From: Chloroflexota bacterium
GTDB lineage: Bacteria; Chloroflexota; UBA11872; VXOZ01
NCBI GenBank assembly: GCA_958295775.1
Contig: CATQHC010000002.1
Coordinates: forward strand, 1,015,830 to 1,079,829
Length of the DNA: 64,000 nucleotides
Direction of reading: 5' to 3'
Part shown: positions 1 through 64,000 of the stretch, one piece after another
How positions within the stretch are numbered: the first letter of the stretch is position 1
Layout of the letters: each line of letters starts with the position of its first letter
Position numbers and translations under genes: made by a program
The notes under the pieces: generated by a model
Told to the model about the DNA's origin: nothing
The model's database searches: none
The model's input: only the letters and a program-made list of their open reading frames with translations

Positions 1-288
1 TACGGCACCAAGGGCAAGGTTGCGCTCGATCGCTCCAACCGCGGCTTTTCGTTGGATACCGAAGAACGCCAACTGACAATTCGGCCCAAGATGTGGTCGT
101 ACTTCAAGACTGACCATTCCTGGGGCAATTCCATGCGGAATATGGTGGACTGCGTGCTGGACGGCGGCGAACCGGCGATACCGGCCCGCGACGGCTTGGC
201 GGTAGTTGCCATGATCGAGGCCGCCGAGCGGTCTATTGAGACCGGTCAGCCGGTGCGACCTGCCGACTTGATCGCGGAGCAAGTGTAA
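1..288 (+). CDS. Gfo/Idh/MocA-family oxidoreductase, C-terminal fragment
   Basis: The reading frame is open from base 1 and ends at TAA 286-288, so only the last 95 residues of a longer protein are present. The fragment has the typical end of a Gfo/Idh/MocA NAD(P)-dependent sugar oxidoreductase: a small-domain strand, then a helix in which a Met-Val-Asp-Cys segment is followed by a Gly-Glu-Pro turn, and a last helix ending in a Gly-Gln-Pro-Val motif. The same order (FVDCVRTGKEP, then SGRPVSL) closes the complete oxidoreductase that follows at 554. Substrate cannot be told. The family call is fairly safe. Confidence 0.7.
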   Translation, partial: YGTKGKVALDRSNRGFSLDTEERQLTIRPKMWSYFKTDHSWGNSMRNMVDCVLDGGEPAIPARDGLAVVAMIEAAERSIETGQPVRPADLIAEQV

Positions 289-553
289 AAGAACAAGCCC
301 GTTCACTGTCGCAGGTCGCTGCCTTGTTCGTCCATGCTACGGGTGCTTGGAGTCGGTAGTTTACCGGGAGTAACAAGCCCGGGCAATCGGGGGCGTGTAA
401 ACAACGCCCTCTCACCATAGAGTGGAAACATTTGCGCTCCAGCAGGCAGAGAGACTCCCTCTCCCTGGGGGGTGAGGGGAAATCTTCACCGTTTCAGCCT
501 ATTTCCGCGCGTTGGTCAGGGTACGCGAAGGTCTCTTGTGGGAGAACGGAAGA
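289..553. other. Intergenic region with a GC-rich repeat
   Basis: No convincing gene is visible. Bases 452-480 form a C-tract/G-tract inverted element (CTCCCTCTCCCTGGGG then GGTGAGGGG), related to the one at 3958-3993. The weak ribosome binding site GGGAG of the next gene lies at about 539-543. Confidence 0.5.
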
Positions 554-1564
554 ATGAACCAAATCGGCATTGGCGTGATTGCCGCCGGACAGATGGGCCA
601 GCGGCACGCGAACGTCTACCGGCAACTGCCCGAGGTGCAACTGCGGGCAGTCGCGGACCTGAATCCACAGGCCGCGCACGCTGCCGCTGATCCTGCGGGG
701 GCCGACGTGTACTCAGACTGGCATGACGTGCTCGCGCGCGATGACGTTCAGGCGGTCAGCATTTGCCTGCCGGACTGGGACCACCGCGACGCAGTGATTG
801 CGGCCGCGAAGGCCGGTAAATACATCTTGCTCGAGAAACCGCTCGCCATCGACGTTGCCGACGCAGACGACATGGTCGCTGCGGTGAAGCGCGCCGGCAT
901 CACACTGCTGGTGGGACACACCCTCCACTTCGACCCGCGCTATGCCATGCCGTTGGCGGACTACCGGCGCGGCGCAATCGGCGACATCATTCACGTTTTC
1001 GCCCGCCGTAACAACCCCATCACCAGCGCCGAGAAATTCGAGGGCAACACGACGGTGCTGCAATTCCTGGGCATCCACGACATCGAATACGTGCTGTCGA
1101 TGCTAGATGAACCGGTCGTGCGCGTCACGGCGGAGTCCCACCAAGTGCTGGCGGCCGACCTTGGCATCGATGACGCGGTGTTTACCCTCGTGAAATTTGC
1201 CTCCGGCGCCGTTGCCAGCTTCGAGCATGCCTGGACTCTGCCAGTACAGACATACCGTGCGTTGGACGCGCGCCTCGATGCCGTGGGTACCCAAGGCATG
1301 CTCCGCATCGATTGCGCGCCCGCCACGAGCATGACCATTTCCCAACAAGAGGTCGAAACCCACGACACCTGGTACGGTCCTACGCTGGACGAGGACTACG
1401 TGGGCGCAATCTTCCACGAGGTCAAGCACTTCGTGGACTGCGTGCGCACCGGCAAAGAGCCAGCGGTCAAGCTGAGCCACGCTTACGAAGCCGTGCGCGT
1501 GGTAGATGCGGCACAGCAATCCGCCGCCAGCGGCAGGCCTGTCAGCCTGGCAGCGAGCAAGTAG
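554..1564 (+). CDS. Gfo/Idh/MocA-family NAD(P)-dependent oxidoreductase
   Basis: Predicted cytoplasmic dehydrogenase of 336 residues acting on a sugar, inositol or related polyol. The N-terminus carries the Rossmann glycine motif (GVIAAGQMGQRH, with an extra Ala-Ala before the usual G-x-G), the middle has the family's EKP motif (LLEKPLAI, near residue 95), and the C-terminal alpha/beta domain ends with a Val-Asp-Cys-Val helix. The frame is open upstream to 512, but ATG 554 is preferred because it has GGGAG upstream and starts directly at the first beta strand. It lies just behind another member of the same family, which suggests a sugar-catabolism cluster. Substrate unknown. Confidence 0.85.
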   Translation: MNQIGIGVIAAGQMGQRHANVYRQLPEVQLRAVADLNPQAAHAAADPAGADVYSDWHDVLARDDVQAVSICLPDWDHRDAVIAAAKAGKYILLEKPLAIDVADADDMVAAVKRAGITLLVGHTLHFDPRYAMPLADYRRGAIGDIIHVFARRNNPITSAEKFEGNTTVLQFLGIHDIEYVLSMLDEPVVRVTAESHQVLAADLGIDDAVFTLVKFASGAVASFEHAWTLPVQTYRALDARLDAVGTQGMLRIDCAPATSMTISQQEVETHDTWYGPTLDEDYVGAIFHEVKHFVDCVRTGKEPAVKLSHAYEAVRVVDAAQQSAASGRPVSLAASK

Positions 1565-1784
1565 CGACTGCTGGACGTTTTCTCCGACTGTCTCTCCCAT
1601 TTGCCGAGCAGCCAAACCGCCTGTTCAATCGTCCCTCAGACCGTTCGTGCTGGGCCTGTTGAGGCACACTCCTGGTGAAGGACGGAGATGAATTCTAGAA
1701 ATCGTTCGTGAAGAGCCTGTCAAAGAGTCGAAGCAAGCGCGAACTGTGTCCGACCCCTGCGCCAAGTCCTGTTTCACGTTCAAC

Positions 1785-3059
1785 CTATGTTCCCACCACC
1801 CGCTCTAGTTGACCAAACACCTTCTGAAACGCCTGCACGTACCTCGCCATCAGAGACTCGTCATTAGGCGGGGTCAGCCCCATTAGCGGGATGACCCTAT
1901 CCACCGCATTGGCGGCGTGCGGGTAGTCTTCCGGGCGATATTCTATCGTGCCGTCGTAGCAGCACTCCCAGGGACACCCCCGCCCGTAGCCTTCCTGCTC
2001 CTGAAAGAGCGTCATGCGGGGCAGCAGAAACTCCGCGCGGCCGAGGCCGACGCCTTCCGCCCGCAGCGCCTCTCGCACCTTCTCGCTGGCGGGTCCCGGA
2101 TCAACGTCCAATCCCGCCTCTTCCGGCGCGAACTCCGCCACGTAGCGAAAGTAGACGTGGGTGCGGTCGGCTGGCACGTGCGGCAATCGGAGTCCAGGGA
2201 TGTTTGCCAGATGCTCGTCTAGATAGCTGGCGTTTGCCTGGATGTGCGCTGTTGTTTCAGCGACTCGGGTCATTTGCGAGCGGATGAAGGCGTTCGTCAT
2301 CTCCGTCCCGCGATACATCCAACCCATGCCGTAGACGTTGTACTCGCGCTCACCGTCGGTGCGCCGTCGTTCGCCAAACTGCTGCACCCGCGCCGCCATG
2401 TCCCAGGCTTCCTCGTCGTCGGTGACCAGCGCGCCGCCCTCGCCGCCGGGCAGGTTCTTGTTGCCGTTGAAGCTAAACGCACCGACGTGGCCGAGCGTAC
2501 CGACCGAGCGCCCGTTGTACGTCGCCGCCTGCGCCTGGCAGCAGTCCTCGATCACCTTCAGCCCGTGTTTCTCCGCCACCGCCATGATGCCGTCCATGTC
2601 GGCCGGCAGTCCGTAGAGGTGCACCGGCAGAATGGCGCGCGTGCGCGGCGTGATCTTCGCCTCAACCTGCTGCGGGTCCAGCGTGTAGGTCGCCGGATCG
2701 ATGTCGGCAAAGACCGGAATCGCGTTGTGGTGGAGGATGCTGGTCGCCGTAGACGACCAGGACATGGGCGTGGTGATGACCTCGTCGCCCGGCTGCACAC
2801 CCGCCGCGGCCACGGCCATGTGCAATGCCGCCGTGCCGCTGTTCGTCACCAGGCAGTGCCGCGCGCCTACGTACGCCGCCCACTCCTCCTGCAACGCCAT
2901 GGCTTCCGGCGCCGCCGCACCCCAGAGCACGCCGCGCTCCAGCACACCCATCACCGCAGCTTTGTCCGCCGCCGCCACCTGCGGCCACGGCTGCACGCCG
3001 CCTTCATTCACTGCCGGCGCCCCGCCGTGAACCGCGAGCTCTTCCGGTGTCCCTAGCAT
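1785..3059 (-). CDS. DegT/DnrJ/EryC1/StrS family PLP-dependent aminotransferase
   Basis: 424 residues, the normal length for the family. These enzymes transfer an amino group to keto-sugars or inososes. The phosphate-binding segment (TNSGTAALH), the Asp of IEDCCQA that contacts the PLP nitrogen, and the Schiff-base lysine in NGNKNLPGGEGG are all visible. ATG 3059 is preceded by AGGAG at good spacing. It is the first of three divergent DegT paralogues in the window (others at 44559 and 60078). With Gfo/Idh enzymes nearby, amino-sugar or amino-inositol metabolism is plausible but not shown. Confidence 0.88.
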   Translation of the reverse strand: MLGTPEELAVHGGAPAVNEGGVQPWPQVAAADKAAVMGVLERGVLWGAAAPEAMALQEEWAAYVGARHCLVTNSGTAALHMAVAAAGVQPGDEVITTPMSWSSTATSILHHNAIPVFADIDPATYTLDPQQVEAKITPRTRAILPVHLYGLPADMDGIMAVAEKHGLKVIEDCCQAQAATYNGRSVGTLGHVGAFSFNGNKNLPGGEGGALVTDDEEAWDMAARVQQFGERRRTDGEREYNVYGMGWMYRGTEMTNAFIRSQMTRVAETTAHIQANASYLDEHLANIPGLRLPHVPADRTHVYFRYVAEFAPEEAGLDVDPGPASEKVREALRAEGVGLGRAEFLLPRMTLFQEQEGYGRGCPWECCYDGTIEYRPEDYPHAANAVDRVIPLMGLTPPNDESLMARYVQAFQKVFGQLERVVGT

Positions 3060-3138
3060 CGCTGACTCCTAGTTTCCACGCCAACTCTTTCGTTAGACAT
3101 CTGGCAATAACCCTCAGACGAGTTCGCTTGCATGACCG

Positions 3139-3816
3139 CTACTCTTCGCTAAACACCAAATTCCCGAACCGGTTCGGCATATGGAATTGGATTTCGCCGG
3201 TGGGGGACCAGGCGGTGTATTCATCGGCGTCGTGGGCGCGGTCGATGCGGTAGAAGTTGGCGCGCCAGCGGTCGCCGTGGCGGGGCGGAATGTGCGGCGC
3301 GGTCATACACTGGTCGAAGGGAATGGCAAGCTCGGTGGTCCAGGAGGTATCGGTGCCGTCGAACGAGTTTACTTTGCCGTCCACCTGCACCGCCGTCTGC
3401 AGGTCCGGGCAGTCCCAGCACAACAGCTCGTGGCTCTTGCCGCCGCGCCGGAAGACGGCGAGGTCGACGATCACATTGTTCGGGCTGACCTCGAATTCCA
3501 GGAACGACCACTCGTCGCAGTCATCATCCAGAAAGACCTCCACCACCTCTTCGTCCCACAAGGGCTCATCCCGATTCTTGAGCGTGCCCCAAATGTAGGG
3601 ATCTTCAGCCTCGAAGCCCACGTAGAGATATGTATCGTCCCAGAGCGCGCGCACTATTGTAGGGTAGCGCGGGGCGTCGCCGGTGACGGTTTCGACAAGC
3701 TGCATCTGCTCGGCGTGTTCCCACGCCGGTTCGTCGAGCGCGCCGTCAATCGTGATCGGCGAGGTAGCCCGGCGGCAGGTGTAAGAGGGAAGTGACGGAA
3801 GTACGGGGTTTCCCAT
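3139..3816 (-). CDS. CBM9-like/DOMON-type carbohydrate-binding protein
   Basis: 225 residues. The sequence opens with the signature of family 9-like carbohydrate-binding modules (ITIDGALDEPAW), followed by LWDDTYLYVGFEAEDP, an acidic strand (VEVFLDDD) and a C-terminal block WRANFYRIDR...WSPTG. No catalytic domain or signal peptide is visible, so it is a stand-alone beta-sandwich module whose location is unclear. The frame is open to 3951, but residues upstream of the Met at 3816 look non-coding and the domain begins right after this Met. It lies 79 bp downstream of the aminotransferase start on the same strand. Ligand unknown. Confidence 0.7.
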   Translation of the reverse strand: MGNPVLPSLPSYTCRRATSPITIDGALDEPAWEHAEQMQLVETVTGDAPRYPTIVRALWDDTYLYVGFEAEDPYIWGTLKNRDEPLWDEEVVEVFLDDDCDEWSFLEFEVSPNNVIVDLAVFRRGGKSHELLCWDCPDLQTAVQVDGKVNSFDGTDTSWTTELAIPFDQCMTAPHIPPRHGDRWRANFYRIDRAHDADEYTAWSPTGEIQFHMPNRFGNLVFSEE

Positions 3817-4083
3817 TGATCTGAATTCCTTAGTTATCTTGGGTAGCCAAGATTGGCCGCTGTCACGGAGAAACGTAATCTTGTTTCGGCGCCCGTTTGT
3901 GCCGATAGTATCTCTACGGGACTTAGGCTTTCGGAGGGGATGAACTGCCAAGACGAAAGACCCCTCACCCTAGCCCTCTCCCCCAGGAGAGGGAACTGGA
4001 AACGGCGGACAGGGAGCTCTGCCACGTTACTCGATCTATGTGACATTTTCCCAGTGATTAGGCAGAAAACCCGTTCTGACCTA
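3817..4083. other. Intergenic region with a CCCTCACCCTAGCCCTCTCC-type repeat
   Basis: No gene is supported. Bases 3958-3993 form a C-rich/G-rich hairpin-like repeat (CCCTCACCCTAG, then CTCCCCCAGGAGAGGG), the kind of dispersed intergenic repeat also seen at 452-480. Confidence 0.45.
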
Positions 4084-6387
4084 TTACGTCACATCTAACC
4101 ACACCGGGCTCGACCATGCCATTTCCTCATCTTCTTGGGTAACGCGAACATAGTAGAAGTCGCCTGTGGCCGCCACAGAGTCATCTTCCCACACCAGGTC
4201 AACACCATGCTCAGGATCGTCCCACGAGTGGACGTCCTCATTATTCTTGACCACCGTTACGCTGCTGAGGCCTGCAGTACCTATCACGTTTGCAATGAGC
4301 CGACGCGGGTCAGACGCTCCCAGCTCGATATCCTCTCCCATCCAATGGCCGTTTACCTTGAACGAGAGCAAGATGCGCTGGCCGGAGGTAGCATAGGTGC
4401 GCCGCGCCCGCCACGCCTCGAAGATCTCCTTGCGCGTGAGACCCGTGGCCCACACCACCGCCAGACCCGATGGCTTCCATATGGCGTCGGCCACGGACTT
4501 GCTGAACTGTTCGCCGATGCCCGCGTAGCCGGGACGGGCGTCGTGGTTGTCGCTACCGGCGATCACGCCCACGCGCGAGCCGGTTGCCAGCACTTCCTGC
4601 AATGAGAGGCCGCCCTGTGTTCGCCACGGCTGGCGCGGGTTGCCGCGAATCTCCGAGTTGCCCCAACCGGAGTACATCTCCAGCAACCGCTCGTATTTGG
4701 GATTGTGCTGGTGCCAGCGAAGCGCCATCAAAGGATGGTGTCCAAACGCCAGCACGTCATCGCGGCCTTCCAGGTGGTGCCACATACGTTCAAGATTTGC
4801 CGTGGCGACATCACTGCCGCGCAGAATCTGATGGTAGTCGTTTTCGCTGTACACGTTCCGGTGACCCAGGCCGTGTCCCTCGCCATCCGCATCCATATAC
4901 GCCCACTCAAAGCCACTGATCGGCACGAACTCTCCCGGCGTGTGGTACCGCTGCACCAGGATCTGATTGGCAGTCCACTGGTTGTCGGTCTCGTACTCGG
5001 CGTGCTCGGAGGCGCACATGAAGTCGAGATTCGCCACGTGGCGGCCGTGCTCGTACTGGGCCTCGATTTCGCCGACTGCGTCACCGGAGTAGAGAGAATG
5101 CGAATGTATGTCGCCAAAGTACACCTGGTGTGCCGGCATTTCAGATGCGCTTACAACCGGGTTCGACGTACCGACCAGACTGTCATCGGTCGCAGCCGTG
5201 ATGACATACGTGCCCTCGCCTCGCGGCACCCACGTCACGCGGCAATGGCCGCCATCGCCTTCAGCCAGATGAATTGGACCAGGAAGGTCTACGTCATCCC
5301 GGTCGCACGCAAAGCGCACGCGCCCGGTGTACGCCGGCTGGGCGAGCGCCTGATACCGGTCCACCACCGCTACGTTCAGATCATGGGGGACACCGATTTG
5401 GGCATCGGCCTTGGCCGTGACAACGAGCTTTGCAGGCTCATCGGTAACCACCGTAAAGGAGTGGGCATGTTCGCGTTCAAGGGGCAAAAACGTCTCAGTG
5501 GCACGGGAGTCCACCCAGACCGTGAGCACGGGCATGCGGTGCCACCACGCGCGCTTGTAGTTGTGCGTATACGTCCAAGCGACGACGTTGGCCTGCGCGC
5601 CGGGACCGCCCCCGCTGCGGTCGCCAAAGACGAGCGTAATCGTATCGCCCGGCCGCAACGGCCTCTCGGACACGGTCACGCGAATGCCATACTCACGGTC
5701 GTGCAGACCGGTTACCGGTTCGACGATTTCAGTTATGTCAACGCGACCGCTGCCTTCATGGACAACCGTCACGTAGCCCGGTGCGGTCGGATCTTCGGTC
5801 TGTGGGGTATGGGTTTCCCGCCACAGCGACCCTTCCACGAACGCCATTATGCCGCCGCCGACGGCAATGCCTTCTTTGCCCACGGTGTACGTCATGCGAA
5901 ACTCGTGGCGCGAGCACGAGACCACCCGATTTGGCGTCAGTTCGCTGTAACCACTTGGGTCGCTAAACAGCGCGTGCAGGTCGGACTCGGTGCGCACCGA
6001 CGGCGGCACCTCCAATGCGAGGTCATCACTGAGAATGACGCCGTCAAAACCCCGCAGCGTCGCGTCAGGCGTGGACACGCGCATCTGCAGGAAGTTTGGG
6101 CGCAACGTCACCGTTGCCACGCGCGTCCACACGGTTTCGGGCCGCACCTCCGGGCCCAGGCGCACCCTACCGCTGGCGCCGTCAAGCTCGACCTCAACGT
6201 AGCGTTCCTCCGCCGAGTGGGGCGAAACGCCCAGCCACAGGCCGTAAGGGCGGTCCACGTTCCAGCCGCGCGCCTGCACGGTCAGATCGGCAACCGTGCG
6301 CTGGTAGTGCTGTCCCCGGAAGGCGACCTTCTGCTCGCTGTAGGCGAACTCGGTCGGCTCGAACAACATGTAACGTCGGTCATTCAT
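4084..6387 (-). CDS. DUF3604-family (PHP-like) protein
   Basis: 767 residues with an N-terminal beta-rich half and a C-terminal metal-binding half typical of DUF3604 proteins, which are related to PHP-type metallohydrolases. Visible metal-ligand blocks are GDIHSHSLYSGD near residue 425, CASEHAE, GHHP and GSDNHDARPGYAG near residue 612. The chain ends with an Ig-like sandwich (VWLDVT). ATG 6387 has an ideal AAGGAG. No signal peptide is visible. Members are annotated only as hypothetical or PHP-domain proteins; here the gene lies among sugar-catabolic enzymes. The reaction is not known. Confidence 0.8.
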   Translation of the reverse strand: MNDRRYMLFEPTEFAYSEQKVAFRGQHYQRTVADLTVQARGWNVDRPYGLWLGVSPHSAEERYVEVELDGASGRVRLGPEVRPETVWTRVATVTLRPNFLQMRVSTPDATLRGFDGVILSDDLALEVPPSVRTESDLHALFSDPSGYSELTPNRVVSCSRHEFRMTYTVGKEGIAVGGGIMAFVEGSLWRETHTPQTEDPTAPGYVTVVHEGSGRVDITEIVEPVTGLHDREYGIRVTVSERPLRPGDTITLVFGDRSGGGPGAQANVVAWTYTHNYKRAWWHRMPVLTVWVDSRATETFLPLEREHAHSFTVVTDEPAKLVVTAKADAQIGVPHDLNVAVVDRYQALAQPAYTGRVRFACDRDDVDLPGPIHLAEGDGGHCRVTWVPRGEGTYVITAATDDSLVGTSNPVVSASEMPAHQVYFGDIHSHSLYSGDAVGEIEAQYEHGRHVANLDFMCASEHAEYETDNQWTANQILVQRYHTPGEFVPISGFEWAYMDADGEGHGLGHRNVYSENDYHQILRGSDVATANLERMWHHLEGRDDVLAFGHHPLMALRWHQHNPKYERLLEMYSGWGNSEIRGNPRQPWRTQGGLSLQEVLATGSRVGVIAGSDNHDARPGYAGIGEQFSKSVADAIWKPSGLAVVWATGLTRKEIFEAWRARRTYATSGQRILLSFKVNGHWMGEDIELGASDPRRLIANVIGTAGLSSVTVVKNNEDVHSWDDPEHGVDLVWEDDSVAATGDFYYVRVTQEDEEMAWSSPVWLDVT

Positions 6388-6480
6388 AGGTATCTCCTTT
6401 GGAGCGAATCGAGAACGCCGAACCTACACTACAGGCAGATCCGGCGTGCCGATAGTACGCAAGGTGGCGGGAAGGTACCG

Positions 6481-7413
6481 CTAGTGCTTCTGCGTGGCCT
6501 CTACCGTCGCAGCATAGTCACTGAGAGTCTCACTTGTCAAGCGCGACCACGTGTCGAGTTCACGCAGCGACCGGTCGTCAATGGGCGTGACCGGCTGGCG
6601 CACGGTGGCATGATCAATGGCGCCCGCCCGCGCCAGGAGGTGCTTCGCGGACTGAATGAACGATTGCAGATTTCCACCCTTAGCCACAAGCACCGGCAGG
6701 ATGGCGGCATAGATGGCACGGGCGCCATCTACGTCGCCTGCCATATAGCGGTCGTAGACCTGCCGCATCGGGCCGATGGCATCGGCGCCGGGCATACAGC
6801 CGACGGCGCCGCGCGCCAGCGCCTCGATGAAACCAATGCCGCCCCAGCCCACGAGCATGGCAAGACGGTCGCCGAGTTGCGCGCGCAGGGCTTCCATCAG
6901 CGGCCACGCGGGCTGCGCCTCCAGCTTGACGTATTGAATGTTCGGGCATCGCTCCGCCATCTGCGCAATCACGCCTGCGGAGAGTCCGTAGCCGACCACT
7001 TGCGGACAGTCCTGCACCATGATGGGCACAACTACAGCGTCCGCAACTAACGTGTAAAATTGCACAACTCCATCCGTATCCACGGGCCCGGGCGGCGGCA
7101 ACACCATGAGTCCGACCACGCCTGCATCCGTGAGCCAGCGCGCCAGGCGCACGGCTTCAACCGTGGAGGCTGCCTGAAGACCGGATATGACTGGCGCGCG
7201 GCCGTTCACCTGGGCCACTACAGTATTTACGACGCGTTGCTTTTCCTCCTCACTCAGGCGATTCGTCTCGCTGGCAAGACCCAGGCACACCACGGCATGT
7301 GCGCCTTCCGCCAAGACATAATCGGTCAAGCGCTGCAAACTGTCGTAATCCAACGACTCATCCGGGAAGAACGGCGTGCACAGCACCGCCAATACGCCAT
7401 GAAAATCGTTCAT
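6481..7413 (-). CDS. DapA-family aldolase/lyase (dihydrodipicolinate synthase-like)
   Basis: 310-residue TIM-barrel aldolase of the DHDPS/N-acetylneuraminate lyase superfamily, which cleaves or forms 2-keto acids through a Schiff base. The likely Schiff-base lysine is in IQYVKLEAQPAW. The usual Tyr-Asn-x-Pro catalytic motif is replaced by VQDCP, so the tyrosine is Gln here; some DapA-like subgroups have this form, and their substrates are not settled. ATG 7413 (MNDFHGV) is chosen over upstream codons because GGAGAG lies just before it. The gene lies 93 bp downstream of the DUF3604 gene on the same strand and may be cotranscribed. It is one of three DapA-like genes in the window. Confidence 0.82.
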   Translation of the reverse strand: MNDFHGVLAVLCTPFFPDESLDYDSLQRLTDYVLAEGAHAVVCLGLASETNRLSEEEKQRVVNTVVAQVNGRAPVISGLQAASTVEAVRLARWLTDAGVVGLMVLPPPGPVDTDGVVQFYTLVADAVVVPIMVQDCPQVVGYGLSAGVIAQMAERCPNIQYVKLEAQPAWPLMEALRAQLGDRLAMLVGWGGIGFIEALARGAVGCMPGADAIGPMRQVYDRYMAGDVDGARAIYAAILPVLVAKGGNLQSFIQSAKHLLARAGAIDHATVRQPVTPIDDRSLRELDTWSRLTSETLSDYAATVEATQKH

Positions 7414-7823
7414 GTTATTACTCTCTCCAGGTTCCCATTCCTTCACGTTTTTCAGAAAGCGCTACAGTTTCTGCGGGACAAATGGGAGGGATTCCAAAGT
7501 GTAGCGCGGGGGCTTGTCCCCCGCCTCCTGATGGGAAACGCCTAGAGGACTTTGTGAAAATGCACTTGCATCTCATACTGTTTCGCAGTTAGTTGAATAG
7601 CATGTCATGTAGGTACATCTCTCGGGCATTTTCGGTCTCTCTAGTCTCAAGTTCACCAGGGCTCTTTTCAGTTCCATCAATAGACTGCACCGTCCTCCCT
7701 TCGCAAAATTACCACGGACGATAAACTGCTGGCATCTCTAGGAAGGCAGGTAATTGAGCGAAAGTGCGGTCGGTTGTCAACCGTTACACGACTTGCAAGA
7801 TATCGTTGCAGGAGCAGGCCGGA
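7414..7823. other. Intergenic region, 410 bp
   Basis: No coding frame is convincing. Bases 7501-7527 carry a short palindromic repeat (GCGGGGGCTTGTCCCCCGC) that recurs almost unchanged at 41208-41232. The rest shows no clear promoter or RNA. Confidence 0.5.
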
Positions 7824-9110
7824 CTACGGCGCCGGGGCCCCAAAGGGCACGGTCTCCACCTCCTCGATCGTCTCGTCTGCCGTGAAGCGCCAGACGCCGA
7901 TGTAACCCCGCCGCAGGTCGCCGTGCTCGTCCCAATCCAGCGTCGTTGCCGCGCCTTCATAGTTAACTTCCCCGCATGACGCCAAGAGCTCCAAACCGGC
8001 AGCGATATTTTCCGCTTCTGCAATTAACGTCACGCCCGGCCCGCTGCCAATTGCGCGCAGGTGGTCGCGTATAGCGGCGCCTGTCACGCTCCCGGCTGCC
8101 TGTGCCGCCAGCGCCAGGGCAATGGTGGCATCGTATGTCTCCTTGACGTACGCGTATTCCGGTAGCGCGCCATATTCAGCGGCGTACGCCTCTTCCCAGG
8201 CAATCGTGGAGGCGCTCTTGGAGTCGGACCCACCTGCCGTGCCGTACATGCCGCCCAGGCGGTCGCCGCCAATAGCGCGCACTAGCGCCGGACTTTTCGC
8301 AGCGTCGCCGAACGTGAACTGGTCATAGAGTCCCAGTGTCAGCGCCTCCCGGACAAGAGTTTCGGCCGCCTCTTCAAATGTAATGACGACAAGCGCCTGC
8401 GCGTCGTTGCTCGCGCTCTGACGCAGCGCGTCAGGCACGGAGGTCCGGTCAGGATCAAATGCCACCATGGCAAGTTCGCCTTCCCAGGCAGCGGCAAAGG
8501 CGGCAGCCAAGCCCTGCCCCCATGCGTCATCTACGTAGATGACACCGACATTAGTAAAACCGCGTTCCCGCGTGATTCGCGCCAGTACGGGACCCTGGGC
8601 GCTATCGGAAAGCGCGGTGCGGAAGAGAAAGTCATTGTCGGCCGCCGTAGTCAGCAGCGGTGAGGTGGCGGAGGGACTAATAAGCGGTATGCCCGCGGGT
8701 CCGGCCACGCGCTCAGCTACCTGCAAAGTGTTCGCGCTGGAACTGGGTCCGACAAGCGCGTGCACTCCCTCATCTTCAATCAAGCGCCGCGCCGCCTCCA
8801 CTGCAACCGTCGGGTCGCGGGTTGTGTCTCCCACCGCCGCTGCCACCGGCATGCCGAACACGCCGCCGCCGGCATTGACGTGCTTGAGCGCCAAGTTGAA
8901 GGCGCGTTGGCGTTCAATTGCCCGCTCCGTCGCCCCCTCGCTGAAGTTCAGCAGCAGACCGATCTTCAAGGGAGTGACGCTTTCCGCATCCGGCGCAGGT
9001 GAAGCCTGGGTCCGAAGTTCCGCCCTGCCGCACGCCGCGGCCCCGAGGAGCATGAAGATGCAGAAGGTCGTACGAAGTACGCGATTCATGCGGCACCGGA
9101 GAAACGCCAT
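7824..9110 (-). CDS. ABC transporter substrate-binding lipoprotein, branched-chain amino acid type (Peripla_BP_6)
   Basis: 428-residue lipoprotein that would capture a small ligand outside the membrane for an ABC importer. The signal peptide ends in a lipobox (LLGAAAC). The mature protein has the type-I periplasmic binding fold of LivJ/K-like proteins: KIGLLLNFS at the start, FNLALKHVNAGGG, ALVGPSSSANTLQ and PLISPSAT, GVIYVDDAWGQG, then TYDATIALALA. ATG 9110 is chosen because GGGAG lies 7 nt upstream; Met 9089 is possible but has no ribosome binding site. No permease or ATPase gene adjoins, so it is an orphan here. Confidence 0.88.
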   Translation of the reverse strand: MAFLRCRMNRVLRTTFCIFMLLGAAACGRAELRTQASPAPDAESVTPLKIGLLLNFSEGATERAIERQRAFNLALKHVNAGGGVFGMPVAAAVGDTTRDPTVAVEAARRLIEDEGVHALVGPSSSANTLQVAERVAGPAGIPLISPSATSPLLTTAADNDFLFRTALSDSAQGPVLARITRERGFTNVGVIYVDDAWGQGLAAAFAAAWEGELAMVAFDPDRTSVPDALRQSASNDAQALVVITFEEAAETLVREALTLGLYDQFTFGDAAKSPALVRAIGGDRLGGMYGTAGGSDSKSASTIAWEEAYAAEYGALPEYAYVKETYDATIALALAAQAAGSVTGAAIRDHLRAIGSGPGVTLIAEAENIAAGLELLASCGEVNYEGAATTLDWDEHGDLRRGYIGVWRFTADETIEEVETVPFGAPAP

Positions 9111-9190
9111 TCTTGGTCTCCCTTCACTCAATCATGGCGAGAAGCTAAACGGCTCCCAAGCGCCGAAGCGCGCAATTGGGATGGCCTCGC

Positions 9191-10159
9191 CTATTGCGCC
9201 CCGGCGCCAGCGGACTCTGCCGCCAACGCCTCGCTGACCTCCCATAGCCGTCGCGCTGCCTCTAAATCGTAAGAAACCGGCGACGACTGAACCGCCTCGC
9301 GCCGCTCGAAAAAGCGGCCTGAAACCTCGGCTACGTCCGGTGCGGCAGCCAAATAGACCACCGTATCGGCCCCTTGTGCGGGCGAAAGCAGCAACGGCCG
9401 CGCAAACTTCACGGCAAGTCCCAGCAGCGGCGGCAAGTCGCGAAAGAGCGCGGTCGAAACGACGCCGGGATGGAGACAGTTGGCAGTGACGCCCGATCCC
9501 TCCAGGCGGCGGGCCAACTCATAGGTAAAGTACACGTTCGCAAGCTTTGACTGGCTGTATACATCAAAGGGGACGTAGCGCTGCTCGTTCTGCAGGTCGT
9601 CAAAGTTGAGCGAAACCCGCCGGTGCGCCCCTGAACTGACAGTCACTACCCGCGCCGGCGCGCTGGCCTGGAGCCGGTCCAGTAGGAGAGTGGTGAGCAA
9701 GAACGGCGCGAGGTGGTTGACGGCGAAAATCAATTCTAGACCGTTTTCGTCCGTCACCCGGCGTTCCCACGGCGTCACGCCCGCATTGTTGACGAGCACG
9801 TCGAGGCGGTCGAATTGCTCCAAAATGGACACAGCCAAGTCGCGCACCTGCTGCTGGGAACTGAAATCGGCCAAGAGCAGTGATACGGCATCATTCCCGG
9901 TTTGTGACTTGATGTCGTCTCGCGCAGCGGTACCGCGGGACTCGCTCCGGCAAACCAACACGACGGTCGCGCCCATGCGGGCCAGACTGAGCGCCGTCTC
10001 CTTGCCAATGCCGGAGTTCGCGCCGGTGACCACACAGACCTTGCCGCGCATATCGACATCGATAGGCGCAAGCTCTGTTCTGCGCGTTCGGCTGATAGCT
10101 TTTACACCTACGCCTATGTTGGACGCGGCGGCTCGAACTCTCGTAAGCATTGGTGACAT
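9191..10159 (-). CDS. Short-chain dehydrogenase/reductase (retinol-dehydrogenase-like)
   Basis: 322-residue NAD(P)-dependent SDR. The nucleotide-binding motif TGANSGIGKETA begins near residue 45 after a 40-residue N-terminal extension that is not hydrophobic enough to be a clear anchor. Other classical SDR landmarks are NNAGV, the active-site Ser in VTVSSGAH, and the YSQSK catalytic Tyr/Lys pair, followed by CLHPGVVST. The pattern is closest to retinol dehydrogenase/WW-domain oxidoreductase-like SDRs, whose bacterial substrates are mostly unknown. It lies 80 bp upstream of the binding protein on the same strand. Confidence 0.85.
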   Translation of the reverse strand: MSPMLTRVRAAASNIGVGVKAISRTRRTELAPIDVDMRGKVCVVTGANSGIGKETALSLARMGATVVLVCRSESRGTAARDDIKSQTGNDAVSLLLADFSSQQQVRDLAVSILEQFDRLDVLVNNAGVTPWERRVTDENGLELIFAVNHLAPFLLTTLLLDRLQASAPARVVTVSSGAHRRVSLNFDDLQNEQRYVPFDVYSQSKLANVYFTYELARRLEGSGVTANCLHPGVVSTALFRDLPPLLGLAVKFARPLLLSPAQGADTVVYLAAAPDVAEVSGRFFERREAVQSSPVSYDLEAARRLWEVSEALAAESAGAGAQ

Positions 10160-10273
10160 GTCAAGTCTTAATGCCCCGCAATGGGCGTCGGCAAAATCCC
10201 TGCGTGTTGAATTGGCGGCTCTTTCGGACTCGAGCGCTACTTACTGTTCTTTAGTAAGAAACTCACATTCGCC

Positions 10274-10340
10274 GTCACTCCGGCGGAAGCCGGAGTCCAG
10301 GGAATTTGAGGGTATGAATTCCAGCACTCGCCGGAGTGAC
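10274..10340. repeat. Intergenic inverted repeat, family C (copy 1)
   Basis: GTCACTCCGGCGGAAGCCGG at the left and GCCGGAGTGAC at the right form a long imperfect hairpin. The same repeat occurs at 13195-13263 and 45978-46044. It ends just 7 bp from the stop codon of the sulfatase at 10347. Confidence 0.75.
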
Positions 10341-10346
10341 ATACAT

Positions 10347-11828
10347 TTAATGCCGGACATCTATCTGCCAGTACTCCGTATGCGCGCCGGGCTGCCCTTG
10401 GTTGCGCATTTCGTTGTCGGCAACGTGATGAACGGCACGCACCGGCAGCTCCCCGTCTTCCAGCAATCCGCCGCCACGCTCACGCTGACGTCTGATGAGC
10501 TCATCCCGCAGTTCCTCTTTCTTTGCAGCGGCCCCATTCGCGTGGGCGAGGTTGCGTGCTTCCTGGGGATCGTTTTCCAAGTCGAACAGTTGCTCGGTGG
10601 GTCCTTCCGGATACCACATATACTTCCAGCGGCCGTCGGTGATTGCGAGATAAATGCAGTCAAGACGCAAATCCTTCCCCGTGGGTCCCGGGCCGTTCAT
10701 GCCTTCCAGGTACTGGCGCGGCGAATCATGCTCGCCCCGCGCCACTGCCACCAGGTCTTGGCCGTCGGTATCAGCGGGCGGATCGCCGCCGGCAGCATTC
10801 AGCAGTGTCGGCAGAATGTCGGCATGGGTGACCGGCGTATGCACCTGCGTGCCGTGGCAGCGGTTGTCCCAACTACTTGGCAGGCGCAGCGCGAACGGCA
10901 CGTGCGCCGACGGTTCGTGGAAGTGACTCTTCCCGCCGGCACGGTGATCGCCCAGAAACTCGCCGTGGTCGGACGTGTAGACGATGAGCGTCTCGTGATA
11001 CAACTTCAGGTCTTCGAGCGCGCTGTACACCCGCGCCAGGTTGTAGTCAATCTGCGTTATCAAGCCGTAATACGCCGAACGGGCCTCGCGAATGACTTCC
11101 GGCGGCAGGATGTCGTAGGAGCGGCGTTTCTGTTGCTTCGCGAAGGCCGGTGGGCAATCGTCGGTATCCCGCCAATCGCCAACGACAGGCTCCGGAATGG
11201 GTGAATCGCGGTACATCGAGTAGTACGGTTCCGGCGGATCAAACGGCGGGTGCGGCTTGGTGAATGAGCACCAGAGAAAGAACGGCACGGACGGGTCGCG
11301 GCGAAAGTGAATGTAGTTCATACACTGCTCCGCAATCCACGAGGTCAGGGTGAGCGCTTCCGGCACGGTGGCCATGCCGGGATAGAGTTCGTTCTGGCCG
11401 AGGCCGTGCCGCATCGGCTGCAGGTCATTGCCCGAGTGGCGCATCTCGCGGTAATAGTCGTCGGGCAAGATCATCTCATCGAAACCGTGCCGCGCCCGCT
11501 CCGGCCCAAAATGCATCTTGCCGATGGCTATCGTCTGGTAGCCAAGCTCCCGCAGATGCCACGGCAAGGTGCCCTCTCTACCCAGAATCTTTGAGGTAAT
11601 ACCGTTGCCGCTCATGCCGTGGGTAAAGACCTGCTTGCCGGTCATGATGCCCATGCGCGAGGGGACGCAAACCGGATCATCAGAATACCCGCTGGTGAAC
11701 GTAACACCTTCGTAGCGCAGGCGGTCATAGTGCGGGGTGCGGAGGAATGACGGGCCCGCGCCGCCGGAAGCATCGTAGCGCTGCTGGTCGGTGGTGATGA
11801 GGAGAATGTTCGGTTGCGCTGCAGACAT
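10347..11828 (-). CDS. Sulfatase (type I, formylglycine-dependent)
   Basis: 493-residue arylsulfatase-superfamily hydrolase that removes sulfate from a sulfated sugar or other ester. The N-terminal metal-binding motif is NILLITTDQQR, and the formylglycine site is CVPSR with Cys54, a canonical C-x-P-x-R. TSDHGEFLGDH supplies further metal ligands, and KSHFHEP the C-terminal basic site. No signal peptide is visible, suggesting a cytoplasmic enzyme acting on small imported substrates. A maturating enzyme is not in the window. It is followed 13 bp downstream of its start, on the same strand upstream, by a glycosidase-like gene, so the two are probably one unit. Confidence 0.9.
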   Translation of the reverse strand: MSAAQPNILLITTDQQRYDASGGAGPSFLRTPHYDRLRYEGVTFTSGYSDDPVCVPSRMGIMTGKQVFTHGMSGNGITSKILGREGTLPWHLRELGYQTIAIGKMHFGPERARHGFDEMILPDDYYREMRHSGNDLQPMRHGLGQNELYPGMATVPEALTLTSWIAEQCMNYIHFRRDPSVPFFLWCSFTKPHPPFDPPEPYYSMYRDSPIPEPVVGDWRDTDDCPPAFAKQQKRRSYDILPPEVIREARSAYYGLITQIDYNLARVYSALEDLKLYHETLIVYTSDHGEFLGDHRAGGKSHFHEPSAHVPFALRLPSSWDNRCHGTQVHTPVTHADILPTLLNAAGGDPPADTDGQDLVAVARGEHDSPRQYLEGMNGPGPTGKDLRLDCIYLAITDGRWKYMWYPEGPTEQLFDLENDPQEARNLAHANGAAAKKEELRDELIRRQRERGGGLLEDGELPVRAVHHVADNEMRNQGQPGAHTEYWQIDVRH

Positions 11829-11841
11829 AGAGCCTAGCCCT

Positions 11842-12867
11842 TTACAGCTCTTGGTACGCTTCTACCACATTTTGCCAGGCCAGCGCCGGATCGCCGCCCC
11901 AGTCATAGAGTGTGCCGCCCGGCTCGCCCAAGAACGACCAAACGGCCAGCATGTCCGCGCCCATTTCGGCTGCCGCCAGCAGAGTGCGCTTCACGTCGGG
12001 CTCTCTATTGGGCGGGATCCAAATTGATTGCACCCATATCTGGCAGGGCTTCCCATACTTGCGCGATAAGTCAATTGCTTTCCGGGTATTCTGCTCAAAG
12101 TACTCCCAGTCGCCGCCGTGCCGATGAATCCAATACGGATCGGTGGAAAAGACATCCACCTCCGGGACCGCGACAAAGGGTTCCCAGTCGTCAACCCCAT
12201 ACCAACCGGGACCTGAGGCAGGATGACGGCCGCTTTCATCCAGCGGCATCAAGCAAAGTACGTTTTCGCCGCCGCCGACATCTTTGCTGGCACGTATCAG
12301 CCGGGACAAGAAGACCAGCAGGGAATCTTGGCGAAACTGCCGCACGTCGTCGTCGAGTTGCGTCGGCATAGCGCGTTTGAAACGGCGCGAAAACGCCTCT
12401 TGGCACGAGGCGCAGCGGCACGCCCAGACCTGGGGAAAATTGCTGTCGCTGGAAAAGTGCGGCTCGTCCCAAAACACGCCGTCCGGCTGAAAGTGCGCTA
12501 TGATCTCCCGCGCGCGTTCCTCCATCCACGCGGCATATTCAGGATTGTTCGGACACGCCATCGCCTCGGATGAGCGGACACCGTTCGAGAAATACTGCGC
12601 GGCCGCCGGATTCTCCAAGAGGTAGCGCGTAGACTGAATGTAAGAGGCAAACGCGCCAAAGCCGTGCCAGTTGAGGTAAAACTTGAGCCCCAACTCGCGT
12701 GCTTTAGATACGATGCGCTCCCGGGCCGCGCGGAACACGTACCAATCGGTCTCGTTCAACGTCATATTGATGGAGGTGCAGCCGGCCGCCTTAATCTCCT
12801 CCAAGTCTTGGTCGTTATGGTGCGGGTACCAGCCGCCCGCATAGGCCACGTTCTTGTCAATGACCAT
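11842..12867 (-). CDS. Putative glycoside-hydrolase-like TIM-barrel protein
   Basis: 341 residues. The pattern of beta/alpha units (NVAYAGGWYPHHNDQ, CTSINMTLNE, FYLNWHGFG, DGVFWDEPHF, DVFSTDPYWIH, ADMLAVWSF) is that of a (beta/alpha)8 barrel; the Asp-Glu pair in FWDEP is a likely catalytic or binding site. A CxxC-containing segment (WACRCASCQEAF) follows FWDEP, as seen in several uncharacterised glycosidase-like families. No signal peptide. ATG 12867 has AAGGAAT upstream. Its stop lies 13 bp before the sulfatase start, suggesting cotranscription and joint work on a sulfated glycan. I do not recognise the exact family. Confidence 0.6.
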   Translation of the reverse strand: MVIDKNVAYAGGWYPHHNDQDLEEIKAAGCTSINMTLNETDWYVFRAARERIVSKARELGLKFYLNWHGFGAFASYIQSTRYLLENPAAAQYFSNGVRSSEAMACPNNPEYAAWMEERAREIIAHFQPDGVFWDEPHFSSDSNFPQVWACRCASCQEAFSRRFKRAMPTQLDDDVRQFRQDSLLVFLSRLIRASKDVGGGENVLCLMPLDESGRHPASGPGWYGVDDWEPFVAVPEVDVFSTDPYWIHRHGGDWEYFEQNTRKAIDLSRKYGKPCQIWVQSIWIPPNREPDVKRTLLAAAEMGADMLAVWSFLGEPGGTLYDWGGDPALAWQNVVEAYQEL

Positions 12868-13004
12868 TTGGCGTTACATTCCTTATTTGACCAAAGCGTT
12901 GTTCGCGTCTTGCGTGAAGCTTGTTCGCTACTCGTCTATCGGACTTGTGATGCCTGCGAGTGTTGAATAATTCGTCGACATTGAGTGTGGTACAAACTCT
13001 TAGT

Positions 13005-13120
13005 GTCATTCCGAGCCCAGCGTCGAACCCTGTTCGCGGAATCTAGAGTCCATACCATACGTAGTTCACTAGGTTTAGCACTCTAGATTCCTCACTGCGC
13101 TGCGCTCCGTTCGGAATGAC
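13005..13120. repeat. Inverted repeat (GTCATTCCGAG ... TTCGGAATGAC)
   Basis: The two ends are near-complementary, and an inner pair (GGAATCTAGAGT and ACTCTAGATTCC) is also complementary, so the segment can fold into a long stem. This is a non-coding dispersed-repeat type; only one copy is seen in this window. Confidence 0.65.
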
Positions 13121-13194
13121 ATATTGCAAGGCAGACGAGGGGCTATGACCCCGTACTCCACACTTCAAGTCTGCACGCAAATTACCTGACATTT

Positions 13195-13263
13195 GCACTC
13201 CGGCGCAGGCCGGAATCCAGCTTCGCTGCGCGCCCTGGACTCCGGCCTTCGCCGGAGAGACGG
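13195..13263. repeat. Intergenic inverted repeat, family C (copy 2)
   Basis: CACTCCGGCGCAGGCCGG at the left pairs with CCGGCCTTCGCCGGAG at the right. It belongs to the same family as 10274-10340 and 45978-46044 and abuts the end of the aldolase gene at 13270. Confidence 0.75.
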
Positions 13264-13269
13264 ATTCAG

Positions 13270-14394
13270 CTAGCGAATCTTGCCCCGCGCCCAGATCGGC
13301 CAATTCGCGACCACCTCGCCGTTGCGGTGCATGACCACCTCATCGAAGTTATTCGTCGCGCCGCACGCGTGGTTAGGTATCACGGAGACCCGCTCGCCGA
13401 TTTCCGGCGTGCGCTCGCACTGGCTCACGTCCACGTGGCCGTGCTCCTCCGACTGCGCGAATATGCGCGCTTCGGGATACTCGATGATATGGCAAAAGAC
13501 ACTGCGCGGGTCACCCAACTGTGGCATATCGCTGGTAAACGTCTTGGTGCCGCCGTCGAGAATCACCCGCTCCGGCGTGGGCTTGCTCACGACTGTACAG
13601 ATAAAATGCTGCGCACATTGTTCATAGGTCATCACACCGTTGGCGACAGTGTTGCGGTCGCCGTAGTTAAACGTGCCGACACGTACCTCGGTAGCGTGCG
13701 GAATCCTGTGGAGGTCATGGAAGTCCACCGAACCGCCGCCGCTTACGATCTCCGGCGGCAGGCCCTGCTGCTTGAAGTAATCCCGCGCCGCGACAGCCGC
13801 CTCTTGCTGTTCCGGTTTCGTGGTGGGATACATCATGAGACCGCGAAAGTGCACACCGGGCAGCTTGTCGATTATCTTGGCCAGCGCCAACGCATCTTCT
13901 TTGGTCGGCACGCCGGTGCGTTCAAAATTGGGCATGGCGAGTTCCACCACCAGGTTTATTGGATGATTGGGATCAGCGTAGGCGGAGATGCCGCGGGCGG
14001 TGTACTCCGAGTCAACGGTGAGCGTAATGTCTGTGAGCTGTGAGACCGCGCGCAAGCGCTCGAGCTTTGCCGCACCCATCACGTTGTAGCAGAGCATGAT
14101 GTCGCCGGTGATACCAGCTTCGACCATCACTTCAACCTCGCCCAGCTTTTGGCAGGCGATACCGGTCGCGCCGGCATCGAGCTGCATCTTGGCGATGTAG
14201 GTTACTTTGTGAGTCTTGATGTGGGGCCGGTTGTTGAGGCCGTGGGCGTCGCAATACGCCTGCAATTCTTCGATGTTTGCCTGCAAGCGGTCAAGGTCTA
14301 CGACCATGGCTGGAGTATCAAGATCATCGATTGTAAGCGGTTTGCCGCGCGCCGGAGCCGGTGCCGCGCTCGCCGCCTGTGCCGCACTCGTCAT
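13270..14394 (-). CDS. D-threonine aldolase/D-serine deaminase-like PLP enzyme
   Basis: 374 residues of the fold-type III PLP family (alanine racemase N-terminal domain plus a D-serine dehydratase-like C-terminal domain). The start of the domain reads DLDTPAMVVDLDRLQANI, and the PLP lysine lies in RPHIKTHK. The C-terminal part has the metal-site pattern EHGHVDVS and IPNHACGATNNFDE with the His and Cys expected for D-threonine aldolase and D-serine dehydratase. It would cleave a D-beta-hydroxy amino acid. Met 14394 is chosen (GAGGGAAGG upstream); the open frame reaches 14445. A DapA-like gene is divergent on the other side. Confidence 0.85.
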   Translation of the reverse strand: MTSAAQAASAAPAPARGKPLTIDDLDTPAMVVDLDRLQANIEELQAYCDAHGLNNRPHIKTHKVTYIAKMQLDAGATGIACQKLGEVEVMVEAGITGDIMLCYNVMGAAKLERLRAVSQLTDITLTVDSEYTARGISAYADPNHPINLVVELAMPNFERTGVPTKEDALALAKIIDKLPGVHFRGLMMYPTTKPEQQEAAVAARDYFKQQGLPPEIVSGGGSVDFHDLHRIPHATEVRVGTFNYGDRNTVANGVMTYEQCAQHFICTVVSKPTPERVILDGGTKTFTSDMPQLGDPRSVFCHIIEYPEARIFAQSEEHGHVDVSQCERTPEIGERVSVIPNHACGATNNFDEVVMHRNGEVVANWPIWARGKIR

Positions 14395-14497
14395 GTTTGC
14401 TAAACCTTCCCTCTTCGTTGACACGTAGTATGCATACGATACCATAGAACCACCTGCCTCTCATTACAGCGCTCGCCGACTGCGAAGGACGCCGAAA

Positions 14498-15424
14498 ATG
14501 AACCAGTCATCTCGCCACGCCGCCCTGGCCGGCAACATTCCCACCATCGCCACACCCATGCGCGACGGCGCAGTCGACCACGCAAGCCTGCGGAGTCTCT
14601 TGGCGTACATTGACCCGCACGTTGACGGCTACCTTACCTGCGGCAGCGTGGGCGAAGGGGCGAGCCTCACACTGGACGAACGCATCGCGGTCATGGAGAC
14701 GGTGCGTGACTTCCGGCGGACGGCGAATTCTCACCGCATCTGGTTCTTTGGCACGTCAGGCACGGCACTGCCCGAGATTGAGAGTCTCGTGCAGGCCTGT
14801 GTCGACCATGGCGTGGATGCGCTCCTCACCCCTCAGCCGTCGTACTTTGCCATAGCGCCGCCCATGCCGCAGCAGTATTTTGCTGCCGTCGCCGGCATAA
14901 GCGACCTGCCGATTGTGATTTATGACAACCCGTACCCCACGAGCTACTATCTGGGGACTGACGAAATCATCGCCTTGGCCGCGGACAACCCCACTATTGC
15001 CGGCGTGAAGGTAACTGATCCCAACGTGCAGAAGGTGAGCGCGCTCAAGGCGCGCGGCGAGATGCTGGTCTATACCGGCGACGACTTCATCTGCTGGCGC
15101 ATGCTCTGCCGTGGCGCCGACGGCGCGATGCTCGCTTATCCAATGATTCTGCCCGAGACCTTTGCGCACATGTACCGCCTGCACAGAGCGGGCCGCCGTG
15201 AAGATGCCTTCACGGTCTGGTCACGCGACATCCTTCCCTTTGTGAATGAGTGCCTGCGCGATACGGATTACGTGCAGACCAGCAAAGCCGCCCTCCAGCG
15301 TCTTGGCGTGATCGCCTCCGCCGAGTTGCGGTTGCCGCTGACACCATTGGACGCTATCCGCTGGCAGGAAGTCAACGAGGCGCTCGCCATTATTCCCGAG
15401 GCACAATGTCGCATCAGCATGTGA
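14498..15424 (+). CDS. DapA-family aldolase/lyase
   Basis: 308-residue DHDPS/NAL-type class I aldolase. Visible are the N-terminal barrel strand (NIPTIATPM), the GSVGEGASLT loop that binds the pyruvoyl carboxylate, the catalytic Tyr in VIYDNPYP, and the Schiff-base Lys in AGVKVTDPN. ATG 14498 follows GAAGGAC. It is transcribed away from the D-threonine-aldolase-like gene, with a 103-bp shared promoter region. Candidate reactions are lyase or hydratase steps on 2-keto-3-deoxy sugars, but the substrate cannot be read from sequence. Confidence 0.85.
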   Translation: MNQSSRHAALAGNIPTIATPMRDGAVDHASLRSLLAYIDPHVDGYLTCGSVGEGASLTLDERIAVMETVRDFRRTANSHRIWFFGTSGTALPEIESLVQACVDHGVDALLTPQPSYFAIAPPMPQQYFAAVAGISDLPIVIYDNPYPTSYYLGTDEIIALAADNPTIAGVKVTDPNVQKVSALKARGEMLVYTGDDFICWRMLCRGADGAMLAYPMILPETFAHMYRLHRAGRREDAFTVWSRDILPFVNECLRDTDYVQTSKAALQRLGVIASAELRLPLTPLDAIRWQEVNEALAIIPEAQCRISM

Positions 15425-15990
15425 AGTGGACTAGCAACTCTCAAGTCGGCAGTCTCACCGGCGCAGACTGAAACCTAATAACGAAGCTCATATTCAGGCC
15501 CTAGTGGGCAAACCTCTGGTGCCCGGAAGAGCGCGAGGAAACGAATCAGCAAGACATCTACTATTGGGAGCATTTTGCTTTACTTCGTCCCATGAAATGC
15601 CAGGCAATCGCAGGCAAGACTGTGCGGTCTGACTATTCCAAGTTGGGCGGGTTTGCTTGCCACACGTAGTCTTCACCATGCGCCGCCAGTCACGCTGATC
15701 CCTGCAATCTTCATGAAAGTTCGCTGAATCGGTTAAACTACCAAAGGGATTGCGCGAGAGCGCGCATCATTGAATCGTTGGGAGCCAAACACCAACCTTG
15801 CTACGGAATCTGGCATGTGGTGCTCGTGTCACGGGGTTTCGGATGGCTTCCCTACTGGCTGCGATGATGCTGTCGGTCGCGGCGACGTTTGCAGCGCACC
15901 TGTTGCCGCATTCTGCCCGCAAGCACTGCATCTTTGAATTCTCTCCTAGAGTAAAACAATTCTTCGACGACATAGCTTGGCGGGACCGCA
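15425..15990. other. Intergenic region, 566 bp, no feature recognised
   Basis: I see no supported gene, repeat or RNA here. A 107-codon frame starting at 15798 begins with a hydrophobic stretch but runs on across the start of the next gene in another frame and loses protein character, so it is not called. Confidence 0.4.
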
Positions 15991-18900
15991 ATGGAGTGGA
16001 TCCTCGACATAGTTCACATCTTCATACCGATCCACATCGGCCCCGAGATGTGGACGAGCGTCCTGCGCTCGCTGGCGCTCTGCGGGTTCATTTTTGCAAT
16101 TGGCTGGGTCTTCTCGCGTAGGCTTCTGGGTGCGCGGCTCCTGGTCGTACTCATTCCTCTTGCAGGCGTAGTCGGTCTCAGCGCATTCATCTTCCTTGCC
16201 AATGTTCTCGCCTACGGAATCGGCATCGCAAATTCGTTCCGCCTCACGGCGATACTCCTGCTCCTTGCTGCGGGTTTTCTCTTGTTTCGCCCTCTGCGCC
16301 GCCCCAAACCCCTTGTCGCGGAGGGCCTGCTTGGCACTGCACTCTATTTTGTTGTTGCCGTTGCCTTCACCATCACTGTGATTTCAAACTACATAGTCTT
16401 GCCGACGCTCGACTATCAAATTCACTTTGACGCAGCAAATCGCCTGGCCCTAGGGCAATTCCCGCTCGTGAACGTGGCTTCCCCCGACTTCTCCGCCAGA
16501 TACCACTATGGGACAAACCTACTCGCCGCAGTTTTCATCCGCTTGGGACACCTCCCCGTGGAAGGCGCCTACCTCTTTGTCGGTGTTGGCATGCCCGTTC
16601 TCTTGTTCTTGCTGGTCTATGCCGTCGCTCGCGAAGTCTCCGGCTCCCGCTACCTCGCCTTCGCGCCCGCGCTGCTCGCTGCCTTCACAGACGGTCTGCA
16701 ATTTCTTACGCCATGGGTTCAGGACTGGCACCTTGGCCGTTGGGCGCGGGAAATTGGCGGCTTCACTCTTACGGAAAGAAGCCGCCTCGACGAGCTTCTG
16801 GGTGTCCTGCTCCCAAACGAATTTACTACCTATCCTCGCTTTATCACCAACCCGCACGTGCTGCTTGGCCTCGCCCTCCTCTTTGCCGTGTTCTACATCC
16901 TCCTGGTTCGGAAAGACCATTCCTGGGCAGGCCTGTTCACTTCCGGCATACTGCTTGCCACACTCGCCCTCGTTGAGGAAGTCCTCCTGGTATTTGCGGT
17001 CGCCGGCCTTACAATCGCTTTCCTGACCGCGTGGCAACAGACGATCTACTGGCGGCGACTATTTCTGGTTGGCTGCGTGTCCGCCATTGCGATCATTCTC
17101 CAAGGCGGCGTCATTTCAGACATGTTGTTCCGCCGCGGCGGTGGAGAGGGGTTGTCTCACGCCTTTTCCTTCAACTGGCCCATCCTTGTCTGGTTCAACA
17201 ACCTCATCCCCGTTCAGCCCGGTATTTCCCCATTCTGGCTTGAATTCTATATCCTCGTGCTGGGAATCCCACTCTTGCTGCTGCCTCTCTTCGCGCTTTG
17301 GTCAGTCTGGCGCGGCGCGCTCTATGACAGAGCAATTCTTGTCGTCGTCCTGCTCGCGTTCTTCATTCCCCATCTCATCGCCTATGCGTACTCTCCGGAC
17401 ATGTTTCGCTTGATTCGTTACGGTCACGTCGTAGCCAGTGTCGGGCTTGGCTTCATGCTCATTTGGCTTGCCCGCCGGCATATACTTCTGGTACTCGTAA
17501 TCGTCATTGGTTTGCTCGTAGTGTTGGCGCCCCTGCGGATAGCCGCCGGACATGTCATCGACGACCGGCAGGCAACTCTTGGCTGGGACCGCCCCGCGCG
17601 CCTCTCTCTCACTTCCGTTTTTCGCACCGCGCGCAGTCTCGACAATTTCGACTATCTCCGCGGCCGCCCCCGACCCTTCGTCTTGCCCGATCCGCTCATC
17701 CTTGAACTTCGCCGGGCCCTGCCGCCCGCGAGCCGGGTCCTCACCGATCAGCCCATGGAAGTCACGCTTGCTACCGGCGCCTTGGTCCCGCACAAGCCCA
17801 TTGATGCCATCTCTTACATACTTTCCAACAACCCGGGCCCAGAGTATATCGACGCGCTCTTCTCTCTCAGCCCCCGCGCAATGGCTGCCATGGGAGTATC
17901 TCACCTCGTGATGAGCGATTGGTGGTACGCACAACTCCCTCCGCCCCTGCGAGATCGCCTTGAAAACCGCGATTGGTTTCGTCTTACGTATTCCACGGAG
18001 TCTCAAGCCGAGAACTATGGGGGACGGTGGCATCGCGTCTACACTGTCCAGGCGGCTTACTTCGGCCAAGAAGAAGCCGTGCCCACGTTAGCCGATTTGG
18101 CAACACTCATCCCGCCAAGTGCCTCGGTGTATATTTCTCCAGGCATTCCTTACGACCTGCGCTGGCCCTTTGAGTACGCACTCCGGTCACGGCAACTCTT
18201 TGCCGAATTGCCACAGTATAACCATACAACTGCCACTATTCAGCGCCATCCCATACAATTCGACCAGGACTACGACGTGGCAATCCTCAACACCCAAAGT
18301 GACACCGACCGCTGGCACTTCTGGGCGTTCGCCCGCCAAGACACGCCGTTTGCCTGGAGTGCAAGTGACCCGGAAGTCTTCTGGCAGAATTACGGCGTTG
18401 CTGCGATCGCGCTCCCAATTGCAGCCTATCCCGATTCCAAGCGTGCCGGTAGCACCGTGCTCATGCCTGTCACGGTCGACCGACCTCTGCAGACCATACT
18501 TCGTCCCACCGGTCCTTTTGCAGACGAACCGCTTTCTCTCCGTGTCAGGATATTCACTCCTCAGCCAGCAACAATCGACTTAACCTATGGCGATCACAGC
18601 ACGGAATTAAACCTTGCACCCGGCCTCAGCACCATCATCACCCAAGCTGTTGGGCCGCCCCTCGCGGTTTCTATAGGCATGCAACAGGGAGGTGCCGTGT
18701 CCGCCAGCGTTGCCCTCACCCGCTCCATTCCACCTTCCACTCACCTGCAAAACCCCTCAATCCATTTGCGACCGCGCTTTGAGCACGGTGAATTCATCGT
18801 GGACGTCACTTATGTAAATCCTGAGCGTTTCGACGCCGGTCTGTTGGAACCGAGATGGAGCGTTGCGAGATCCGATCTGGTGTACAGTAAGCCCTGGCAT

Positions 18901-19209
18901 GCCAGTGGTCCCGCTTCTTCCGGAGAATGGCAGAGCAACCTTGATCTGCGCACAGACAACTCACAACTGCAATTCTCCTTCAATCCAGTGACGGGTAGCG
19001 CAAATGAGGCTACGGACGCCGGCACGGCGATTTTGCCCAGCTTAGGAGGAGTTGAACTCTCGCCGCGGCGCGCCTACGTCCTGTACTTCAACGTGCACGC
19101 GCCCGGCTTCGGTAGCCAAACTGCCCTGCCAGTGGCGAAGTTCTATCTTGACGGCGAAGACGTTTCCAATGTCGAGCTCTTCTCTCACGCGGTCGCTCTG
19201 GGTTTCTAA
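15991..19209 (+). CDS. Large polytopic membrane protein with C-terminal extracytoplasmic domain
   Basis: 1072 residues. The first roughly 520 contain about 12-14 hydrophobic segments; the rest is soluble and rich in beta structure. Between early transmembrane segments lies a loop with TLDYQIHFDAANRLALGQFP and a YHYGTN motif, resembling the first luminal loop of GT-C type glycosyltransferases and related uncharacterised membrane families (a DUF2298- or PMT-like arrangement). A catalytic Asp pair typical of GT-C enzymes is not obvious. It could build or export a surface glycan, but that is inference. No strong ribosome binding site precedes ATG 15991. Confidence 0.6.
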   Translation: MEWILDIVHIFIPIHIGPEMWTSVLRSLALCGFIFAIGWVFSRRLLGARLLVVLIPLAGVVGLSAFIFLANVLAYGIGIANSFRLTAILLLLAAGFLLFRPLRRPKPLVAEGLLGTALYFVVAVAFTITVISNYIVLPTLDYQIHFDAANRLALGQFPLVNVASPDFSARYHYGTNLLAAVFIRLGHLPVEGAYLFVGVGMPVLLFLLVYAVAREVSGSRYLAFAPALLAAFTDGLQFLTPWVQDWHLGRWAREIGGFTLTERSRLDELLGVLLPNEFTTYPRFITNPHVLLGLALLFAVFYILLVRKDHSWAGLFTSGILLATLALVEEVLLVFAVAGLTIAFLTAWQQTIYWRRLFLVGCVSAIAIILQGGVISDMLFRRGGGEGLSHAFSFNWPILVWFNNLIPVQPGISPFWLEFYILVLGIPLLLLPLFALWSVWRGALYDRAILVVVLLAFFIPHLIAYAYSPDMFRLIRYGHVVASVGLGFMLIWLARRHILLVLVIVIGLLVVLAPLRIAAGHVIDDRQATLGWDRPARLSLTSVFRTARSLDNFDYLRGRPRPFVLPDPLILELRRALPPASRVLTDQPMEVTLATGALVPHKPIDAISYILSNNPGPEYIDALFSLSPRAMAAMGVSHLVMSDWWYAQLPPPLRDRLENRDWFRLTYSTESQAENYGGRWHRVYTVQAAYFGQEEAVPTLADLATLIPPSASVYISPGIPYDLRWPFEYALRSRQLFAELPQYNHTTATIQRHPIQFDQDYDVAILNTQSDTDRWHFWAFARQDTPFAWSASDPEVFWQNYGVAAIALPIAAYPDSKRAGSTVLMPVTVDRPLQTILRPTGPFADEPLSLRVRIFTPQPATIDLTYGDHSTELNLAPGLSTIITQAVGPPLAVSIGMQQGGAVSASVALTRSIPPSTHLQNPSIHLRPRFEHGEFIVDVTYVNPERFDAGLLEPRWSVARSDLVYSKPWHASGPASSGEWQSNLDLRTDNSQLQFSFNPVTGSANEATDAGTAILPSLGGVELSPRRAYVLYFNVHAPGFGSQTALPVAKFYLDGEDVSNVELFSHAVALGF

Positions 19210-19382
19210 ACCTGCGGGGGCACTGCCATACCAGGGTGCCACCAACAGACCTCACTACGGCTGCCAAGTCAGTGAAAGCAGTTAGCCTAATCTGTGAAAT
19301 TAGAATTGCTATTCTGGGAAGGCATTGTGGCGCTGTGGCACAATAGCTCTCACAGCATCTGACTATGAGAAGGAGAAAGGTT

Positions 19383-20684
19383 ATGCCCGCATCGGCGCAG
19401 CGCATCGATGATTGGATAGCAACGCACACAGACGAACTCGTGCAATTCCTGCAGCAACTCGTGCAAATTCCATCGGAGTCCCTGCCGCCGGAGGGGCACG
19501 AAGCGGCTGCGCAGGGGTTCGTTGCCAACGCCTTTCGTCAGGCTGGCGCCGAGGTCGACGTATTCGACCCCATCGACGTGCCCGGCCTCACCGAGCATCC
19601 CGTCTACCATCCGGTCTGGGGGGACATGCCCCGCAAACTGGAAAACCGTCCCTGCGTCGTGGGTGTCTTTCGCGGTACGGGTGACGGCAAATCATTGCTT
19701 ATGTCGAGTCACATCGACACCGTCGGCGCGGACGATCCCGCCCTCTGGACGGAAGCCCCGCCCTTTAGTGCGGCAATCATCGACGGCAAGATGTACGGCC
19801 GCGGCACCTACGATACCAAGGCCGGCATCGCCGCCAGCCTCTTCGCCATCCGCTGTCTGCGCGAGCTTGGTCTGCCACTCAAAGGCGACGTTATCGTTGA
19901 AAGCGTCTCCGACGAGGAATTTGGCGGCTCCCATGGCACGCTGGCATGCCGCCTCAAGGGCTACAATGCCGACATTGCCATCAACTGCGAACCGACGAAC
20001 ATGCACGTCGCTGCCGCGACCCGCGGCGGCGGTCAGTGGAAAATCACCGTGCAGGGCGAAGCGGGCATGGCGCTCGGCGGCGTCGAGCGCGTGAGTTCAT
20101 CGTACAAGATTGCCTGGGTCATCGAAGCGCTGCGGCAATACAACCTCAAGCGCAATCGCGACACCCCCACGCCGCCGCTCTACGCCCACGAACCGGGCTT
20201 GCCGCTCTACGTGTCCCAGATCGGCGGCGGCGGTGACACATTTGCCGAAGACCAAGGCGCCGCGCCGCCCTCCTGCTACGCGAATATGTGGTGCGAGGTC
20301 TACCCCGGCACTACCGCCGAGCAGCACATGCACGAGATCAAGACCTTCGTGAACAGCTATCTCGACAGTATTGAGGGCTTCGACGGCGAGTATCCGGAGT
20401 ATGAGCTGGAGTTGCGCTTCCTGCCGGGCAGCGAAACCAGCACCGAGCATCCCATCTTTGCGCACTTAGAGGACGCATACCAGTCGGCAGAGCGCGAGTT
20501 TGTTGTCCAAGGCGCGCCGTTTGCTTCCGATGGCTACGTCTTCAATATGCATAGCCCCACGCCCGTCGTCACCGTTGGCGTCGGCGGAGATAACGCTCAC
20601 GCGCCCAACGAGCACATTGTTGTCCAAGACCTGATCGACCTCACCCGCATATTCGCGCGCACGATGGTCTCCTGGTGCGGCTGA
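19383..20684 (+). CDS. M20-family zinc metallopeptidase/deacylase
   Basis: 433 residues related to ArgE/DapE/CPG2. Metal ligands are visible in SSHIDTVGADD (His/Asp), the KAGIAA bridging-Asp block (YDTKAGIAAS), the catalytic Glu pair in VSDEEFGG, and a late His in NAHAPNEH. It would hydrolyse an N-acyl amino acid or small peptide in the cytoplasm. The frame is open from 19365, but Met 19383 has AAGGAG at 7 nt and is the likely start. It is followed by a sulfatase on the same strand after 218 bp that contains a REP-like repeat. Confidence 0.88.
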   Translation: MPASAQRIDDWIATHTDELVQFLQQLVQIPSESLPPEGHEAAAQGFVANAFRQAGAEVDVFDPIDVPGLTEHPVYHPVWGDMPRKLENRPCVVGVFRGTGDGKSLLMSSHIDTVGADDPALWTEAPPFSAAIIDGKMYGRGTYDTKAGIAASLFAIRCLRELGLPLKGDVIVESVSDEEFGGSHGTLACRLKGYNADIAINCEPTNMHVAAATRGGGQWKITVQGEAGMALGGVERVSSSYKIAWVIEALRQYNLKRNRDTPTPPLYAHEPGLPLYVSQIGGGGDTFAEDQGAAPPSCYANMWCEVYPGTTAEQHMHEIKTFVNSYLDSIEGFDGEYPEYELELRFLPGSETSTEHPIFAHLEDAYQSAEREFVVQGAPFASDGYVFNMHSPTPVVTVGVGGDNAHAPNEHIVVQDLIDLTRIFARTMVSWCG

Positions 20685-20719
20685 GAGCGGGCTTTTGGAG
20701 GGGTCTTGAACAATGCCTC

Positions 20720-20765
20720 CGTTCGTCGTGAGCCTGCCAATCCTGAGCATGACGAAGGATCGAGG
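20720..20765. repeat. REP-like repeat, family R (copy)
   Basis: A diverged copy of the CGTTCGT-CTGAGCCTG...CCTGAGC...TCGAAGGGTCGAAG family that recurs between genes here. This copy reads CGTTCGTCGTGAGCCTGCC and later GACGAAGGATCGAG. Confidence 0.55.
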
Positions 20766-20902
20766 GATGGACAAATGCTGTCTTTCTCCAAGGGATACTC
20801 AATACTTCTGTTCGCGGTGAGCGGGCTTCGCAAAGTCCTTGCAAAGTCATGAGCGGCGATTGACAGACATTCTTTAACACATCCCCTTAGAGAGGTCTTG
20901 AC

Positions 20903-22315
20903 ATGCAGCAACCCCACATTCTCCTGATCACGTCCGATCAGCATCGCGGCGACTGCCTGGGCATCAACGGGCATCCGGTGGTCAGCGCGCCCAATCTCGA
21001 CTATCTCGCCGCCTCCGGCACGAATTTTCCCCGGGCTTACGTGGAGGGTCCCTCGTGCATTGCGGCGCGGCGCACAATAATCTCCGGCCAAAAGCCGGTG
21101 ACCCACGGCATGGTGACCTATTGGGACGGCGTGCCCTGGGAGATCGAACACACGCTGCCGGGTGAGCTGGGCAAAGCCGGCTACCAAACCCAACTCGTCG
21201 GCAAGCTGCACATGCATCCGCCCCGCAAGCGCTACGGCTTCGACCACGTGCTTTGGGCCGATTCGCCATGGGGCGAAAACGACTACACGGCCTGGCTGCA
21301 TGAAAACGGCGTCCAGTCCGTTTCGCCGGGGGTAGCTCACGGCCAGGACATGAACTCCTGGGTCGCGCGTCCTTCCCACTTGCCGGAAGAGTTGGAGCAC
21401 ACGACCTGGTGCACCGACCAAGCCATGCGTTTCCTAGACCGGCGCGATCCCTCGGGCCCCTTCTTTCTCTATGTGTCGTATTTTGCGCCCCATCCACCGC
21501 TCACGCCGCCGCAGTTCTACTACGACCGCTACCTGTCGCTGCCCACGTCCGAGCCCGTCGTCGGCGACTGGGCTGACCACTACGACGGACCGGCGCCGGG
21601 GCTCGACCCCAACGCGCCGCGCGGCTCGTGGGACCCGGAGGCCATGCATCGCTGCCGCGCGGGTTATTTCGGTTTGATAAACTTCGTGGACGACCAGGTA
21701 GCCCGGCTGCTGCAGCACGTACGCAAGCTCGGTCTTCTGCAAGACACGTTCATTCTCTATACTTCAGATCACGGCGAAATGCTGGGCGACCACAACCTCT
21801 TCCGCAAGACGTTTGCCTACGAAGGCTCCGCCCGCATCCCCTTCTTCGTCAATGCGCCAAGCTGGCTTGTGAGCGAAAGTGGTACAACCACCGATCGCGT
21901 GGTGGGGCTGCAAGACGTGATGCCGACGCTGCTCGACGCGGCAGGGGCAGAAAAACCTGATTCCGTGGATGGCGCCAGCCTGTTGCCGCTCATGCGCGGT
22001 GAAGACTCTGACTGGCGCGACTACCTCCACGGCGAGCATCTGGGCACCTACCGGCCGGAAGACGCGATGCAGTACCTCACCGACGGCAAGGAGAAATATA
22101 TCTGGTACACAGTTACGGGCGAGGAGCAACTCTTCGATCTGGTTGACGACCCCCAAGAGTGCCGCAACCTCGCACCCGTATCAAGCCATGAGGATCGTCT
22201 GCTGTTCTGGCGCGGACGCATGATCCAAGAACTATCCAGCCGCACCGAAGGCTACACCGACGGCAAAACTCTCATCTCCGGCCGCCGCCCCAACGCCTTC
22301 CAACCGGACGAGTAA
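20903..22315 (+). CDS. Sulfatase with a C-x-A-x-R formylglycine motif
   Basis: 470-residue sulfatase-superfamily hydrolase. Metal-binding residues are in HILLITSDQHRGD and TSDHGEMLGDH. The active-site motif reads GPSCIAARRT with Cys52, so the Pro of the canonical C-x-P-x-R is Ala; C-x-A-x-R is a known variant. No signal peptide. It differs from the sulfatase at 10347 and is more like choline-sulfatase/arylsulfatase A types. The ATG follows GAGAGG. The C-terminal pattern LFDLVDDPQECRNLA is typical of the superfamily. Probably acts on imported sulfated sugars or choline-O-sulfate-like esters. Confidence 0.9.
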   Translation: MQQPHILLITSDQHRGDCLGINGHPVVSAPNLDYLAASGTNFPRAYVEGPSCIAARRTIISGQKPVTHGMVTYWDGVPWEIEHTLPGELGKAGYQTQLVGKLHMHPPRKRYGFDHVLWADSPWGENDYTAWLHENGVQSVSPGVAHGQDMNSWVARPSHLPEELEHTTWCTDQAMRFLDRRDPSGPFFLYVSYFAPHPPLTPPQFYYDRYLSLPTSEPVVGDWADHYDGPAPGLDPNAPRGSWDPEAMHRCRAGYFGLINFVDDQVARLLQHVRKLGLLQDTFILYTSDHGEMLGDHNLFRKTFAYEGSARIPFFVNAPSWLVSESGTTTDRVVGLQDVMPTLLDAAGAEKPDSVDGASLLPLMRGEDSDWRDYLHGEHLGTYRPEDAMQYLTDGKEKYIWYTVTGEEQLFDLVDDPQECRNLAPVSSHEDRLLFWRGRMIQELSSRTEGYTDGKTLISGRRPNAFQPDE

Positions 22316-22326
22316 CGGGGTCATCT

Positions 22327-22431
22327 TCAATCCTGCATCAGCGGCAGGTGCTCCGCGCTCGGCAGATTCTTGTGGCACTCCTCAGTTTGCGTCCGCGCCT
22401 CAACGGACTTCGCCTTTGACTTTCGTGGCAC
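22327..22431 (-). CDS. Possible small protein (34 aa) after the NYN gene
   Basis: A GTG-started frame of 34 codons begins 5 bp after the stop of the NYN gene and has GGAG 7 nt upstream, inside the end of that gene. The peptide is basic at the start and contains two Cys/His-like residues (EECHKN). I know no homologue, and the reading frame could be chance; the end resembles the tail of sulfatases, so it could instead be a remnant. Confidence 0.2.
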   Translation of the reverse strand: MPRKSKAKSVEARTQTEECHKNLPSAEHLPLMQD

Positions 22432-22435
22432 GGTC

Positions 22436-23164
22436 CTACTCCACGCTATCAACTGATTGAGAGCCATGCTGGGGCCTAGAAAAGCCGCTCGTCAGCTTGT
22501 CAATGTGTTCTGACAGGTCGGGCGCTACTTGCTGCCAAAGAGGGTCTAGGATAAAGATAACGCCTTCTCGCCGGGCGAGTTTTGCCGCCGGCACAAAATC
22601 GCTATCACCGGAAACGAGGACAATGATGTTGGCCTGCTTCTTGAGCGTGATTGTAGCGATATCCAAGCCAATTCGCATATCAACGCCCTTCTGGCGGAGT
22701 TGATCGGTAAAATCAGAGTCTTCGAGGTCCGACGCCGCCAAGCCGCTGCTTAGGAGGCGTTTCTGAGAATCCTGCTTCAATACCCACAACCCCTCGCTCG
22801 GCTTTCTCACTTGCCCCAATCTAAGGGCAACATTTGGCCGGCTGCGCAGCGCCTCAAAAAGCTCCCGGCGAAACACCGCCACATCCGATTTCGCGTAGTC
22901 TACGGCCTGATTGCTTACGGGTTTATGTGCCTTAGCGCCATAAGGCAAGGCATCGTAGTAGAAGATGCGATAGAGAAGCTGGCGGGGATTTGGAGAACTA
23001 TAGACTTCGCTTAGTTGCTCCAGATGACTCTGCACCAGTTGCTCAACTGCCTTCACCACTGCAACGGGGTCTGACGCCGCGACATCGCGGCGAACCTGAG
23101 GCAGGCGCTTTAGGAAGAACCCGCCGTCAATAAGAACTGCCGTCCTGACTAAGCCAGACACCAT
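22436..23164 (-). CDS. NYN-domain (PIN-like) RNase, LabA/DUF88 family
   Basis: 242 residues. NYN domains are PIN-like metal-dependent RNases with a cluster of acidic residues. Visible are the first Asp in AVLIDGGFF (Asp13), the KGVDMRIGLDIATI block that carries the second Asp pair, and LVSGDSDFVPAAK with the last. A helical insertion (30-60) precedes FYYDALPYG, as in LabA-like proteins. Target RNA unknown. The ORF is on the minus strand with a weak start context; no toxin-antitoxin partner is evident. Confidence 0.85.
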   Translation of the reverse strand: MVSGLVRTAVLIDGGFFLKRLPQVRRDVAASDPVAVVKAVEQLVQSHLEQLSEVYSSPNPRQLLYRIFYYDALPYGAKAHKPVSNQAVDYAKSDVAVFRRELFEALRSRPNVALRLGQVRKPSEGLWVLKQDSQKRLLSSGLAASDLEDSDFTDQLRQKGVDMRIGLDIATITLKKQANIIVLVSGDSDFVPAAKLARREGVIFILDPLWQQVAPDLSEHIDKLTSGFSRPQHGSQSVDSVE

Positions 23165-23471
23165 CTACCTTTCAACATAGACAAAAGAAATAGCCCCAGG
23201 GGATCGGCCCTGCTCGCGATTACCGAATTATCCGGGAGCAGGGCGTACTGCCAAGGGGCGAATGTACATTGCAGGCTACCAGACACAGAGATGCCTGTCA
23301 ACCCCCTTGGCGGCCCACCTGTGTGCCGGCAAGCACGTCATTCATAACGTGTGGCACTTTAGCACATCCTGAATTAGAGAGTCATTGTCTTTAGGATGTG
23401 GCCCTAGAGTCCACATTGGGTGCTTCCAATGGAAGCACCCAATGTATGAATTGCCAGTCGAACAGCGGATC
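23165..23471. other. Intergenic region with a perfect 15-bp hairpin
   Basis: No gene is seen in these 307 bp. The only structured element is the hairpin at 23413-23445, 27 bp beyond the end of the binding-protein gene on the minus strand. Confidence 0.5.
23413..23445. terminator. Perfect 15-bp inverted repeat with 3-nt loop
   Basis: ACATTGGGTGCTTCC, AAT, GGAAGCACCCAATGT is a perfect hairpin. It sits 27 bp past the stop of the sugar-binding protein, at the place of a terminator, but has no run of T on either strand. It is one of several long perfect hairpins found at gene ends in this window. Confidence 0.55.
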
Positions 23472-24845
23472 TTAGCTAATCACCCCCAGGCGTTTGAGCT
23501 CCACTTGCTCTTCTTCGAGGATCTTGTTGCCGATGCCGACGGCGGTGGCGACGGCTTCATCCATGGTCACCTCGTTGTCCACGGCCTTGTTGAGTTCTGC
23601 CGGGATGGCGCTGTTCCACTCCAGCGTGGAGTACGACTGCGGGTAGTCGAAGCCCCAGTCCATGGAGTCGAGGAATTTCTGCGCCAGTTCGGGGAACTCG
23701 TTATTGGCGGTCCAATTGCGAGAGCCCTTCCAACTGCCGGGCATGGTGAACTCGGCGGTGGAGTTCTCGCCGGTGTCCGACGTGGTGGCGTACTTGATGA
23801 ACGCCCACGATTGGTCGGGTGTTGGCACTTGGTCACCGGCCGCGAACGATGAGCCGTGCACTACGTTCGCCTGGCGGGCGTTCCTGGGGAGATATTGCAC
23901 ACCCCAGTTGATGTGGTCCAGCGGCGCCAGATGGCCGAATTCCCACGGACCGCTGGCGCGGAAGGTGAGCAAGCCATTGTGGAACATTTCTCTCTTACCA
24001 CCGGCGTCCGAGGCCTCCGGACGCGTGGGCGCAACGCCATGCTGGTGAATGAGACCGTGCATGAAGTTAAAGGCTTCCAGTCCCTCCGGTTGTCCGAAGA
24101 GAAACTCAGTCTTCTCTTGGTTCAAGATTTCGCCGCCGTTCGCCAGGACATAGTTGTAGCCTTCGGTCTGTCCCCAAACCGAGACGTAGGTGCCCCAGCG
24201 CTCGGGCGTTTCGCCCTGGCGGATGGTGAGCTTTTGCGACATCTCCAGCCAGTCGTCAAACGTCCAGTCTTCCGCCGGCTCGTCCAGCCCCGCTTCGCCC
24301 AAATGCTCACGGTTGTAGTACATGCCGATGGTGGCGTGGAAATTGGGTAGACCCCAGACCTTGCCGAATAGTGTATAGACGTTCACGAGGTATGCCGGAA
24401 AAGTCTCCAGCATGTCGATGCCGTCGGCCTTTACGTAAGGCGAAAGGTCGTAGAGGATGTTGTTGGCCGCATGGAACATGATGTTCGGGCCGTTCATGAT
24501 CATCACGTCGAACGGCGTGCCCGCGGCGGCTGATGTCTTGAGCTTCGGCCAATATTCTGCCCACGCCGTAATGTCGATGGAGAGGTCGATTTCTGCGCCG
24601 ACCTCCTGACGATAGCCGTCAATACACCGCTGGTAGTCGCCGCCCTGCGCCTCCGTATAGCAGATGGCATTGAGCGTCACAGTCTCCGGCATGGCTTCCT
24701 TGGCTTCCGCCGCCGGTTTCTCAGCCATCTCCGCGTCCGGCTCGCCCGTCATTGTGGCCTGGCCGCACGCCGCGAGCAGCAGCGCGCCGCTCCCCCCAAG
24801 CATGCCAACCAAGACTCCACGTCGCGTAACCGTAGTCTGACGCAT
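23472..24845 (-). CDS. Sugar ABC transporter substrate-binding lipoprotein
   Basis: 457 residues, family 1 extracellular solute-binding fold. The N-terminus has an arginine pair (TRRGVLVG) before a hydrophobic stretch and a lipobox (LLLAAC, Cys27), as in Tat/lipoprotein signals. A low-complexity Ala/Glu linker follows. The mature domain has AWAEYWPKLKTSAAAGTPFDVMIMNGPN and later WAFIKYATTS, typical of sugar binders. ATG 24845 has an ideal AGGAGG. A good promoter lies at 24891-24919. No permease genes adjoin, so the partner importer is elsewhere. Ligand unknown. Confidence 0.87.
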   Translation of the reverse strand: MRQTTVTRRGVLVGMLGGSGALLLAACGQATMTGEPDAEMAEKPAAEAKEAMPETVTLNAICYTEAQGGDYQRCIDGYRQEVGAEIDLSIDITAWAEYWPKLKTSAAAGTPFDVMIMNGPNIMFHAANNILYDLSPYVKADGIDMLETFPAYLVNVYTLFGKVWGLPNFHATIGMYYNREHLGEAGLDEPAEDWTFDDWLEMSQKLTIRQGETPERWGTYVSVWGQTEGYNYVLANGGEILNQEKTEFLFGQPEGLEAFNFMHGLIHQHGVAPTRPEASDAGGKREMFHNGLLTFRASGPWEFGHLAPLDHINWGVQYLPRNARQANVVHGSSFAAGDQVPTPDQSWAFIKYATTSDTGENSTAEFTMPGSWKGSRNWTANNEFPELAQKFLDSMDWGFDYPQSYSTLEWNSAIPAELNKAVDNEVTMDEAVATAVGIGNKILEEEQVELKRLGVIS

Positions 24846-25172
24846 CGTTCTCCTCCTGAAGTTCGCTGCAATCGCGTCTACGCTAGAGGCAGTATACTCC
24901 CCAATATGCGTACAGACAAGGCTTTAGGGCTTGGGCAATGAGGACTTTCCGTCAATGGATGGGAACTGGTGTCTACCCGTGAACGCCTCGGGGCCAAGAC
25001 AAACGAAACCATATTTCCGCGATGGCAGCCGGCATGAGCCAGACAGGCGACCAGAGCAGTATTGGGGTCGAATCGCACCATTGCCACTGTGTAATTGCTA
25101 TGCTGGAACAGAGTGGAATACCCAACTTGGCGATGGAGCGTTGGAGGTCTTTGCAAAAGAGTGGAGGAATGT
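24846..25172. other. Divergent promoter region
   Basis: 327 bp between divergent genes. The minus-strand promoter for the binding protein is listed separately. No second gene is supported; short frames here do not look protein-like. Confidence 0.5.
24891..24919 (-). promoter_or_regulatory. Sigma-70-like promoter of the sugar-binding protein gene
   Basis: On the minus strand TTGTCT and TATACT are separated by 17 bp, about 45 bp upstream of the ATG at 24845. Both hexamers match the consensus well and the spacing is ideal. Transcription start would lie near 24884. Confidence 0.6.
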
Positions 25173-25517
25173 ATGGCACCACTAGCCGCAGAGAATTGCG
25201 TGGTCTGTCGCGCCGGCGCGCCGACAATGACCGCAAATGAGATTGAAGAGCTAAAGCCCCAGATTTCCGATTGGAAAGTGATTGAGCGGGATGGCATTCT
25301 CCAGTTAGAGCGGTTCTACGCCTTTCGGAATTTCACCCAGTCGCTCGCGTTCACCAATGAGATTGCAGCCCTGGCGGAAGAGGTTGGGCATCATCCCGCC
25401 ATTCTCACTGAATGGGTGGGCGTCACGGTGTCGTGGTGGACCCACAAGATCAAGGGCCTGCACCGCAACGACTTCATCATGGCAGCCAAGACGGATGCGC
25501 TTTACAAGGGCGGCTAA
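25173..25517 (+). CDS. Pterin-4a-carbinolamine dehydratase
   Basis: 114-residue small cytoplasmic enzyme that dehydrates 4a-hydroxytetrahydrobiopterin, the by-product of aromatic amino acid hydroxylation. The active-site signature EEVGHHP (His73, His74, Pro75) is followed by a Trp-containing strand (VSWWTH) and a final Asp, as the family requires. The frame is open from 25095, but GGAGG stands 5 nt before ATG 25173, which gives the usual length plus a short N-terminal extension with two Cys. No aromatic hydroxylase is in the window; many bacteria carry it for other pterin roles. Symbol phhB/pcbD would be conventional. Confidence 0.88.
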   Translation: MAPLAAENCVVCRAGAPTMTANEIEELKPQISDWKVIERDGILQLERFYAFRNFTQSLAFTNEIAALAEEVGHHPAILTEWVGVTVSWWTHKIKGLHRNDFIMAAKTDALYKGG

Positions 25518-25840
25518 CTCACTTGGCGTTCAGTCTCTACTCGGCAACCGGCTAACCTCACCATACTTTCAATAGTGCAGCGTCGTCGTTTTCCAACTAG
25601 CTTGGGCCGCCATAGTGCCGAGAGTGCAATTCCCCGTTAGGAGAGTGCAGCTCTCCGTGACGAGGACGCAGCTCTCCGTTCGTGCTGAGCTTGTCGAAGT
25701 ACGGACGGAGAGCAGGGCCCGCAACCCTACACTCCCGCGGTTCACCCTTCGACATGCTCAGGCCAGGCAAGCTCAGGTCAAACGGTTTTGGATCCCGCCA
25801 ACGGTCGTCCCGGATGGGGAATTCTCTATGTAGCCGGTCT
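25518..25840. other. Intergenic region with several short repeats
   Basis: A gene-free 323 bp. GAGAGTGCAGCTCTCC and GACGCAGCTCTCCG-like units around 25630-25678 are short hairpins, and two family R copies (25676-25704 and 25744-25778, opposite in orientation) follow. No promoter is evident. Confidence 0.5.
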
Positions 25841-27268
25841 CTATGTTCGTTCTTCCACATCGCCTCGACGCAGCAGCACGGGGCTCAGCACCGCGTAAAG
25901 CACAAAGGCCAGGATGAAGGACGGCAACGACCCACCGTAACCCGTGAGCGCATCCGGCGCCAGGCCTTGCACGCCCTCTACAAAGTTGCTCAAGAGGTTT
26001 GGGTTCACGATGTGATACACGATCACACCTGCAGCCCAGCAAAGCAGCGCCAGCCAATTCACGCCGCCCAGGTACCAATACTTGCCATCACGCTTTTGCA
26101 GTTCGTCGGAGTCGTACTCCCGCCGTCGCACGACGAAGAAGTCCGCCGCCATGACGCCGAAGAGCGAAATGAAGATGGAGCCAATGAGCAGCATGAAGAT
26201 CTCGTAGGTGACCATATTCAGGAATGACGCCAAGATGAGGCCAATCCCGGCGACAATGATGACAAACACCCGCTGCGGAATGCGCGAGAAGACATTTTGG
26301 GCAGTGACGGCTGCGGAGTAGATATCGGCAAAAGCCTGATCGGTTTCCACTGCCAGAGTCGCCAGCAGCGCCAGCCAACCCGCGGTGAAGACAATTATCG
26401 CACCCGCGATTGCCACCGCCGGATTACTCAGGTCGCCCAGCGTCACGGTAGCCACCAACAGCACGCCGAGTCCGTAGAACCAGGAGTTCGCCAAGAGGTA
26501 TCCCAAACCGGTGCCGGCAAACGCGCCGGATTCGCTGCGACCAAAGCGGCTGTAATCCGCGACGAGCGGAATCCAGGAAATGGGCATAGCGATGACGAGA
26601 TCAACACCCACCCAGAAAGGCGCGCCATCCGTACTCGTCTGGGAGAGCACGTCGCCCAAGTTGAAACTGCTCACAATCGAGTAGGTCAGCCAGAGGGACG
26701 CCGCCGTCATAACCCAGATGCCGAATTTTTCCATCCATTGCCGCACGACCACGATCGGGCCGCCCAGGGCGAATGATGTGCAAATGATGGCAAAGATCAC
26801 GAGCCAGAGTAGATATGCGTCAAAGTCGAAAATCGTCTTGGCGACGTGGTTGGCAGCCCATGCCATGGCCCACAGCTCGAATGCCGTCCAACCGACAAGC
26901 TGCAGAAAGTTCAAGACGCTGGGCACATAGGAACCGCGAATGCCCAGGACGGGCCGCAACAGTACCATGGTGGGCACGTGCACGCGGGCGCCGGCGTAGG
27001 CCATGAGCGACAGCAGGAAGACGCCGATGATGCTGCCGACGATCACCGCCAGCAGCGCCTGCCGGGGGGCCATGCCCAGACCGTGGTCTTCCGCGGGCAG
27101 CACCAGCAAAGCGCCGGTGAGGATGACAAGCAGGCCGATTCCGAGGTTGAACCAGAGCACAAAGTGCTGCCGAAACGACATCCGCCGCTCCGCCGGCGGC
27201 ACCGGGTCTACGCCCCACTCCGGCGGCACCTCGACTCTTGGCAAGATTTTCGACAGTGACCCTAACAT
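25841..27268 (-). CDS. cytX: NCS1-family permease, likely thiamine-precursor (HMP) transporter, CytX-like
   Basis: 475 residues with about 12 hydrophobic segments, of the nucleobase:cation symporter-1 (purine/cytosine permease) family. It would import a pyrimidine with a cation. A TPP riboswitch followed by a terminator lies upstream on the same strand (27408-27563), which marks the cargo as thiamine or its pyrimidine precursor hydroxymethylpyrimidine, as in CytX proteins. ATG 27268 follows AAAGGAGG. The conserved helix-1 stretch (FNLGIGLLVILTGALLVLP) and helix-8/9 motifs look normal. The symbol is based on the riboswitch context and is tentative. Confidence 0.85.
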   Translation of the reverse strand: MLGSLSKILPRVEVPPEWGVDPVPPAERRMSFRQHFVLWFNLGIGLLVILTGALLVLPAEDHGLGMAPRQALLAVIVGSIIGVFLLSLMAYAGARVHVPTMVLLRPVLGIRGSYVPSVLNFLQLVGWTAFELWAMAWAANHVAKTIFDFDAYLLWLVIFAIICTSFALGGPIVVVRQWMEKFGIWVMTAASLWLTYSIVSSFNLGDVLSQTSTDGAPFWVGVDLVIAMPISWIPLVADYSRFGRSESGAFAGTGLGYLLANSWFYGLGVLLVATVTLGDLSNPAVAIAGAIIVFTAGWLALLATLAVETDQAFADIYSAAVTAQNVFSRIPQRVFVIIVAGIGLILASFLNMVTYEIFMLLIGSIFISLFGVMAADFFVVRRREYDSDELQKRDGKYWYLGGVNWLALLCWAAGVIVYHIVNPNLLSNFVEGVQGLAPDALTGYGGSLPSFILAFVLYAVLSPVLLRRGDVEERT

Positions 27269-27298
27269 CGGTGTAATCCTCCTTTTGTATTCCGGCCC

Positions 27299-27356
27299 TG
27301 TATCTTGGCGATACGCCGTATCGTTTCAATACGCCGTATCGAGCACGGGGCGGGCT
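27299..27356. repeat. Dispersed repeat, family A (copy 1)
   Basis: CTTGGCGATACGCCGTATCG then CGCCGTATCGAGCACGGGGCGGGC. Close relatives are at 51419-51463 and 52288-52335, between the acetyltransferase genes. Confidence 0.6.
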
Positions 27357-27407
27357 TTCCGCAGCAAGAACGGTCGCTACGCGCCTGGAGCTACCAGGCC
27401 TACCTTT

Positions 27408-27442
27408 AACGAAAAGAGGCGTGCTGCGGATTCAGCACGCCT
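27408..27442 (-). terminator. Intrinsic terminator in the TPP leader
   Basis: On the minus strand AGGCGTGCTG, loop AATCCG, CAGCACGCCT is followed by CTTTTCG. This is a 10-bp stem with a short T-tract, placed between the riboswitch and the permease gene, so it is the likely expression platform. Alternative pairing with the riboswitch 3' side was not worked out. Confidence 0.75.
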
Positions 27443-27465
27443 AGAATTTGCAAGGCCTAGCAGTG

Positions 27466-27563
27466 CATTCCCTCCGCAGGTATTAACCTGATCAGGTTCA
27501 AGGGTTTGGGGACGTAACCGTGTCCCTCGTCTCAGCCCGGACTCCCGAGCACCCCTACCACGC
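27466..27563 (-). promoter_or_regulatory. TPP riboswitch (THI element)
   Basis: Read on the minus strand the segment holds all the conserved THI blocks in order: GGGGTGC near 27549-27555, GGGCTGAGA, ACCCTTGAACCTGATCAGG, then TTAATACCTGCGGAGGGAAT. This pattern is unmistakable. It lies about 200 bp upstream of the permease start, with a terminator in between, so high TPP should stop transcription. No thi genes are in the window. Confidence 0.95.
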
Positions 27564-27635
27564 CACTCTTCACTTGTCCGACGCCGTTTACTCTAACACG
27601 ATCATGTCAACCGTGCAAGGCCCTGGCCAAACACC

Positions 27636-28352
27636 CTACGCTTCAAGCAAGCACTGCAGCAATCGCAACGACTCTACTGCAAACTGCTGCTGATTTTCGG
27701 TCCGGCCTGCGTCTTGCAGTATCCGCGTGATCGACCGCACTTGCTGCTGCCCGGCAAAGGCGTCCGCCGAATCGCGCTGGTCTCTCTCCGGTCCACACTT
27801 TAGACTTCCTTCGTCATCCGGGCCTTCTGCGATACCTGGGCTTGTATCCCGCGCCTGACCACTGGCTGCTTCCACACCCGGCCCGGCGACTGCAAGGCAC
27901 ACCATGCCGACCGGCTTTGCCGAGCGGCGACCGGTCTGCGGCCCGGCGATGCCGCTCTCAGCGATGGCCCATTCGCAGGCAAACGTGCGCCGCGCGAACT
28001 GCGCCAGCGCAGCGGCGTACTCTTCGCTTACTACGCCGCTGCGCTCGGACACGTGCCGCAGGCGCTGCGCAAGCGGACTCTCATTGCCCCCATAGAGAAT
28101 AAGCCCGCCGCGAAACCACTTCTCACATGCCGGCGCCGCACTGATCAGCGTCGCGAGCGCGCCGCCCGCCGACGTTTCACAAATGGCTAAATTCTCCCCT
28201 CGTCGAGCCAGCAGGGCGCCGACCCCGCTAACCAACGAGTGCGGGTCGAGAGCGGCGCGCCCACTCTTCCTCTGCCCGGAGTCGCCGGCAACGCCGCCTA
28301 AGCCCGCTGAAGAGCCCTCCCCTTTAGGGGGCAAGGGTACGTTCATCGCCAT
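27636..28352 (-). CDS. CinA-like nicotinamide-nucleotide amidase domain protein
   Basis: 238 residues, with only the C-terminal CinA (PncC-like) domain, which deamidates NMN. Visible are AICETSAGGALATLISAAP, FRGGLILYGG and the active-site block WAIAESGIAGP. After VGMVCLAVAGP the family normally goes straight to a short strand and an Arg-rich helix (F-x-G-x-R), but here about 40 extra residues intervene. The ORF starts at 28352 and overlaps the end of selB by 29 bp; the first 35 residues look like repeat-derived low complexity, so the true start may be later. Probably cotranscribed with selB. Confidence 0.75.
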   Translation of the reverse strand: MAMNVPLPPKGEGSSAGLGGVAGDSGQRKSGRAALDPHSLVSGVGALLARRGENLAICETSAGGALATLISAAPACEKWFRGGLILYGGNESPLAQRLRHVSERSGVVSEEYAAALAQFARRTFACEWAIAESGIAGPQTGRRSAKPVGMVCLAVAGPGVEAASGQARDTSPGIAEGPDDEGSLKCGPERDQRDSADAFAGQQQVRSITRILQDAGRTENQQQFAVESLRLLQCLLEA

Positions 28353-30195
28353 CCCGCAGGGTTACGTTGTCGCGGTCCATTTGCTCCAACAACGGCAGCA
28401 CGTATTTTCGGCTTGTGCCAAAGACGTCGCGCACCTGCGACACCGTAGCCCGCCCTTCTCGCGCCAAGAGCGCTCGCACCTGCGCCACTGCCTGCTGATA
28501 GGCGCCGCTTGAGTACACGAGATCGGGCTCCACGTGGACAACGCGCCCTGCCGCCGCCAGCACTTGCAGCAGGTCATCGTCCACTGCAAGCGTTTCACGG
28601 ATCGCGCTCAAACTTGGCGGCGCCAGCGGCTCTCTCTCCAGCAGATCGAGCAACTTCGCTGCGGTCTCTTCATGCCCCGGGCTCAACGCAATTGCAAACT
28701 CAAAGAGACGAAGCGCGCCTTCCTCTTCCGCTATTACTTCATCGGCGCAGAGTCGCTGCACAATCTGGCCGAATGTCCGACTGTCCAAGCCAAGGCTCCT
28801 TCGCACTTCCTCCTTGCCCCTGCCGTTGCGCAGCGGGTAGCTGGAGTGAAACTCTTGGAGCAGGGACGTGGTGCGGTCCGTGACCTCAGCCCACCCAGCA
28901 GCGGAATAGAAAAAACGCCCCAAGTCTATCGCCTGTTCGGCGCCGAGAAGCCTTGCCAGGATCTCATCAAGCTCCTCAGCAGTGTGCGGCAACACATTCG
29001 TGATCGTCTCTCTTGTACATGGCTCCCGCTGACGAATGGCTTGCAGCACCACGTCGTCCGGCGAGCCGCGCTCCAGTGTATCTAGAGCCGCAAGGACATC
29101 CCGGGCAAAGCGCTTGTGGCGCGGCGGATAGGGATCCAAGACTTCGCCGCCGCCGAGCGTACCCGACGGGCTGAGTTGCCGCATGATAAAGAGGTCGCCC
29201 TTGATGAGGTTTACAGGCTTCACGAGGAGCAGTTGCACAAGTCCATCCTCGCCGGGAGCGATTGCCTCACTATCAAGCAAGCGTACGCGCGCAAGAGTCT
29301 CCATAGTTCCGCTATGCACCGTTACCACCATCCCATGCTCCAGCGGCCTAGGAGCGGACGGCAAGAGACGGACGCGCACATCGGCAAAGCGAGTCGCATG
29401 CAGCAAGCCGGGCAGCGTGAGCACCTGCCCACGATAGACTTCGTCAACGTCAATCCCGCCGATGTTCGCGGCGACACGGTTGCCGGGCAGTGCAGTCTCA
29501 ATCTTTTGCTTGTGACTCTGCAGTCCGCGGATGCGGCCGCTCACGTTACCGGGGATGACGTGGACCTCATCCCCCACGCGCAGTTGACCGTCAAGCAACG
29601 TGCCGGTGACGACGGTGCCGAAACCCGTGAGCGAAAAGGCTCGGTCAATGGGCAGGCGGGGGCGGCCCACGTCCCGCTTTGCCTCCGTACCGGCAAGCAA
29701 ACTGTCAAGGGCAGTGCACAGCGCAGCAAGGCCTTCACCCTGCGTGGCTGACACGCGCACAAGCGGACTCTGCGCCAGGACGGTCCCCGCTACGGTCTCG
29801 CGCACATCTTCTTCGACGAGCAGCAACCAGTCCTCATCTTCTACCAGGTCGCACCGGGTCAGCACCAAAATCCCCGCGGGAACGCGCAGCAGATCGAGTA
29901 TCTCAAGGTGCTCGCGCGTCTGCGGCATCACGCCTTCATCTGCCGCGATTACAAGCAACGCCGCGTCGATCCCGCCAACTCCCGCCAGCATATTCTTGAT
30001 AAAGCGTTCGTGCCCCGGCACGTCGACGATGGAGATTTCCCTGCCGCTTGGCAAGGTAAGCCACGCAAACCCCAGGTCGATGGTCAGACCGCGCTCTTTT
30101 TCTTCGCGCAAGCGGTCCGGATCAATGCCGGTGAGCGCTTGGATCAACGTTGACTTGCCGTGGTCTACGTGTCCTGCGGTGCCGATCGTGTACAT
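28324..30195 (-). CDS. selB: Selenocysteine-specific elongation factor SelB
   Basis: 623 residues, close to the usual length. It delivers Sec-tRNA(Sec) to the ribosome at UGA codons that have a SECIS hairpin. The GTPase motifs are GHVDHGKST (residues 8-16), DVPGHERF (from 58) and TRCDL (from 113), followed by elongation-factor beta-barrel domains and a C-terminal half with the winged-helix repeats that bind SECIS RNA. Its presence shows that the organism inserts selenocysteine. No selA, selC or selD is in the window. ATG 30195 precedes an adjacent methyltransferase gene on the same strand with a 206-bp gap. Confidence 0.95.
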   Translation of the reverse strand: MYTIGTAGHVDHGKSTLIQALTGIDPDRLREEKERGLTIDLGFAWLTLPSGREISIVDVPGHERFIKNMLAGVGGIDAALLVIAADEGVMPQTREHLEILDLLRVPAGILVLTRCDLVEDEDWLLLVEEDVRETVAGTVLAQSPLVRVSATQGEGLAALCTALDSLLAGTEAKRDVGRPRLPIDRAFSLTGFGTVVTGTLLDGQLRVGDEVHVIPGNVSGRIRGLQSHKQKIETALPGNRVAANIGGIDVDEVYRGQVLTLPGLLHATRFADVRVRLLPSAPRPLEHGMVVTVHSGTMETLARVRLLDSEAIAPGEDGLVQLLLVKPVNLIKGDLFIMRQLSPSGTLGGGEVLDPYPPRHKRFARDVLAALDTLERGSPDDVVLQAIRQREPCTRETITNVLPHTAEELDEILARLLGAEQAIDLGRFFYSAAGWAEVTDRTTSLLQEFHSSYPLRNGRGKEEVRRSLGLDSRTFGQIVQRLCADEVIAEEEGALRLFEFAIALSPGHEETAAKLLDLLEREPLAPPSLSAIRETLAVDDDLLQVLAAAGRVVHVEPDLVYSSGAYQQAVAQVRALLAREGRATVSQVRDVFGTSRKYVLPLLEQMDRDNVTLRDGDERTLAP

Positions 30196-30401
30196 GTGCC
30201 TAACTCACGTATTCTTCGTGCTGGTCTTGCCAACAGCGAGACAATTGCCGTCCGGCTAATGCGGTCCGGCAACCGTCGCCTCCTACTCTTTGCCATGTCC
30301 GTTGAACATCGCGGATTTCAAATCATCTGGCTCTTGCCCACAGCCTATCACCTATTTGAAAAGTGCAGGAAGCGCGCCACCGCGGTCTCCTGCCGTGCTC
30401 T

Positions 30402-31433
30402 CTATGCGGGCTTCTCAATCTTGAAGATACTTGCCTTCTTTCCTGAAACCAACACGTCATAGCGCTTCACCACCCTCAGCGCGCCGGCAAAGTCGCGCAT
30501 GCAGGTCTCAAAGAGCTCCGGCTGCCCCACGAGCAGCACAAGGAGGCCGTTGGGACGCAGGACTCTAAGAAACTCCTGCAGCATCCGGCGGTGAAATTGG
30601 CCCAGATCGGCGTGCGGCTTGCGATAGAAACCCCACGGAGGGTCGGTGATGATCTTATCTACGGAATCTGGGGCAAACGTGTGCAGGTCCAAGGCATCCC
30701 ACCGGCCGATGACGATTTTCCGCGACAGTTGGCGCGTTTTCGCCCGCAGTCCCTTTACGAGTTTTGCGTCGATATCGCCGGTCAGCATAGTGCGATATGG
30801 AAATGCTCGCACTCGCTCCAGCGGAATGGCTCCCGACCCACAGAACGGATCGAGTACGAGGTCCGCTGCTGACGGTTCAGCGATCAAGCAGAGCAGATGG
30901 CAGAGCTCCGGCCGCAACTCGCCCTGTGCCAGGGTCTTTTCATAGGCCGTGTGTTGCGTTATGCGCAGACCTACAAAACCAAACCCTTCCCGCCGCGACA
31001 GCAGCCACAGCTCCGCGTCAGGATTGCTGTGGTTTGGCCGCAGCCGTTGATTGCCCGCGAGGAGCCGCTCCAGAGACGTACGCGTGCGCTGTGGAATCGA
31101 GACAAACTGATTGGCGTGCGAAGCGACAAATCGGTAAGAAGACTTCTTGCGCGGCAAGAACGGCGCAAGGCGGCGCGAAAGTTGCCCATCCGCAAGCAGG
31201 GCGCGACTCATGCGCGCTGCGGGATTCTGCCCTAACCCATCGAAGGACATGAGACAGACGAAGCTATTGTTGCAGAACCGCAGCGCCTGCACTTCCTCCA
31301 TACTGGATGTCGAACGGTACACGACAAGGCCGTCCAGCAGCAGTTGCGGTTTGTACTCTTCAAGCGACTGCTTGAGGGCGGTGGTGACGACCTCCCCCAG
31401 ACCGGGAATGAAGGTAGATGCGTATGTAGTCAT
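30402..31433 (-). CDS. Putative RNA/DNA methyltransferase (UPF0020/TrmG10-like)
   Basis: 343 residues. The C-terminal Rossmann-type domain has the SAM motif LDPFCGSGAIPLE and the target-base motif DPPWG, like N2-guanosine tRNA methyltransferases and RlmKL-type enzymes (UPF0020). A variable N-terminal third, with a basic FLPRKKSSYR segment, may act as the RNA-binding part, though a THUMP domain is not clear. The substrate is probably tRNA or rRNA. The gene ends 206 bp upstream of selB on the same strand. Confidence 0.8.
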   Translation of the reverse strand: MTTYASTFIPGLGEVVTTALKQSLEEYKPQLLLDGLVVYRSTSSMEEVQALRFCNNSFVCLMSFDGLGQNPAARMSRALLADGQLSRRLAPFLPRKKSSYRFVASHANQFVSIPQRTRTSLERLLAGNQRLRPNHSNPDAELWLLSRREGFGFVGLRITQHTAYEKTLAQGELRPELCHLLCLIAEPSAADLVLDPFCGSGAIPLERVRAFPYRTMLTGDIDAKLVKGLRAKTRQLSRKIVIGRWDALDLHTFAPDSVDKIITDPPWGFYRKPHADLGQFHRRMLQEFLRVLRPNGLLVLLVGQPELFETCMRDFAGALRVVKRYDVLVSGKKASIFKIEKPA

Positions 31434-31560
31434 GTAGATACCAAGCTAGTCTATTGCGGTTTACGCGGCACAACCAAAGTCAATTGCCAAAGCACGGCGC
31501 ATTTAATTGTGTTAATTCTATTCTGCTATTAGCAATGCAATAGAGCCGGATTTGCGTCGC

Positions 31561-32679
31561 TTAGATTTCACACACCACCCTATCGCCGTCGCCGTCACGC
31601 GGCGGATTAGCAATGATCTCTATGGGGAAACCACGACCGGTTCCTGAACTGCCCTGGACGCGCTCCACCCCGGCGGCTTCGGCTGCGGCACAGCTTTCAT
31701 ACTGCGGTGTGGGAGTCTGCGTTGGGGTCGCTGTAGGCGTAGGAGTAGCCGTCGGCTCGGGAGTTGGCGTTGGAACGGGCGTGGGTGTCGGTGTAGGTGT
31801 AGGACTTGGCGTTGGAGTTGGCACGGGTGTGGGTGCAAATCGCCTTGCAGGCGTAGCTGACGGCGTTGGTGTGCGCGTCGCTCCCGGAGCCGGCGTGCCG
31901 GTTGGAGTCGGTGTAGGTGTGGATGTTGGTGTTGGCGTAGGAGTGGGGAGCACGATCACTGGATCTTCCTCACACTCTTCCAGCATCGTGCGCAGCGCGC
32001 TCACCTCGTCGACATCCGCGCTAAGTCCCCAGAATACTTTGACCGCGATCCAATCCTGCGCATATTGGCACCATGCCGATTCCACCGGCGGCTTCCATTC
32101 CGCGGGATCGCGCCCGCCTTTCGAGCGGTTGCTCGACGCCGACACCGCCGTCAATGTCTGCGGCAAGATCAAGTCGTTTGCGTACGCGAAGCGCCGCTCA
32201 TTAGGCCACCGCCATCCGCCCGAATCATGCACTTCCGCGAGCGGCACCATATGGTCGATATCCACGCCTGACACGCTGGTGATCGTCTTCTCATCGTACC
32301 AAGACAGCCACGTGCCGGCCGGAACACACACATCATCGTCGCTGACTAGCGTGCGCGCTTCCGCGACAAGCACTTCCTCACGGGTGTTGCAGCCATCGTC
32401 GTCAATATCACCCCAGCCGCCCTGCTCATACATCCAACGTCCGTAGGTCACGCCGCCATCAGACTCCGGAGCGGTCTTGAGGAGCAATCCCGCAATGGCG
32501 GTAGTTGAAGGCGTGGTCTGTTCCGGAAGGCAGTTAGCCGCATAGAATTCGTCTACACCATGCCAGCCTGCAAGCTTCAGGCTTTGTCTTGCCGTGTCAA
32601 GTTGGGTGCAGAAATCCGACGATGGCCCGTCGTCGATGGTGATTGCCAACCACACCATCGCTAGGATTAACGCAAACAT
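31561..32679 (-). CDS. Secreted HNH nuclease with PT-rich linker and excalibur domain
   Basis: 372 residues. A hydrophobic N-terminus ([12 protein letters not shown]) suggests secretion. Residues ~80-200 are an HNH-type nuclease of the DUF1524/GmrSD C-terminal sort: [15 protein letters not shown], then the [11 protein letters not shown] metal site (Asp142-His143) and [15 protein letters not shown] 75-residue Pro-Thr repeat linker (246-322) follows, and the tail ends in an excalibur calcium-binding motif, [11 protein letters not shown], with CAAAEAAG before. Likely an extracellular DNase or defence/nutrition nuclease anchored near the wall. Substrate unproven. Confidence 0.85.
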
Positions 32680-32861
32680 GCTTCATCCCCTCAGGCACCA
32701 ATTGCATCACTAGGACAGCGCGGTCGACCTTAGCACTCTAATTCGCTCAAGCCAGGCGCAGCGTACACGCGCCGCTCCAACAGCAAGAGTTGCCGCCCAG
32801 GCTATCCGCTACTCCGACCGCTCTCAGTTGGCAATTCAGGCTGCACATGAATGAGCAACCC

Positions 32862-34286
32862 CTATGCTTCATCAGTTTCATGCACAGCCCAGCGGTCAGC
32901 CAACCTGAAGAGGCCCATTCCGTGCGAACCCTTGATGAGAACAACATCCTGCGGCTGCACTTCACTTGACAAAAGCGCCTCGGCAGCCTGCAACGCCGCG
33001 TCGAGCGCAGCGCTATCGCTGTGGCTTGCGGGAAATTCGGAAATCTGCGCCGGGGCAAGACCGGCGGCGCGGGCTCCCGCCGCAATGTGCGCGCTGTCGC
33101 CGCCCACGGTCACCAGGCGGTCGACAAAGGGAGTTGCAGCTTCGCCTAGTTGGCGGTGTTCTTCGGCAGCAAATTCGCCAAGCTCAAGCATGTCACCGAG
33201 CACCGCAAATCGTTTCCTATGACCGGCTAACTGTGTAAGCAACTCCAAGGCAACTACGGCGGAAATGCGATTGGCATTGTACGCATCATCGATCAAGACC
33301 GAATCATTACTTCCCGGTCGTACGTGCAAACGGCCCGGCGCGGGACGAACCTTCGCCAGCCCTGACGCGATTTCGCTGAGCGATAGACCGAACGCACGTC
33401 CCACAGCCGTCGCCGCAAGCGCTGCATAGACACCGGCCCGGCCGAGAATTCGTGTCTTGACGCTGCCCTGCTGCTGGCCGGCGCTAACGTCAATTCGCGT
33501 CCAACCGTCGGACTGCAAGGCAATGTTGTGCCCAGTAACATCCGTTTCCCCTTCGACGCCATAGGTCGTTACCGCCGCGCGCGTTTGGGTTTGCATTTGC
33601 CTGACCCCCGCGTCATCTCCGTTGAGGACGGCCCTACCGCGTGCAGGTAACGCCTGCACCAGTTCTGACTTTGCCTGCTGCACTCTTTCAAGCGAACCAA
33701 AGAGCTCGAGGTGCACCGGCCCCACTGCGGTTACCACGCCCACGTGCGGCCTGATCTTGCGGCAATAGCCGGCAATCTCACCGCGCCATTGAGCGCCCAT
33801 CTCGAGGACAAGCACCTCGTCTTCCGGCCCACAGCGCGCCACCGTGCGCGGAATACCAATCTCGTTGTTCTCTGTGCCCAGGGCCTTGCAGACCGCAAAG
33901 CGCCCCGCAAGCACGGCTGCAATTGCTTCTTTCGTGGTCGTCTTGCCGTAACTGCCCGTTACGGCAACGATTCGCAATTGGCTGCGTTGCCGCACTAAGT
34001 GAACGGCCAGTTTCCACGCAGCGTCGTTGGGGTTCCTGACCCGGATCTGTGGGATGCGGACATCTGGGCGCGGCCGCTGGCAGAGAATGGCAGCGGCGCC
34101 TTTTGCCACCGCGTCCGGGATGAATTCGTGGCCGTCGCGTTGCCCAGTGCGCAGCGCTAGGAAAACTTCGCCCGGTTGGAGAATGCGAGAATCGTGGCAC
34201 AGACCGATACATTCGATGTATGCCAGCCCGGAGTTTGCGGGCGGGGCGCGCCGCAGCGCGCGGTAAAGGTCACCAAGCAAGAACAA
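32862..34286 (-). CDS. murF: UDP-N-acetylmuramoyl-tripeptide--D-alanyl-D-alanine ligase
   Basis: 474-residue cytoplasmic ATP-dependent ligase that adds D-Ala-D-Ala to the peptidoglycan precursor. Three Mur domains are visible: N-terminal UDP-binding part, central ATPase with VTGSYGKTTT (residues 109-118) and EMGAQWRGEI, and the C-terminal domain with IDDAYNAN and VLGDMLELG. It is divergent from ddl, which makes its substrate dipeptide, separated by a 385-bp region. The start is TTG 34286 (GGAG upstream); it starts properly at the MurF N-terminal fold. Presence implies a peptidoglycan-containing cell. Confidence 0.95.
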   Translation of the reverse strand: MFLLGDLYRALRRAPPANSGLAYIECIGLCHDSRILQPGEVFLALRTGQRDGHEFIPDAVAKGAAAILCQRPRPDVRIPQIRVRNPNDAAWKLAVHLVRQRSQLRIVAVTGSYGKTTTKEAIAAVLAGRFAVCKALGTENNEIGIPRTVARCGPEDEVLVLEMGAQWRGEIAGYCRKIRPHVGVVTAVGPVHLELFGSLERVQQAKSELVQALPARGRAVLNGDDAGVRQMQTQTRAAVTTYGVEGETDVTGHNIALQSDGWTRIDVSAGQQQGSVKTRILGRAGVYAALAATAVGRAFGLSLSEIASGLAKVRPAPGRLHVRPGSNDSVLIDDAYNANRISAVVALELLTQLAGHRKRFAVLGDMLELGEFAAEEHRQLGEAATPFVDRLVTVGGDSAHIAAGARAAGLAPAQISEFPASHSDSAALDAALQAAEALLSSEVQPQDVVLIKGSHGMGLFRLADRWAVHETDEA

Positions 34287-34671
34287 ACGTGCAACCGCTC
34301 CTTTGCCAAACGAATCCCATGTCCGGAATCATGATGCACTTTGGGCGCCTGAGCCGTAAGAGTGGCATTGAGAACCGGCGTTACTGTTGGCCTAACACAC
34401 AAATGAAACTAGGCAAATTCTGCGAATCAAGCGCGGTCGCCGCTTGAGTGAAATCTGTGCGAGAGCACAGTCTGCGCGGTCCTCTCGCGCCGCAAAGCAC
34501 TATCCCTCGCGCATGAAGTGTAGCTGCCTCATGTCGCGCGCGCACCGCCTAGTGGCGAGACACTTCGACGCTGCGGGCAAGTCCACCCTACTCTAGGAGG
34601 CTACATGCCGACCTGCTATAATGATGCCACCTCACGTCAGCATTGCATAGGGATACTAGGCTCCTGCGAAT
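34287..34671. other. Divergent promoter region between murF and ddl
   Basis: 385 bp without a supported gene. The ddl promoter is listed separately. Nothing else is recognised, apart from GC-rich stretches near 34440-34550. Confidence 0.5.
34614..34622 (+). promoter_or_regulatory. Extended -10 promoter for ddl
   Basis: TGCTATAAT is a perfect extended -10 element (TGnTATAAT), 50 bp upstream of the ddl ATG. No good -35 hexamer stands at 17 bp, as is usual for extended -10 promoters. Confidence 0.6.
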
Positions 34672-35781
34672 ATGAGCGACAAGCTCCGTGTCGGCCTGCT
34701 TTTTGGCGGCCGTTCAGCCGAACACGACGTTTCCGTTGTTTCCGCCCGTTCTGTACTGTCCGCGCTCGACTCGAAGAAGTATGAGGTGGTCCCAATCGGC
34801 ATAACCCGCGACGGACAGTGGATCGTGGACGCGGACCCGCAGCGCCTGCTGGCGAACCAGTTAGAACCCATGGCCGGCGCCGGGTCAACAGCCCTTGCCG
34901 CCAGTCCCCAGGATGCCCTTGCACGGTCCGAGGTTCTGAAAAAAGTGGAGGGCGATTTCCTTCACGCCGGACTAGACGTCGTCTTCCCAGTGCTCCACGG
35001 GCCCAACGGCGAAGACGGCAGCATCCAAGGCTTCCTGCAAGTCGCTGGCGTGCCGTACGTGGGTTGCGACGTCCTGAGTTCCGCGTTGGGCATGGACAAG
35101 ATCGTGCAGAAGCGGCTCTTTGACCATGCCGGACTCCCAATAGTGGACTGCCTCGCAGTGCAGCGCCTCAGATGGCGTGCCGACCCCGTGGCACAAATAT
35201 CGGAGATTGAAGGCAAATTGTCGTACCCGCTCTTTGTCAAGCCGGCCGGCCTCGGTTCAAGTGTTGGTATTTCCAAAGCCAGCAACCGCGAGGAACTCGA
35301 ACAAGCCTTAAGGCAGGCCGCGCGCTTCGGTCGCAGAATCATCGTTGAAGCCGCTGTGCCCCACGCGCGGGAAATCGAACTTTCCGTCCTCGGCAATGAC
35401 GATCCGGCCGTCTCCGTGCCGGGAGAGATCGTGGCAGCGCATGAGTTCTACGATTACGCGGCGAAGTACGAGGCGGATTCGGCGTTGCACATCCCTGCGC
35501 CAATCGAGGAAGGGCTCACAAAGGAACTGCAAGCGCTCGCAATTCGCGCCTTCCAAGCGCTGGAGTGCTGCGGCATGGCGCGAGTGGACTTTCTCGTCGA
35601 TGGCGAAACGAACAGAATCTACCTCAACGAGATCAACACGATCCCGGGCTTTACGCCGATAAGCATGTATCCCAAGTTGTGGGAGGCATCAGGGCTACCG
35701 TATCCGAAACTCTTGGATGAACTCATCCGGCTCGCTCAAGAGCGATATCGGGATGTCAGCGATCAGGAAACTGTACGCTAG
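34672..35781 (+). CDS. ddl: D-alanine--D-alanine ligase
   Basis: 369-residue ATP-grasp enzyme that joins two D-Ala for peptidoglycan synthesis. Diagnostic blocks are VGLLFGGRSAEHDVS at the start, VFPVLHGPNGEDG, KPAGLGSSVGISKA (ATP-grasp loop), and the C-terminal FLVDGETNRIYLNEINTIPGFT metal-binding site. The nearby murF is divergent and uses the product. ATG 34672 sits behind a clear promoter, but its ribosome binding site is weak. The end is 46 bp before prs. Confidence 0.95.
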   Translation: MSDKLRVGLLFGGRSAEHDVSVVSARSVLSALDSKKYEVVPIGITRDGQWIVDADPQRLLANQLEPMAGAGSTALAASPQDALARSEVLKKVEGDFLHAGLDVVFPVLHGPNGEDGSIQGFLQVAGVPYVGCDVLSSALGMDKIVQKRLFDHAGLPIVDCLAVQRLRWRADPVAQISEIEGKLSYPLFVKPAGLGSSVGISKASNREELEQALRQAARFGRRIIVEAAVPHAREIELSVLGNDDPAVSVPGEIVAAHEFYDYAAKYEADSALHIPAPIEEGLTKELQALAIRAFQALECCGMARVDFLVDGETNRIYLNEINTIPGFTPISMYPKLWEASGLPYPKLLDELIRLAQERYRDVSDQETVR

Positions 35782-35802
35782 TGCCACAGTTCAGGAGGAA
35801 GA

Positions 35803-35835
35803 ATGCAGGCTAAAGGGGATGACCGTAATGGTTAA
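35803..35835 (+). CDS. Possible 10-codon leader ORF before prs
   Basis: ATG 35803 is preceded by an ideal AGGAGG, and the reading frame runs MQAKGDDRNG and stops at TAA 35833-35835. The start of prs (ATG 35828) overlaps this stop in another frame. Such overlap is the usual form of translational coupling, but the leader could equally be a chance frame in the spacer. Confidence 0.3.
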   Translation: MQAKGDDRNG

Positions 35836-36778
35836 TGGGGACATCAAGATCTTCTCGGGTCTGGCCAACAGTCCACTGGCGGCCGAAGTTGCCGACCTGC
35901 TCGGCACAGGTCTCGGCGACGTGCGCATTAGCGAGGCGCCGGATTCCGAAACGCTGGTGATGGTGAATGAAAGCGTCCGTGGCTGCGACGTCTATGTCGT
36001 TCAACCAACTTCGTCACCTGTGAATGACAACTTGATGCAACTCTTGCTCATTGTCGACGCGCTCCGTCGCGCCTCCGCCAAGCGCATTACCGCGGTGATT
36101 CCCTACTTTGGGTATTCCCGCCAGGAGCGCATGGCGCACGGACGCGAGCCGATCAGCGCCAAGGTGGTGGCGGACATGCTCCAATCCGTGGGCGTAAACC
36201 GCATCATACTCACCGACATTCATGCGCCGGCCATGCAGGGCTTCTTCAATATCCCCATGGAGACCCTCTCGGCGGTACCTTTGATTATTGATTACCTGAA
36301 GCAGCAAGACCTCAGCGATTCCGTAATTGTCGCCCCGGACGTTGGCCGCGCCAAGCTCGCGGAGCAGTATGCGGAGCGCCTGGGTGTCCCCCTCGCCCTC
36401 ATCCACAAAGCGCGCGAATCCGCCACCACGGCCCGCATCGTCGGGATGATAGGCAACCTTGAAGGCAAGTCACCTATCATCATCGATGACATCATCACCA
36501 CCGGCGGTACTATCGTCGAGACTGCGCACGCTGTCATTAACGCGGGCGCCAATCCGCGATTGCGCTTGGCGGCAGTACACGGTCTCCTGGCCGGATCCGC
36601 GCCGGAACGCTTGAATCTGGACTTCATCCAAGAAGTGATCCTCACCGATACCGTGCACGTTCCTCCTGAAAAGCAAACGCCCAACATGACCATCCTCTCG
36701 GTGGCACAGCTCTTTGCCGAGGCAATCCACCGTGTGCACAACGAGACCTCGGTGAGCGGGCTCTACCTGCTCACGTAG
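35828..36778 (+). CDS. prs: Ribose-phosphate pyrophosphokinase
   Basis: 316 residues, the normal length of bacterial PRPP synthetase, which makes PRPP from ribose 5-phosphate and ATP. The family blocks are NGDIKIFSGLANSPLA, a Tyr-Phe-Gly-Tyr-Ser-Arg-Gln stretch (ATP loop), TDIHAPAMQGFF, and the PRPP loop IIIDDIITTGGTI. The frame opens far upstream (35717); ATG 35819 has no room for a ribosome binding site, while ATG 35828 has GGGG 9 nt before and starts at the normal place. It follows ddl on the same strand. Confidence 0.95.
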   Translation: MVNGDIKIFSGLANSPLAAEVADLLGTGLGDVRISEAPDSETLVMVNESVRGCDVYVVQPTSSPVNDNLMQLLLIVDALRRASAKRITAVIPYFGYSRQERMAHGREPISAKVVADMLQSVGVNRIILTDIHAPAMQGFFNIPMETLSAVPLIIDYLKQQDLSDSVIVAPDVGRAKLAEQYAERLGVPLALIHKARESATTARIVGMIGNLEGKSPIIIDDIITTGGTIVETAHAVINAGANPRLRLAAVHGLLAGSAPERLNLDFIQEVILTDTVHVPPEKQTPNMTILSVAQLFAEAIHRVHNETSVSGLYLLT

Positions 36779-36888
36779 AGCCTCAATTTGGAGGGTTCGA
36801 GCAGGTTCTTGCAGCCCATGCGAGTCTGGCATCCGCAAATTGCGCAAAATTGTAGGCGCGGTTACATAAAAGGCGTCCCTTCTTTCGG

Positions 36889-36894
36889 TATACT
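36889..36894 (+). promoter_or_regulatory. Possible -10 element for ccdA
   Basis: TATACT is 48 bp upstream of ATG 36942, the usual distance, but no good -35 hexamer lies 16-18 bp before. Weak evidence. Confidence 0.3.
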
Positions 36895-36941
36895 ATGAAA
36901 TGAATGGGCGATTAGCATGTTGAGCGGTGACAGGAATCTCT

Positions 36942-37697
36942 ATGTTAGTTGACGTTGGCATCGCGTTTGGCGCGGGCATTCTCTCATTCTTGTCTCCCTG
37001 CTTCCTGCCCCTGGTGCCTGCCTATCTCATCTATCTCGGCGGCCGCCATGTCAACGCAGAACGCCAGGATAAGTCTGGCCGACGTGCCGTCCTGATCAAC
37101 GCCATTGCCTTTATATTGGGCTTCGGCACCATCTTCGTGGCCCTCGGCGTGGCCATCACCTTCGTTGGACTGGCCTTTCAGCAGGGCCTGCCCACAATGC
37201 GGCTGGTTGGCGGCGCATTGCTGGTGATCTTCGGTCTCAGCTTCATGGGTTTCCTGCGCATTCCGTGGCTGCAGCAAATTCTGCAGCGCGAAGTCTCTCT
37301 GCGCAATACGCCGCTGGGTCGCATCGACACGGAAAAGACCGGTCCTGTTACGTCTTTCCTGATCGGCCTTGTGTTTGGCACAGGCTGGACGCCATGTGTG
37401 GGACCGATCCTTGGGGCTATCTTGCTCCAGGCGTCGGGCTCCGACACGGTTGCCCGCGGCGGCATTTTGCTGGCAATCTACGCCTTGGGTATGGGCATTC
37501 CGTTTCTTGCAATGGCCGCCGCCGTCGAGCGCGCCGCTTCCCTGATGAATTGGCTCAAGTCCCACATGCTGATTGTGGAACGCACGAGCGGCGTCTTCCT
37601 GATCTTGATGGGAATTGCCGTTGCGACGAATTTCCTCGCGATGATTTCCGGCGTTCTTGGGTTTTTCTCATTGGAAATCTTGGCATTTGAACGTTAA
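36942..37697 (+). CDS. ccdA: CcdA-type thiol-disulfide electron transporter
   Basis: 251 residues with six hydrophobic segments. CcdA passes electrons from cytoplasmic thioredoxin through the membrane to extracytoplasmic thioredoxin-like proteins. The two redox cysteines are present: FLSPCFLPLVP (Cys20) and TGWTPCVGP (Cys152), the latter a hallmark. GTG 36927 is possible, but ATG 36942 has AGGAA just upstream. The next gene on the same strand, 221 bp on, is a TlpA-like selenolipoprotein, the expected electron acceptor. Confidence 0.9.
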   Translation: MLVDVGIAFGAGILSFLSPCFLPLVPAYLIYLGGRHVNAERQDKSGRRAVLINAIAFILGFGTIFVALGVAITFVGLAFQQGLPTMRLVGGALLVIFGLSFMGFLRIPWLQQILQREVSLRNTPLGRIDTEKTGPVTSFLIGLVFGTGWTPCVGPILGAILLQASGSDTVARGGILLAIYALGMGIPFLAMAAAVERAASLMNWLKSHMLIVERTSGVFLILMGIAVATNFLAMISGVLGFFSLEILAFER

Positions 37698-37918
37698 TTA
37701 ATGAGGCTAGTTGCGAGGGCATAGCCACGGCTTGAGCCCGTAGCAGACGAGAAGCCCTAACACACAATAGGATACATCGATCTAACCGCCACGGAGCATT
37801 CTGAATAGTTCCTGGTAAGGTCGATATGCAAGTGATGTCTTTGGCATCAGCGAGTTTGGAAACACCGCAAACATAAGAGTGTGGAAAATTCGGGATAGTG
37901 TAGTAAAGAGAGGGAGCA

Positions 37919-38587
37919 ATGCGACGACGATCTGTATGTACGCTGCTGCTCAGCGGCGCGTCCGTAGCCGCGCTCGCGGCGTGCGGCGGCGGCTCTACGC
38001 TGCTTGAAACAGAGGAGCAGAAGCCCGCAGAAGCCGCGCAAGAGGCCAAGGCGGAGCCAACCGCCGCGCCTGAGGCAGCGCAACCGACGGCTGAGCCGGA
38101 AGCGAAGGCCGAGCCTGAGCCGACCGCAGCGCCCGAACTCGACTTGCCCAACCTCGGCAAGGCGCCCGAAATCACGCTTACGCAATGGCTCAACTCCGAT
38201 CCCATTACGTTGGCCAGCTTGGAGGGCAAGGCCTCAGCCTTGATTGTCTTCTGGACATACACCTGACCGGTGTGCCGCGGCGAAATCCCCAGTTGGGTGG
38301 ATATCCAGAACACGCTCGTTGACGACAGCTTCAAGCTCATCAGCATCCACTTCCCGGCGTTGGGTGCTTCCACGGACGTGAGCGTCATCACCGAAAAGTC
38401 TGCGGAACTCAATGTCAACTTCCCGGTCGCTATAGACAACGATCTTTCGGCCTGGAACGACTACGGCAACAACGCCTGGCCGGTTGCCTATGCGGTCGAC
38501 AAGGAAGGAAACATCCGCTTCAAGCAGGTTGGCGCCGGTATCGACTCAATCCTTGAAGTGATTGAGAAGATGAAGGCGGCTGGCTAG
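37919..38587 (+). CDS. TlpA-like lipoprotein with in-frame UGA (selenocysteine), UPVC motif
   Basis: 222 residues if UGA 38264-38266 is read as selenocysteine. The signal ends in a lipobox (ALAAC, Cys22), so it is a surface-anchored lipoprotein; a 50-residue Glu/Ala/Pro linker follows, then a thioredoxin fold. The active site reads FWTYT-U-P-V-C-R, with Sec116 and Cys119, in place of the FWTYTCxxC of TlpA/DipZ-like oxidoreductases. The cis-Pro follows at NAWPVAY (Pro188). The downstream half has no Met start and no gap in homology, which argues against a frameshift. The ATG follows AGGGAG. Reads as a redox partner of the upstream CcdA. Confidence 0.87.
38264..38302 (+). promoter_or_regulatory. 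Candidate SECIS element in the first selenolipoprotein
   Basis: After UGA 38264-38266, an 18-nt spacer leads to AUCC-CC, loop AGUUG, GG, bulged U, GGAU (38285-38302). Stem, short loop with a G at its second position, and a bulged U on the 3' arm fit the bacterial SECIS pattern, and the loop starts about 24 nt after the UGA. No covariation data are available. Confidence 0.55.
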
Positions 38588-38624
38588 AGCTTCGTAAGAG
38601 CTAGATCAGCCTTTGTTGAAAGAA

Positions 38625-38671
38625 AGTCCGTTTGCAGTGCAACCGCCGCACCGCAAACGGACTGTCATTTT
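38625..38671 (+). terminator. Terminator of the first selenolipoprotein gene
   Basis: AGTCCGTTTGC pairs with GCAAACGGACT (11 bp), with an inner GTGC/GCAC stem, followed by GTCATTTT. It lies 38 bp past the stop codon. Confidence 0.7.
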
Positions 38672-38770
38672 GTGGCTACCGGCCGGTGAGCGAGACAAAT
38701 GCCGCTGCTGCCTCGCGAACGCTGCAGAGAAAGATCCGAATCTCCTCTTATTCCGGCCGCATTCTTCCTC

Positions 38771-38817
38771 TAAGAGCAATCAGCTCCCGGCGTTGCTCCG
38801 GGAGCTGATTGCTCTTA
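38771..38817. terminator. Perfect 20-bp hairpin between the convergent selenogenes
   Basis: TAAGAGCAATCAGCTCCCGG and its exact reverse complement flank a 7-nt loop. It lies 45 bp past the stop of the second gene (minus strand). No T-tract on that strand follows it, but its place and strength suggest a terminator. Confidence 0.6.
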
Positions 38818-38861
38818 CTCTTGCGTTTGACCCAAATGCAAACGGCCTGCGCCCTTGACTA

Positions 38862-39533
38862 TTACCCAAGCTCCTTGAGCTTCTGCACGGCATCGATCAC
38901 AGTTTCAAAGTTGCCGCCGCCAAACTTTGAAAACCGAATATTGCCCTGCCGATCAATGCCGTAAAAGGCCGGCCACGTCCGGGTGCCATAGGCATTCCAG
39001 AGCGCCAGATCGTTGTCCACTACCACCGGATAGTTCACACCGAGGTCGTCGGCCCGCTCCTTGATTCCGCTGATGTCTCTGGAAGATCCGGCATGGGGAA
39101 AATGCACGGAGATCAGCTTGAAGCGGTCGTCGTGGTAGGTATTGAAGAGATCCACCAAACTGGGGATTTCGCTGCGGCACACCGGTCAGGTGTACGTCCA
39201 AAACACAATCATGGCAGCGGCCTTGCCCTCCAGACTTGCCATGGTGATGGGCTCGGAGTTGAACCAGCCGGTGAGCGCAATCTCCGGCGCTTTACCAAGA
39301 TTAGGCATGTCGAGCGTGGGCGCTGCGGTGGCGGCCGGCTGCGCCTCCGCTTTGCTTTCAGTCTTTGCCTCCTCTTGCGCCGGAGCGGCTGTTGGCTGCG
39401 CCGCGGAATCTTGCGTTGTGCTTGCGGGCTCCTTGTCCTCGGAGTCCAACAGTGTTGACCCGCCGCCACACGCCGCAAGCGCGGCTGCTGACGCGCCGCT
39501 GAGCAATAACGAACATACGGAACGTCGTTGCAT
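38862..39533 (-). CDS. Second TlpA-like selenolipoprotein, UPVC motif
   Basis: 223 residues with UGA at 39186-39188 read as Sec116. It is a paralogue of the gene at 37919 and faces it tail to tail: both begin with RRSVC, lipobox ALAAC (Cys22) and CGGGSTLL, have an acidic linker, then FWTYT-U-P-V-C-R-x-E-I-P-S. The cis-Pro region is RTWPAFY. The linker and C-terminal half have diverged clearly, while the Sec site is identical, which argues that the UGA is under selection. ATG 39533 has AAGGAGAGG. The open frame upstream to 40073 is unrelated and opposes the fucosidase. Confidence 0.87.
39150..39188 (-). promoter_or_regulatory. Candidate SECIS element in the second selenolipoprotein
   Basis: Same place and shape as in the first gene: 18-nt spacer, AUCC-CC, loop AGUUU, GG, bulged U, GGAU (minus strand, 39167 down to 39150). 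Only the loop's last base differs, plus one base in the spacer. Because the genes are paralogues, this similarity is only modest support. Confidence 0.5.
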
Positions 39534-39779
39534 CGGTTTCCTCTCCTTAATCTCTCGTATCAAATCGCTGCTACTATCATGCAATGCGCCAAGCACCGCT
39601 GAACCGCCTTGACGGCAATGCCGCGCTGGGCGTAGCGGTTCTTCCGCAATGACTACTTCCATCCTAATCGAATTCAGTCCGATACTTCCACCCCCTATTG
39701 ATCCCGGCGGGCCACCACTGCGCAAGACCTGTGATAGTCTTGACCAAATGACAATCGTGCATGCAAGGAGTCTCGTAAG

Positions 39780-41078
39780 ATGAATGTCCCCACCCTCCCT
39801 GAGCCGGAACCCACACCCGGCAATACCGCTTGGTGGACCCACGACCGTTTTGGCCTTTTCATCCACTGGGGCATCTACGCAATGGCCGCACGCCACGAAT
39901 GGGTGAAGAAGTACGAGCAGATCAGCGACGCGGACTACCAGCCGTATTTCGACCACTTCGACCCCGATCTCTACGACCCCGCAGAATGGGCACGCATCGC
40001 CCGCGAGGCCGGCATGCGCTACGTCGTCCTTACCAGTAAGCACCACGACGGCTTTTGTCTCTGGGACAGCCAACTTACCGACTACAAAGCCACGAACACT
40101 CCCGCCAACCGCGACCTTTTGAGACCCTTTGTCGAGGCATTCCGCGCCGAGGGACTAAAGGTCGGCTTCTACTATTCGCTCATTGATTGGCATCATCCCG
40201 AGTTTCCCGTAGACGGCGTGCATCCCCAGGCGAACGACCTCGCCTTCCGGGAGGCCACCAAACATCGCGACGTGCGCAAGTACGCCGCATACCTTCACGG
40301 CCAGGTGCGCGAGATTCTTACCATGTTCGGCGCCATCGACCTCCTCTGGCTCGACTTCTCCTACTCCCAGCAAGACTACGGTTGGAGCAAGGGCAAGGGC
40401 AAGGACGACTGGCAGAGCGAGGAACTCATCCGGATGATTCGCGAGATCAATCCCGACATCATCATCAACAACCGCTCGGAGCTCGAACAGGATTTCCACA
40501 CGCCCGAGCAGTTCATCCCGCCCAGTTGGCTGCACGTCGACGGCAAGCCGGTGAACTGGGAATCCTGCCAAACCCTCAACGGCTCCTGGGGCTATCACCG
40601 CGACAACCTGGACTGGAAGTCGCCGGAGTTGCTGGTACAAATGCTCATCGATTGCGTCTCCAAGGGCGGCAACATGCTGATGAACGTGGGGCCCACGGGC
40701 CGGGGTGAATTCGATCCGCGCGCCCAAGCGACCCTGGCGGAAATCGGCGCGTGGATGCGCGTGCACGGGCGCGCGATTTACGGCTGCACGCAAGCGCCGT
40801 TCACGCCGCCGCGCGACTGCCGTTATACGTACAATCCCGAAACGAACCGGCTCTACCTGCACATCTTTGCCTGGCCGCTCAAGTACCTGCACCTGCCGGG
40901 GCTGCGCAGCCGTGTGCGCTACGCGCAACTATTAAACGACGGCTCCGAAGTCAAAACCTTCGACTTCGCCCAACATCATCGCTATCCGAGCGGCGGCGAA
41001 GAATTGCTCACATTGGAATTGCCCATCCAGAAGCCGAGCGTGCATACGCCGGTAGTTGAACTTTTTCTAGCTGATTGA
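39780..41078 (+). CDS. Alpha-L-fucosidase (GH29)
   Basis: 432 residues, a family 29 retaining fucosidase. Diagnostic stretches are HDRFGLFIHWGIYA, the loop YVVLTSKHHDGFCLW with the substrate-binding His pair, and the catalytic nucleophile in LLWLDFS (Asp192); GNMLMNVGPTGRGEF follows. No signal peptide is visible, suggesting action on imported fucosides. ATG 39780 has AAGGAG 10 nt before. It is divergent from the second selenolipoprotein, with 246 bp between. The enzyme fits the fucose/sulfate-bearing glycan theme of the sulfatases. Confidence 0.92.
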   Translation: MNVPTLPEPEPTPGNTAWWTHDRFGLFIHWGIYAMAARHEWVKKYEQISDADYQPYFDHFDPDLYDPAEWARIAREAGMRYVVLTSKHHDGFCLWDSQLTDYKATNTPANRDLLRPFVEAFRAEGLKVGFYYSLIDWHHPEFPVDGVHPQANDLAFREATKHRDVRKYAAYLHGQVREILTMFGAIDLLWLDFSYSQQDYGWSKGKGKDDWQSEELIRMIREINPDIIINNRSELEQDFHTPEQFIPPSWLHVDGKPVNWESCQTLNGSWGYHRDNLDWKSPELLVQMLIDCVSKGGNMLMNVGPTGRGEFDPRAQATLAEIGAWMRVHGRAIYGCTQAPFTPPRDCRYTYNPETNRLYLHIFAWPLKYLHLPGLRSRVRYAQLLNDGSEVKTFDFAQHHRYPSGGEELLTLELPIQKPSVHTPVVELFLAD

Positions 41079-41171
41079 TAGACTATGCGCATCGGCAGTC
41101 TAAGTATCTTGACGTGAACAGTGTGCCCTTGCCGGCGCCGGATTTTAGTCGCGTTGAAAAGCTGCGGCACA

Positions 41172-41192
41172 GGGGGGATCCCCCCCCCCCCC
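41172..41192. repeat. G6-ATC-C13 homopolymer tract
   Basis: Six G, then AT, then thirteen C in a row (41180-41192), in the gap before the binding-protein gene. Long C-runs can slip in replication or be a sequencing artefact. Confidence 0.6.
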
Positions 41193-41207
41193 GACTGTTG
41201 TCAATGC

Positions 41208-41232
41208 GTAGCGCGGGGGCTTGTCCCCCGCT
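41208..41232. repeat. Short palindromic repeat GCGGGGGCTTGTCCCCCGC
   Basis: Near-identical to the element at 7501-7527. It sits next to an unusual G6-ATC-C13 tract at 41172-41192. Confidence 0.6.
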
Positions 41233-41343
41233 CCGTGGCGCAAAGCGCGGCACAAATTCACGCAAGTTGCTCAATGTCCAGTCAAGTGCCGATAGTGTAA
41301 GGTTCGAGATAGTTTGCGCACTGCGCAAGAAGGGGGTTCCAAT

Positions 41344-42756
41344 ATGGACGCTCGGAGCATAACAGTACGCGGTCTTCGTCGCCGCGACCTTCTGCAGTAT
41401 TCAGTCATTTCCGCAGGGGCGATCGGGCTCGCCGCCTGCGGCACTGTGACCACTGCTCCCGCTTCAGCGCCGGAGGAAGAAGCCGAAGCAGAGGCTCCGG
41501 CCAAGACCGAAGAAGCGCCAAAGGAATCTGAACCGGTTACCATCCAGTACTACACCGCGCTTAACGACCGCCAGCAAGAGCTCTATCCCACCATGGTCGT
41601 GGATGAGTTCCAAGCGGCCTTTCCCGGCATACAGGTCGAGACGGTCCTGCGCGAAGGGCCATTCTACGACAAGCTCCACGCGCTCGTCGCCGCCGGTGAA
41701 CCGCCGGACACCTCATGGTTTTCCTATCCTGAGGCGTACTTGCGCGGCGTCTTCACCCACGTAACCGATTATGTGAAGCGTGACAATTACGACATCAGCG
41801 TTTTTCCGGCGGGCGCCATGAAGACCCTCGCCATGTGGGAAGGCGACGTGCTCGGTCTGCCGAACCAGTCGGGCGGCTCGTGGCCGGTGATGCCGTACAA
41901 CAAGGAAATCTTGGCCAGCGAGGGCATCAGCGATCCGCCGCTCACGTGGACTGACGACAGTTGGAACGCCGAATCGTGGCTCGAAGCCCTGCAGAAGGTC
42001 GCCAAGTGGGAGGGCGACAACCCCACCCGCTTCGGCATCAACGGCATCGGCGCGGGCGTAATGGTCTACTGGGGTCCGATGTGGGCCGGCAGTTGGGTGA
42101 GTGAAGACCTCAAGTCGGTTACGTGCGATAGCGAGGAGATGATTGCGGGCATCCAGTATCTGACCGATCTCGTGGCGCGCTATCGCGTCATGGACAAGCC
42201 CGGCCAACTGAACGAAGTCTTCGGCACCGGCAACGCCCGCGACCTCTTCTTCGACGGCAAGTTGGCCTTCTTCCGCACGTCCGGCGGCCAGACCTTTGCC
42301 GTCGCCGAGGCCGTGAAGGACGGCAAGCCCTACGGGTTCGCGCCTATTCCGAAGTTTGGCATCGTCGGATCGGGCCAGGCCGTTGACCCCAACGGCATTA
42401 TCAGCGGGGCAAATCATCCGGACGAAGGTTGGGAGTTCATCAAGTGGCAAGCCGATACCCCCAACTGGGCGATTACGCGCGGCAATGCCCCTTCGCGCCA
42501 AGACCACTTCGATGCCTGGGGCGAGGCGGTGTACGGCGGTTTTGCGGCGGAAGCACGGGTTGAAGTCTATCGCGAGTCATTGGCGCACGCGGTTACCATC
42601 GATCCCGTCTTCTCCTTGCCCAACTGGCGCATCCCCATTTGGCGGGATATGGTCGGCCCGGCCATGACCAAGCTCTACAACGGCGAAGGCGACGTGAAGG
42701 AGACCCTGGAACAGCTCAAGGTCCAGATCGAAGGCGAGATGCCTGAGCTTGAGTAG
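41344..42756 (+). CDS. Sugar ABC transporter substrate-binding lipoprotein
   Basis: 470-residue family 1 extracellular solute-binding protein. The start has a twin-arginine-like motif (RRRDLLQYS) and a lipobox (IGLAAC), then an Ala/Glu/Pro linker, then VTIQYYTALNDRQQEL and PGIQVETVLREGPFYDKLHALVAAGEPPD. AWNA-type sugar-cleft residues (Trp) are frequent. Closely related to the next gene, so the pair arose by duplication. Met 41344 is chosen because AAGGGGG stands upstream. No permease adjoins; downstream genes are another binder and an aminotransferase. Ligand unknown. Confidence 0.87.
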   Translation: MDARSITVRGLRRRDLLQYSVISAGAIGLAACGTVTTAPASAPEEEAEAEAPAKTEEAPKESEPVTIQYYTALNDRQQELYPTMVVDEFQAAFPGIQVETVLREGPFYDKLHALVAAGEPPDTSWFSYPEAYLRGVFTHVTDYVKRDNYDISVFPAGAMKTLAMWEGDVLGLPNQSGGSWPVMPYNKEILASEGISDPPLTWTDDSWNAESWLEALQKVAKWEGDNPTRFGINGIGAGVMVYWGPMWAGSWVSEDLKSVTCDSEEMIAGIQYLTDLVARYRVMDKPGQLNEVFGTGNARDLFFDGKLAFFRTSGGQTFAVAEAVKDGKPYGFAPIPKFGIVGSGQAVDPNGIISGANHPDEGWEFIKWQADTPNWAITRGNAPSRQDHFDAWGEAVYGGFAAEARVEVYRESLAHAVTIDPVFSLPNWRIPIWRDMVGPAMTKLYNGEGDVKETLEQLKVQIEGEMPELE

Positions 42757-42848
42757 TTGCCCATTGGCTCGCGTGCAAGCAGACATTCGCAACATGAATG
42801 CGAAATTGCCCTAGGGCCGCAAGGGTAACAGTCTCGGAGGGGCGTGAA

Positions 42849-42882
42849 CAGAGATAGGGATGTAATTACATCCCTATCTCTG
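42849..42882. promoter_or_regulatory. Perfect 34-bp palindrome between two binding-protein genes
   Basis: CAGAGATAGGGATGTAA followed at once by its exact reverse complement, no loop. It lies 92 bp past one binding-protein gene and 105 bp before the next. It could be an operator for a dimeric regulator or a terminator hairpin; no T-tract follows. Confidence 0.5.
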
Positions 42883-42987
42883 GCACAAGTAATTGTTAGC
42901 TTTGGCATTGAAAGGAGGCAAAGAGACGAAAGCAACGGCGTGAAAATGCAGTGTAAGTCCATTCCGGTCAAACGGGGGTGAAATGTC

Positions 42988-44400
42988 ATGACGAAGCAAG
43001 ACCTGGCACTTAGTGCGGTTTCCCGTCGCAATATGCTCATGGGGCTCGGCGCCCTGGGTACCGCTAGTTTGTTTGCCGCTTGCGGCACTGTCGCAACGGC
43101 CCCGGCAGCGCAACCGGAACAAGCCGCCGAGGAGGAAGCGCCAGCCAAGACCGAAGAAGCGCCCGCGCCGGCGGAACGCGTGACGGTTAGTCACTATGTG
43201 GCCCTCAATGCGCGACATCTCGAACTCTATCCCACCCTCATCGAAGAACCCTTCGAGAATGACCATCCAAACATCGATCTCGAGACTATCCTCAGAGAAG
43301 GGCCGTACTACGATAAATTCAACACTCTGGTGGCTGCCGGTGAGCCGCCTGACGTGATCTGGCTCGCCCAAGTGGAGGTCTTCACGCAAGGCCACATCAT
43401 CGATGTTTCGCCGCTGATCAAGCGCGACAATTATGATCTCAGCATCTACCCGCAACAACTCTTCCGCGATGGCGTCATGTACGAGGAAAACGTCTTGGGT
43501 CTGCCGAACCAATCCGGCGGCAACTGGCCGGTGATGCCGTACAACAAGGAAATCCTGGCCAACGCCGGCGTCTCAGATCCGCCGGTGGAATGGGGCGACC
43601 CGAGCTGGAACGCGGAGACGTTCTTGGAAGCCCTGGTCAAAACAACCCAGCGCGAGGGCGAGAATCCGGTCCACTTCGGCATCGGCAACATCGGCCGCGG
43701 CGTAATTGCGGCGAACTGGGGGCCCTTCTGGGGCGCCCGCTGGGTGGCGGAAGACTTCAAGACCGTAGTCTGCGATTCGCCCGAGATGATTGACGCCATC
43801 CGCTACCTCACCGATCTGTCGTCGAAGCACCGCGTGATGCCCTTGCCGGGTGAACTCAACGACACCTTCGGCACCGGCAACACCCGCAACAACTTCCTCA
43901 ACGGCAAGCTCGCGTTCTTGCAGACCTCCGGCGGCGGCACGTTCGCCATTGCCCAAGGCGTGCAGGAAGGCAAGCCGTTTGCCTACGCGCCGCTGCCCAC
44001 GTTCATGCACACCGCCTCGGCACAGGCGCTCGACTCTAACGGCCTGATTGGCGCGAGCAAGGTGCAGGACGAGGGCTGGGAACTCATAAAGTGGCATGCC
44101 AATCATCCCAACTGGGCCATCGGCCGCGGCAATGCGCCGGCGCGTCTCGATCACTTTGAAGTCTGGGCGCGCGAGCTTTACGGCGGCGACGTTGCCGAGA
44201 AGATCCGCGTGGAAGCCTACGCCAACTCGCTGGCAAACGCGAGCCGGTACGACGGGTTGCGGGTGCTGCCCAACTGGCGAAATCCCATTTTCGACCAGAT
44301 CATCACACCCGCTCTGGATGCCCTGTATCGCGGCCAAGGCGACGTGGTCGAAACAATGAATGCCCTGCGGCAGCAGATTCAGGCTGAGATTCCTGAGTAG
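42988..44400 (+). CDS. Sugar ABC transporter substrate-binding lipoprotein (paralogue)
   Basis: 470 residues. Like its upstream neighbour it starts with an arginine motif (SRRNMLMG) and a lipobox (LFAAC, Cys34), a Glu/Ala/Pro linker, then VTVSHYVALNARHLEL, LETILREGPYYDKFNTLVAAGEPPD and NQSGGNWPVMPYNKEIL. The two are alignable over their full length, most strongly in the sugar-binding domain. ATG 42988 lies behind GGGGGTG. Tandem binders without permeases suggest different ligands for one shared importer elsewhere. Followed by a 12-bp hairpin and a DegT aminotransferase. Confidence 0.87.
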   Translation: MTKQDLALSAVSRRNMLMGLGALGTASLFAACGTVATAPAAQPEQAAEEEAPAKTEEAPAPAERVTVSHYVALNARHLELYPTLIEEPFENDHPNIDLETILREGPYYDKFNTLVAAGEPPDVIWLAQVEVFTQGHIIDVSPLIKRDNYDLSIYPQQLFRDGVMYEENVLGLPNQSGGNWPVMPYNKEILANAGVSDPPVEWGDPSWNAETFLEALVKTTQREGENPVHFGIGNIGRGVIAANWGPFWGARWVAEDFKTVVCDSPEMIDAIRYLTDLSSKHRVMPLPGELNDTFGTGNTRNNFLNGKLAFLQTSGGGTFAIAQGVQEGKPFAYAPLPTFMHTASAQALDSNGLIGASKVQDEGWELIKWHANHPNWAIGRGNAPARLDHFEVWARELYGGDVAEKIRVEAYANSLANASRYDGLRVLPNWRNPIFDQIITPALDALYRGQGDVVETMNALRQQIQAEIPE

Positions 44401-44509
44401 CCTGTCTGCCCAATGTGTCGACATTCGTGGCGACTGACGCATCTGCTCTTGTAGAGAGCGGGGAGCATCGCCGCAGGCGACCGACAGTAGTTCGTTTGCT
44501 AAGCGAATA

Positions 44510-44537
44510 GGAGGGGCACGGGGCGCCGTGCCCCTCC
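44510..44537 (+). terminator. 12-bp hairpin after the second binder
   Basis: GGAGGGGCACGG, GGCG, CCGTGCCCCTCC. Perfect stem 110 bp past the binder's stop and 21 bp before the aminotransferase start. No T-tract, so either terminator or attenuating structure. Confidence 0.5.
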
Positions 44538-44558
44538 GTCGTAGAAAGGCGGTGCCGC

Positions 44559-45818
44559 ATGTCCGTGTCCGTAGATCAACTCGCCATCGCCGGTGGGTCG
44601 CCGGTGCGGGATACAAAAGCGCGACCGTGGCCTACATGGCCTATTGCCACTGAGGATGACATCGCCGCCGTTGCCGACGTGCTGCGAAGCGGCAAGTGGA
44701 ACCGCTGGCGCAGCGACCGCGTGACAGAGCTGGAAGCGGCGCTAAAGGACTTCACCGGCGCGGCCCACGTGGTGGCGTTGGCCAGCGGCACGGCGGGTCT
44801 GGAAGTAGCCCTCAAGGCCGCGGGCGTGCGGCCCGGCGATGAAGTCATTTTGCCCGCCTACACCTACGTCGCCACGGCCACGGCGGTACTGCAAGTGGGC
44901 GGCGTGCCGGTGTTCGCCGACATCATCCCCGAAACGGAAAACGTCGATCCCGCCTCGATGGAAGCCTTGATTACCGAGCGCACCCGGGCGCTCCTGCCGG
45001 TGCACGTATCGGGCCTGCCCTGCGACTTGGCGGCCATCAAAGCTCTGGCGGCGCGCCATAATCTGCGCGTCATCGAAGACACGGCGCAAGGCATTGGCGG
45101 CAAGTGGCACGGTCAGCGTCTCGGTACGATTGGGGACGCCGGCGCGTATTCGTTTCAGGCCAGCAAAAACCTACCGGGCGGTGAAGGCGGCGCGGTGGTT
45201 ACCAGTAATCCGAAGATTGCCGAGACCGCGTTCAAGCTCATGCACATCAACAACGAGGCGCTGGGCTGGAATTATCGGCTCACGGCCATGACCGCCGCAC
45301 TGATTCTCTCCCAGCTTGAACGCTTTCCTGAGCGGCAAGCCCGCCGCCAGGCAAATGCCGCTTTCCTGCGCGACGCCCTGGGGGAGATCCCCGGCATAAA
45401 GCCCACGCGCGTAGACCCATTCGTAACCGCCGACGGCTTGCACGGGCTGGGCGTGCGCTTTATTGGCGCAGAGTTCAGTACCGGTGAGCCGGTGTCGCGT
45501 GAGACTTTTCTCAAGGCCCTGCACGCCGAAGGCATCCCCTGCTCCTTGGGCTACGGCGACCCAGTGCACAAACTCCCGCTCTTCCAAGAGGCCGCCACGC
45601 GTATGCGGGATCATTGCCCCGTGGCCTGCAACCATCCCGCAATGGAGGACATGGACTACGCCGAGCTCCACCTGCCCAACGTGGAACGTCTCTGCGCTGA
45701 AGAGGCCCTGCGCTTCAACCAACCGCTGCTGCTTGGCACCCGTGAAGACATGCAGGATATTGTAGACGCCGTCGGCAAGATTCACGCGAATCAGGAGGCG
45801 CTCGCCGCGGTGGATTGA
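44559..45818 (+). CDS. DegT/DnrJ/EryC1/StrS family PLP-dependent aminotransferase
   Basis: 419 residues. AIAGGSPVR at the N-terminus and the PLP-binding ASGTAGLE loop, IEDTAQGIGG (Asp for the PLP nitrogen) and the Schiff-base Lys in FQASKNLPGGEGG mark the family. Similar in order and length to the aminotransferase at 1785, and it probably aminates a keto-sugar. ATG 44559 has only a weak AAAGG. It follows two sugar-binding lipoproteins, consistent with catabolism or remodelling of the sugar they bring. Confidence 0.88.
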   Translation: MSVSVDQLAIAGGSPVRDTKARPWPTWPIATEDDIAAVADVLRSGKWNRWRSDRVTELEAALKDFTGAAHVVALASGTAGLEVALKAAGVRPGDEVILPAYTYVATATAVLQVGGVPVFADIIPETENVDPASMEALITERTRALLPVHVSGLPCDLAAIKALAARHNLRVIEDTAQGIGGKWHGQRLGTIGDAGAYSFQASKNLPGGEGGAVVTSNPKIAETAFKLMHINNEALGWNYRLTAMTAALILSQLERFPERQARRQANAAFLRDALGEIPGIKPTRVDPFVTADGLHGLGVRFIGAEFSTGEPVSRETFLKALHAEGIPCSLGYGDPVHKLPLFQEAATRMRDHCPVACNHPAMEDMDYAELHLPNVERLCAEEALRFNQPLLLGTREDMQDIVDAVGKIHANQEALAAVD

Positions 45819-46214
45819 TGGACCGCATTCCACAGCTTCATGAGAACCATGCAATGCAGCTAATCTCGCTGTAACTCAATTTCAAACAGGTGCGCTTGCC
45901 GCGCCTGCGCGTAGTGTCTGGTTCAATGAACTTGCTACTTGACCATCACGGAGGAAACAGACGAACCACGCAACCCCGTCACTCCGGCGCAAGCCGGCAT
46001 CCATCTTCACCCCATCATTGGACTCCGGCTTCCGCCGGAGTGACGGATACTCGGCCATTGTCAAATCCTGGACCGAGTTCATTGCCTGACATGGCTCCTC
46101 ACTTTGCAGAAGACAACCCCCACTGATGGTGGATCGCACGTAGCTGCACTTAGCTTGAAATCAATGCTGGGACCTTGCTGACTGAGCTTCGCACAGCAAT
46201 TAGAAAGCAGACCA
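45819..46214. other. Intergenic region with a family C repeat
   Basis: 396 bp without a supported gene. The only recognisable element is the family C repeat at 45978-46044. Confidence 0.5.
45978..46044. repeat. Intergenic inverted repeat, family C (copy 3)
   Basis: GTCACTCCGGCGCAAGCCGG at the left and CCGGCTTCCGCCGGAGTGAC at the right. This is the best-conserved of three copies. Confidence 0.8.
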
Positions 46215-47651
46215 ATGCTCCACGCCGGTGTCGGTCGCACCACCATTACTCCCCCGCTCGACACGCCGCTCATCGGCTACGGCGGGCGCGTGCGCGGCGC
46301 AGATGCCGTGCGCGATGACATCTACGCCACAACATTGGTGCTCTCCGACGGCAACACGACAGTAGCCCTCGTCACCTGCGACCTCTGCGCGCTACCCATC
46401 CAGCAAGTGCGGAACGTGCAGCGGCTGATCGAGGAGCGCACCGGCATCCCTCCCGCGCACGTGATGATCAACACGTCCCACGCCCATTCGGGACCGCTCA
46501 CGACGTATAACGACGAGACTCCCGAGGGCCTGCGGCAGGTCGTCATATCGCTGCTTGACGCAGTTGCGGAGTCGGTCGTTCAAGCCGCGGCAGCGCTCGT
46601 TCCGTGCCAAATTGCGGCGGGCAAAGGCTCAGTGCACGCGAGCATCAACCGGCGCGCCCGCAATGGCTACAGCGATGCGGTCACGCCGGAATTCCCCGAC
46701 GGCACGGTGGACACCGACCTGCACGTGGTGCGGTTCGACGGACTTGACGGCACACCGCTCGCCGTCCTCACGAGCTACGCCTGCCACCCGGTGGCACTGC
46801 GCCCGCCCAGCCACGAAATCTCCGCGGACTTCATTTGCGCCCTGCGCGCAACCGTTGAACCCCAGATCGCCGCGCCTTTGCTCTTCGCCCAAGGCGCGGC
46901 GGGGAACCTCGTGCCTATCGGCCCTGACATGGAAATGGAAGAACGGCTGGAACTCACGGGGAATATGCTCAGCGCGGAAGCCCTGCGGGTGCACGCCTCG
47001 CTTGGCGCGGAAGCCTCTCACAATCTCGAATCACCCGCAACGCCCGGCGCGGATACTCCTAGTACTCACGAACCTTGCGCAGCGCGCGGCGGGGAAGCCA
47101 TCCCAGTATACGAATCAACCATATCGCCAGGCACGGAAGCACATCGGGCCAACAGTTCACTTAGTGTGAGTTCCCTCGGCGATGCCAGATTACCTTCATC
47201 CACCGGCGGCGAAACCCACCTGCCGCCACGCCCGGCGCTCGCCGCCGCAGCCGAGATCCTCTTACTCGACCTCTGGACGGACCAGCCACCCCTTGAAGAC
47301 GCAACAAGGTCTCACCAGACGTTTCCATACCTGCAGGCCCCGCTTGTGAACGGAAAGGTGGAATGCGCCGTACAAGCCCTGCGCATTGGCAACGTAGCGC
47401 TCGTGGGCGTCGCCGGTGAAGCCTTTACCGAGATCGGTCTCGCCGTAAAAGCGTGCTCGCCCTTCCCCCACACCATCTTTCTGGGCTACACCAACGGCTG
47501 CCTGGGCTACATCCCCACCGCCGAAGCCTACAACGCCGGCGGGTACGAAGTCCATCGCGCCCACGCCGTCTACCGCCTGCCTCACACCATCGCGCCAGAA
47601 AGTGCCGAGAACATCATCTCGGCCAGCTTAAGACTCCTTGCTGCCTTGTGA
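46215..47651 (+). CDS. Neutral/alkaline ceramidase-like N-terminal domain protein
   Basis: 478 residues. The start GVGRTTITPPLDTPLIGYGG and the zinc-type motif INTSHAHSGP (His89, His91) are typical of the N-terminal domain of neutral/alkaline non-lysosomal ceramidases; VLTSYACHPVAL and NGCLGYIPTAEAY follow. No signal peptide, and the C-terminal Ig-like domain of true ceramidases is missing, so ceramide may not be the substrate. Residues ~270-340 form a low-complexity insertion (Ser/Thr/Pro-rich) not usual in the family. No good ribosome binding site before ATG 46215. Confidence 0.8.
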   Translation: MLHAGVGRTTITPPLDTPLIGYGGRVRGADAVRDDIYATTLVLSDGNTTVALVTCDLCALPIQQVRNVQRLIEERTGIPPAHVMINTSHAHSGPLTTYNDETPEGLRQVVISLLDAVAESVVQAAAALVPCQIAAGKGSVHASINRRARNGYSDAVTPEFPDGTVDTDLHVVRFDGLDGTPLAVLTSYACHPVALRPPSHEISADFICALRATVEPQIAAPLLFAQGAAGNLVPIGPDMEMEERLELTGNMLSAEALRVHASLGAEASHNLESPATPGADTPSTHEPCAARGGEAIPVYESTISPGTEAHRANSSLSVSSLGDARLPSSTGGETHLPPRPALAAAAEILLLDLWTDQPPLEDATRSHQTFPYLQAPLVNGKVECAVQALRIGNVALVGVAGEAFTEIGLAVKACSPFPHTIFLGYTNGCLGYIPTAEAYNAGGYEVHRAHAVYRLPHTIAPESAENIISASLRLLAAL

Positions 47652-47689
47652 CCCTTAGCCCAGAAAGTATCTGCAGCGACCGCAATTGC

Positions 47690-47745
47690 CGTTCGTGCTG
47701 AGCCTTCCTGTCCTGAGCAAGTCGAAGGGTCGAAGTATGAACGGC
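47690..47745. repeat. REP-like repeat, family R (full copy)
   Basis: CCGTTCGTGCTGAGCC, then TGTCCTGAGCAAGTCGAAGG and a final CGAACGG-type inverse end. This is the most complete copy of the family and forms a hairpin. Confidence 0.7.
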
Positions 47746-47806
47746 AATTTGGCAGTACTATCAATATCAAGCCTTGACCTTGAGGCAATCGAACTCCTAA
47801 ACCAAC

Positions 47807-48595
47807 CTAGCTGCTCGCGCTGGAGTATTTCGTAAGCGCCAGGCGCCAGAAGAGGTGAGAGAGGACCAAGAGCCCGGCGGTCATGGCAACTGCGGCGAGG
47901 GCGAAGGTGGGGCTGAGGAGGCCCATGAGGGCTTGGCTGGGGACCATGGCGATGAACGCTACCGGCAGCACGAACGTCAGGCCCAGGCGGAGCGCGCCGC
48001 GAAAGACGTCGGTGGGCACGCGGGAGGCCTCGATGAGATTATAGTAGAGGTGCCCCACGTTGTTGAGCCGTCCGACGAAAAACGTCACCGAGATGATGAT
48101 GAACCAGAGCGAATAGGCAATCAGGCACGCGCACACCATCATCCCCAGGTAGAGCAACGCGCCGAACCACGTCACCGGCTGCGCCAGCAGACCGATCGCG
48201 TACCACAACACACCGCCGCCGATCACCACCTGCACCAGCGGGTCCCAATCGAACTTGCGGGTGGAAACGTAGAAGCGCGTGTTCACCGGCTTGCTGAGCA
48301 CAAAATCAAGCTCCCCGCGATTGATAAGCCCGGAGAGCGCGTTCATGTTCTCGCCGAAGATCGACTCCACAATGCCATCCACGATCATCACTGTCGCTGC
48401 CAGCACGAGCATCTGTTCTACGCGCCAGCCGCCGATGGTCTGCACATGGCCGAAGATGATCTGAATTGACGCCACATAAACTACAGAATAGCAGATGGTC
48501 GCGATACTCCAAACCGTGAAGCTCAGCCGGTACTCCAGCGCATTGAGGAATGAGTTCTTGGCAAACGCCAGGTAAAGCCTCCCGTAGCGTTGCAT
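47807..48595 (-). CDS. ABC-2 transporter permease (COG3694-type)
   Basis: 262 residues with six hydrophobic segments, the third gene of an ATPase-permease-permease export unit. Characteristic is an N-terminal amphipathic stretch (FAKNSFLNALEYR) and the motif LINRGELDFVLSKPVNTRFYVS, shared with the ABC-2 permease family of unknown cargo. The start lies 3 bp behind the stop of the other permease gene, so they are translationally coupled. Cargo unknown; related systems are linked to lipid or antibiotic export. Confidence 0.88.
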   Translation of the reverse strand: MQRYGRLYLAFAKNSFLNALEYRLSFTVWSIATICYSVVYVASIQIIFGHVQTIGGWRVEQMLVLAATVMIVDGIVESIFGENMNALSGLINRGELDFVLSKPVNTRFYVSTRKFDWDPLVQVVIGGGVLWYAIGLLAQPVTWFGALLYLGMMVCACLIAYSLWFIIISVTFFVGRLNNVGHLYYNLIEASRVPTDVFRGALRLGLTFVLPVAFIAMVPSQALMGLLSPTFALAAVAMTAGLLVLSHLFWRLALTKYSSASS

Positions 48596-48598
48596 AGC

Positions 48599-49411
48599 CT
48601 AACCTCCGTACGCGCCGTAGCGGCGCACCCCGGCGGCAAACACCCACTGCACGAATAGATAACACACCAGCAGCCATCCCGCCTGTATGGCGAGCGCACT
48701 CAGCGCCGATAGAAAGTCAAGGCGGCCCTGCAGCAACTGCACCTGGAAGAAATACAGGTAACGGAACGGCAGGAAGTTTGTCACGCGCTCCACCGCCTCC
48801 GGCATCAAGTCCAGCGGAATTATGCTCCCGGCCAAGAACATCGTCACAACCGCATATGACTCGATAATGCCCGCCGTCTGGCCCACCCAGAATGCCAACA
48901 GCCCCAGGCACAGCTTGAGGCAGTAGTTCAGCAAGAACGACAAGACCATGCTCGCCAGCAGTATCGGCGCGATCTCCCATCTGAGCCCGAAACCGCCGAG
49001 AATCTCCTGCCCGAACAGCAGCATGAAAAGCAACAGCATCGGCACCAGAAAGACGACCCGCACACCCTTGTAGGCGACCTCAACGGCTAGCTGCCACAGT
49101 TGGTACGGGAACGGCCGGATGAGATGTGCGGAGAAGGCGCCGCTGCGGATGAAATCGCCGGTGTTCCACTCCAGATGCGGCGTCAGCAGTGAGCCCAATA
49201 CCAAGAACATGACGTAGTAGTTCACCATGTCCTGCTCGGTGTACTCGCCGATGCGGTCTACGGTGCGGTACGCCGCCAGCCAGAGAGCGACCATGATCAG
49301 CGGGATAATCGTCTCGCCGATAAACCAGACGAGACTTTCGCCACGGTACATCAAGGATTCTTGCAAGGAAGCGAGGAAGACCGCGCGTAGCTTACGAAGC
49401 GACTTCAGCAT
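48599..49411 (-). CDS. ABC-2 transporter permease (COG4587-type)
   Basis: 270 residues, six hydrophobic segments, second gene of the export unit. Landmarks are RGESLVWFIGETIIPLIMVALW at the first transmembrane pair and RSGAFSAHLIRPFPYQLW in the loop. The ORF is open to 49540, but Met 49411 lies in a natural start and overlaps the ATPase gene end by 20 bp, a sign of coupling. It would form a heterodimer with the next permease. Confidence 0.88.
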   Translation of the reverse strand: MLKSLRKLRAVFLASLQESLMYRGESLVWFIGETIIPLIMVALWLAAYRTVDRIGEYTEQDMVNYYVMFLVLGSLLTPHLEWNTGDFIRSGAFSAHLIRPFPYQLWQLAVEVAYKGVRVVFLVPMLLLFMLLFGQEILGGFGLRWEIAPILLASMVLSFLLNYCLKLCLGLLAFWVGQTAGIIESYAVVTMFLAGSIIPLDLMPEAVERVTNFLPFRYLYFFQVQLLQGRLDFLSALSALAIQAGWLLVCYLFVQWVFAAGVRRYGAYGG

Positions 49412-50393
49412 GCGCGGGCCGCCCACCGGAAAAGAACTGGCGCACCACCTCATCCACCTCGGGTTCGACGATGTTGAGGTCGAGCACCGGGTAGTCCTGC
49501 AAGAGTTGCGCCGAAACCTGCGGTACAGCGTCACGGGCAATGCGCAAGGTGGTGGTGCGCGGCCTATAGGAGACCACTGAGCCGTACGCCGCTAATTCAG
49601 TCTCCGCAACCGGGGACGCAAACGTCACGGTCATGAATTTGTAATCGGCGTAGCGGCGCACCACCGTATCCAAATCGCCGTCGAAAACGAGGTGGCCTTG
49701 GTCGATGATGAGCACCCGGTCGCAGAGCGCTTCCACATCGCGCATGTAGTGGCTCGTGAGGATGACTGTGGCGCCGTAGCGGGCATTGTATTCGCGCACG
49801 AAGTTGCGGATGTTCTGCTGCATCACCACGTCGAGGCCGATAGTGGGCTCGTCCAGGAAGAGCACCTGCGGGCGGTGGAGCAGAGCAGCCAGCAACTCGC
49901 ACTTCATGCGCTCGCCCAACGAGAGCTTACGCGCCTGCACGTGGATGACTTTCTCCAGTTCGAGGATGTGCACGAGTTCATTGAGCGTCTCCCCAAACTG
50001 CGCGTCCGGCACCTCATAGATCTCTTTGTTGATGAGAAAGGTCTCCATGGGCGGCAGATCCCACCAAACTTGGTTTTTCTGTCCCATCACCAGGGCAAAG
50101 CGCCGCTGAAAGTCGGCCTGGCGCTCCCACGGCGTGTACCCCAGCACCGAAACGTCACCGTCCGTGGGATAGAGCAGGCCGGAGAGTACCTTGAGCGTCG
50201 TCGTCTTGCCCGCGCCGTTGGGACCCAGGAAGCCGACCAACTCGCCGCTCTCGATGGAAAACGAAATGTCGTCCACCGCCTTCACGTCGTACGTCTTGCG
50301 CAGCACAAACGACTTCAGCGAGCCCACCAGTCCCGGTTCTTTCTGGTGGACCTGATAGTACTTGGAGAGATTCTGTACGGAAATCGCGGCCAT
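49392..50393 (-). CDS. ABC-2 transporter ATP-binding protein (COG4586-type)
   Basis: 333 residues. Walker A GPNGAGKTTT, signature LSLGERMKCEL, Walker B VLFLDEPTIGLD and the H-loop His in LTSHYMRD are intact. The C-terminal ~90 residues are the extra domain typical of COG4586-type ABC ATPases. The frame opens at 50453; Met 50393 (MAAISVQNL) starts the domain properly. It powers the two permeases directly downstream, with which it overlaps. Confidence 0.93.
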   Translation of the reverse strand: MAAISVQNLSKYYQVHQKEPGLVGSLKSFVLRKTYDVKAVDDISFSIESGELVGFLGPNGAGKTTTLKVLSGLLYPTDGDVSVLGYTPWERQADFQRRFALVMGQKNQVWWDLPPMETFLINKEIYEVPDAQFGETLNELVHILELEKVIHVQARKLSLGERMKCELLAALLHRPQVLFLDEPTIGLDVVMQQNIRNFVREYNARYGATVILTSHYMRDVEALCDRVLIIDQGHLVFDGDLDTVVRRYADYKFMTVTFASPVAETELAAYGSVVSYRPRTTTLRIARDAVPQVSAQLLQDYPVLDLNIVEPEVDEVVRQFFSGGRPAHAEVAS

Positions 50394-50771
50394 AATGGCG
50401 AAGTATGTCTCTTTCGGTGCAGTGAAGCAAATGTGGATGGCGGCGATACACACCGTACCTTACCGAACTTAGTCGAAGTTAACGGGAAGGCGCGCCGCAG
50501 TTTCTGAAGAGTCCGCCATTCGATTGCCCCCAGGTGGAATCACCTATGCTATTCTAGCACGTACCCTAATACCTTCTACGGAGAAAACTGCGGGTGTCCT
50601 CCACAGCCAAACTCGCTTTCGACGACGAATTCAGGTTTGGGCTTGGCTTTCAAATCCAATCAGTAAGCGACCGTTCATACTTCGATGCTTAGACAGGCTC
50701 AATACGAACGGCCTCCTTTTCCAGGAAAGTCGGGGACTGATTTACAATAGACTTGAATCGACACGCAAGCT
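50394..50771. other. Intergenic region, 378 bp
   Basis: No gene. The divergent start of the ABC unit lies at the left, the first GNAT gene at the right. A partial family R unit (GACAGGCTCAATACGAACGG) stands at 50694-50713. No convincing promoter. Confidence 0.45.
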
Positions 50772-51401
50772 ATGGAACAAGAGCCATCTGACCAACCAAC
50801 ACTGGCAGCGGCAGCGAACGTCAATATCGTTGGCGAAAAAGTTGCCTTGGGCCCGCAGGGCAAAGATCTGAGCCCGCTCTTTGCGCGCTGGTTCAATGAC
50901 TTTCGCACCCTGAGCAGGCTGGGAGATTCGGTCCAACCGTGGACTACATTTCAAGAAGAGGAGCGAAACGCGAGCGTAGCCACGCGCAAAGAAACCGAGA
51001 TAGACTTTGCAATCTATGAGCGAGCCAGTGGACGTCCCATCGGTGTTACCGGTATTGGTGTTGACTATCGCAACCGCACTGCAGAGTTCGGCATCACAAT
51101 TGGCGAGCCGGACGCGCGCGGCAAGGGCTATGGCACTGAAACAACGCAACTGATGCTCGACTATGCGTTTGCGGCACTGGGCTTACACAACGTGAAACTG
51201 ACCGTACATGAATACAATTTGGCCGGTATCCGTGCCTACACGAAAGCCGGCTTCAAGCAATATGGGCGCCGCCGAGAGAAAATACTCATGGGCGGCAAGC
51301 GCTGGGACGAGATTTACATGCAGTGCCTGTCAACAGAGTGGGGGCCAAGCACCGTGCTGGCAAAGATCTTCCAGCCCGACGAACCGCACCCGAAACCCTA
51401 G
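50772..51401 (+). CDS. GNAT-family acetyltransferase 1 (RimJ/RimL-like)
   Basis: 209 residues. GNATs transfer acetyl from acetyl-CoA to an amine. The acetyl-CoA-binding loop is GEPDARGKGYGTE (motif A, R-x-x-G-x-G), preceded by YRNRTAEFGITI and followed by YNLAGIRAYTKAGFKQYGRRRE. It is the first of four tandem paralogues in 4.3 kb. The N-terminal part is the most different: VNIVGEKVALGPQGKDL and an altered segment around residue 50. Substrate unknown. No good ribosome binding site. Confidence 0.9.
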   Translation: MEQEPSDQPTLAAAANVNIVGEKVALGPQGKDLSPLFARWFNDFRTLSRLGDSVQPWTTFQEEERNASVATRKETEIDFAIYERASGRPIGVTGIGVDYRNRTAEFGITIGEPDARGKGYGTETTQLMLDYAFAALGLHNVKLTVHEYNLAGIRAYTKAGFKQYGRRREKILMGGKRWDEIYMQCLSTEWGPSTVLAKIFQPDEPHPKP

Positions 51402-51418
51402 CAATGGTTTTCGTTCGC

Positions 51419-51463
51419 CCCCGTATCGTGTCGATACGCTGTATTGAGTACGGGGTGGGCTCT
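51419..51463. repeat. Dispersed repeat, family A (copy 2)
   Basis: CCCCGTATCGTGTCGATACG then a GAGTACGGGGTGGGC tail, fused to a family R copy (51462-51502). The same A+R order follows the second GNAT gene. Confidence 0.65.
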
Positions 51464-51502
51464 GAGGCCGTCTGTCCTGAGCTTGCCGAAGGGTCGAAGT
51501 GC
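51462..51502. repeat. REP-like repeat, family R
   Basis: CTGAGGCCGTCTGTCCTGAGC then TTGCCGAAGGGTCGAAG; a copy in the array spacer. A shorter inverted piece (CGGCATGCTCAATACGAACGG) is at 51562-51582. Confidence 0.6.
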
Positions 51503-51643
51503 GATTCGCAAGAATGTTAAGCGCCCTGCGCACTCACAGCCGTTCACGCTTATGTACTTCGGCATGCTCAATACGAACGGGGTGGTCAGAGGAGCCTGAG
51601 GCGCGCATGATGCCGGACAGGAAAAGCAGCTACGTGGGGCTCA

Positions 51644-52279
51644 ATGAAAACGATGCCACAAGCAGAACCGCCGGAAGCAACGCCGGTCTTGAACCTGGTG
51701 GGTGAAAAGGTCGCGCTGGGGCCATTGCGCAAGGACCTGGTGCCAACCTACACCCGGTGGTACAACAAATTCTATACCCTGCGCACCCTTGGTGCGACGC
51801 CGCTGCCGCTAACCCTGGAGCAGGATGAACAGCAGCATGAACGCCTGATAGCGAACGCCAAGACCGATGTCTCATTCACAATTTACGAGCGATGCGGCTT
51901 CCGTCCCATCGGCAATACGGGTCTCCTTGATGTTGACTATCGCAACCGCACGGCCGAGCTGGGCCTGATAATTGCTGAACCGGACGCCCGCGGCAAGGGC
52001 CATGGTACGGAAACAACCAAACTTGTGCTCGACTATGCGTTTACGGCACTGGGCTTGCACAACGTGATGCTTACGGTCTTCGAGTACAATCTTGCCGGCA
52101 TCCGTGTCTACAATAAATCTGGCTTCAAGGAGTACGGCCGCCGACGCGAAAGCGTTTTCATGGGCGGCAAGCTCTGGGACATGATTCTCATGGACTGCTT
52201 GTCATCTGAGTGGGGACCGAGCCCCGCGCTGGCGCAGGTCTTCAAACCGGACAAGCCGCGACCGTCTCGCGAGAAATAG
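51644..52279 (+). CDS. GNAT-family acetyltransferase 2
   Basis: 211 residues, second tandem paralogue. LNLVGEKVALGPLRKDLVP at the start, VDYRNRTAELGLII, motif A AEPDARGKGHGTE (His for Tyr in the loop), then VFEYNLAGIRVYNKSGFKEYGRRRE and a C-terminal EWGPSPALAQVFKPD. ATG 51644 is used; ATG 51653 is an alternative with equal support. It lies 242 bp behind the first copy. Confidence 0.9.
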   Translation: MKTMPQAEPPEATPVLNLVGEKVALGPLRKDLVPTYTRWYNKFYTLRTLGATPLPLTLEQDEQQHERLIANAKTDVSFTIYERCGFRPIGNTGLLDVDYRNRTAELGLIIAEPDARGKGHGTETTKLVLDYAFTALGLHNVMLTVFEYNLAGIRVYNKSGFKEYGRRRESVFMGGKLWDMILMDCLSSEWGPSPALAQVFKPDKPRPSREK

Positions 52280-52287
52280 CCTCCGTT

Positions 52288-52384
52288 CGCCCCCGTTTCG
52301 TGTCGATACGCAGTTTCGAGTACGGGGCAGGCCCTGAGCGTGCCTGTCCTGAGGTCTTCGATGGTTCGAAGGACGAACCACGGC
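52288..52384. repeat. Family A + family R repeats
   Basis: CCCCGTTTCGTGTCGATACG...GAGTACGGGGCAGGC (A), then CCTGAGCGTGCCTGTCCTGAGG and GGTTCGAAGG (R). Same layout as after the first GNAT gene, so the unit gene-A-R was duplicated together. Confidence 0.65.
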
Positions 52385-52542
52385 AATGAAATATTCTCAG
52401 GGCGCTTCTGTCCGGTCATACTAAGGCGACTAAACTTACGCAAGACAAGCAGACTAAGTTCGAGCGGCATTGTCTGGCCTACATCAAGAAGACGGTGACG
52501 CTCAATGCGACCAGTCAGTTCAAGAACACAGGAAGATAAACA

Positions 52543-53166
52543 ATGAGTACAGAACCACAGAGTGAAACACCCGAAGCCGCCTCGCCGATCTTCAACATCG
52601 TTGGCGATAAGGTAGCGCTCGGCCCCCTGCGCAAGGACCTGGTCCCGCTGTACACGCGTTGGTTCAATGATTTTCGCATCCTGCGCACGCTGGGCGCGAT
52701 GCCGGTGCCACTGACATTGGAACAGGAAGAAAAGTGGTATGAGCGCGCGATCACGCGCGGCGATACTGACATAGCCTTTACAATCTACAAAAAGGCCACC
52801 GCACTCCCCATTGGCAACACCGACCTCCACGACATCGACCATCGCAATCGCACCGCCCTGTTTGGCATCACCATCGGCGAACCGGACGCCCGCGGCAAGG
52901 GCTACGGCACCGAAGCGACGCAACTCATGCTCGACTTCGCCTTCACCGTGCAGGGCCTGCATAACGTGATGCTCCATGTCCACGAATACAACCTCGCCGG
53001 CATCCGCGCGTACACAAAGGCCGGGTTCAAAGAGTTCGGCCGCCGCCGCGAAAGCCACTTCATGGGCGGCAAGTACTGGGACGTGATTCACATGGAGTGC
53101 CTAGCCACGGAGTGGGGCCCCAGCCCGGTGCTGGCGGAGATCTTCAAACCGGACGAGCCGCGGTAG
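52543..53166 (+). CDS. GNAT-family acetyltransferase 3
   Basis: 207 residues, third tandem paralogue. FNIVGDKVALGPLRKDLVP, IDHRNRTALFGITI, motif A GEPDARGKGYGTE, then HEYNLAGIRAYTKAGFKEFGRRRE. ATG 52543 has AGGAAG at 8 nt. The IS110 element is inserted 35 bp after its stop, in a family R repeat. It is more similar to copy 4 at the C-terminal end (WGPSPVLAEIFKP) than to copy 1. Confidence 0.9.
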   Translation: MSTEPQSETPEAASPIFNIVGDKVALGPLRKDLVPLYTRWFNDFRILRTLGAMPVPLTLEQEEKWYERAITRGDTDIAFTIYKKATALPIGNTDLHDIDHRNRTALFGITIGEPDARGKGYGTEATQLMLDFAFTVQGLHNVMLHVHEYNLAGIRAYTKAGFKEFGRRRESHFMGGKYWDVIHMECLATEWGPSPVLAEIFKPDEPR

Positions 53167-53228
53167 ATCTTGTTTGCTCTCGCGACGACTTCCGTTCGCC
53201 CTTATATCTTGGATAAGGGCGATAAAAT

Positions 53229-53380
53229 GGGAGCAGGCGTGGCAGACCGGTTCGCCCTAGGTCTGCAAGACCGTGGCTCAGAGTGGTCGTCACGCCTGCC
53301 GAACTCCCCCAGAGCCCGAACAGTTACCCGGACCATTAGTCCGCATATGTAAGGCAGGGACTGCAGGGGGCACCAAGAGT
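53229..53380 (+). ncRNA. Candidate bridge RNA of the IS110 element
   Basis: Two stem-internal-loop-hairpin units. Target loop: outer stem GCAGGCGTG/CACGCCTGC (53233-53241, 53291-53299), inner GACC/GGTC, cap hairpin GGTCT-GCA-AGACC (53260-53272). Its 5' strand GTTCGCCCT (53250-53258) equals the left target; its 3' strand GGCTCAG (53275-53281) is complementary to the right target CTGAGCC. Donor loop: CCCCC/GGGGG and CGGAC-CATTA-GTCCG (53329-53343); 5' strand ACAGTT (53320-53325) equals the element's right end, 3' strand TATGTAAG pairs with the left end CTTATAT using one G-T pair. Exact RNA ends are not known. Confidence 0.8.
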
Positions 53381-53382
53381 AG

Positions 53383-54342
<960 letters not shown>

Positions 54343-54359
54343 CTGCCAAGACAGTTTCT

Positions 54360-54420
54360 GAGCCTGTCGAAGGGTCTCCCTGAGCCTGCCTGTCCTGAGC
54401 TTGTCGAAGGGTCGAAGGGC
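54360..54420. repeat. REP-like repeat, family R, right half of the split target
   Basis: GAGCCTGTCGAAGGGTC, CTGAGCCTGCCTGTCCTGAGC and TTGTCGAAGGGTCGAAG. With TTCCGTTCGCCCT at 53190-53202 it makes the repeat the element entered. Confidence 0.7.
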
Positions 54421-54438
54421 TATCCGCATAGATCACAA

Positions 54439-55059
54439 ATGAATACTCAGTCAAAAGCAGAGCCACCAGCAGCACCGCCTCTCGTCAACATCGTGGGCGA
54501 GAAAATAGTGCTCGGTCCCATGCGCAAGGACCTGATTCCTGCCTACGCGCGTTGGTATAACGATCTGCATATGCTGCGCGCGCTTGGCGACATTCCTCGT
54601 CCGCAAACCCCGGCACAGAAAGCGCAGTGGTACGAAAACGCGAATACGGGTAGTGGCTCGAACATCACTTTCACGATATGCGAGCACGACTCCGCGCGCC
54701 CTGTTGGGATAGTCGGCCTCTACGGCGTCGACTTTCGCAACCGCACCGCCGAATTCGCTATCACGATTGCTGAACCGGACGCGCGCGGCAGGGGCTACGG
54801 CACGGAAGCGACGCGATTGATGCTCGACTACGCGTTCACCGCACTGGGCCTGCACAACGTGATGCTACGGGTCTTCGCTTTCAACGTCGCCGGCATTCGC
54901 ACCTATACGAAAGCCGGATTCAAGGAGTTTGGCCGACGGCGCGAGTGCTACTTGATGGGCGGCACGAATTGGGACGTGATCTACATGGAGTGTCTGGCGT
55001 CGGAATGGGGGCCAAGCCCGGTGCTCGCCGAGGTCTTCAAACCCGTCGAACCGCGGTAG
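54439..55059 (+). CDS. GNAT-family acetyltransferase 4
   Basis: 206 residues, fourth tandem paralogue. VNIVGEKIVLGPMRKDLIP, VDFRNRTAEFAITI, motif A AEPDARGRGYGTE (Arg-Gly-Arg for the Arg-Gly-Lys of the others), VFAFNVAGIRTYTKAGFKEFGRRRE and WGPSPVLAEVFKPVEP. It is cut off from copy 3 by the IS110 element. Ribosome binding site weak. The tail after the stop (CGGTAGATCTTG...CTTCCGTTCGCCCT) repeats that behind copy 3. Confidence 0.9.
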   Translation: MNTQSKAEPPAAPPLVNIVGEKIVLGPMRKDLIPAYARWYNDLHMLRALGDIPRPQTPAQKAQWYENANTGSGSNITFTICEHDSARPVGIVGLYGVDFRNRTAEFAITIAEPDARGRGYGTEATRLMLDYAFTALGLHNVMLRVFAFNVAGIRTYTKAGFKEFGRRRECYLMGGTNWDVIYMECLASEWGPSPVLAEVFKPVEPR

Positions 55060-55080
55060 ATCTTGATTGTCTCGTGACGA

Positions 55081-55112
55081 CTTCCGTTCGCCCTGAGCCT
55101 GTCGCAGGGCGC
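55081..55112. repeat. REP-like repeat, family R, with an empty IS110 target
   Basis: CTTCCGTTCGCCCTGAGCCT matches the rebuilt empty site of the IS110 element; GTTCGCCCT at 55086-55094 and GAGCC at 55095-55099 match both guide strands of its bridge RNA. An inverted R copy follows at 55152-55200. Confidence 0.75.
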
Positions 55113-55240
55113 TTGGCAGCAGAATGGTCAAGTAACATCTAGCCAATCCATGCTTCGATCCTTCGATTAGCTCAGGACAGGCAGGATCAACACGAACGGG
55201 CTAGACACAAACCAACGGTCATCCAGTCCAAGCGATACCA

Positions 55241-56026
55241 TCACGCCATGCCCAGACGCTTTTCCAAGAACTCCCGGTTATACACTGCGGAGGCCCGCGC
55301 ATCGTCGCCGGTGGCGGTTTCCAGCACCAGCCAGCCATCGTAGCCGATCGCTTCGATAGCCGCAAAGATTGCGTCCCAATCCAGCGGCCCGGTGCCCATG
55401 AGCGGAATCTGGTCCGGTTCTTTGGTGTGGATTTGGCTGACAAGGCCGCCGAGCGCCCGGAGATCGGCAGCCGGATCAAACCCCTGCGTATGCGCGTTGC
55501 CGACATCAAAGTAGACGCCAATTTGCGGGGAATCAATGGCTGCAACCAAGCGGCGGAAGCGCTCCACCGACTGCGGATGAGTGCGGCCCACGCTCTCCGG
55601 GGCCATCACGACACCCGCGCGTTCCGCCGCAGGCATGAACTCGCTGAAGCCATCCACCCAGCGGGAGAATGACTCTTCATAGGGTTGCTCCGGCGGCGCA
55701 TCCATCGCGCAGAGGATCAGCCCGGCATCAAGTTCCGCAGCAGCCGCGATTGTGTTCTCGGCCACGCGAACGCCTTGGGCCCGCGCAGCGTCATCGCCAG
55801 TGAGCATCCCACCGAGAGCGCCAATGCACAATGAGCAAACTGCCACCCCCGTCTCCGCCGACTGGCGCTTCAGCAACTCCCAGCCGGACTCATCTGCAAG
55901 CACGTTTCCGGCTGGGCTGCGCGCGTCGACAGAGAACTCCACTCCTGCGAAACCCAGCGAGGCCGCCAGCGGCAGGGCATCCTCGGGGTCGCCTCCAATT
56001 GAGCCGGTGCGTGTGCCAATTCTCAT
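55241..56026 (-). CDS. Sugar phosphate isomerase/epimerase (AP-endonuclease-2/xylose isomerase-like barrel)
   Basis: 261 residues, a TIM barrel of the family that includes IolE/IolI and hydroxypyruvate isomerase. Visible are GFAGVEFSVDA, SLCIGALGGM, a metal Glu in VVMAPESVGRTH, the Asp/His pair VYFDVGNAHTQGFD, SQIHTKEPD and a last Glu in LVLETATG. Its start overlaps the end of the Gfo/Idh gene by 4 bp (TCAT on the plus strand), typical of an operon. Probably works on an inositol-, sugar- or keto-sugar intermediate. Confidence 0.85.
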   Translation of the reverse strand: MRIGTRTGSIGGDPEDALPLAASLGFAGVEFSVDARSPAGNVLADESGWELLKRQSAETGVAVCSLCIGALGGMLTGDDAARAQGVRVAENTIAAAAELDAGLILCAMDAPPEQPYEESFSRWVDGFSEFMPAAERAGVVMAPESVGRTHPQSVERFRRLVAAIDSPQIGVYFDVGNAHTQGFDPAADLRALGGLVSQIHTKEPDQIPLMGTGPLDWDAIFAAIEAIGYDGWLVLETATGDDARASAVYNREFLEKRLGMA

Positions 56027-57060
56027 TGCGGCACCACTTCCAAGTCATCGGTGATCCGTACTTCACGCCGCAGTTCCGCCGACTTCTGTCCGGCATAGGT
56101 AAACGCAAACGAGCGCAGCGCGTCGTCGTAGGGCGACAGGATGCCTTCCTGCGTGTTGTTCGCCACCGCTGCTACAAATGCCTGATTCATCGAGAGGTTA
56201 GAGTCTTGATCGGACGTGATGGTTTCCGCCTCTTGGCCGGGGCGCAAGACCGTCGTGCTGTTAAATCCCGCCGTCACGGTGATATCTTTGGCGAGAATGT
56301 GAAGAACGTTGGTCACGTTGGGCGGCACGCCGGCATGTGCCGCCGGCGAGTTGCCGATCATGCCCACCGCGCGATTCTTGAAACGCACGGTCATCGCATT
56401 CACATCAAGGATGTTGAGATTCGGCACATCGTTAAGCAAAACGGTGTCGCCGGCGGCGTAGATGGTATCCGGCTCACCCACAAAGTAGCGCACCAGGTCT
56501 ATGCTATGTGTATGCTGCTCAATCAGCATGCCCCCGGACTGCTCCTGCACCCGCCACCACGGCGTGCCCGGCAAGCCGCCCCAGCGCACGGCAATGACCA
56601 TCCCGATCGGCACCCCTTCCAGCAAAGCACGCGTTTGCCCGACGGATGGCGCATAGCGCATCTGATAACCGACGGCATTTACAATTCCCGTCTCGGTAAT
56701 ATGGGCCCCGATCTCTTTTGCCAAGGAAAGCTCGATTGCGATAGGCTTCTCGATCATCACTGCCTTGCCCGCCGCGATCACGTCGTGGTCGATCTGGCCG
56801 TGTGCAAACGTGGGCAGCGAAATGTAAACCGCATCCAACTCCACGGAGTCCAGCATCGCCCGGTGATCGGTAAAGATACCGGGTTGGATCGGATTCCTGC
56901 CGAGAGGCAAGACGCCGTTGAGAGTATCGACCGCCGCCGTACAGCGCGACTCATCAATGTCGCAGAAACCCGTCAATTCGGCTTCGGGAATCTTAATTAA
57001 GTCCCGCATCTCGTGCACGGAACGTCCGCCGACCCCAATGAACCCAAGTTTGACTGTCAC
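56023..57060 (-). CDS. Gfo/Idh/MocA-family oxidoreductase
   Basis: 345 residues. Rossmann motif GFIGVGGRSVHEM (second Gly region shifted), the EKPIAIEL motif, and a dimerising C-terminal domain with DLVRYFVGEPD. The start is GTG 57060 with GAAGGGAG upstream. It overlaps the isomerase gene by 4 bp. Together with the divergent DapA-like gene, it suggests a short pathway for a sugar acid or inositol. Substrate unknown. Confidence 0.87.
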   Translation of the reverse strand: MTVKLGFIGVGGRSVHEMRDLIKIPEAELTGFCDIDESRCTAAVDTLNGVLPLGRNPIQPGIFTDHRAMLDSVELDAVYISLPTFAHGQIDHDVIAAGKAVMIEKPIAIELSLAKEIGAHITETGIVNAVGYQMRYAPSVGQTRALLEGVPIGMVIAVRWGGLPGTPWWRVQEQSGGMLIEQHTHSIDLVRYFVGEPDTIYAAGDTVLLNDVPNLNILDVNAMTVRFKNRAVGMIGNSPAAHAGVPPNVTNVLHILAKDITVTAGFNSTTVLRPGQEAETITSDQDSNLSMNQAFVAAVANNTQEGILSPYDDALRSFAFTYAGQKSAELRREVRITDDLEVVPQ

Positions 57061-57315
57061 GATACATTGCTCCCTTCGTCACTTCGCTCGCCACACACAA
57101 TAGTACGGATGCGCCGACACTATCCGCGCCGGCCACTTATCTGCCTATTGTACGTGGCGCCGGGAGAAACACAAAATACCTGTGCGCATCGCAATCAATG
57201 TGTGCCTATCCAAAATGACTTTGTTGTATAGACAAGATACGCATAGACTTTGTCCGCCGCGCATTGGCGGACTATACTGTGCCCTGTACGGCCCATTCCT
57301 TCAGGAGATCGCACC

Positions 57316-58245
57316 ATGCAATTGACCGGGATCTACCCGCCGCTGGCTACGCCCTTTGTCAACCAGGAACTCGCCCTCGATTGCCTCGCCGAAAACGTCA
57401 AGAATCTCGCGCCCACGGGACTGACCGGCTTTGTCGCGCTCGGTTCCAACGGGGAGTTGCCCGCGCTCACCGAAGCGGAGAAACTGCAAGTTGTGGAGAC
57501 CGTTGTCGCCAACGCGCCTGCGGACACCCAGGTAATGACGGGTGTGGCCTATGAGTCAACAAAGCAAGCGCTCGCCTTCATCCAGCAAGCCGCCGCGTGC
57601 GGCGCGCAGGCTGCCCTGGTGCTGCCGCCTTCCTACTACAAGTCCGCCCTCACGCCGGAAGTCCAGCGCTCTTTCTACACCGCCCTGGCGGACGATGCAG
57701 CCCTGCCAATTCTGGTTTACAACATGCCCGCCTACACCGGCATCAACCTGGGCCCGGACGTGGCCGTGCCCCTGGCGCAACACCCGCGCGTCATCGGCAT
57801 GAAAGACAGCTCCGGCAACATCGTGCAAATCACCGACATTATCCGGCAGACCCAGCATGAGGACTTTGCGGTCCTGGCGGGTTCAGCGAGTTTCCTCTTT
57901 GCTTCTCTGTGCGTGGGTGCCACCGGCGGCGTGGCGGCGCTGGCGAACCTCGCGCCGCGCGCCTGCGTGGAACTTTATGATCTCTTCCAACGGGGCGCTT
58001 TGGACGAGGCGCGTTCCCTGCAATACCGGCTCATGGCGCCTAACGCCGCCGTTACCAATCGCTTTGGCATTGCCGGCCTCAAGGCGGCCATGACCCTCTG
58101 TGGACATCACGGCGGCGAGCCCCGCCATCCGCTTTCCCCGCTTACGCCCGAACTTCATGAACTGGTGCGTTCGATCCTCGCGGAGGCGCAATTGCTACCC
58201 GCGAATGCGGTCAGTCGCACAGTTGCTGCCGGCGCTTCTCCGTAG
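57316..58245 (+). CDS. DapA-family aldolase (4-hydroxy-tetrahydrodipicolinate synthase-like)
   Basis: 309 residues. Best DHDPS/NAL-like copy of the three: YPPLATPF, GSNGELPALTEAEK, the catalytic Tyr in VYNMPAYTG, and the Schiff-base Lys in IGMKDSSGN. The family loop GATGGVAAL follows. ATG 57316 has AGGAG 9 nt before and the frame upstream looks non-coding. Divergent from the oxidoreductase. True lysine-pathway DapA is possible, but the context favours a sugar-acid aldolase. Confidence 0.85.
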   Translation: MQLTGIYPPLATPFVNQELALDCLAENVKNLAPTGLTGFVALGSNGELPALTEAEKLQVVETVVANAPADTQVMTGVAYESTKQALAFIQQAAACGAQAALVLPPSYYKSALTPEVQRSFYTALADDAALPILVYNMPAYTGINLGPDVAVPLAQHPRVIGMKDSSGNIVQITDIIRQTQHEDFAVLAGSASFLFASLCVGATGGVAALANLAPRACVELYDLFQRGALDEARSLQYRLMAPNAAVTNRFGIAGLKAAMTLCGHHGGEPRHPLSPLTPELHELVRSILAEAQLLPANAVSRTVAAGASP

Positions 58246-58556
58246 CGGAGAGCATGTTCGGCTACTGCTGTGCGTGTGACTTCCTGCGAAGTTTGGGGGC
58301 GCACCCTTGGCTCCCACTGGGGAATTGCAGCGCGTCCGACCAACTCGAGCTCAGCAGTTGCCTGCGAATTGCGCGATGCCGCTCAGTCTGCTGCGTGGAA
58401 GACCATCCACTACCTCCGGGTTAGTAAAATTGCCAATATCACCGAAAAAACCAAATTTTTGCTATTTTCTTCTTTAGAATACTTGACGAATGCCTACAAT
58501 GAGTTTTATAATTCTAAAGAGTATGTTTAGGTTTGATCCACGAGGAGGAGTGAGCG
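58246..58556. other. AT-rich promoter region before the PspC gene
   Basis: 311 bp, clearly more AT-rich than the rest from 58420 on. Holds the promoter listed next. No gene seen. Confidence 0.5.
58483..58512 (+). promoter_or_regulatory. Strong sigma-70-like promoter for the PspC gene
   Basis: TTGACG, 18 bp, TATAAT; the -10 is perfect and the -35 differs by one base. The start site would be near 58519, and the ATG lies at 58557 behind GAGGAGG. Confidence 0.75.
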
Positions 58557-59708
58557 ATGACAGAGAACGTAGAACCCGCCGTGCGGCGCCTCATGCGGAG
58601 CCGGACCGACCGCACCTGCGCCGGCGTCTGTGGGGGCTTGGCAGCGTACATCGATTGGGACCCTACTATCGTTCGTCTGCTGTGGATTCTTGCGCTCTTT
58701 CTCTCCGGCGGCATGGCGCTATTTGCCTATCTCGCCTTCTGGATCGTTATGCCGGAGGCGCCCGCCTACGCCCACGAGGACCTTGAATTCGCGCACGGCA
58801 GACGCCTCACGCGCAGCCGCGATGAACGCATGCTTGCCGGTGTGTGCGGTGGTCTTGCCGCTTACCTCGGCATGGACACGACGCTGATGCGGGTGCTCTG
58901 GGTCGTTGCCACTCTCATTAGTGGCGGCGTTACGCTGATTGCCTATCCCATCTTCTGGCTGGTCATGCCTGAGAGCGGCCGGTTGACCTCAGCAGCCGAC
59001 GATACCTTCAGGGACGTGGCGGAGCGGGTCGATCCGGTGGTGGAGCGTATCGGCGACCGCGTGCGAGAGACCTTCAATAAAGAACCTCGCCCTGCCGATC
59101 CTGCTGCCGCCAAGCGCGCCCAGGAACAAGAATTGGAGAATGAGATTCTTGGCATCAAAGAAGAAGACCTACAGGGTGAGCGTAGTGAAGAGACTGCAGT
59201 GCCCAAGGTCAAAGCAAAACACCGCTGGCTGCCCTTACTCGGCGCGGGTCTCGTCACGGTCGGCCTCATTATCCTCGCGGAGAACGTAGACTTTCTGTGG
59301 TTCTCCCCGGAATCGCTGGTTATACTCGTAATTGGCGCGCTCTTGCTCTTCTATCGTAGAGACGATACACCGAGACCGGCCTGGCGCACGTGGGTCGGTG
59401 GTGGATTGATCGTGCTGAGTGTTCTAACCCTGGCGGACAACCTCAACCCATTCTGGATTTCCGAAGGACTTGTCGGCTCCCTCTTCATAATGGGGATCGG
59501 CCTGGCGATGCTCATTCATAGAAATCGCGCGGTGCCGCGGCCAGCGTGGCGCACCTGGATTGGGGGTGGCTTGGTCGCCCTCGGCGGTCTCATCCTCATC
59601 GACCACTTTATGCCCTCGTTCGTATCCGATCTCACCTGGCCGTTTGCCTTGATCGGGTTCGGCGCGCTGCTCATATGGCAATGGAGCCGCCGTAAGGCAA
59701 CAGACTAG
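58557..59708 (+). CDS. Double PspC-domain membrane protein with LiaF/DUF5668-like tail
   Basis: 383 residues. PspC domains are membrane-stress sensors. Two copies stand in tandem: RSRTDRTCAGVCGGLAAY...LAFWIVMPE and RSRDERMLAGVCGGLAAY...IFWLVMPE. A charged, cytoplasmic-looking segment with an AKRAQEQELENEILG helix follows, then three repeats of a paired-helix unit (VGLIILAENVDFLW, LSVLTLADNLNPFW, LGGLILIDHFMPSF), like LiaF-type tails. AGGAGG start site and a strong promoter imply high expression. Likely envelope-stress protein. The 16-bp hairpin after it is probably its terminator. Confidence 0.88.
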   Translation: MTENVEPAVRRLMRSRTDRTCAGVCGGLAAYIDWDPTIVRLLWILALFLSGGMALFAYLAFWIVMPEAPAYAHEDLEFAHGRRLTRSRDERMLAGVCGGLAAYLGMDTTLMRVLWVVATLISGGVTLIAYPIFWLVMPESGRLTSAADDTFRDVAERVDPVVERIGDRVRETFNKEPRPADPAAAKRAQEQELENEILGIKEEDLQGERSEETAVPKVKAKHRWLPLLGAGLVTVGLIILAENVDFLWFSPESLVILVIGALLLFYRRDDTPRPAWRTWVGGGLIVLSVLTLADNLNPFWISEGLVGSLFIMGIGLAMLIHRNRAVPRPAWRTWIGGGLVALGGLILIDHFMPSFVSDLTWPFALIGFGALLIWQWSRRKATD

Positions 59709-60077
59709 AATCCTAGAAGTCTCTCTCCCCCTCACGGGAATTCTGAGAGGTGTGCGCTCGGCGAGCGCACACCTCTCGCTCTATTCTAACTGCGATGAGC
59801 GAGTTCAGGGCGATAAGCAGCATTCCGGGCTGATGCCCCTCGCACAGTGTGTGGCAGATTCTCAAGTCAGCGGCTGTCGGTGCGATGCAGGTCTTGCAAT
59901 CGTCAGCCCTATCTTTTGGCTACACGGAGCACAATTGGCCCTGCCGCTCTCCCCCAGCCGTCACAAAGACCTCTTTCTGCAACGGACATACAAACACTTC
60001 CTAGCTGTAGTCTTGACATTCGCTCTTGCATAGACAATAGTAGTATGTGAGCGTTTCGAAATAACGGGGAGGAATTC
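59709..60077. other. Intergenic region, 369 bp
   Basis: Contains the hairpin listed next. TTGACA at 60013-60018 is a good -35, but no clear -10 stands at the right distance. No gene seen. Confidence 0.45.
59745..59777 (+). terminator. 16-bp hairpin after the PspC gene
   Basis: GAGAGGTGTGCGCTCG and its exact reverse complement are separated by one base; the apex would open into a small loop. It lies 37 bp after the PspC stop. Confidence 0.6.
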
Positions 60078-61376
60078 ATGGCAACGACACTGAGCGCCGC
60101 GACCGCACTGGCCATTGAGGGCGGCCCAAAGGCTGTGACCGCAGCCATCGACGACCGTTGGGAGCGCGTGACCGACCTGGAAAAGGAATACGTGCTACGT
60201 GTCATGGACAACTTCGGCGACGCCTACGCCGAGTTGGACCTGTTTGAGCAGGAGTGGCGTGAGTTCATCGGTACCAAGCATGCACTCGCCATGTGCAACG
60301 GCACCGCCACGCTGCACTCGGCGATCTTCGCCGCTGGCGCACACGCCGGCAAAGAGGTAATAGTGCCCTCCGTCACGTGGCACGCGTCCATTAGCCCCAT
60401 ATTGCATTGCGGCGCGACGCCAGTGTTCTGCGATGCGGACCCCGAGACCTTCTGCGCCGACCCGGACGATGTCAGGCGCAAGATCACCGACCGCACCTGC
60501 GCCATCGTCGTCACGCACGTTTACGGCAATCCGGCAGACCTCGACGCCTTCCGCGAAATCGTTGACGGCACCGACATTACCCTTATCGAGGATGCTTCAC
60601 ACGCCCATGGCGCAACCTGGGACGGCCAGCCGGTCGGCTCGTTCGGTCACATCGGCTGCTTCAGCCTGCAAAAGGGCAAGGCCATGACGGGCATCGAGGC
60701 CGGTGTTGCGGTGACCGACGACGATGCCCTCTACGACCGCATGCTGGCGCTGGGCCAGTACGGCCGCTGCGGCAAGCTCTGGTCAACCGCCGAATTCGCG
60801 GACCTGCGCAACATGGGCCTGGGCGTGAAGTACCGCGCCAATCCGCTCGCCATCGGCATGGTGCGGGCCCAGTTTCGACGGCTGCCGGAAATGAACGAAA
60901 AGCGCCGGGCCTGGTTCGACCGGCTCGACTCCCTGCTGAGCGCCATCCCCGGCGTCTACCCTCAGCAGGTCTATCCCAAGGCAGTTCGCGGCGGCTTGGT
61001 GCACTACGCCGGGACACTCGACACTGAGGCAATCGGCGTGTCTGCTGATTCCCTTCTCGCAGCGTTGGTCGCTGAAGGCGTGCAAACGAAGCCCGAAATC
61101 ACGCCGTTCGGCTATGGGGTAATGCATCTGGAGCCGCTCTTCAACGACTATGCGCTCGACAACGTCGGCGGACCGTGGAAAGACCTGCCGTCAGATTCAC
61201 GAATGCGCAGGCAGCGCGGCAACTTGCCCGTGAGCGAACGCATCCACGGCTCGGCCTTCTGGATCAAGACACCCATCGACCCGAATCCGGAGTGGGTGGA
61301 GCAAGTCGGCGCAGCATTTCGCAAAGTTATCGCTAATGCCGGCCGCCTGGCCGAGCTTGCGACCGCAGGCGCCTAG
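60078..61376 (+). CDS. DegT/DnrJ/EryC1/StrS family PLP-dependent aminotransferase
   Basis: 432 residues, third paralogue. AIEGGPKAV at the start, CNGTATLHSAIFAAG (PLP phosphate), IEDASHAHGA, and the Schiff-base Lys in FSLQKGKAMTGIEAG. The ending NPEWVEQVGAAFRKVIANAGRLAELATAGA recurs in a fragment at 63170. ATG 60078 has GGGGAGGA. Most diverged of the three aminotransferases; together with the following oxidoreductase it may serve a keto-sugar pathway. Confidence 0.88.
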   Translation: MATTLSAATALAIEGGPKAVTAAIDDRWERVTDLEKEYVLRVMDNFGDAYAELDLFEQEWREFIGTKHALAMCNGTATLHSAIFAAGAHAGKEVIVPSVTWHASISPILHCGATPVFCDADPETFCADPDDVRRKITDRTCAIVVTHVYGNPADLDAFREIVDGTDITLIEDASHAHGATWDGQPVGSFGHIGCFSLQKGKAMTGIEAGVAVTDDDALYDRMLALGQYGRCGKLWSTAEFADLRNMGLGVKYRANPLAIGMVRAQFRRLPEMNEKRRAWFDRLDSLLSAIPGVYPQQVYPKAVRGGLVHYAGTLDTEAIGVSADSLLAALVAEGVQTKPEITPFGYGVMHLEPLFNDYALDNVGGPWKDLPSDSRMRRQRGNLPVSERIHGSAFWIKTPIDPNPEWVEQVGAAFRKVIANAGRLAELATAGA

Positions 61377-61473
61377 CAGGAATGCTCGCGCAAAGTGCCC
61401 GGGTAGTTAACGGTTCCGCCTGGCGTGGGGCCAAACGCAAGCGACTAAACCGGAAAGCATTTGAAAATGAGCA

Positions 61474-61499
61474 CTGCCTGCGCCGGTGGGCGCAGGCAG
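61474..61499 (+). terminator. Terminator-like hairpin after the aminotransferase
   Basis: CTGCCTGCGC, CGGTGG, GCGCAGGCAG, then CATGCTTT. A diverged version follows the duplicated fragment (about 63380-63405). Confidence 0.6.
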
Positions 61500-61533
61500 C
61501 ATGCTTTAATGAATTGGGACGCAGAGGAAAGCA

Positions 61534-63153
61534 GTGAATAGCTACCCCGGTTGGGAAGACCGCGCCGCGCCGCCGCGCGAAGAAACTTTCGACGTTGTCG
61601 TGTACGGCGGGACATCGGCTGGGATCTCGGCTGCGGTCCAAGCCAGGCGGATGGGGAAGTCGGTCGTCGTCGTCGCGCCGGAGCAACATCTCGGCGGACT
61701 CTCCTCCAGCGGCCTGGGATTTACTGACACAGGGGATAAGTCCGTGATCGGAGGTCTCGCGAGGGAATTCTTTCACCGCATCTGGCTGCACTACGAGAAA
61801 CCCGCGTCCTGGAAGTGGCAACGGCGCGTAGAGTATGGCAACCGCGGCCAAGGCACGCCTGCCAGCGATGGCGAGTTCCGGACGATGTGGATATTCGAGC
61901 CGCATGTAGCCGAGCGCGTCTTCGAGGATTTGGTCTCGGAGCACGATGTCGAGGTCCGCCGGGGCCAGCGCCTCAATCGAATGGGTGGAGTTATCGTCGC
62001 AGGCGGGCGTATCCAGAGCATCGCGACGCTTGACGGATCGGTGTTCGGCGGCTCCGCGTTCATCGACGCTACCCACGAAGGCGATCTTATGGCGGCAGCA
62101 GGCGTAACCTACAAGATCGGACGGGAAGGCGCGGACGAATTCGGCGAGGAGTGGGCCGGAGTCCAGAAAGACGCGCGCCATCACGGCCATTTCTTTCCGG
62201 ATGGAGTGGACCCATTCGTGGTAGCTGGGAATCCAGCTTCCGGCCTCCTCCCTCGCATCACCCCGGCCCTCCCGGGGGACAACGGCCAAGGCGATCACCG
62301 AATTCAGGCCTATTGTTTCCGAACTTGCCTGACGCAGGCGCCGCAGAACCGGGTCCCGTTTGCCGAGCCGGACGGATACGATCCTGAGGAATACGGTCTG
62401 CTCCTCCGCGTCTTGACTGCGGGCTGGCGAGAGGTGTTCCGCAAGTTTGACCCGATCCCAAACGCCAAGACTGACACCAACAACCACGGGCCCTTTAGCA
62501 CCGACAACATCGGCAAGAACTACGGCTATCCCGACGGGTCCTACGCGGAACGGGAGCGAATCGTCAGAGAGCATGTCCGCTACCAGCAAGGGCTCATGTA
62601 CTTTCTTGCGCACGATCGGCGCGTGCCAAGGGACGTCCGCGACGAGTTCTCCCAATGGGGGCTGGCACGAGACGAGTTTGTCGACAACGGGAACTGGCCG
62701 TACCAGCTCTATGTCCGGGAGGCGCGGAGGCTTGTCGGCGAATTCGTAATGACCGAGCATGAGTGTTTGGCCAAGCGCGAGGTACCGGAGCCCGTGGGAA
62801 TGGGTTCTTACACGATGGACTCCCACAATGTGCAGCGATACGTCACCGGCGAGGGGTTCGTGCAGAACGAGGGAGACATCGGAGTGAAGCCGCTCCGGCC
62901 GTATAGCATTGCTTACGGATCGCTTACCCCCAGGCGGGAAGAGGCTACCAATCTGCTCGTGCCTGTGTGCGTATCGGCCTCCCACATCGCGTACGGATCG
63001 ATCCGTATGGAACCCGTTTTCCTGATCCTAGGTCAGTCCGCGGCCACTGCCGCCGTTCTCTCAATCGATCGAGGGATCGCCGTGCAAGACCTGCAATTCT
63101 CAGCATTGCGCAACCGCTTGTTGGCCGACGGACAGATCCTAGAACTCACATGA
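61534..63153 (+). CDS. FAD-dependent oxidoreductase (FAD_oxidored family)
   Basis: 539 residues. The FAD-binding motif VVVYGGTSAGISAAVQARRMG with E/D at the strand end (VVVVAPEQ), GGLSSSGLGFTDTG, an internal DATHEGDLMAAAGV and a C-terminal VSASHIAYGSIRMEPVFLILGQSAATAA are typical of this family, which is often linked with sugar or xylan degradation. No signal peptide. Start GTG 61534 has GAGGAAA 5 nt before. It lies between an aminotransferase and a fragment of its 3' end, so this segment was likely inserted or amplified. Substrate unknown. Confidence 0.85.
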   Translation: MNSYPGWEDRAAPPREETFDVVVYGGTSAGISAAVQARRMGKSVVVVAPEQHLGGLSSSGLGFTDTGDKSVIGGLAREFFHRIWLHYEKPASWKWQRRVEYGNRGQGTPASDGEFRTMWIFEPHVAERVFEDLVSEHDVEVRRGQRLNRMGGVIVAGGRIQSIATLDGSVFGGSAFIDATHEGDLMAAAGVTYKIGREGADEFGEEWAGVQKDARHHGHFFPDGVDPFVVAGNPASGLLPRITPALPGDNGQGDHRIQAYCFRTCLTQAPQNRVPFAEPDGYDPEEYGLLLRVLTAGWREVFRKFDPIPNAKTDTNNHGPFSTDNIGKNYGYPDGSYAERERIVREHVRYQQGLMYFLAHDRRVPRDVRDEFSQWGLARDEFVDNGNWPYQLYVREARRLVGEFVMTEHECLAKREVPEPVGMGSYTMDSHNVQRYVTGEGFVQNEGDIGVKPLRPYSIAYGSLTPRREEATNLLVPVCVSASHIAYGSIRMEPVFLILGQSAATAAVLSIDRGIAVQDLQFSALRNRLLADGQILELT

Positions 63154-63169
63154 TTCGACCGATTGGGTC

Positions 63170-63286
63170 ATGACACCCGTGGCCTCCAACCCAGAGTGGG
63201 TGGAACAGGTTGGGGCCGACTTTCGCAAGGTGATTGCTAACACTGATCGCCTCGCCTTGCTTGCGCCCGCAGACGCCAATGAGTAA
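63170..63286 (+). pseudogene. Fragment of a DegT aminotransferase (C-terminal 38 residues)
   Basis: MTPVASNPEWVEQVGADFRK and VIANTDRLALL match the last 35 residues of the aminotransferase at 60078 (NPEWVEQVGAAFRKVIAN). It has no catalytic domain, so it is a remnant. Sequence after it also follows that after the complete gene, including a CTGCCTGCGC hairpin. This looks like a duplication of the gene's 3' end with the FAD oxidoreductase between the copies. Confidence 0.8.
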
Positions 63287-63452
63287 AGCTCGCTCAACAA
63301 TGCCCGCGTGGTCGATGGCTGCATATGGCGTGTGGCCGAACGGAAGCAGCAGAGCCGAAATGCAATAGTAATCAGAGCGCTGCCTGCGCCTACCCGCACA
63401 GGCAGCACCAATTCTCGTATTAGAACGCAGGCGCAAGCAGAGAATTGCTGCC

Positions 63453-64000
63453 TCAGCCGTCCTGCCGACTGCGGTAACGCTCAGTTGCCTCAAAGTCCAA
63501 CTCGCCGCCAGACGTCACCACTACTCCATAGACTTCTCTGGCGCGTATTGGCGAAACCTTCTCATTGCGTACGTCATCCAGGACTAACTGCGGATCGCGT
63601 TCCAGCGGGTTGCCCCAACCGCCGGCCCCAGAGACCATGTGCCGAAACAGGTCGTTCTCGTAAATCGTCTCAGTCGCCTTACTCGTAAGCACCCGCGCCT
63701 CTGTGTCGGGGTTGAGGATGTTCTTGGAAGGCGCGCCGTCATGACCGCCGGCCAGCCCGTACGCGTGGATTTTATGTCGATCCGAACGCAATTGCAACGT
63801 GGCGCGCCGCTCGCGCAGGCGGTAGTCGCGCACCAACGCCAGGCCGCCGCGATACTTGCCGGCCCCTTCGGAGTCCGGCACGTAGCCGTAGCGCTCGATG
63901 CGCAAGGGAAGTTCGGCCTCAACCACTTCTACGGGGTTATTTGAGAAATTCACGACGATGCTTGCCATGGCGTCGGTACCATCGCTCCAGGGCTTACCTC
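63453..64000 (-). CDS. Hydantoinase B/oxoprolinase family protein, C-terminal part
   Basis: The frame is open to the window end, giving 182 residues of the C-terminus. SDGTDAMASIVVNFSNNPVEVVE, LPLRIERYGYVPDSEGAGKYRGG and GAGGWGNPLERDPQLVLDDVRNEKVS are strongly typical of HyuB, the beta subunit of ATP-dependent hydantoinases/5-oxoprolinases. Met 63968 is internal. The alpha subunit gene would lie outside. ATG 63968 should not be taken as a start. Confidence 0.87.
   Translation of the reverse strand, partial: GKPWSDGTDAMASIVVNFSNNPVEVVEAELPLRIERYGYVPDSEGAGKYRGGLALVRDYRLRERRATLQLRSDRHKIHAYGLAGGHDGAPSKNILNPDTEARVLTSKATETIYENDLFRHMVSGAGGWGNPLERDPQLVLDDVRNEKVSPIRAREVYGVVVTSGGELDFEATERYRSRQDG

What the first reader, a model, noticed from the sequence alone, without database searches (positions are those of the whole stretch)
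53229..53380. Readable bridge RNA: guide strands match the element's own insertion site
The 5' non-coding end of the IS110 element folds into two internal loops. In the first, the 5' strand is GTTCGCCCT, identical to the left target 53194-53202 (9 of 9), and the 3' strand GGCTCAG is the reverse complement of CTGAGCC, the right target with core (7 of 7). This is the geometry known for the IS621 bridge RNA. A match of both strands in the right order by chance is very unlikely.
Basis: partly seen in the sequence, partly recalled or inferred. Interest (0 to 1): 0.9.

Follow-up and report, generated by a model that had tools for sequence, protein, structure and literature searches.

The report
IS110 element with readable bridge RNA
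This is a mobile DNA element of the IS110 family whose own small guide RNA spells out the spot where it inserted; the reading is correct and well supported, but it is one more member of a mechanism published in 2024.

Summary
An intact IS110-group element (53203-54357, core CT on both sides) lies between two GNAT genes. Its recombinase is a sequence relative of IS621 and ISCro4 (E about 1e-44). LTG 53250-53258 equals left target 53194-53202 (9/9), and RTG 53275-53281 is the reverse complement of right target 54358-54364 (7/7). A covariance model built without this element or its same-genus siblings places the bridge RNA at 53226-53367 (96 bits, E 8e-21). An uninterrupted paralogous site (55086-55099) reads exactly as the guides predict. 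Across 24 distinct sibling elements, guides fit their own flanks (215 Watson-Crick matches) far better than swapped flanks (maximum 150 in 20,000 permutations). The 68%-identical sibling in the same genome carries different guides that fit its different site. Donor guides covary with the element's ends too. The target is a dispersed repeat (116 genome places within 2 mismatches, 8 exact). Function is inferred from IS621; nothing was tested at the bench. Verdict: new member of a known kind. By-catch: in two unrelated siblings the segment from left end to LTG core is tandemly duplicated, as if by self-targeting, or by slippage between LT and LTG.

The parts
53194..53202 (+). left target (LT) GTTCGCCCT, ending in core CT (53201-53202)
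   Evidence: identical to LTG; identical to the empty paralogous site 55086-55094
53203..54357 (+). IS110-group element, left end to right end (core CT not counted)
   Evidence: flanks rejoin to GTTCGCCCTGAGCC, which exists uninterrupted at 55086-55099; end sequences conserved in siblings
53203..53397 (+). long non-coding left end (LE)
53226..53367 (+). [quoted passage not shown]
   Evidence: covariance model R1 built from 23 elements outside the genus: 96 bits, E 7.7e-21
53250..53258 (+). left target guide (LTG) GTTCGCCCT
   Evidence: 9/9 with LT; sibling covariation
53275..53281 (+). right target guide (RTG) GGCTCAG
   Evidence: 7/7 reverse complement of RT; sibling covariation stops sharply after position 7
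53320..53327 (+). left donor guide (LDG) ACAGTTAC
   Evidence: 7 of 8 with right end ACAGTTTC; in siblings with variant ends the guide changes alongside (ACAGGTGC, ACCGTTGC, ACGGTTGC, ACAATTGC)
53345..53353 (+). right donor guide (RDG) ATATGTAAG
   Evidence: TAAG pairs CTTA at the core/left end; siblings with CTTG have CAAG; siblings with CTTGTAC have GT...CAAG
53398..54342 (+). IS110 recombinase, 314 aa from GTG 53398 (ATG at 53401 also possible)
   Evidence: Pfam DEDD_Tnp_IS110 and Transposase_20; IS621 8wt6 E 1.3e-43, ISCro4 9t56 E 1.1e-44; D12, E56, D98, D101, S236 kept
54339..54344 (+). -35-like TTGACT overlapping the stop codon; in the circle it would stand 17 bp from TATCTT at the left end
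54343..54357 (+). short right end (RE), CTGCCAAGACAGTTT
   Evidence: conserved end motif in siblings
54358..54364 (+). right target (RT) CTGAGCC, starting with core CT
   Evidence: 7/7 with RTG
55086..55099 (+). empty (uninterrupted) paralogous target GTTCGCCCTGAGCC after the next GNAT gene

Best explanation
An IS110-group insertion sequence. Excision would form a circle joining right end, CT core and left end, which brings a -35-like TTGACT to 17 bp from a -10-like TATCTT and drives a bridge RNA of about 150-180 nt. The RNA is bound by the 314-aa recombinase. [quoted passage not shown] Its second loop reads the element's own joined ends. The enzyme then recombines at CT without target duplication. 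The element here sits in one copy of a dispersed repeat of its host. Shown by sequence: ends, guides, site, family, covariation. Inferred from IS621: RNA expression, binding, catalysis and the order of steps.
For: Exact LTG/LT and RTG/RT match. Empty paralogous site of exactly the predicted sequence. Independent covariance model hit; the same model finds only two such RNAs in the whole genome, each upstream of an intact recombinase. Sibling permutation test, 215 vs maximum 150 of 20,000. Guide limits by position. Same-genome sibling L002 with guides GCTGGCCCT/GGGAGAG at site CCTAGCCCT/CTCTCCC. Donor-guide covariation. Recombinase family and catalytic residues. TTGA with 17 bp spacing to a TATxTT-like box at the joined ends in 13 of 28 elements measured; several others have the same box one base off.
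Against: LDG has one mismatch next to the core (A against T) in this element and in its sibling clade. No copy of this exact element at a second site in its genome, so recent mobility is not shown. No RNA or activity data. No Rfam family reached threshold at this place.
Confidence: 0.96

Rival explanations
1. The matches are chance or come from shared repeats: the host is full of this dispersed repeat, so a stray copy fell into the left end.
For: The repeat is common: 116 places within 2 mismatches of GTTCGCCCTGAGCC (8 exact), against 31 in the reversed control.
Against: The two halves lie apart, on opposite strands, exactly in the two guide positions fixed by an independent model. Siblings with other targets carry other guides at the same two positions.
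Confidence: 0.01
2. Inactive fossil: the element carries a true bridge RNA but no longer moves, because of the LDG/LD mismatch.
For: Single copy in the genome; A/T mismatch next to the core shared by the clade.
Against: Intact reading frame with DEDD and Ser residues. The sibling clade shares the mismatch and yet sits at different, guide-matched sites in two species of the genus (L002, L013).
Confidence: 0.2
3. IS1111-type element (bridge RNA downstream, sub-terminal inverted repeats).
For: Same Pfam pair.
Against: Bridge RNA is upstream in the LE, the right end is 15 nt, and the guide order is that of the IS110 group (PMC11208160, PMC11187229).
Confidence: 0.01

Closest known systems
IS621 (E. 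coli; PMC11208160, PMC11208158; PDB 8wt6)
   Same: DEDD + Ser recombinase; bridge RNA in the LE; LTG/RTG and LDG/RDG order; CT core; promoter across the joined ends; insertion in dispersed repeats
   Different: Different target repeat and guides; RTG 7 nt rather than 4 (longer RTGs are already reported for other orthologues)
ISCro4 (PDB 9t56)
   Same: Highest-scoring relative of solved structure (E 1.1e-44)
ISEc21 seekRNA and its retargeted relative ISMch6 (PMC11187229)
   Same: Upstream guide RNA, top-strand match 3' of bottom-strand match, natural retargeting between close relatives
   Different: Target lies in IS3-family transposase genes, not in dispersed repeats

Membership tests
IS110 group (IS110 family) | Recombinase with DEDD RuvC-like domain (PF01548) and Transposase_20 domain (PF02371) | tested here: met
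   69.1 and 62.9 bits, above both curated cut-offs
IS110 group (IS110 family) | Catalytic D, E, D, D and Ser residues | tested here: met
   D12, E56, D98, D101, S236 in the corresponding motifs
IS110 group (IS110 family) | Long left non-coding end holding a two-loop RNA, short right end | tested here: met
   195 nt LE with model hit, 15 nt RE
IS110 group (IS110 family) | Target guides match the element's own insertion site in the order LTG then RTG | tested here: met
   9/9 and 7/7; siblings covary
IS110 group (IS110 family) | Donor guides match the joined ends | tested here: met
   LDG 7/8, RDG TAAG/CTTA; covariation across siblings
IS110 group (IS110 family) | No terminal duplication beyond the core; clean empty site | tested here: met
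   Paralogous site GTTCGCCCTGAGCC at 55086
IS110 group (IS110 family) | Circular intermediate expresses the RNA; RNA-dependent recombination | not testable with these tools
   Only promoter-like spacing at the junction seen
IS1111 group | Bridge RNA in a long right end | tested here: not met
   Right end is 15 nt and the RNA is upstream
IS1111 group | Sub-terminal inverted repeats of 7-17 bp | not tested
   not searched for

The most novel reading that the evidence does not exclude
IS110 elements sometimes attack their own guide: the LTG-core DNA inside the bridge RNA gene acts as a left half-target, giving tandem duplications of the segment from left end to LTG. Two unrelated siblings carry such duplications with junctions exactly at the core (L007, unit 67 nt, two copies; L047, unit 53 nt, at least two copies). 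Replication slippage between the LT and LTG direct repeats, or an assembly fault, could give the same pattern.
Probability: 0.2. Interest if true: 0.5.

Novelty: new member of a known kind. Interest (0 to 1): 0.27.

Why it matters
It adds a fully readable natural bridge RNA system with empty site, guides, donor ends and a retargeted sibling in one genome. That makes it a clean comparative case for natural retargeting between dispersed repeats, and a possible further programmable recombinase. The per-position analysis suggests a 7-nt RTG and an effective 8-nt LTG in this clade. It does not change the known mechanism.

Tried and rejected
Rfam gathering search found only a TPP riboswitch, so a model was built from siblings instead. 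The search for related loci in viral contigs gave no relative. First attempts to extract guides by pattern failed through a wrong regular expression, and the pattern was then widened. A few siblings keep extraction errors (L030, L041, L042, L050). L030 and L042 stayed in the permutation test uncorrected; L041 had no left target and L050 repeats the guides of L046, so both dropped out of it. All four were left out of the per-position table. The hunt for more self-duplication junctions gave none in 400 genomes of the phylum and none convincing in viral contigs (53 stretches, L095 a chance repeat). That pattern covers only the TTGTAT form of the left end and would miss the TATATC form seen in L047.

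Full report
WHAT IS THERE. The window holds an IS110-group element at 53203-54357 between two GNAT acetyltransferase genes of a tandem array. Its recombinase (53398-54342, 314 aa) has both Pfam domains of the family. It is a sequence relative of the two IS110 recombinases with solved structures that the search returned, ISCro4 and IS621 (E 1.1e-44 and 1.3e-43). The residues corresponding to D11, E60, D102, D105 and S241 of IS621 (numbers from PMC11208158) are kept as D12, E56, D98, D101 and S236. The left end is 195 nt and non-coding; the right end is 15 nt.

THE CLAIMED MATCH. LTG GTTCGCCCT (53250-53258) equals the left target 53194-53202. RTG GGCTCAG (53275-53281) is the reverse complement of CTGAGCC at 54358-54364, on the far side of the element. 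The RNA folds as a long stem with an internal loop whose two strands are these guides, around an inner hairpin. Among 5,000 random CT-centred sites of the window, placed anywhere in the left end, only the uninterrupted paralogue of the same target scores 16/16, and one site scores 15. The core is shared by both guides and near-constant in the family, so 12 positions are informative.

EMPTY SITE. The next GNAT gene of the array is followed at 55086-55099 by GTTCGCCCTGAGCC, uninterrupted. The last 30 bases up to the core are 83% identical to the left flank of the element, and the first 12 bases from the core (CTGAGCCTGTCG) are identical to the right flank. Joining the two flanks of the element across the CT core gives exactly this 14-mer.

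INDEPENDENT PLACEMENT. 23 sibling left ends, none from the window's own genus clade, were aligned (19 predicted pairs, 8 with changes on both sides) and made into a covariance model. It hits the window at 53226-53367 with 96 bits, E 7.7e-21; the only other hit has E 0.12. In the whole genome it finds two RNAs, this one and one upstream of the 68%-identical sibling on contig C9.

SIBLING TEST. Recombinase searches gave siblings in the genus, class and phylum and a few elsewhere. Guides were cut out by fixed rules that do not look at the flanks. For 24 elements with distinct guides, Watson-Crick matches at the 12 non-core positions sum to 215 with their own flanks; the best of 20,000 permutations reaches 150. 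Per position (17 elements), own matches exceed swapped ones clearly for LTG positions 3-7, weakly for position 2 and not for position 1, and for RT positions 3-7; they fall to background from RT position 8-9 on. The same-genome sibling L002 has GCTGGCCCT/GGGAGAG and sits at CCTAGCCCT/CTCTCCC; a same-genus relative, L013, has the same guides at CCCGGCCCT/CTCTCCC. So two related elements in one genome read two different targets.

DONOR LOOP. In siblings the LDG copies the right end, including variants (ACAGGTGC, ACCGTTGC, ACGGTTGC, ACAATTGC), and the RDG follows the left end: CTTG with CAAG, CTTA with TAAG, CTTGTAC with GT...CAAG (the 'same' column printed there is off by one base, the sequences are to be read shifted). 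L033 (TAAG against CTTG, a wobble pair) and L041 (ACGG against ACAG) are exceptions. The discontinuous RDG pairing is the one described for IS621. This element has LDG ACAGTTAC against ACAGTTTC, one mismatch.

TARGET. GTTCGCCCTGAGCC is part of a dispersed repeat of the host: 116 places within 2 mismatches, 8 of them exact, against 31 in the reversed control; 41 copies of the overlapping motif CCTGAGCYTGTCGAAGG within 1 mismatch, none in the control. IS621 likewise inserts in repeats.

PROMOTER. Joining right end, core and left end puts TTGACT 17 bp from TATCTT; 13 of 28 elements measured have TTGA at that exact spacing, and several more have it one base off. This fits the junction promoter published for IS621 but was not tested.

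MECHANISM AND STATUS. Shown by sequence: element ends, empty site, guides, donor guides, covariation. Inferred from IS621 and ISEc21: expression, binding, circle formation, catalysis. Natural retargeting is already reported, as is the whole mechanism. Hence a new member of a known kind.

BY-CATCH. L007 carries the segment from left end to LTG core twice (67 nt unit). L047 carries a 53 nt unit at least twice, its contig starting inside the repeat. In the L047 genome two other contigs end in left flanks that share TGTCATTCT, that element's LT = LTG, with different sequence before it. The junctions lie exactly at the core. Self-targeting, slippage between the LT and LTG repeats, or an assembly fault are all open; a wider search found no further case.

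Noticed in passing
L007:1-510; L047 (minus strand, contig start): Tandem duplication of the segment from IS110 left end to LTG core, junction exactly at the core, in two unrelated siblings; looks like use of the element's own guide DNA as target, or slippage between LT and LTG.
   Followed up: partly
window 50772-55059: Tandem array of four GNAT acetyltransferase paralogues, the element sitting between the third and fourth.
   Followed up: no
window 54358-54420, 55086-55110 and about 116 genome places: Dispersed repeat around GTTCGCCCTGAGCCTGTCGAAGGG in the host genome, here the IS target.
   Followed up: partly
L005:1470-1650: Truncated right end of a related IS110 (76% identical over its last 50 residues), also next to a CTCTCCC-type site.
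   Followed up: no
window 27451-27566: TPP riboswitch on the minus strand (Rfam RF00059, 59.6 bits).
   Followed up: no
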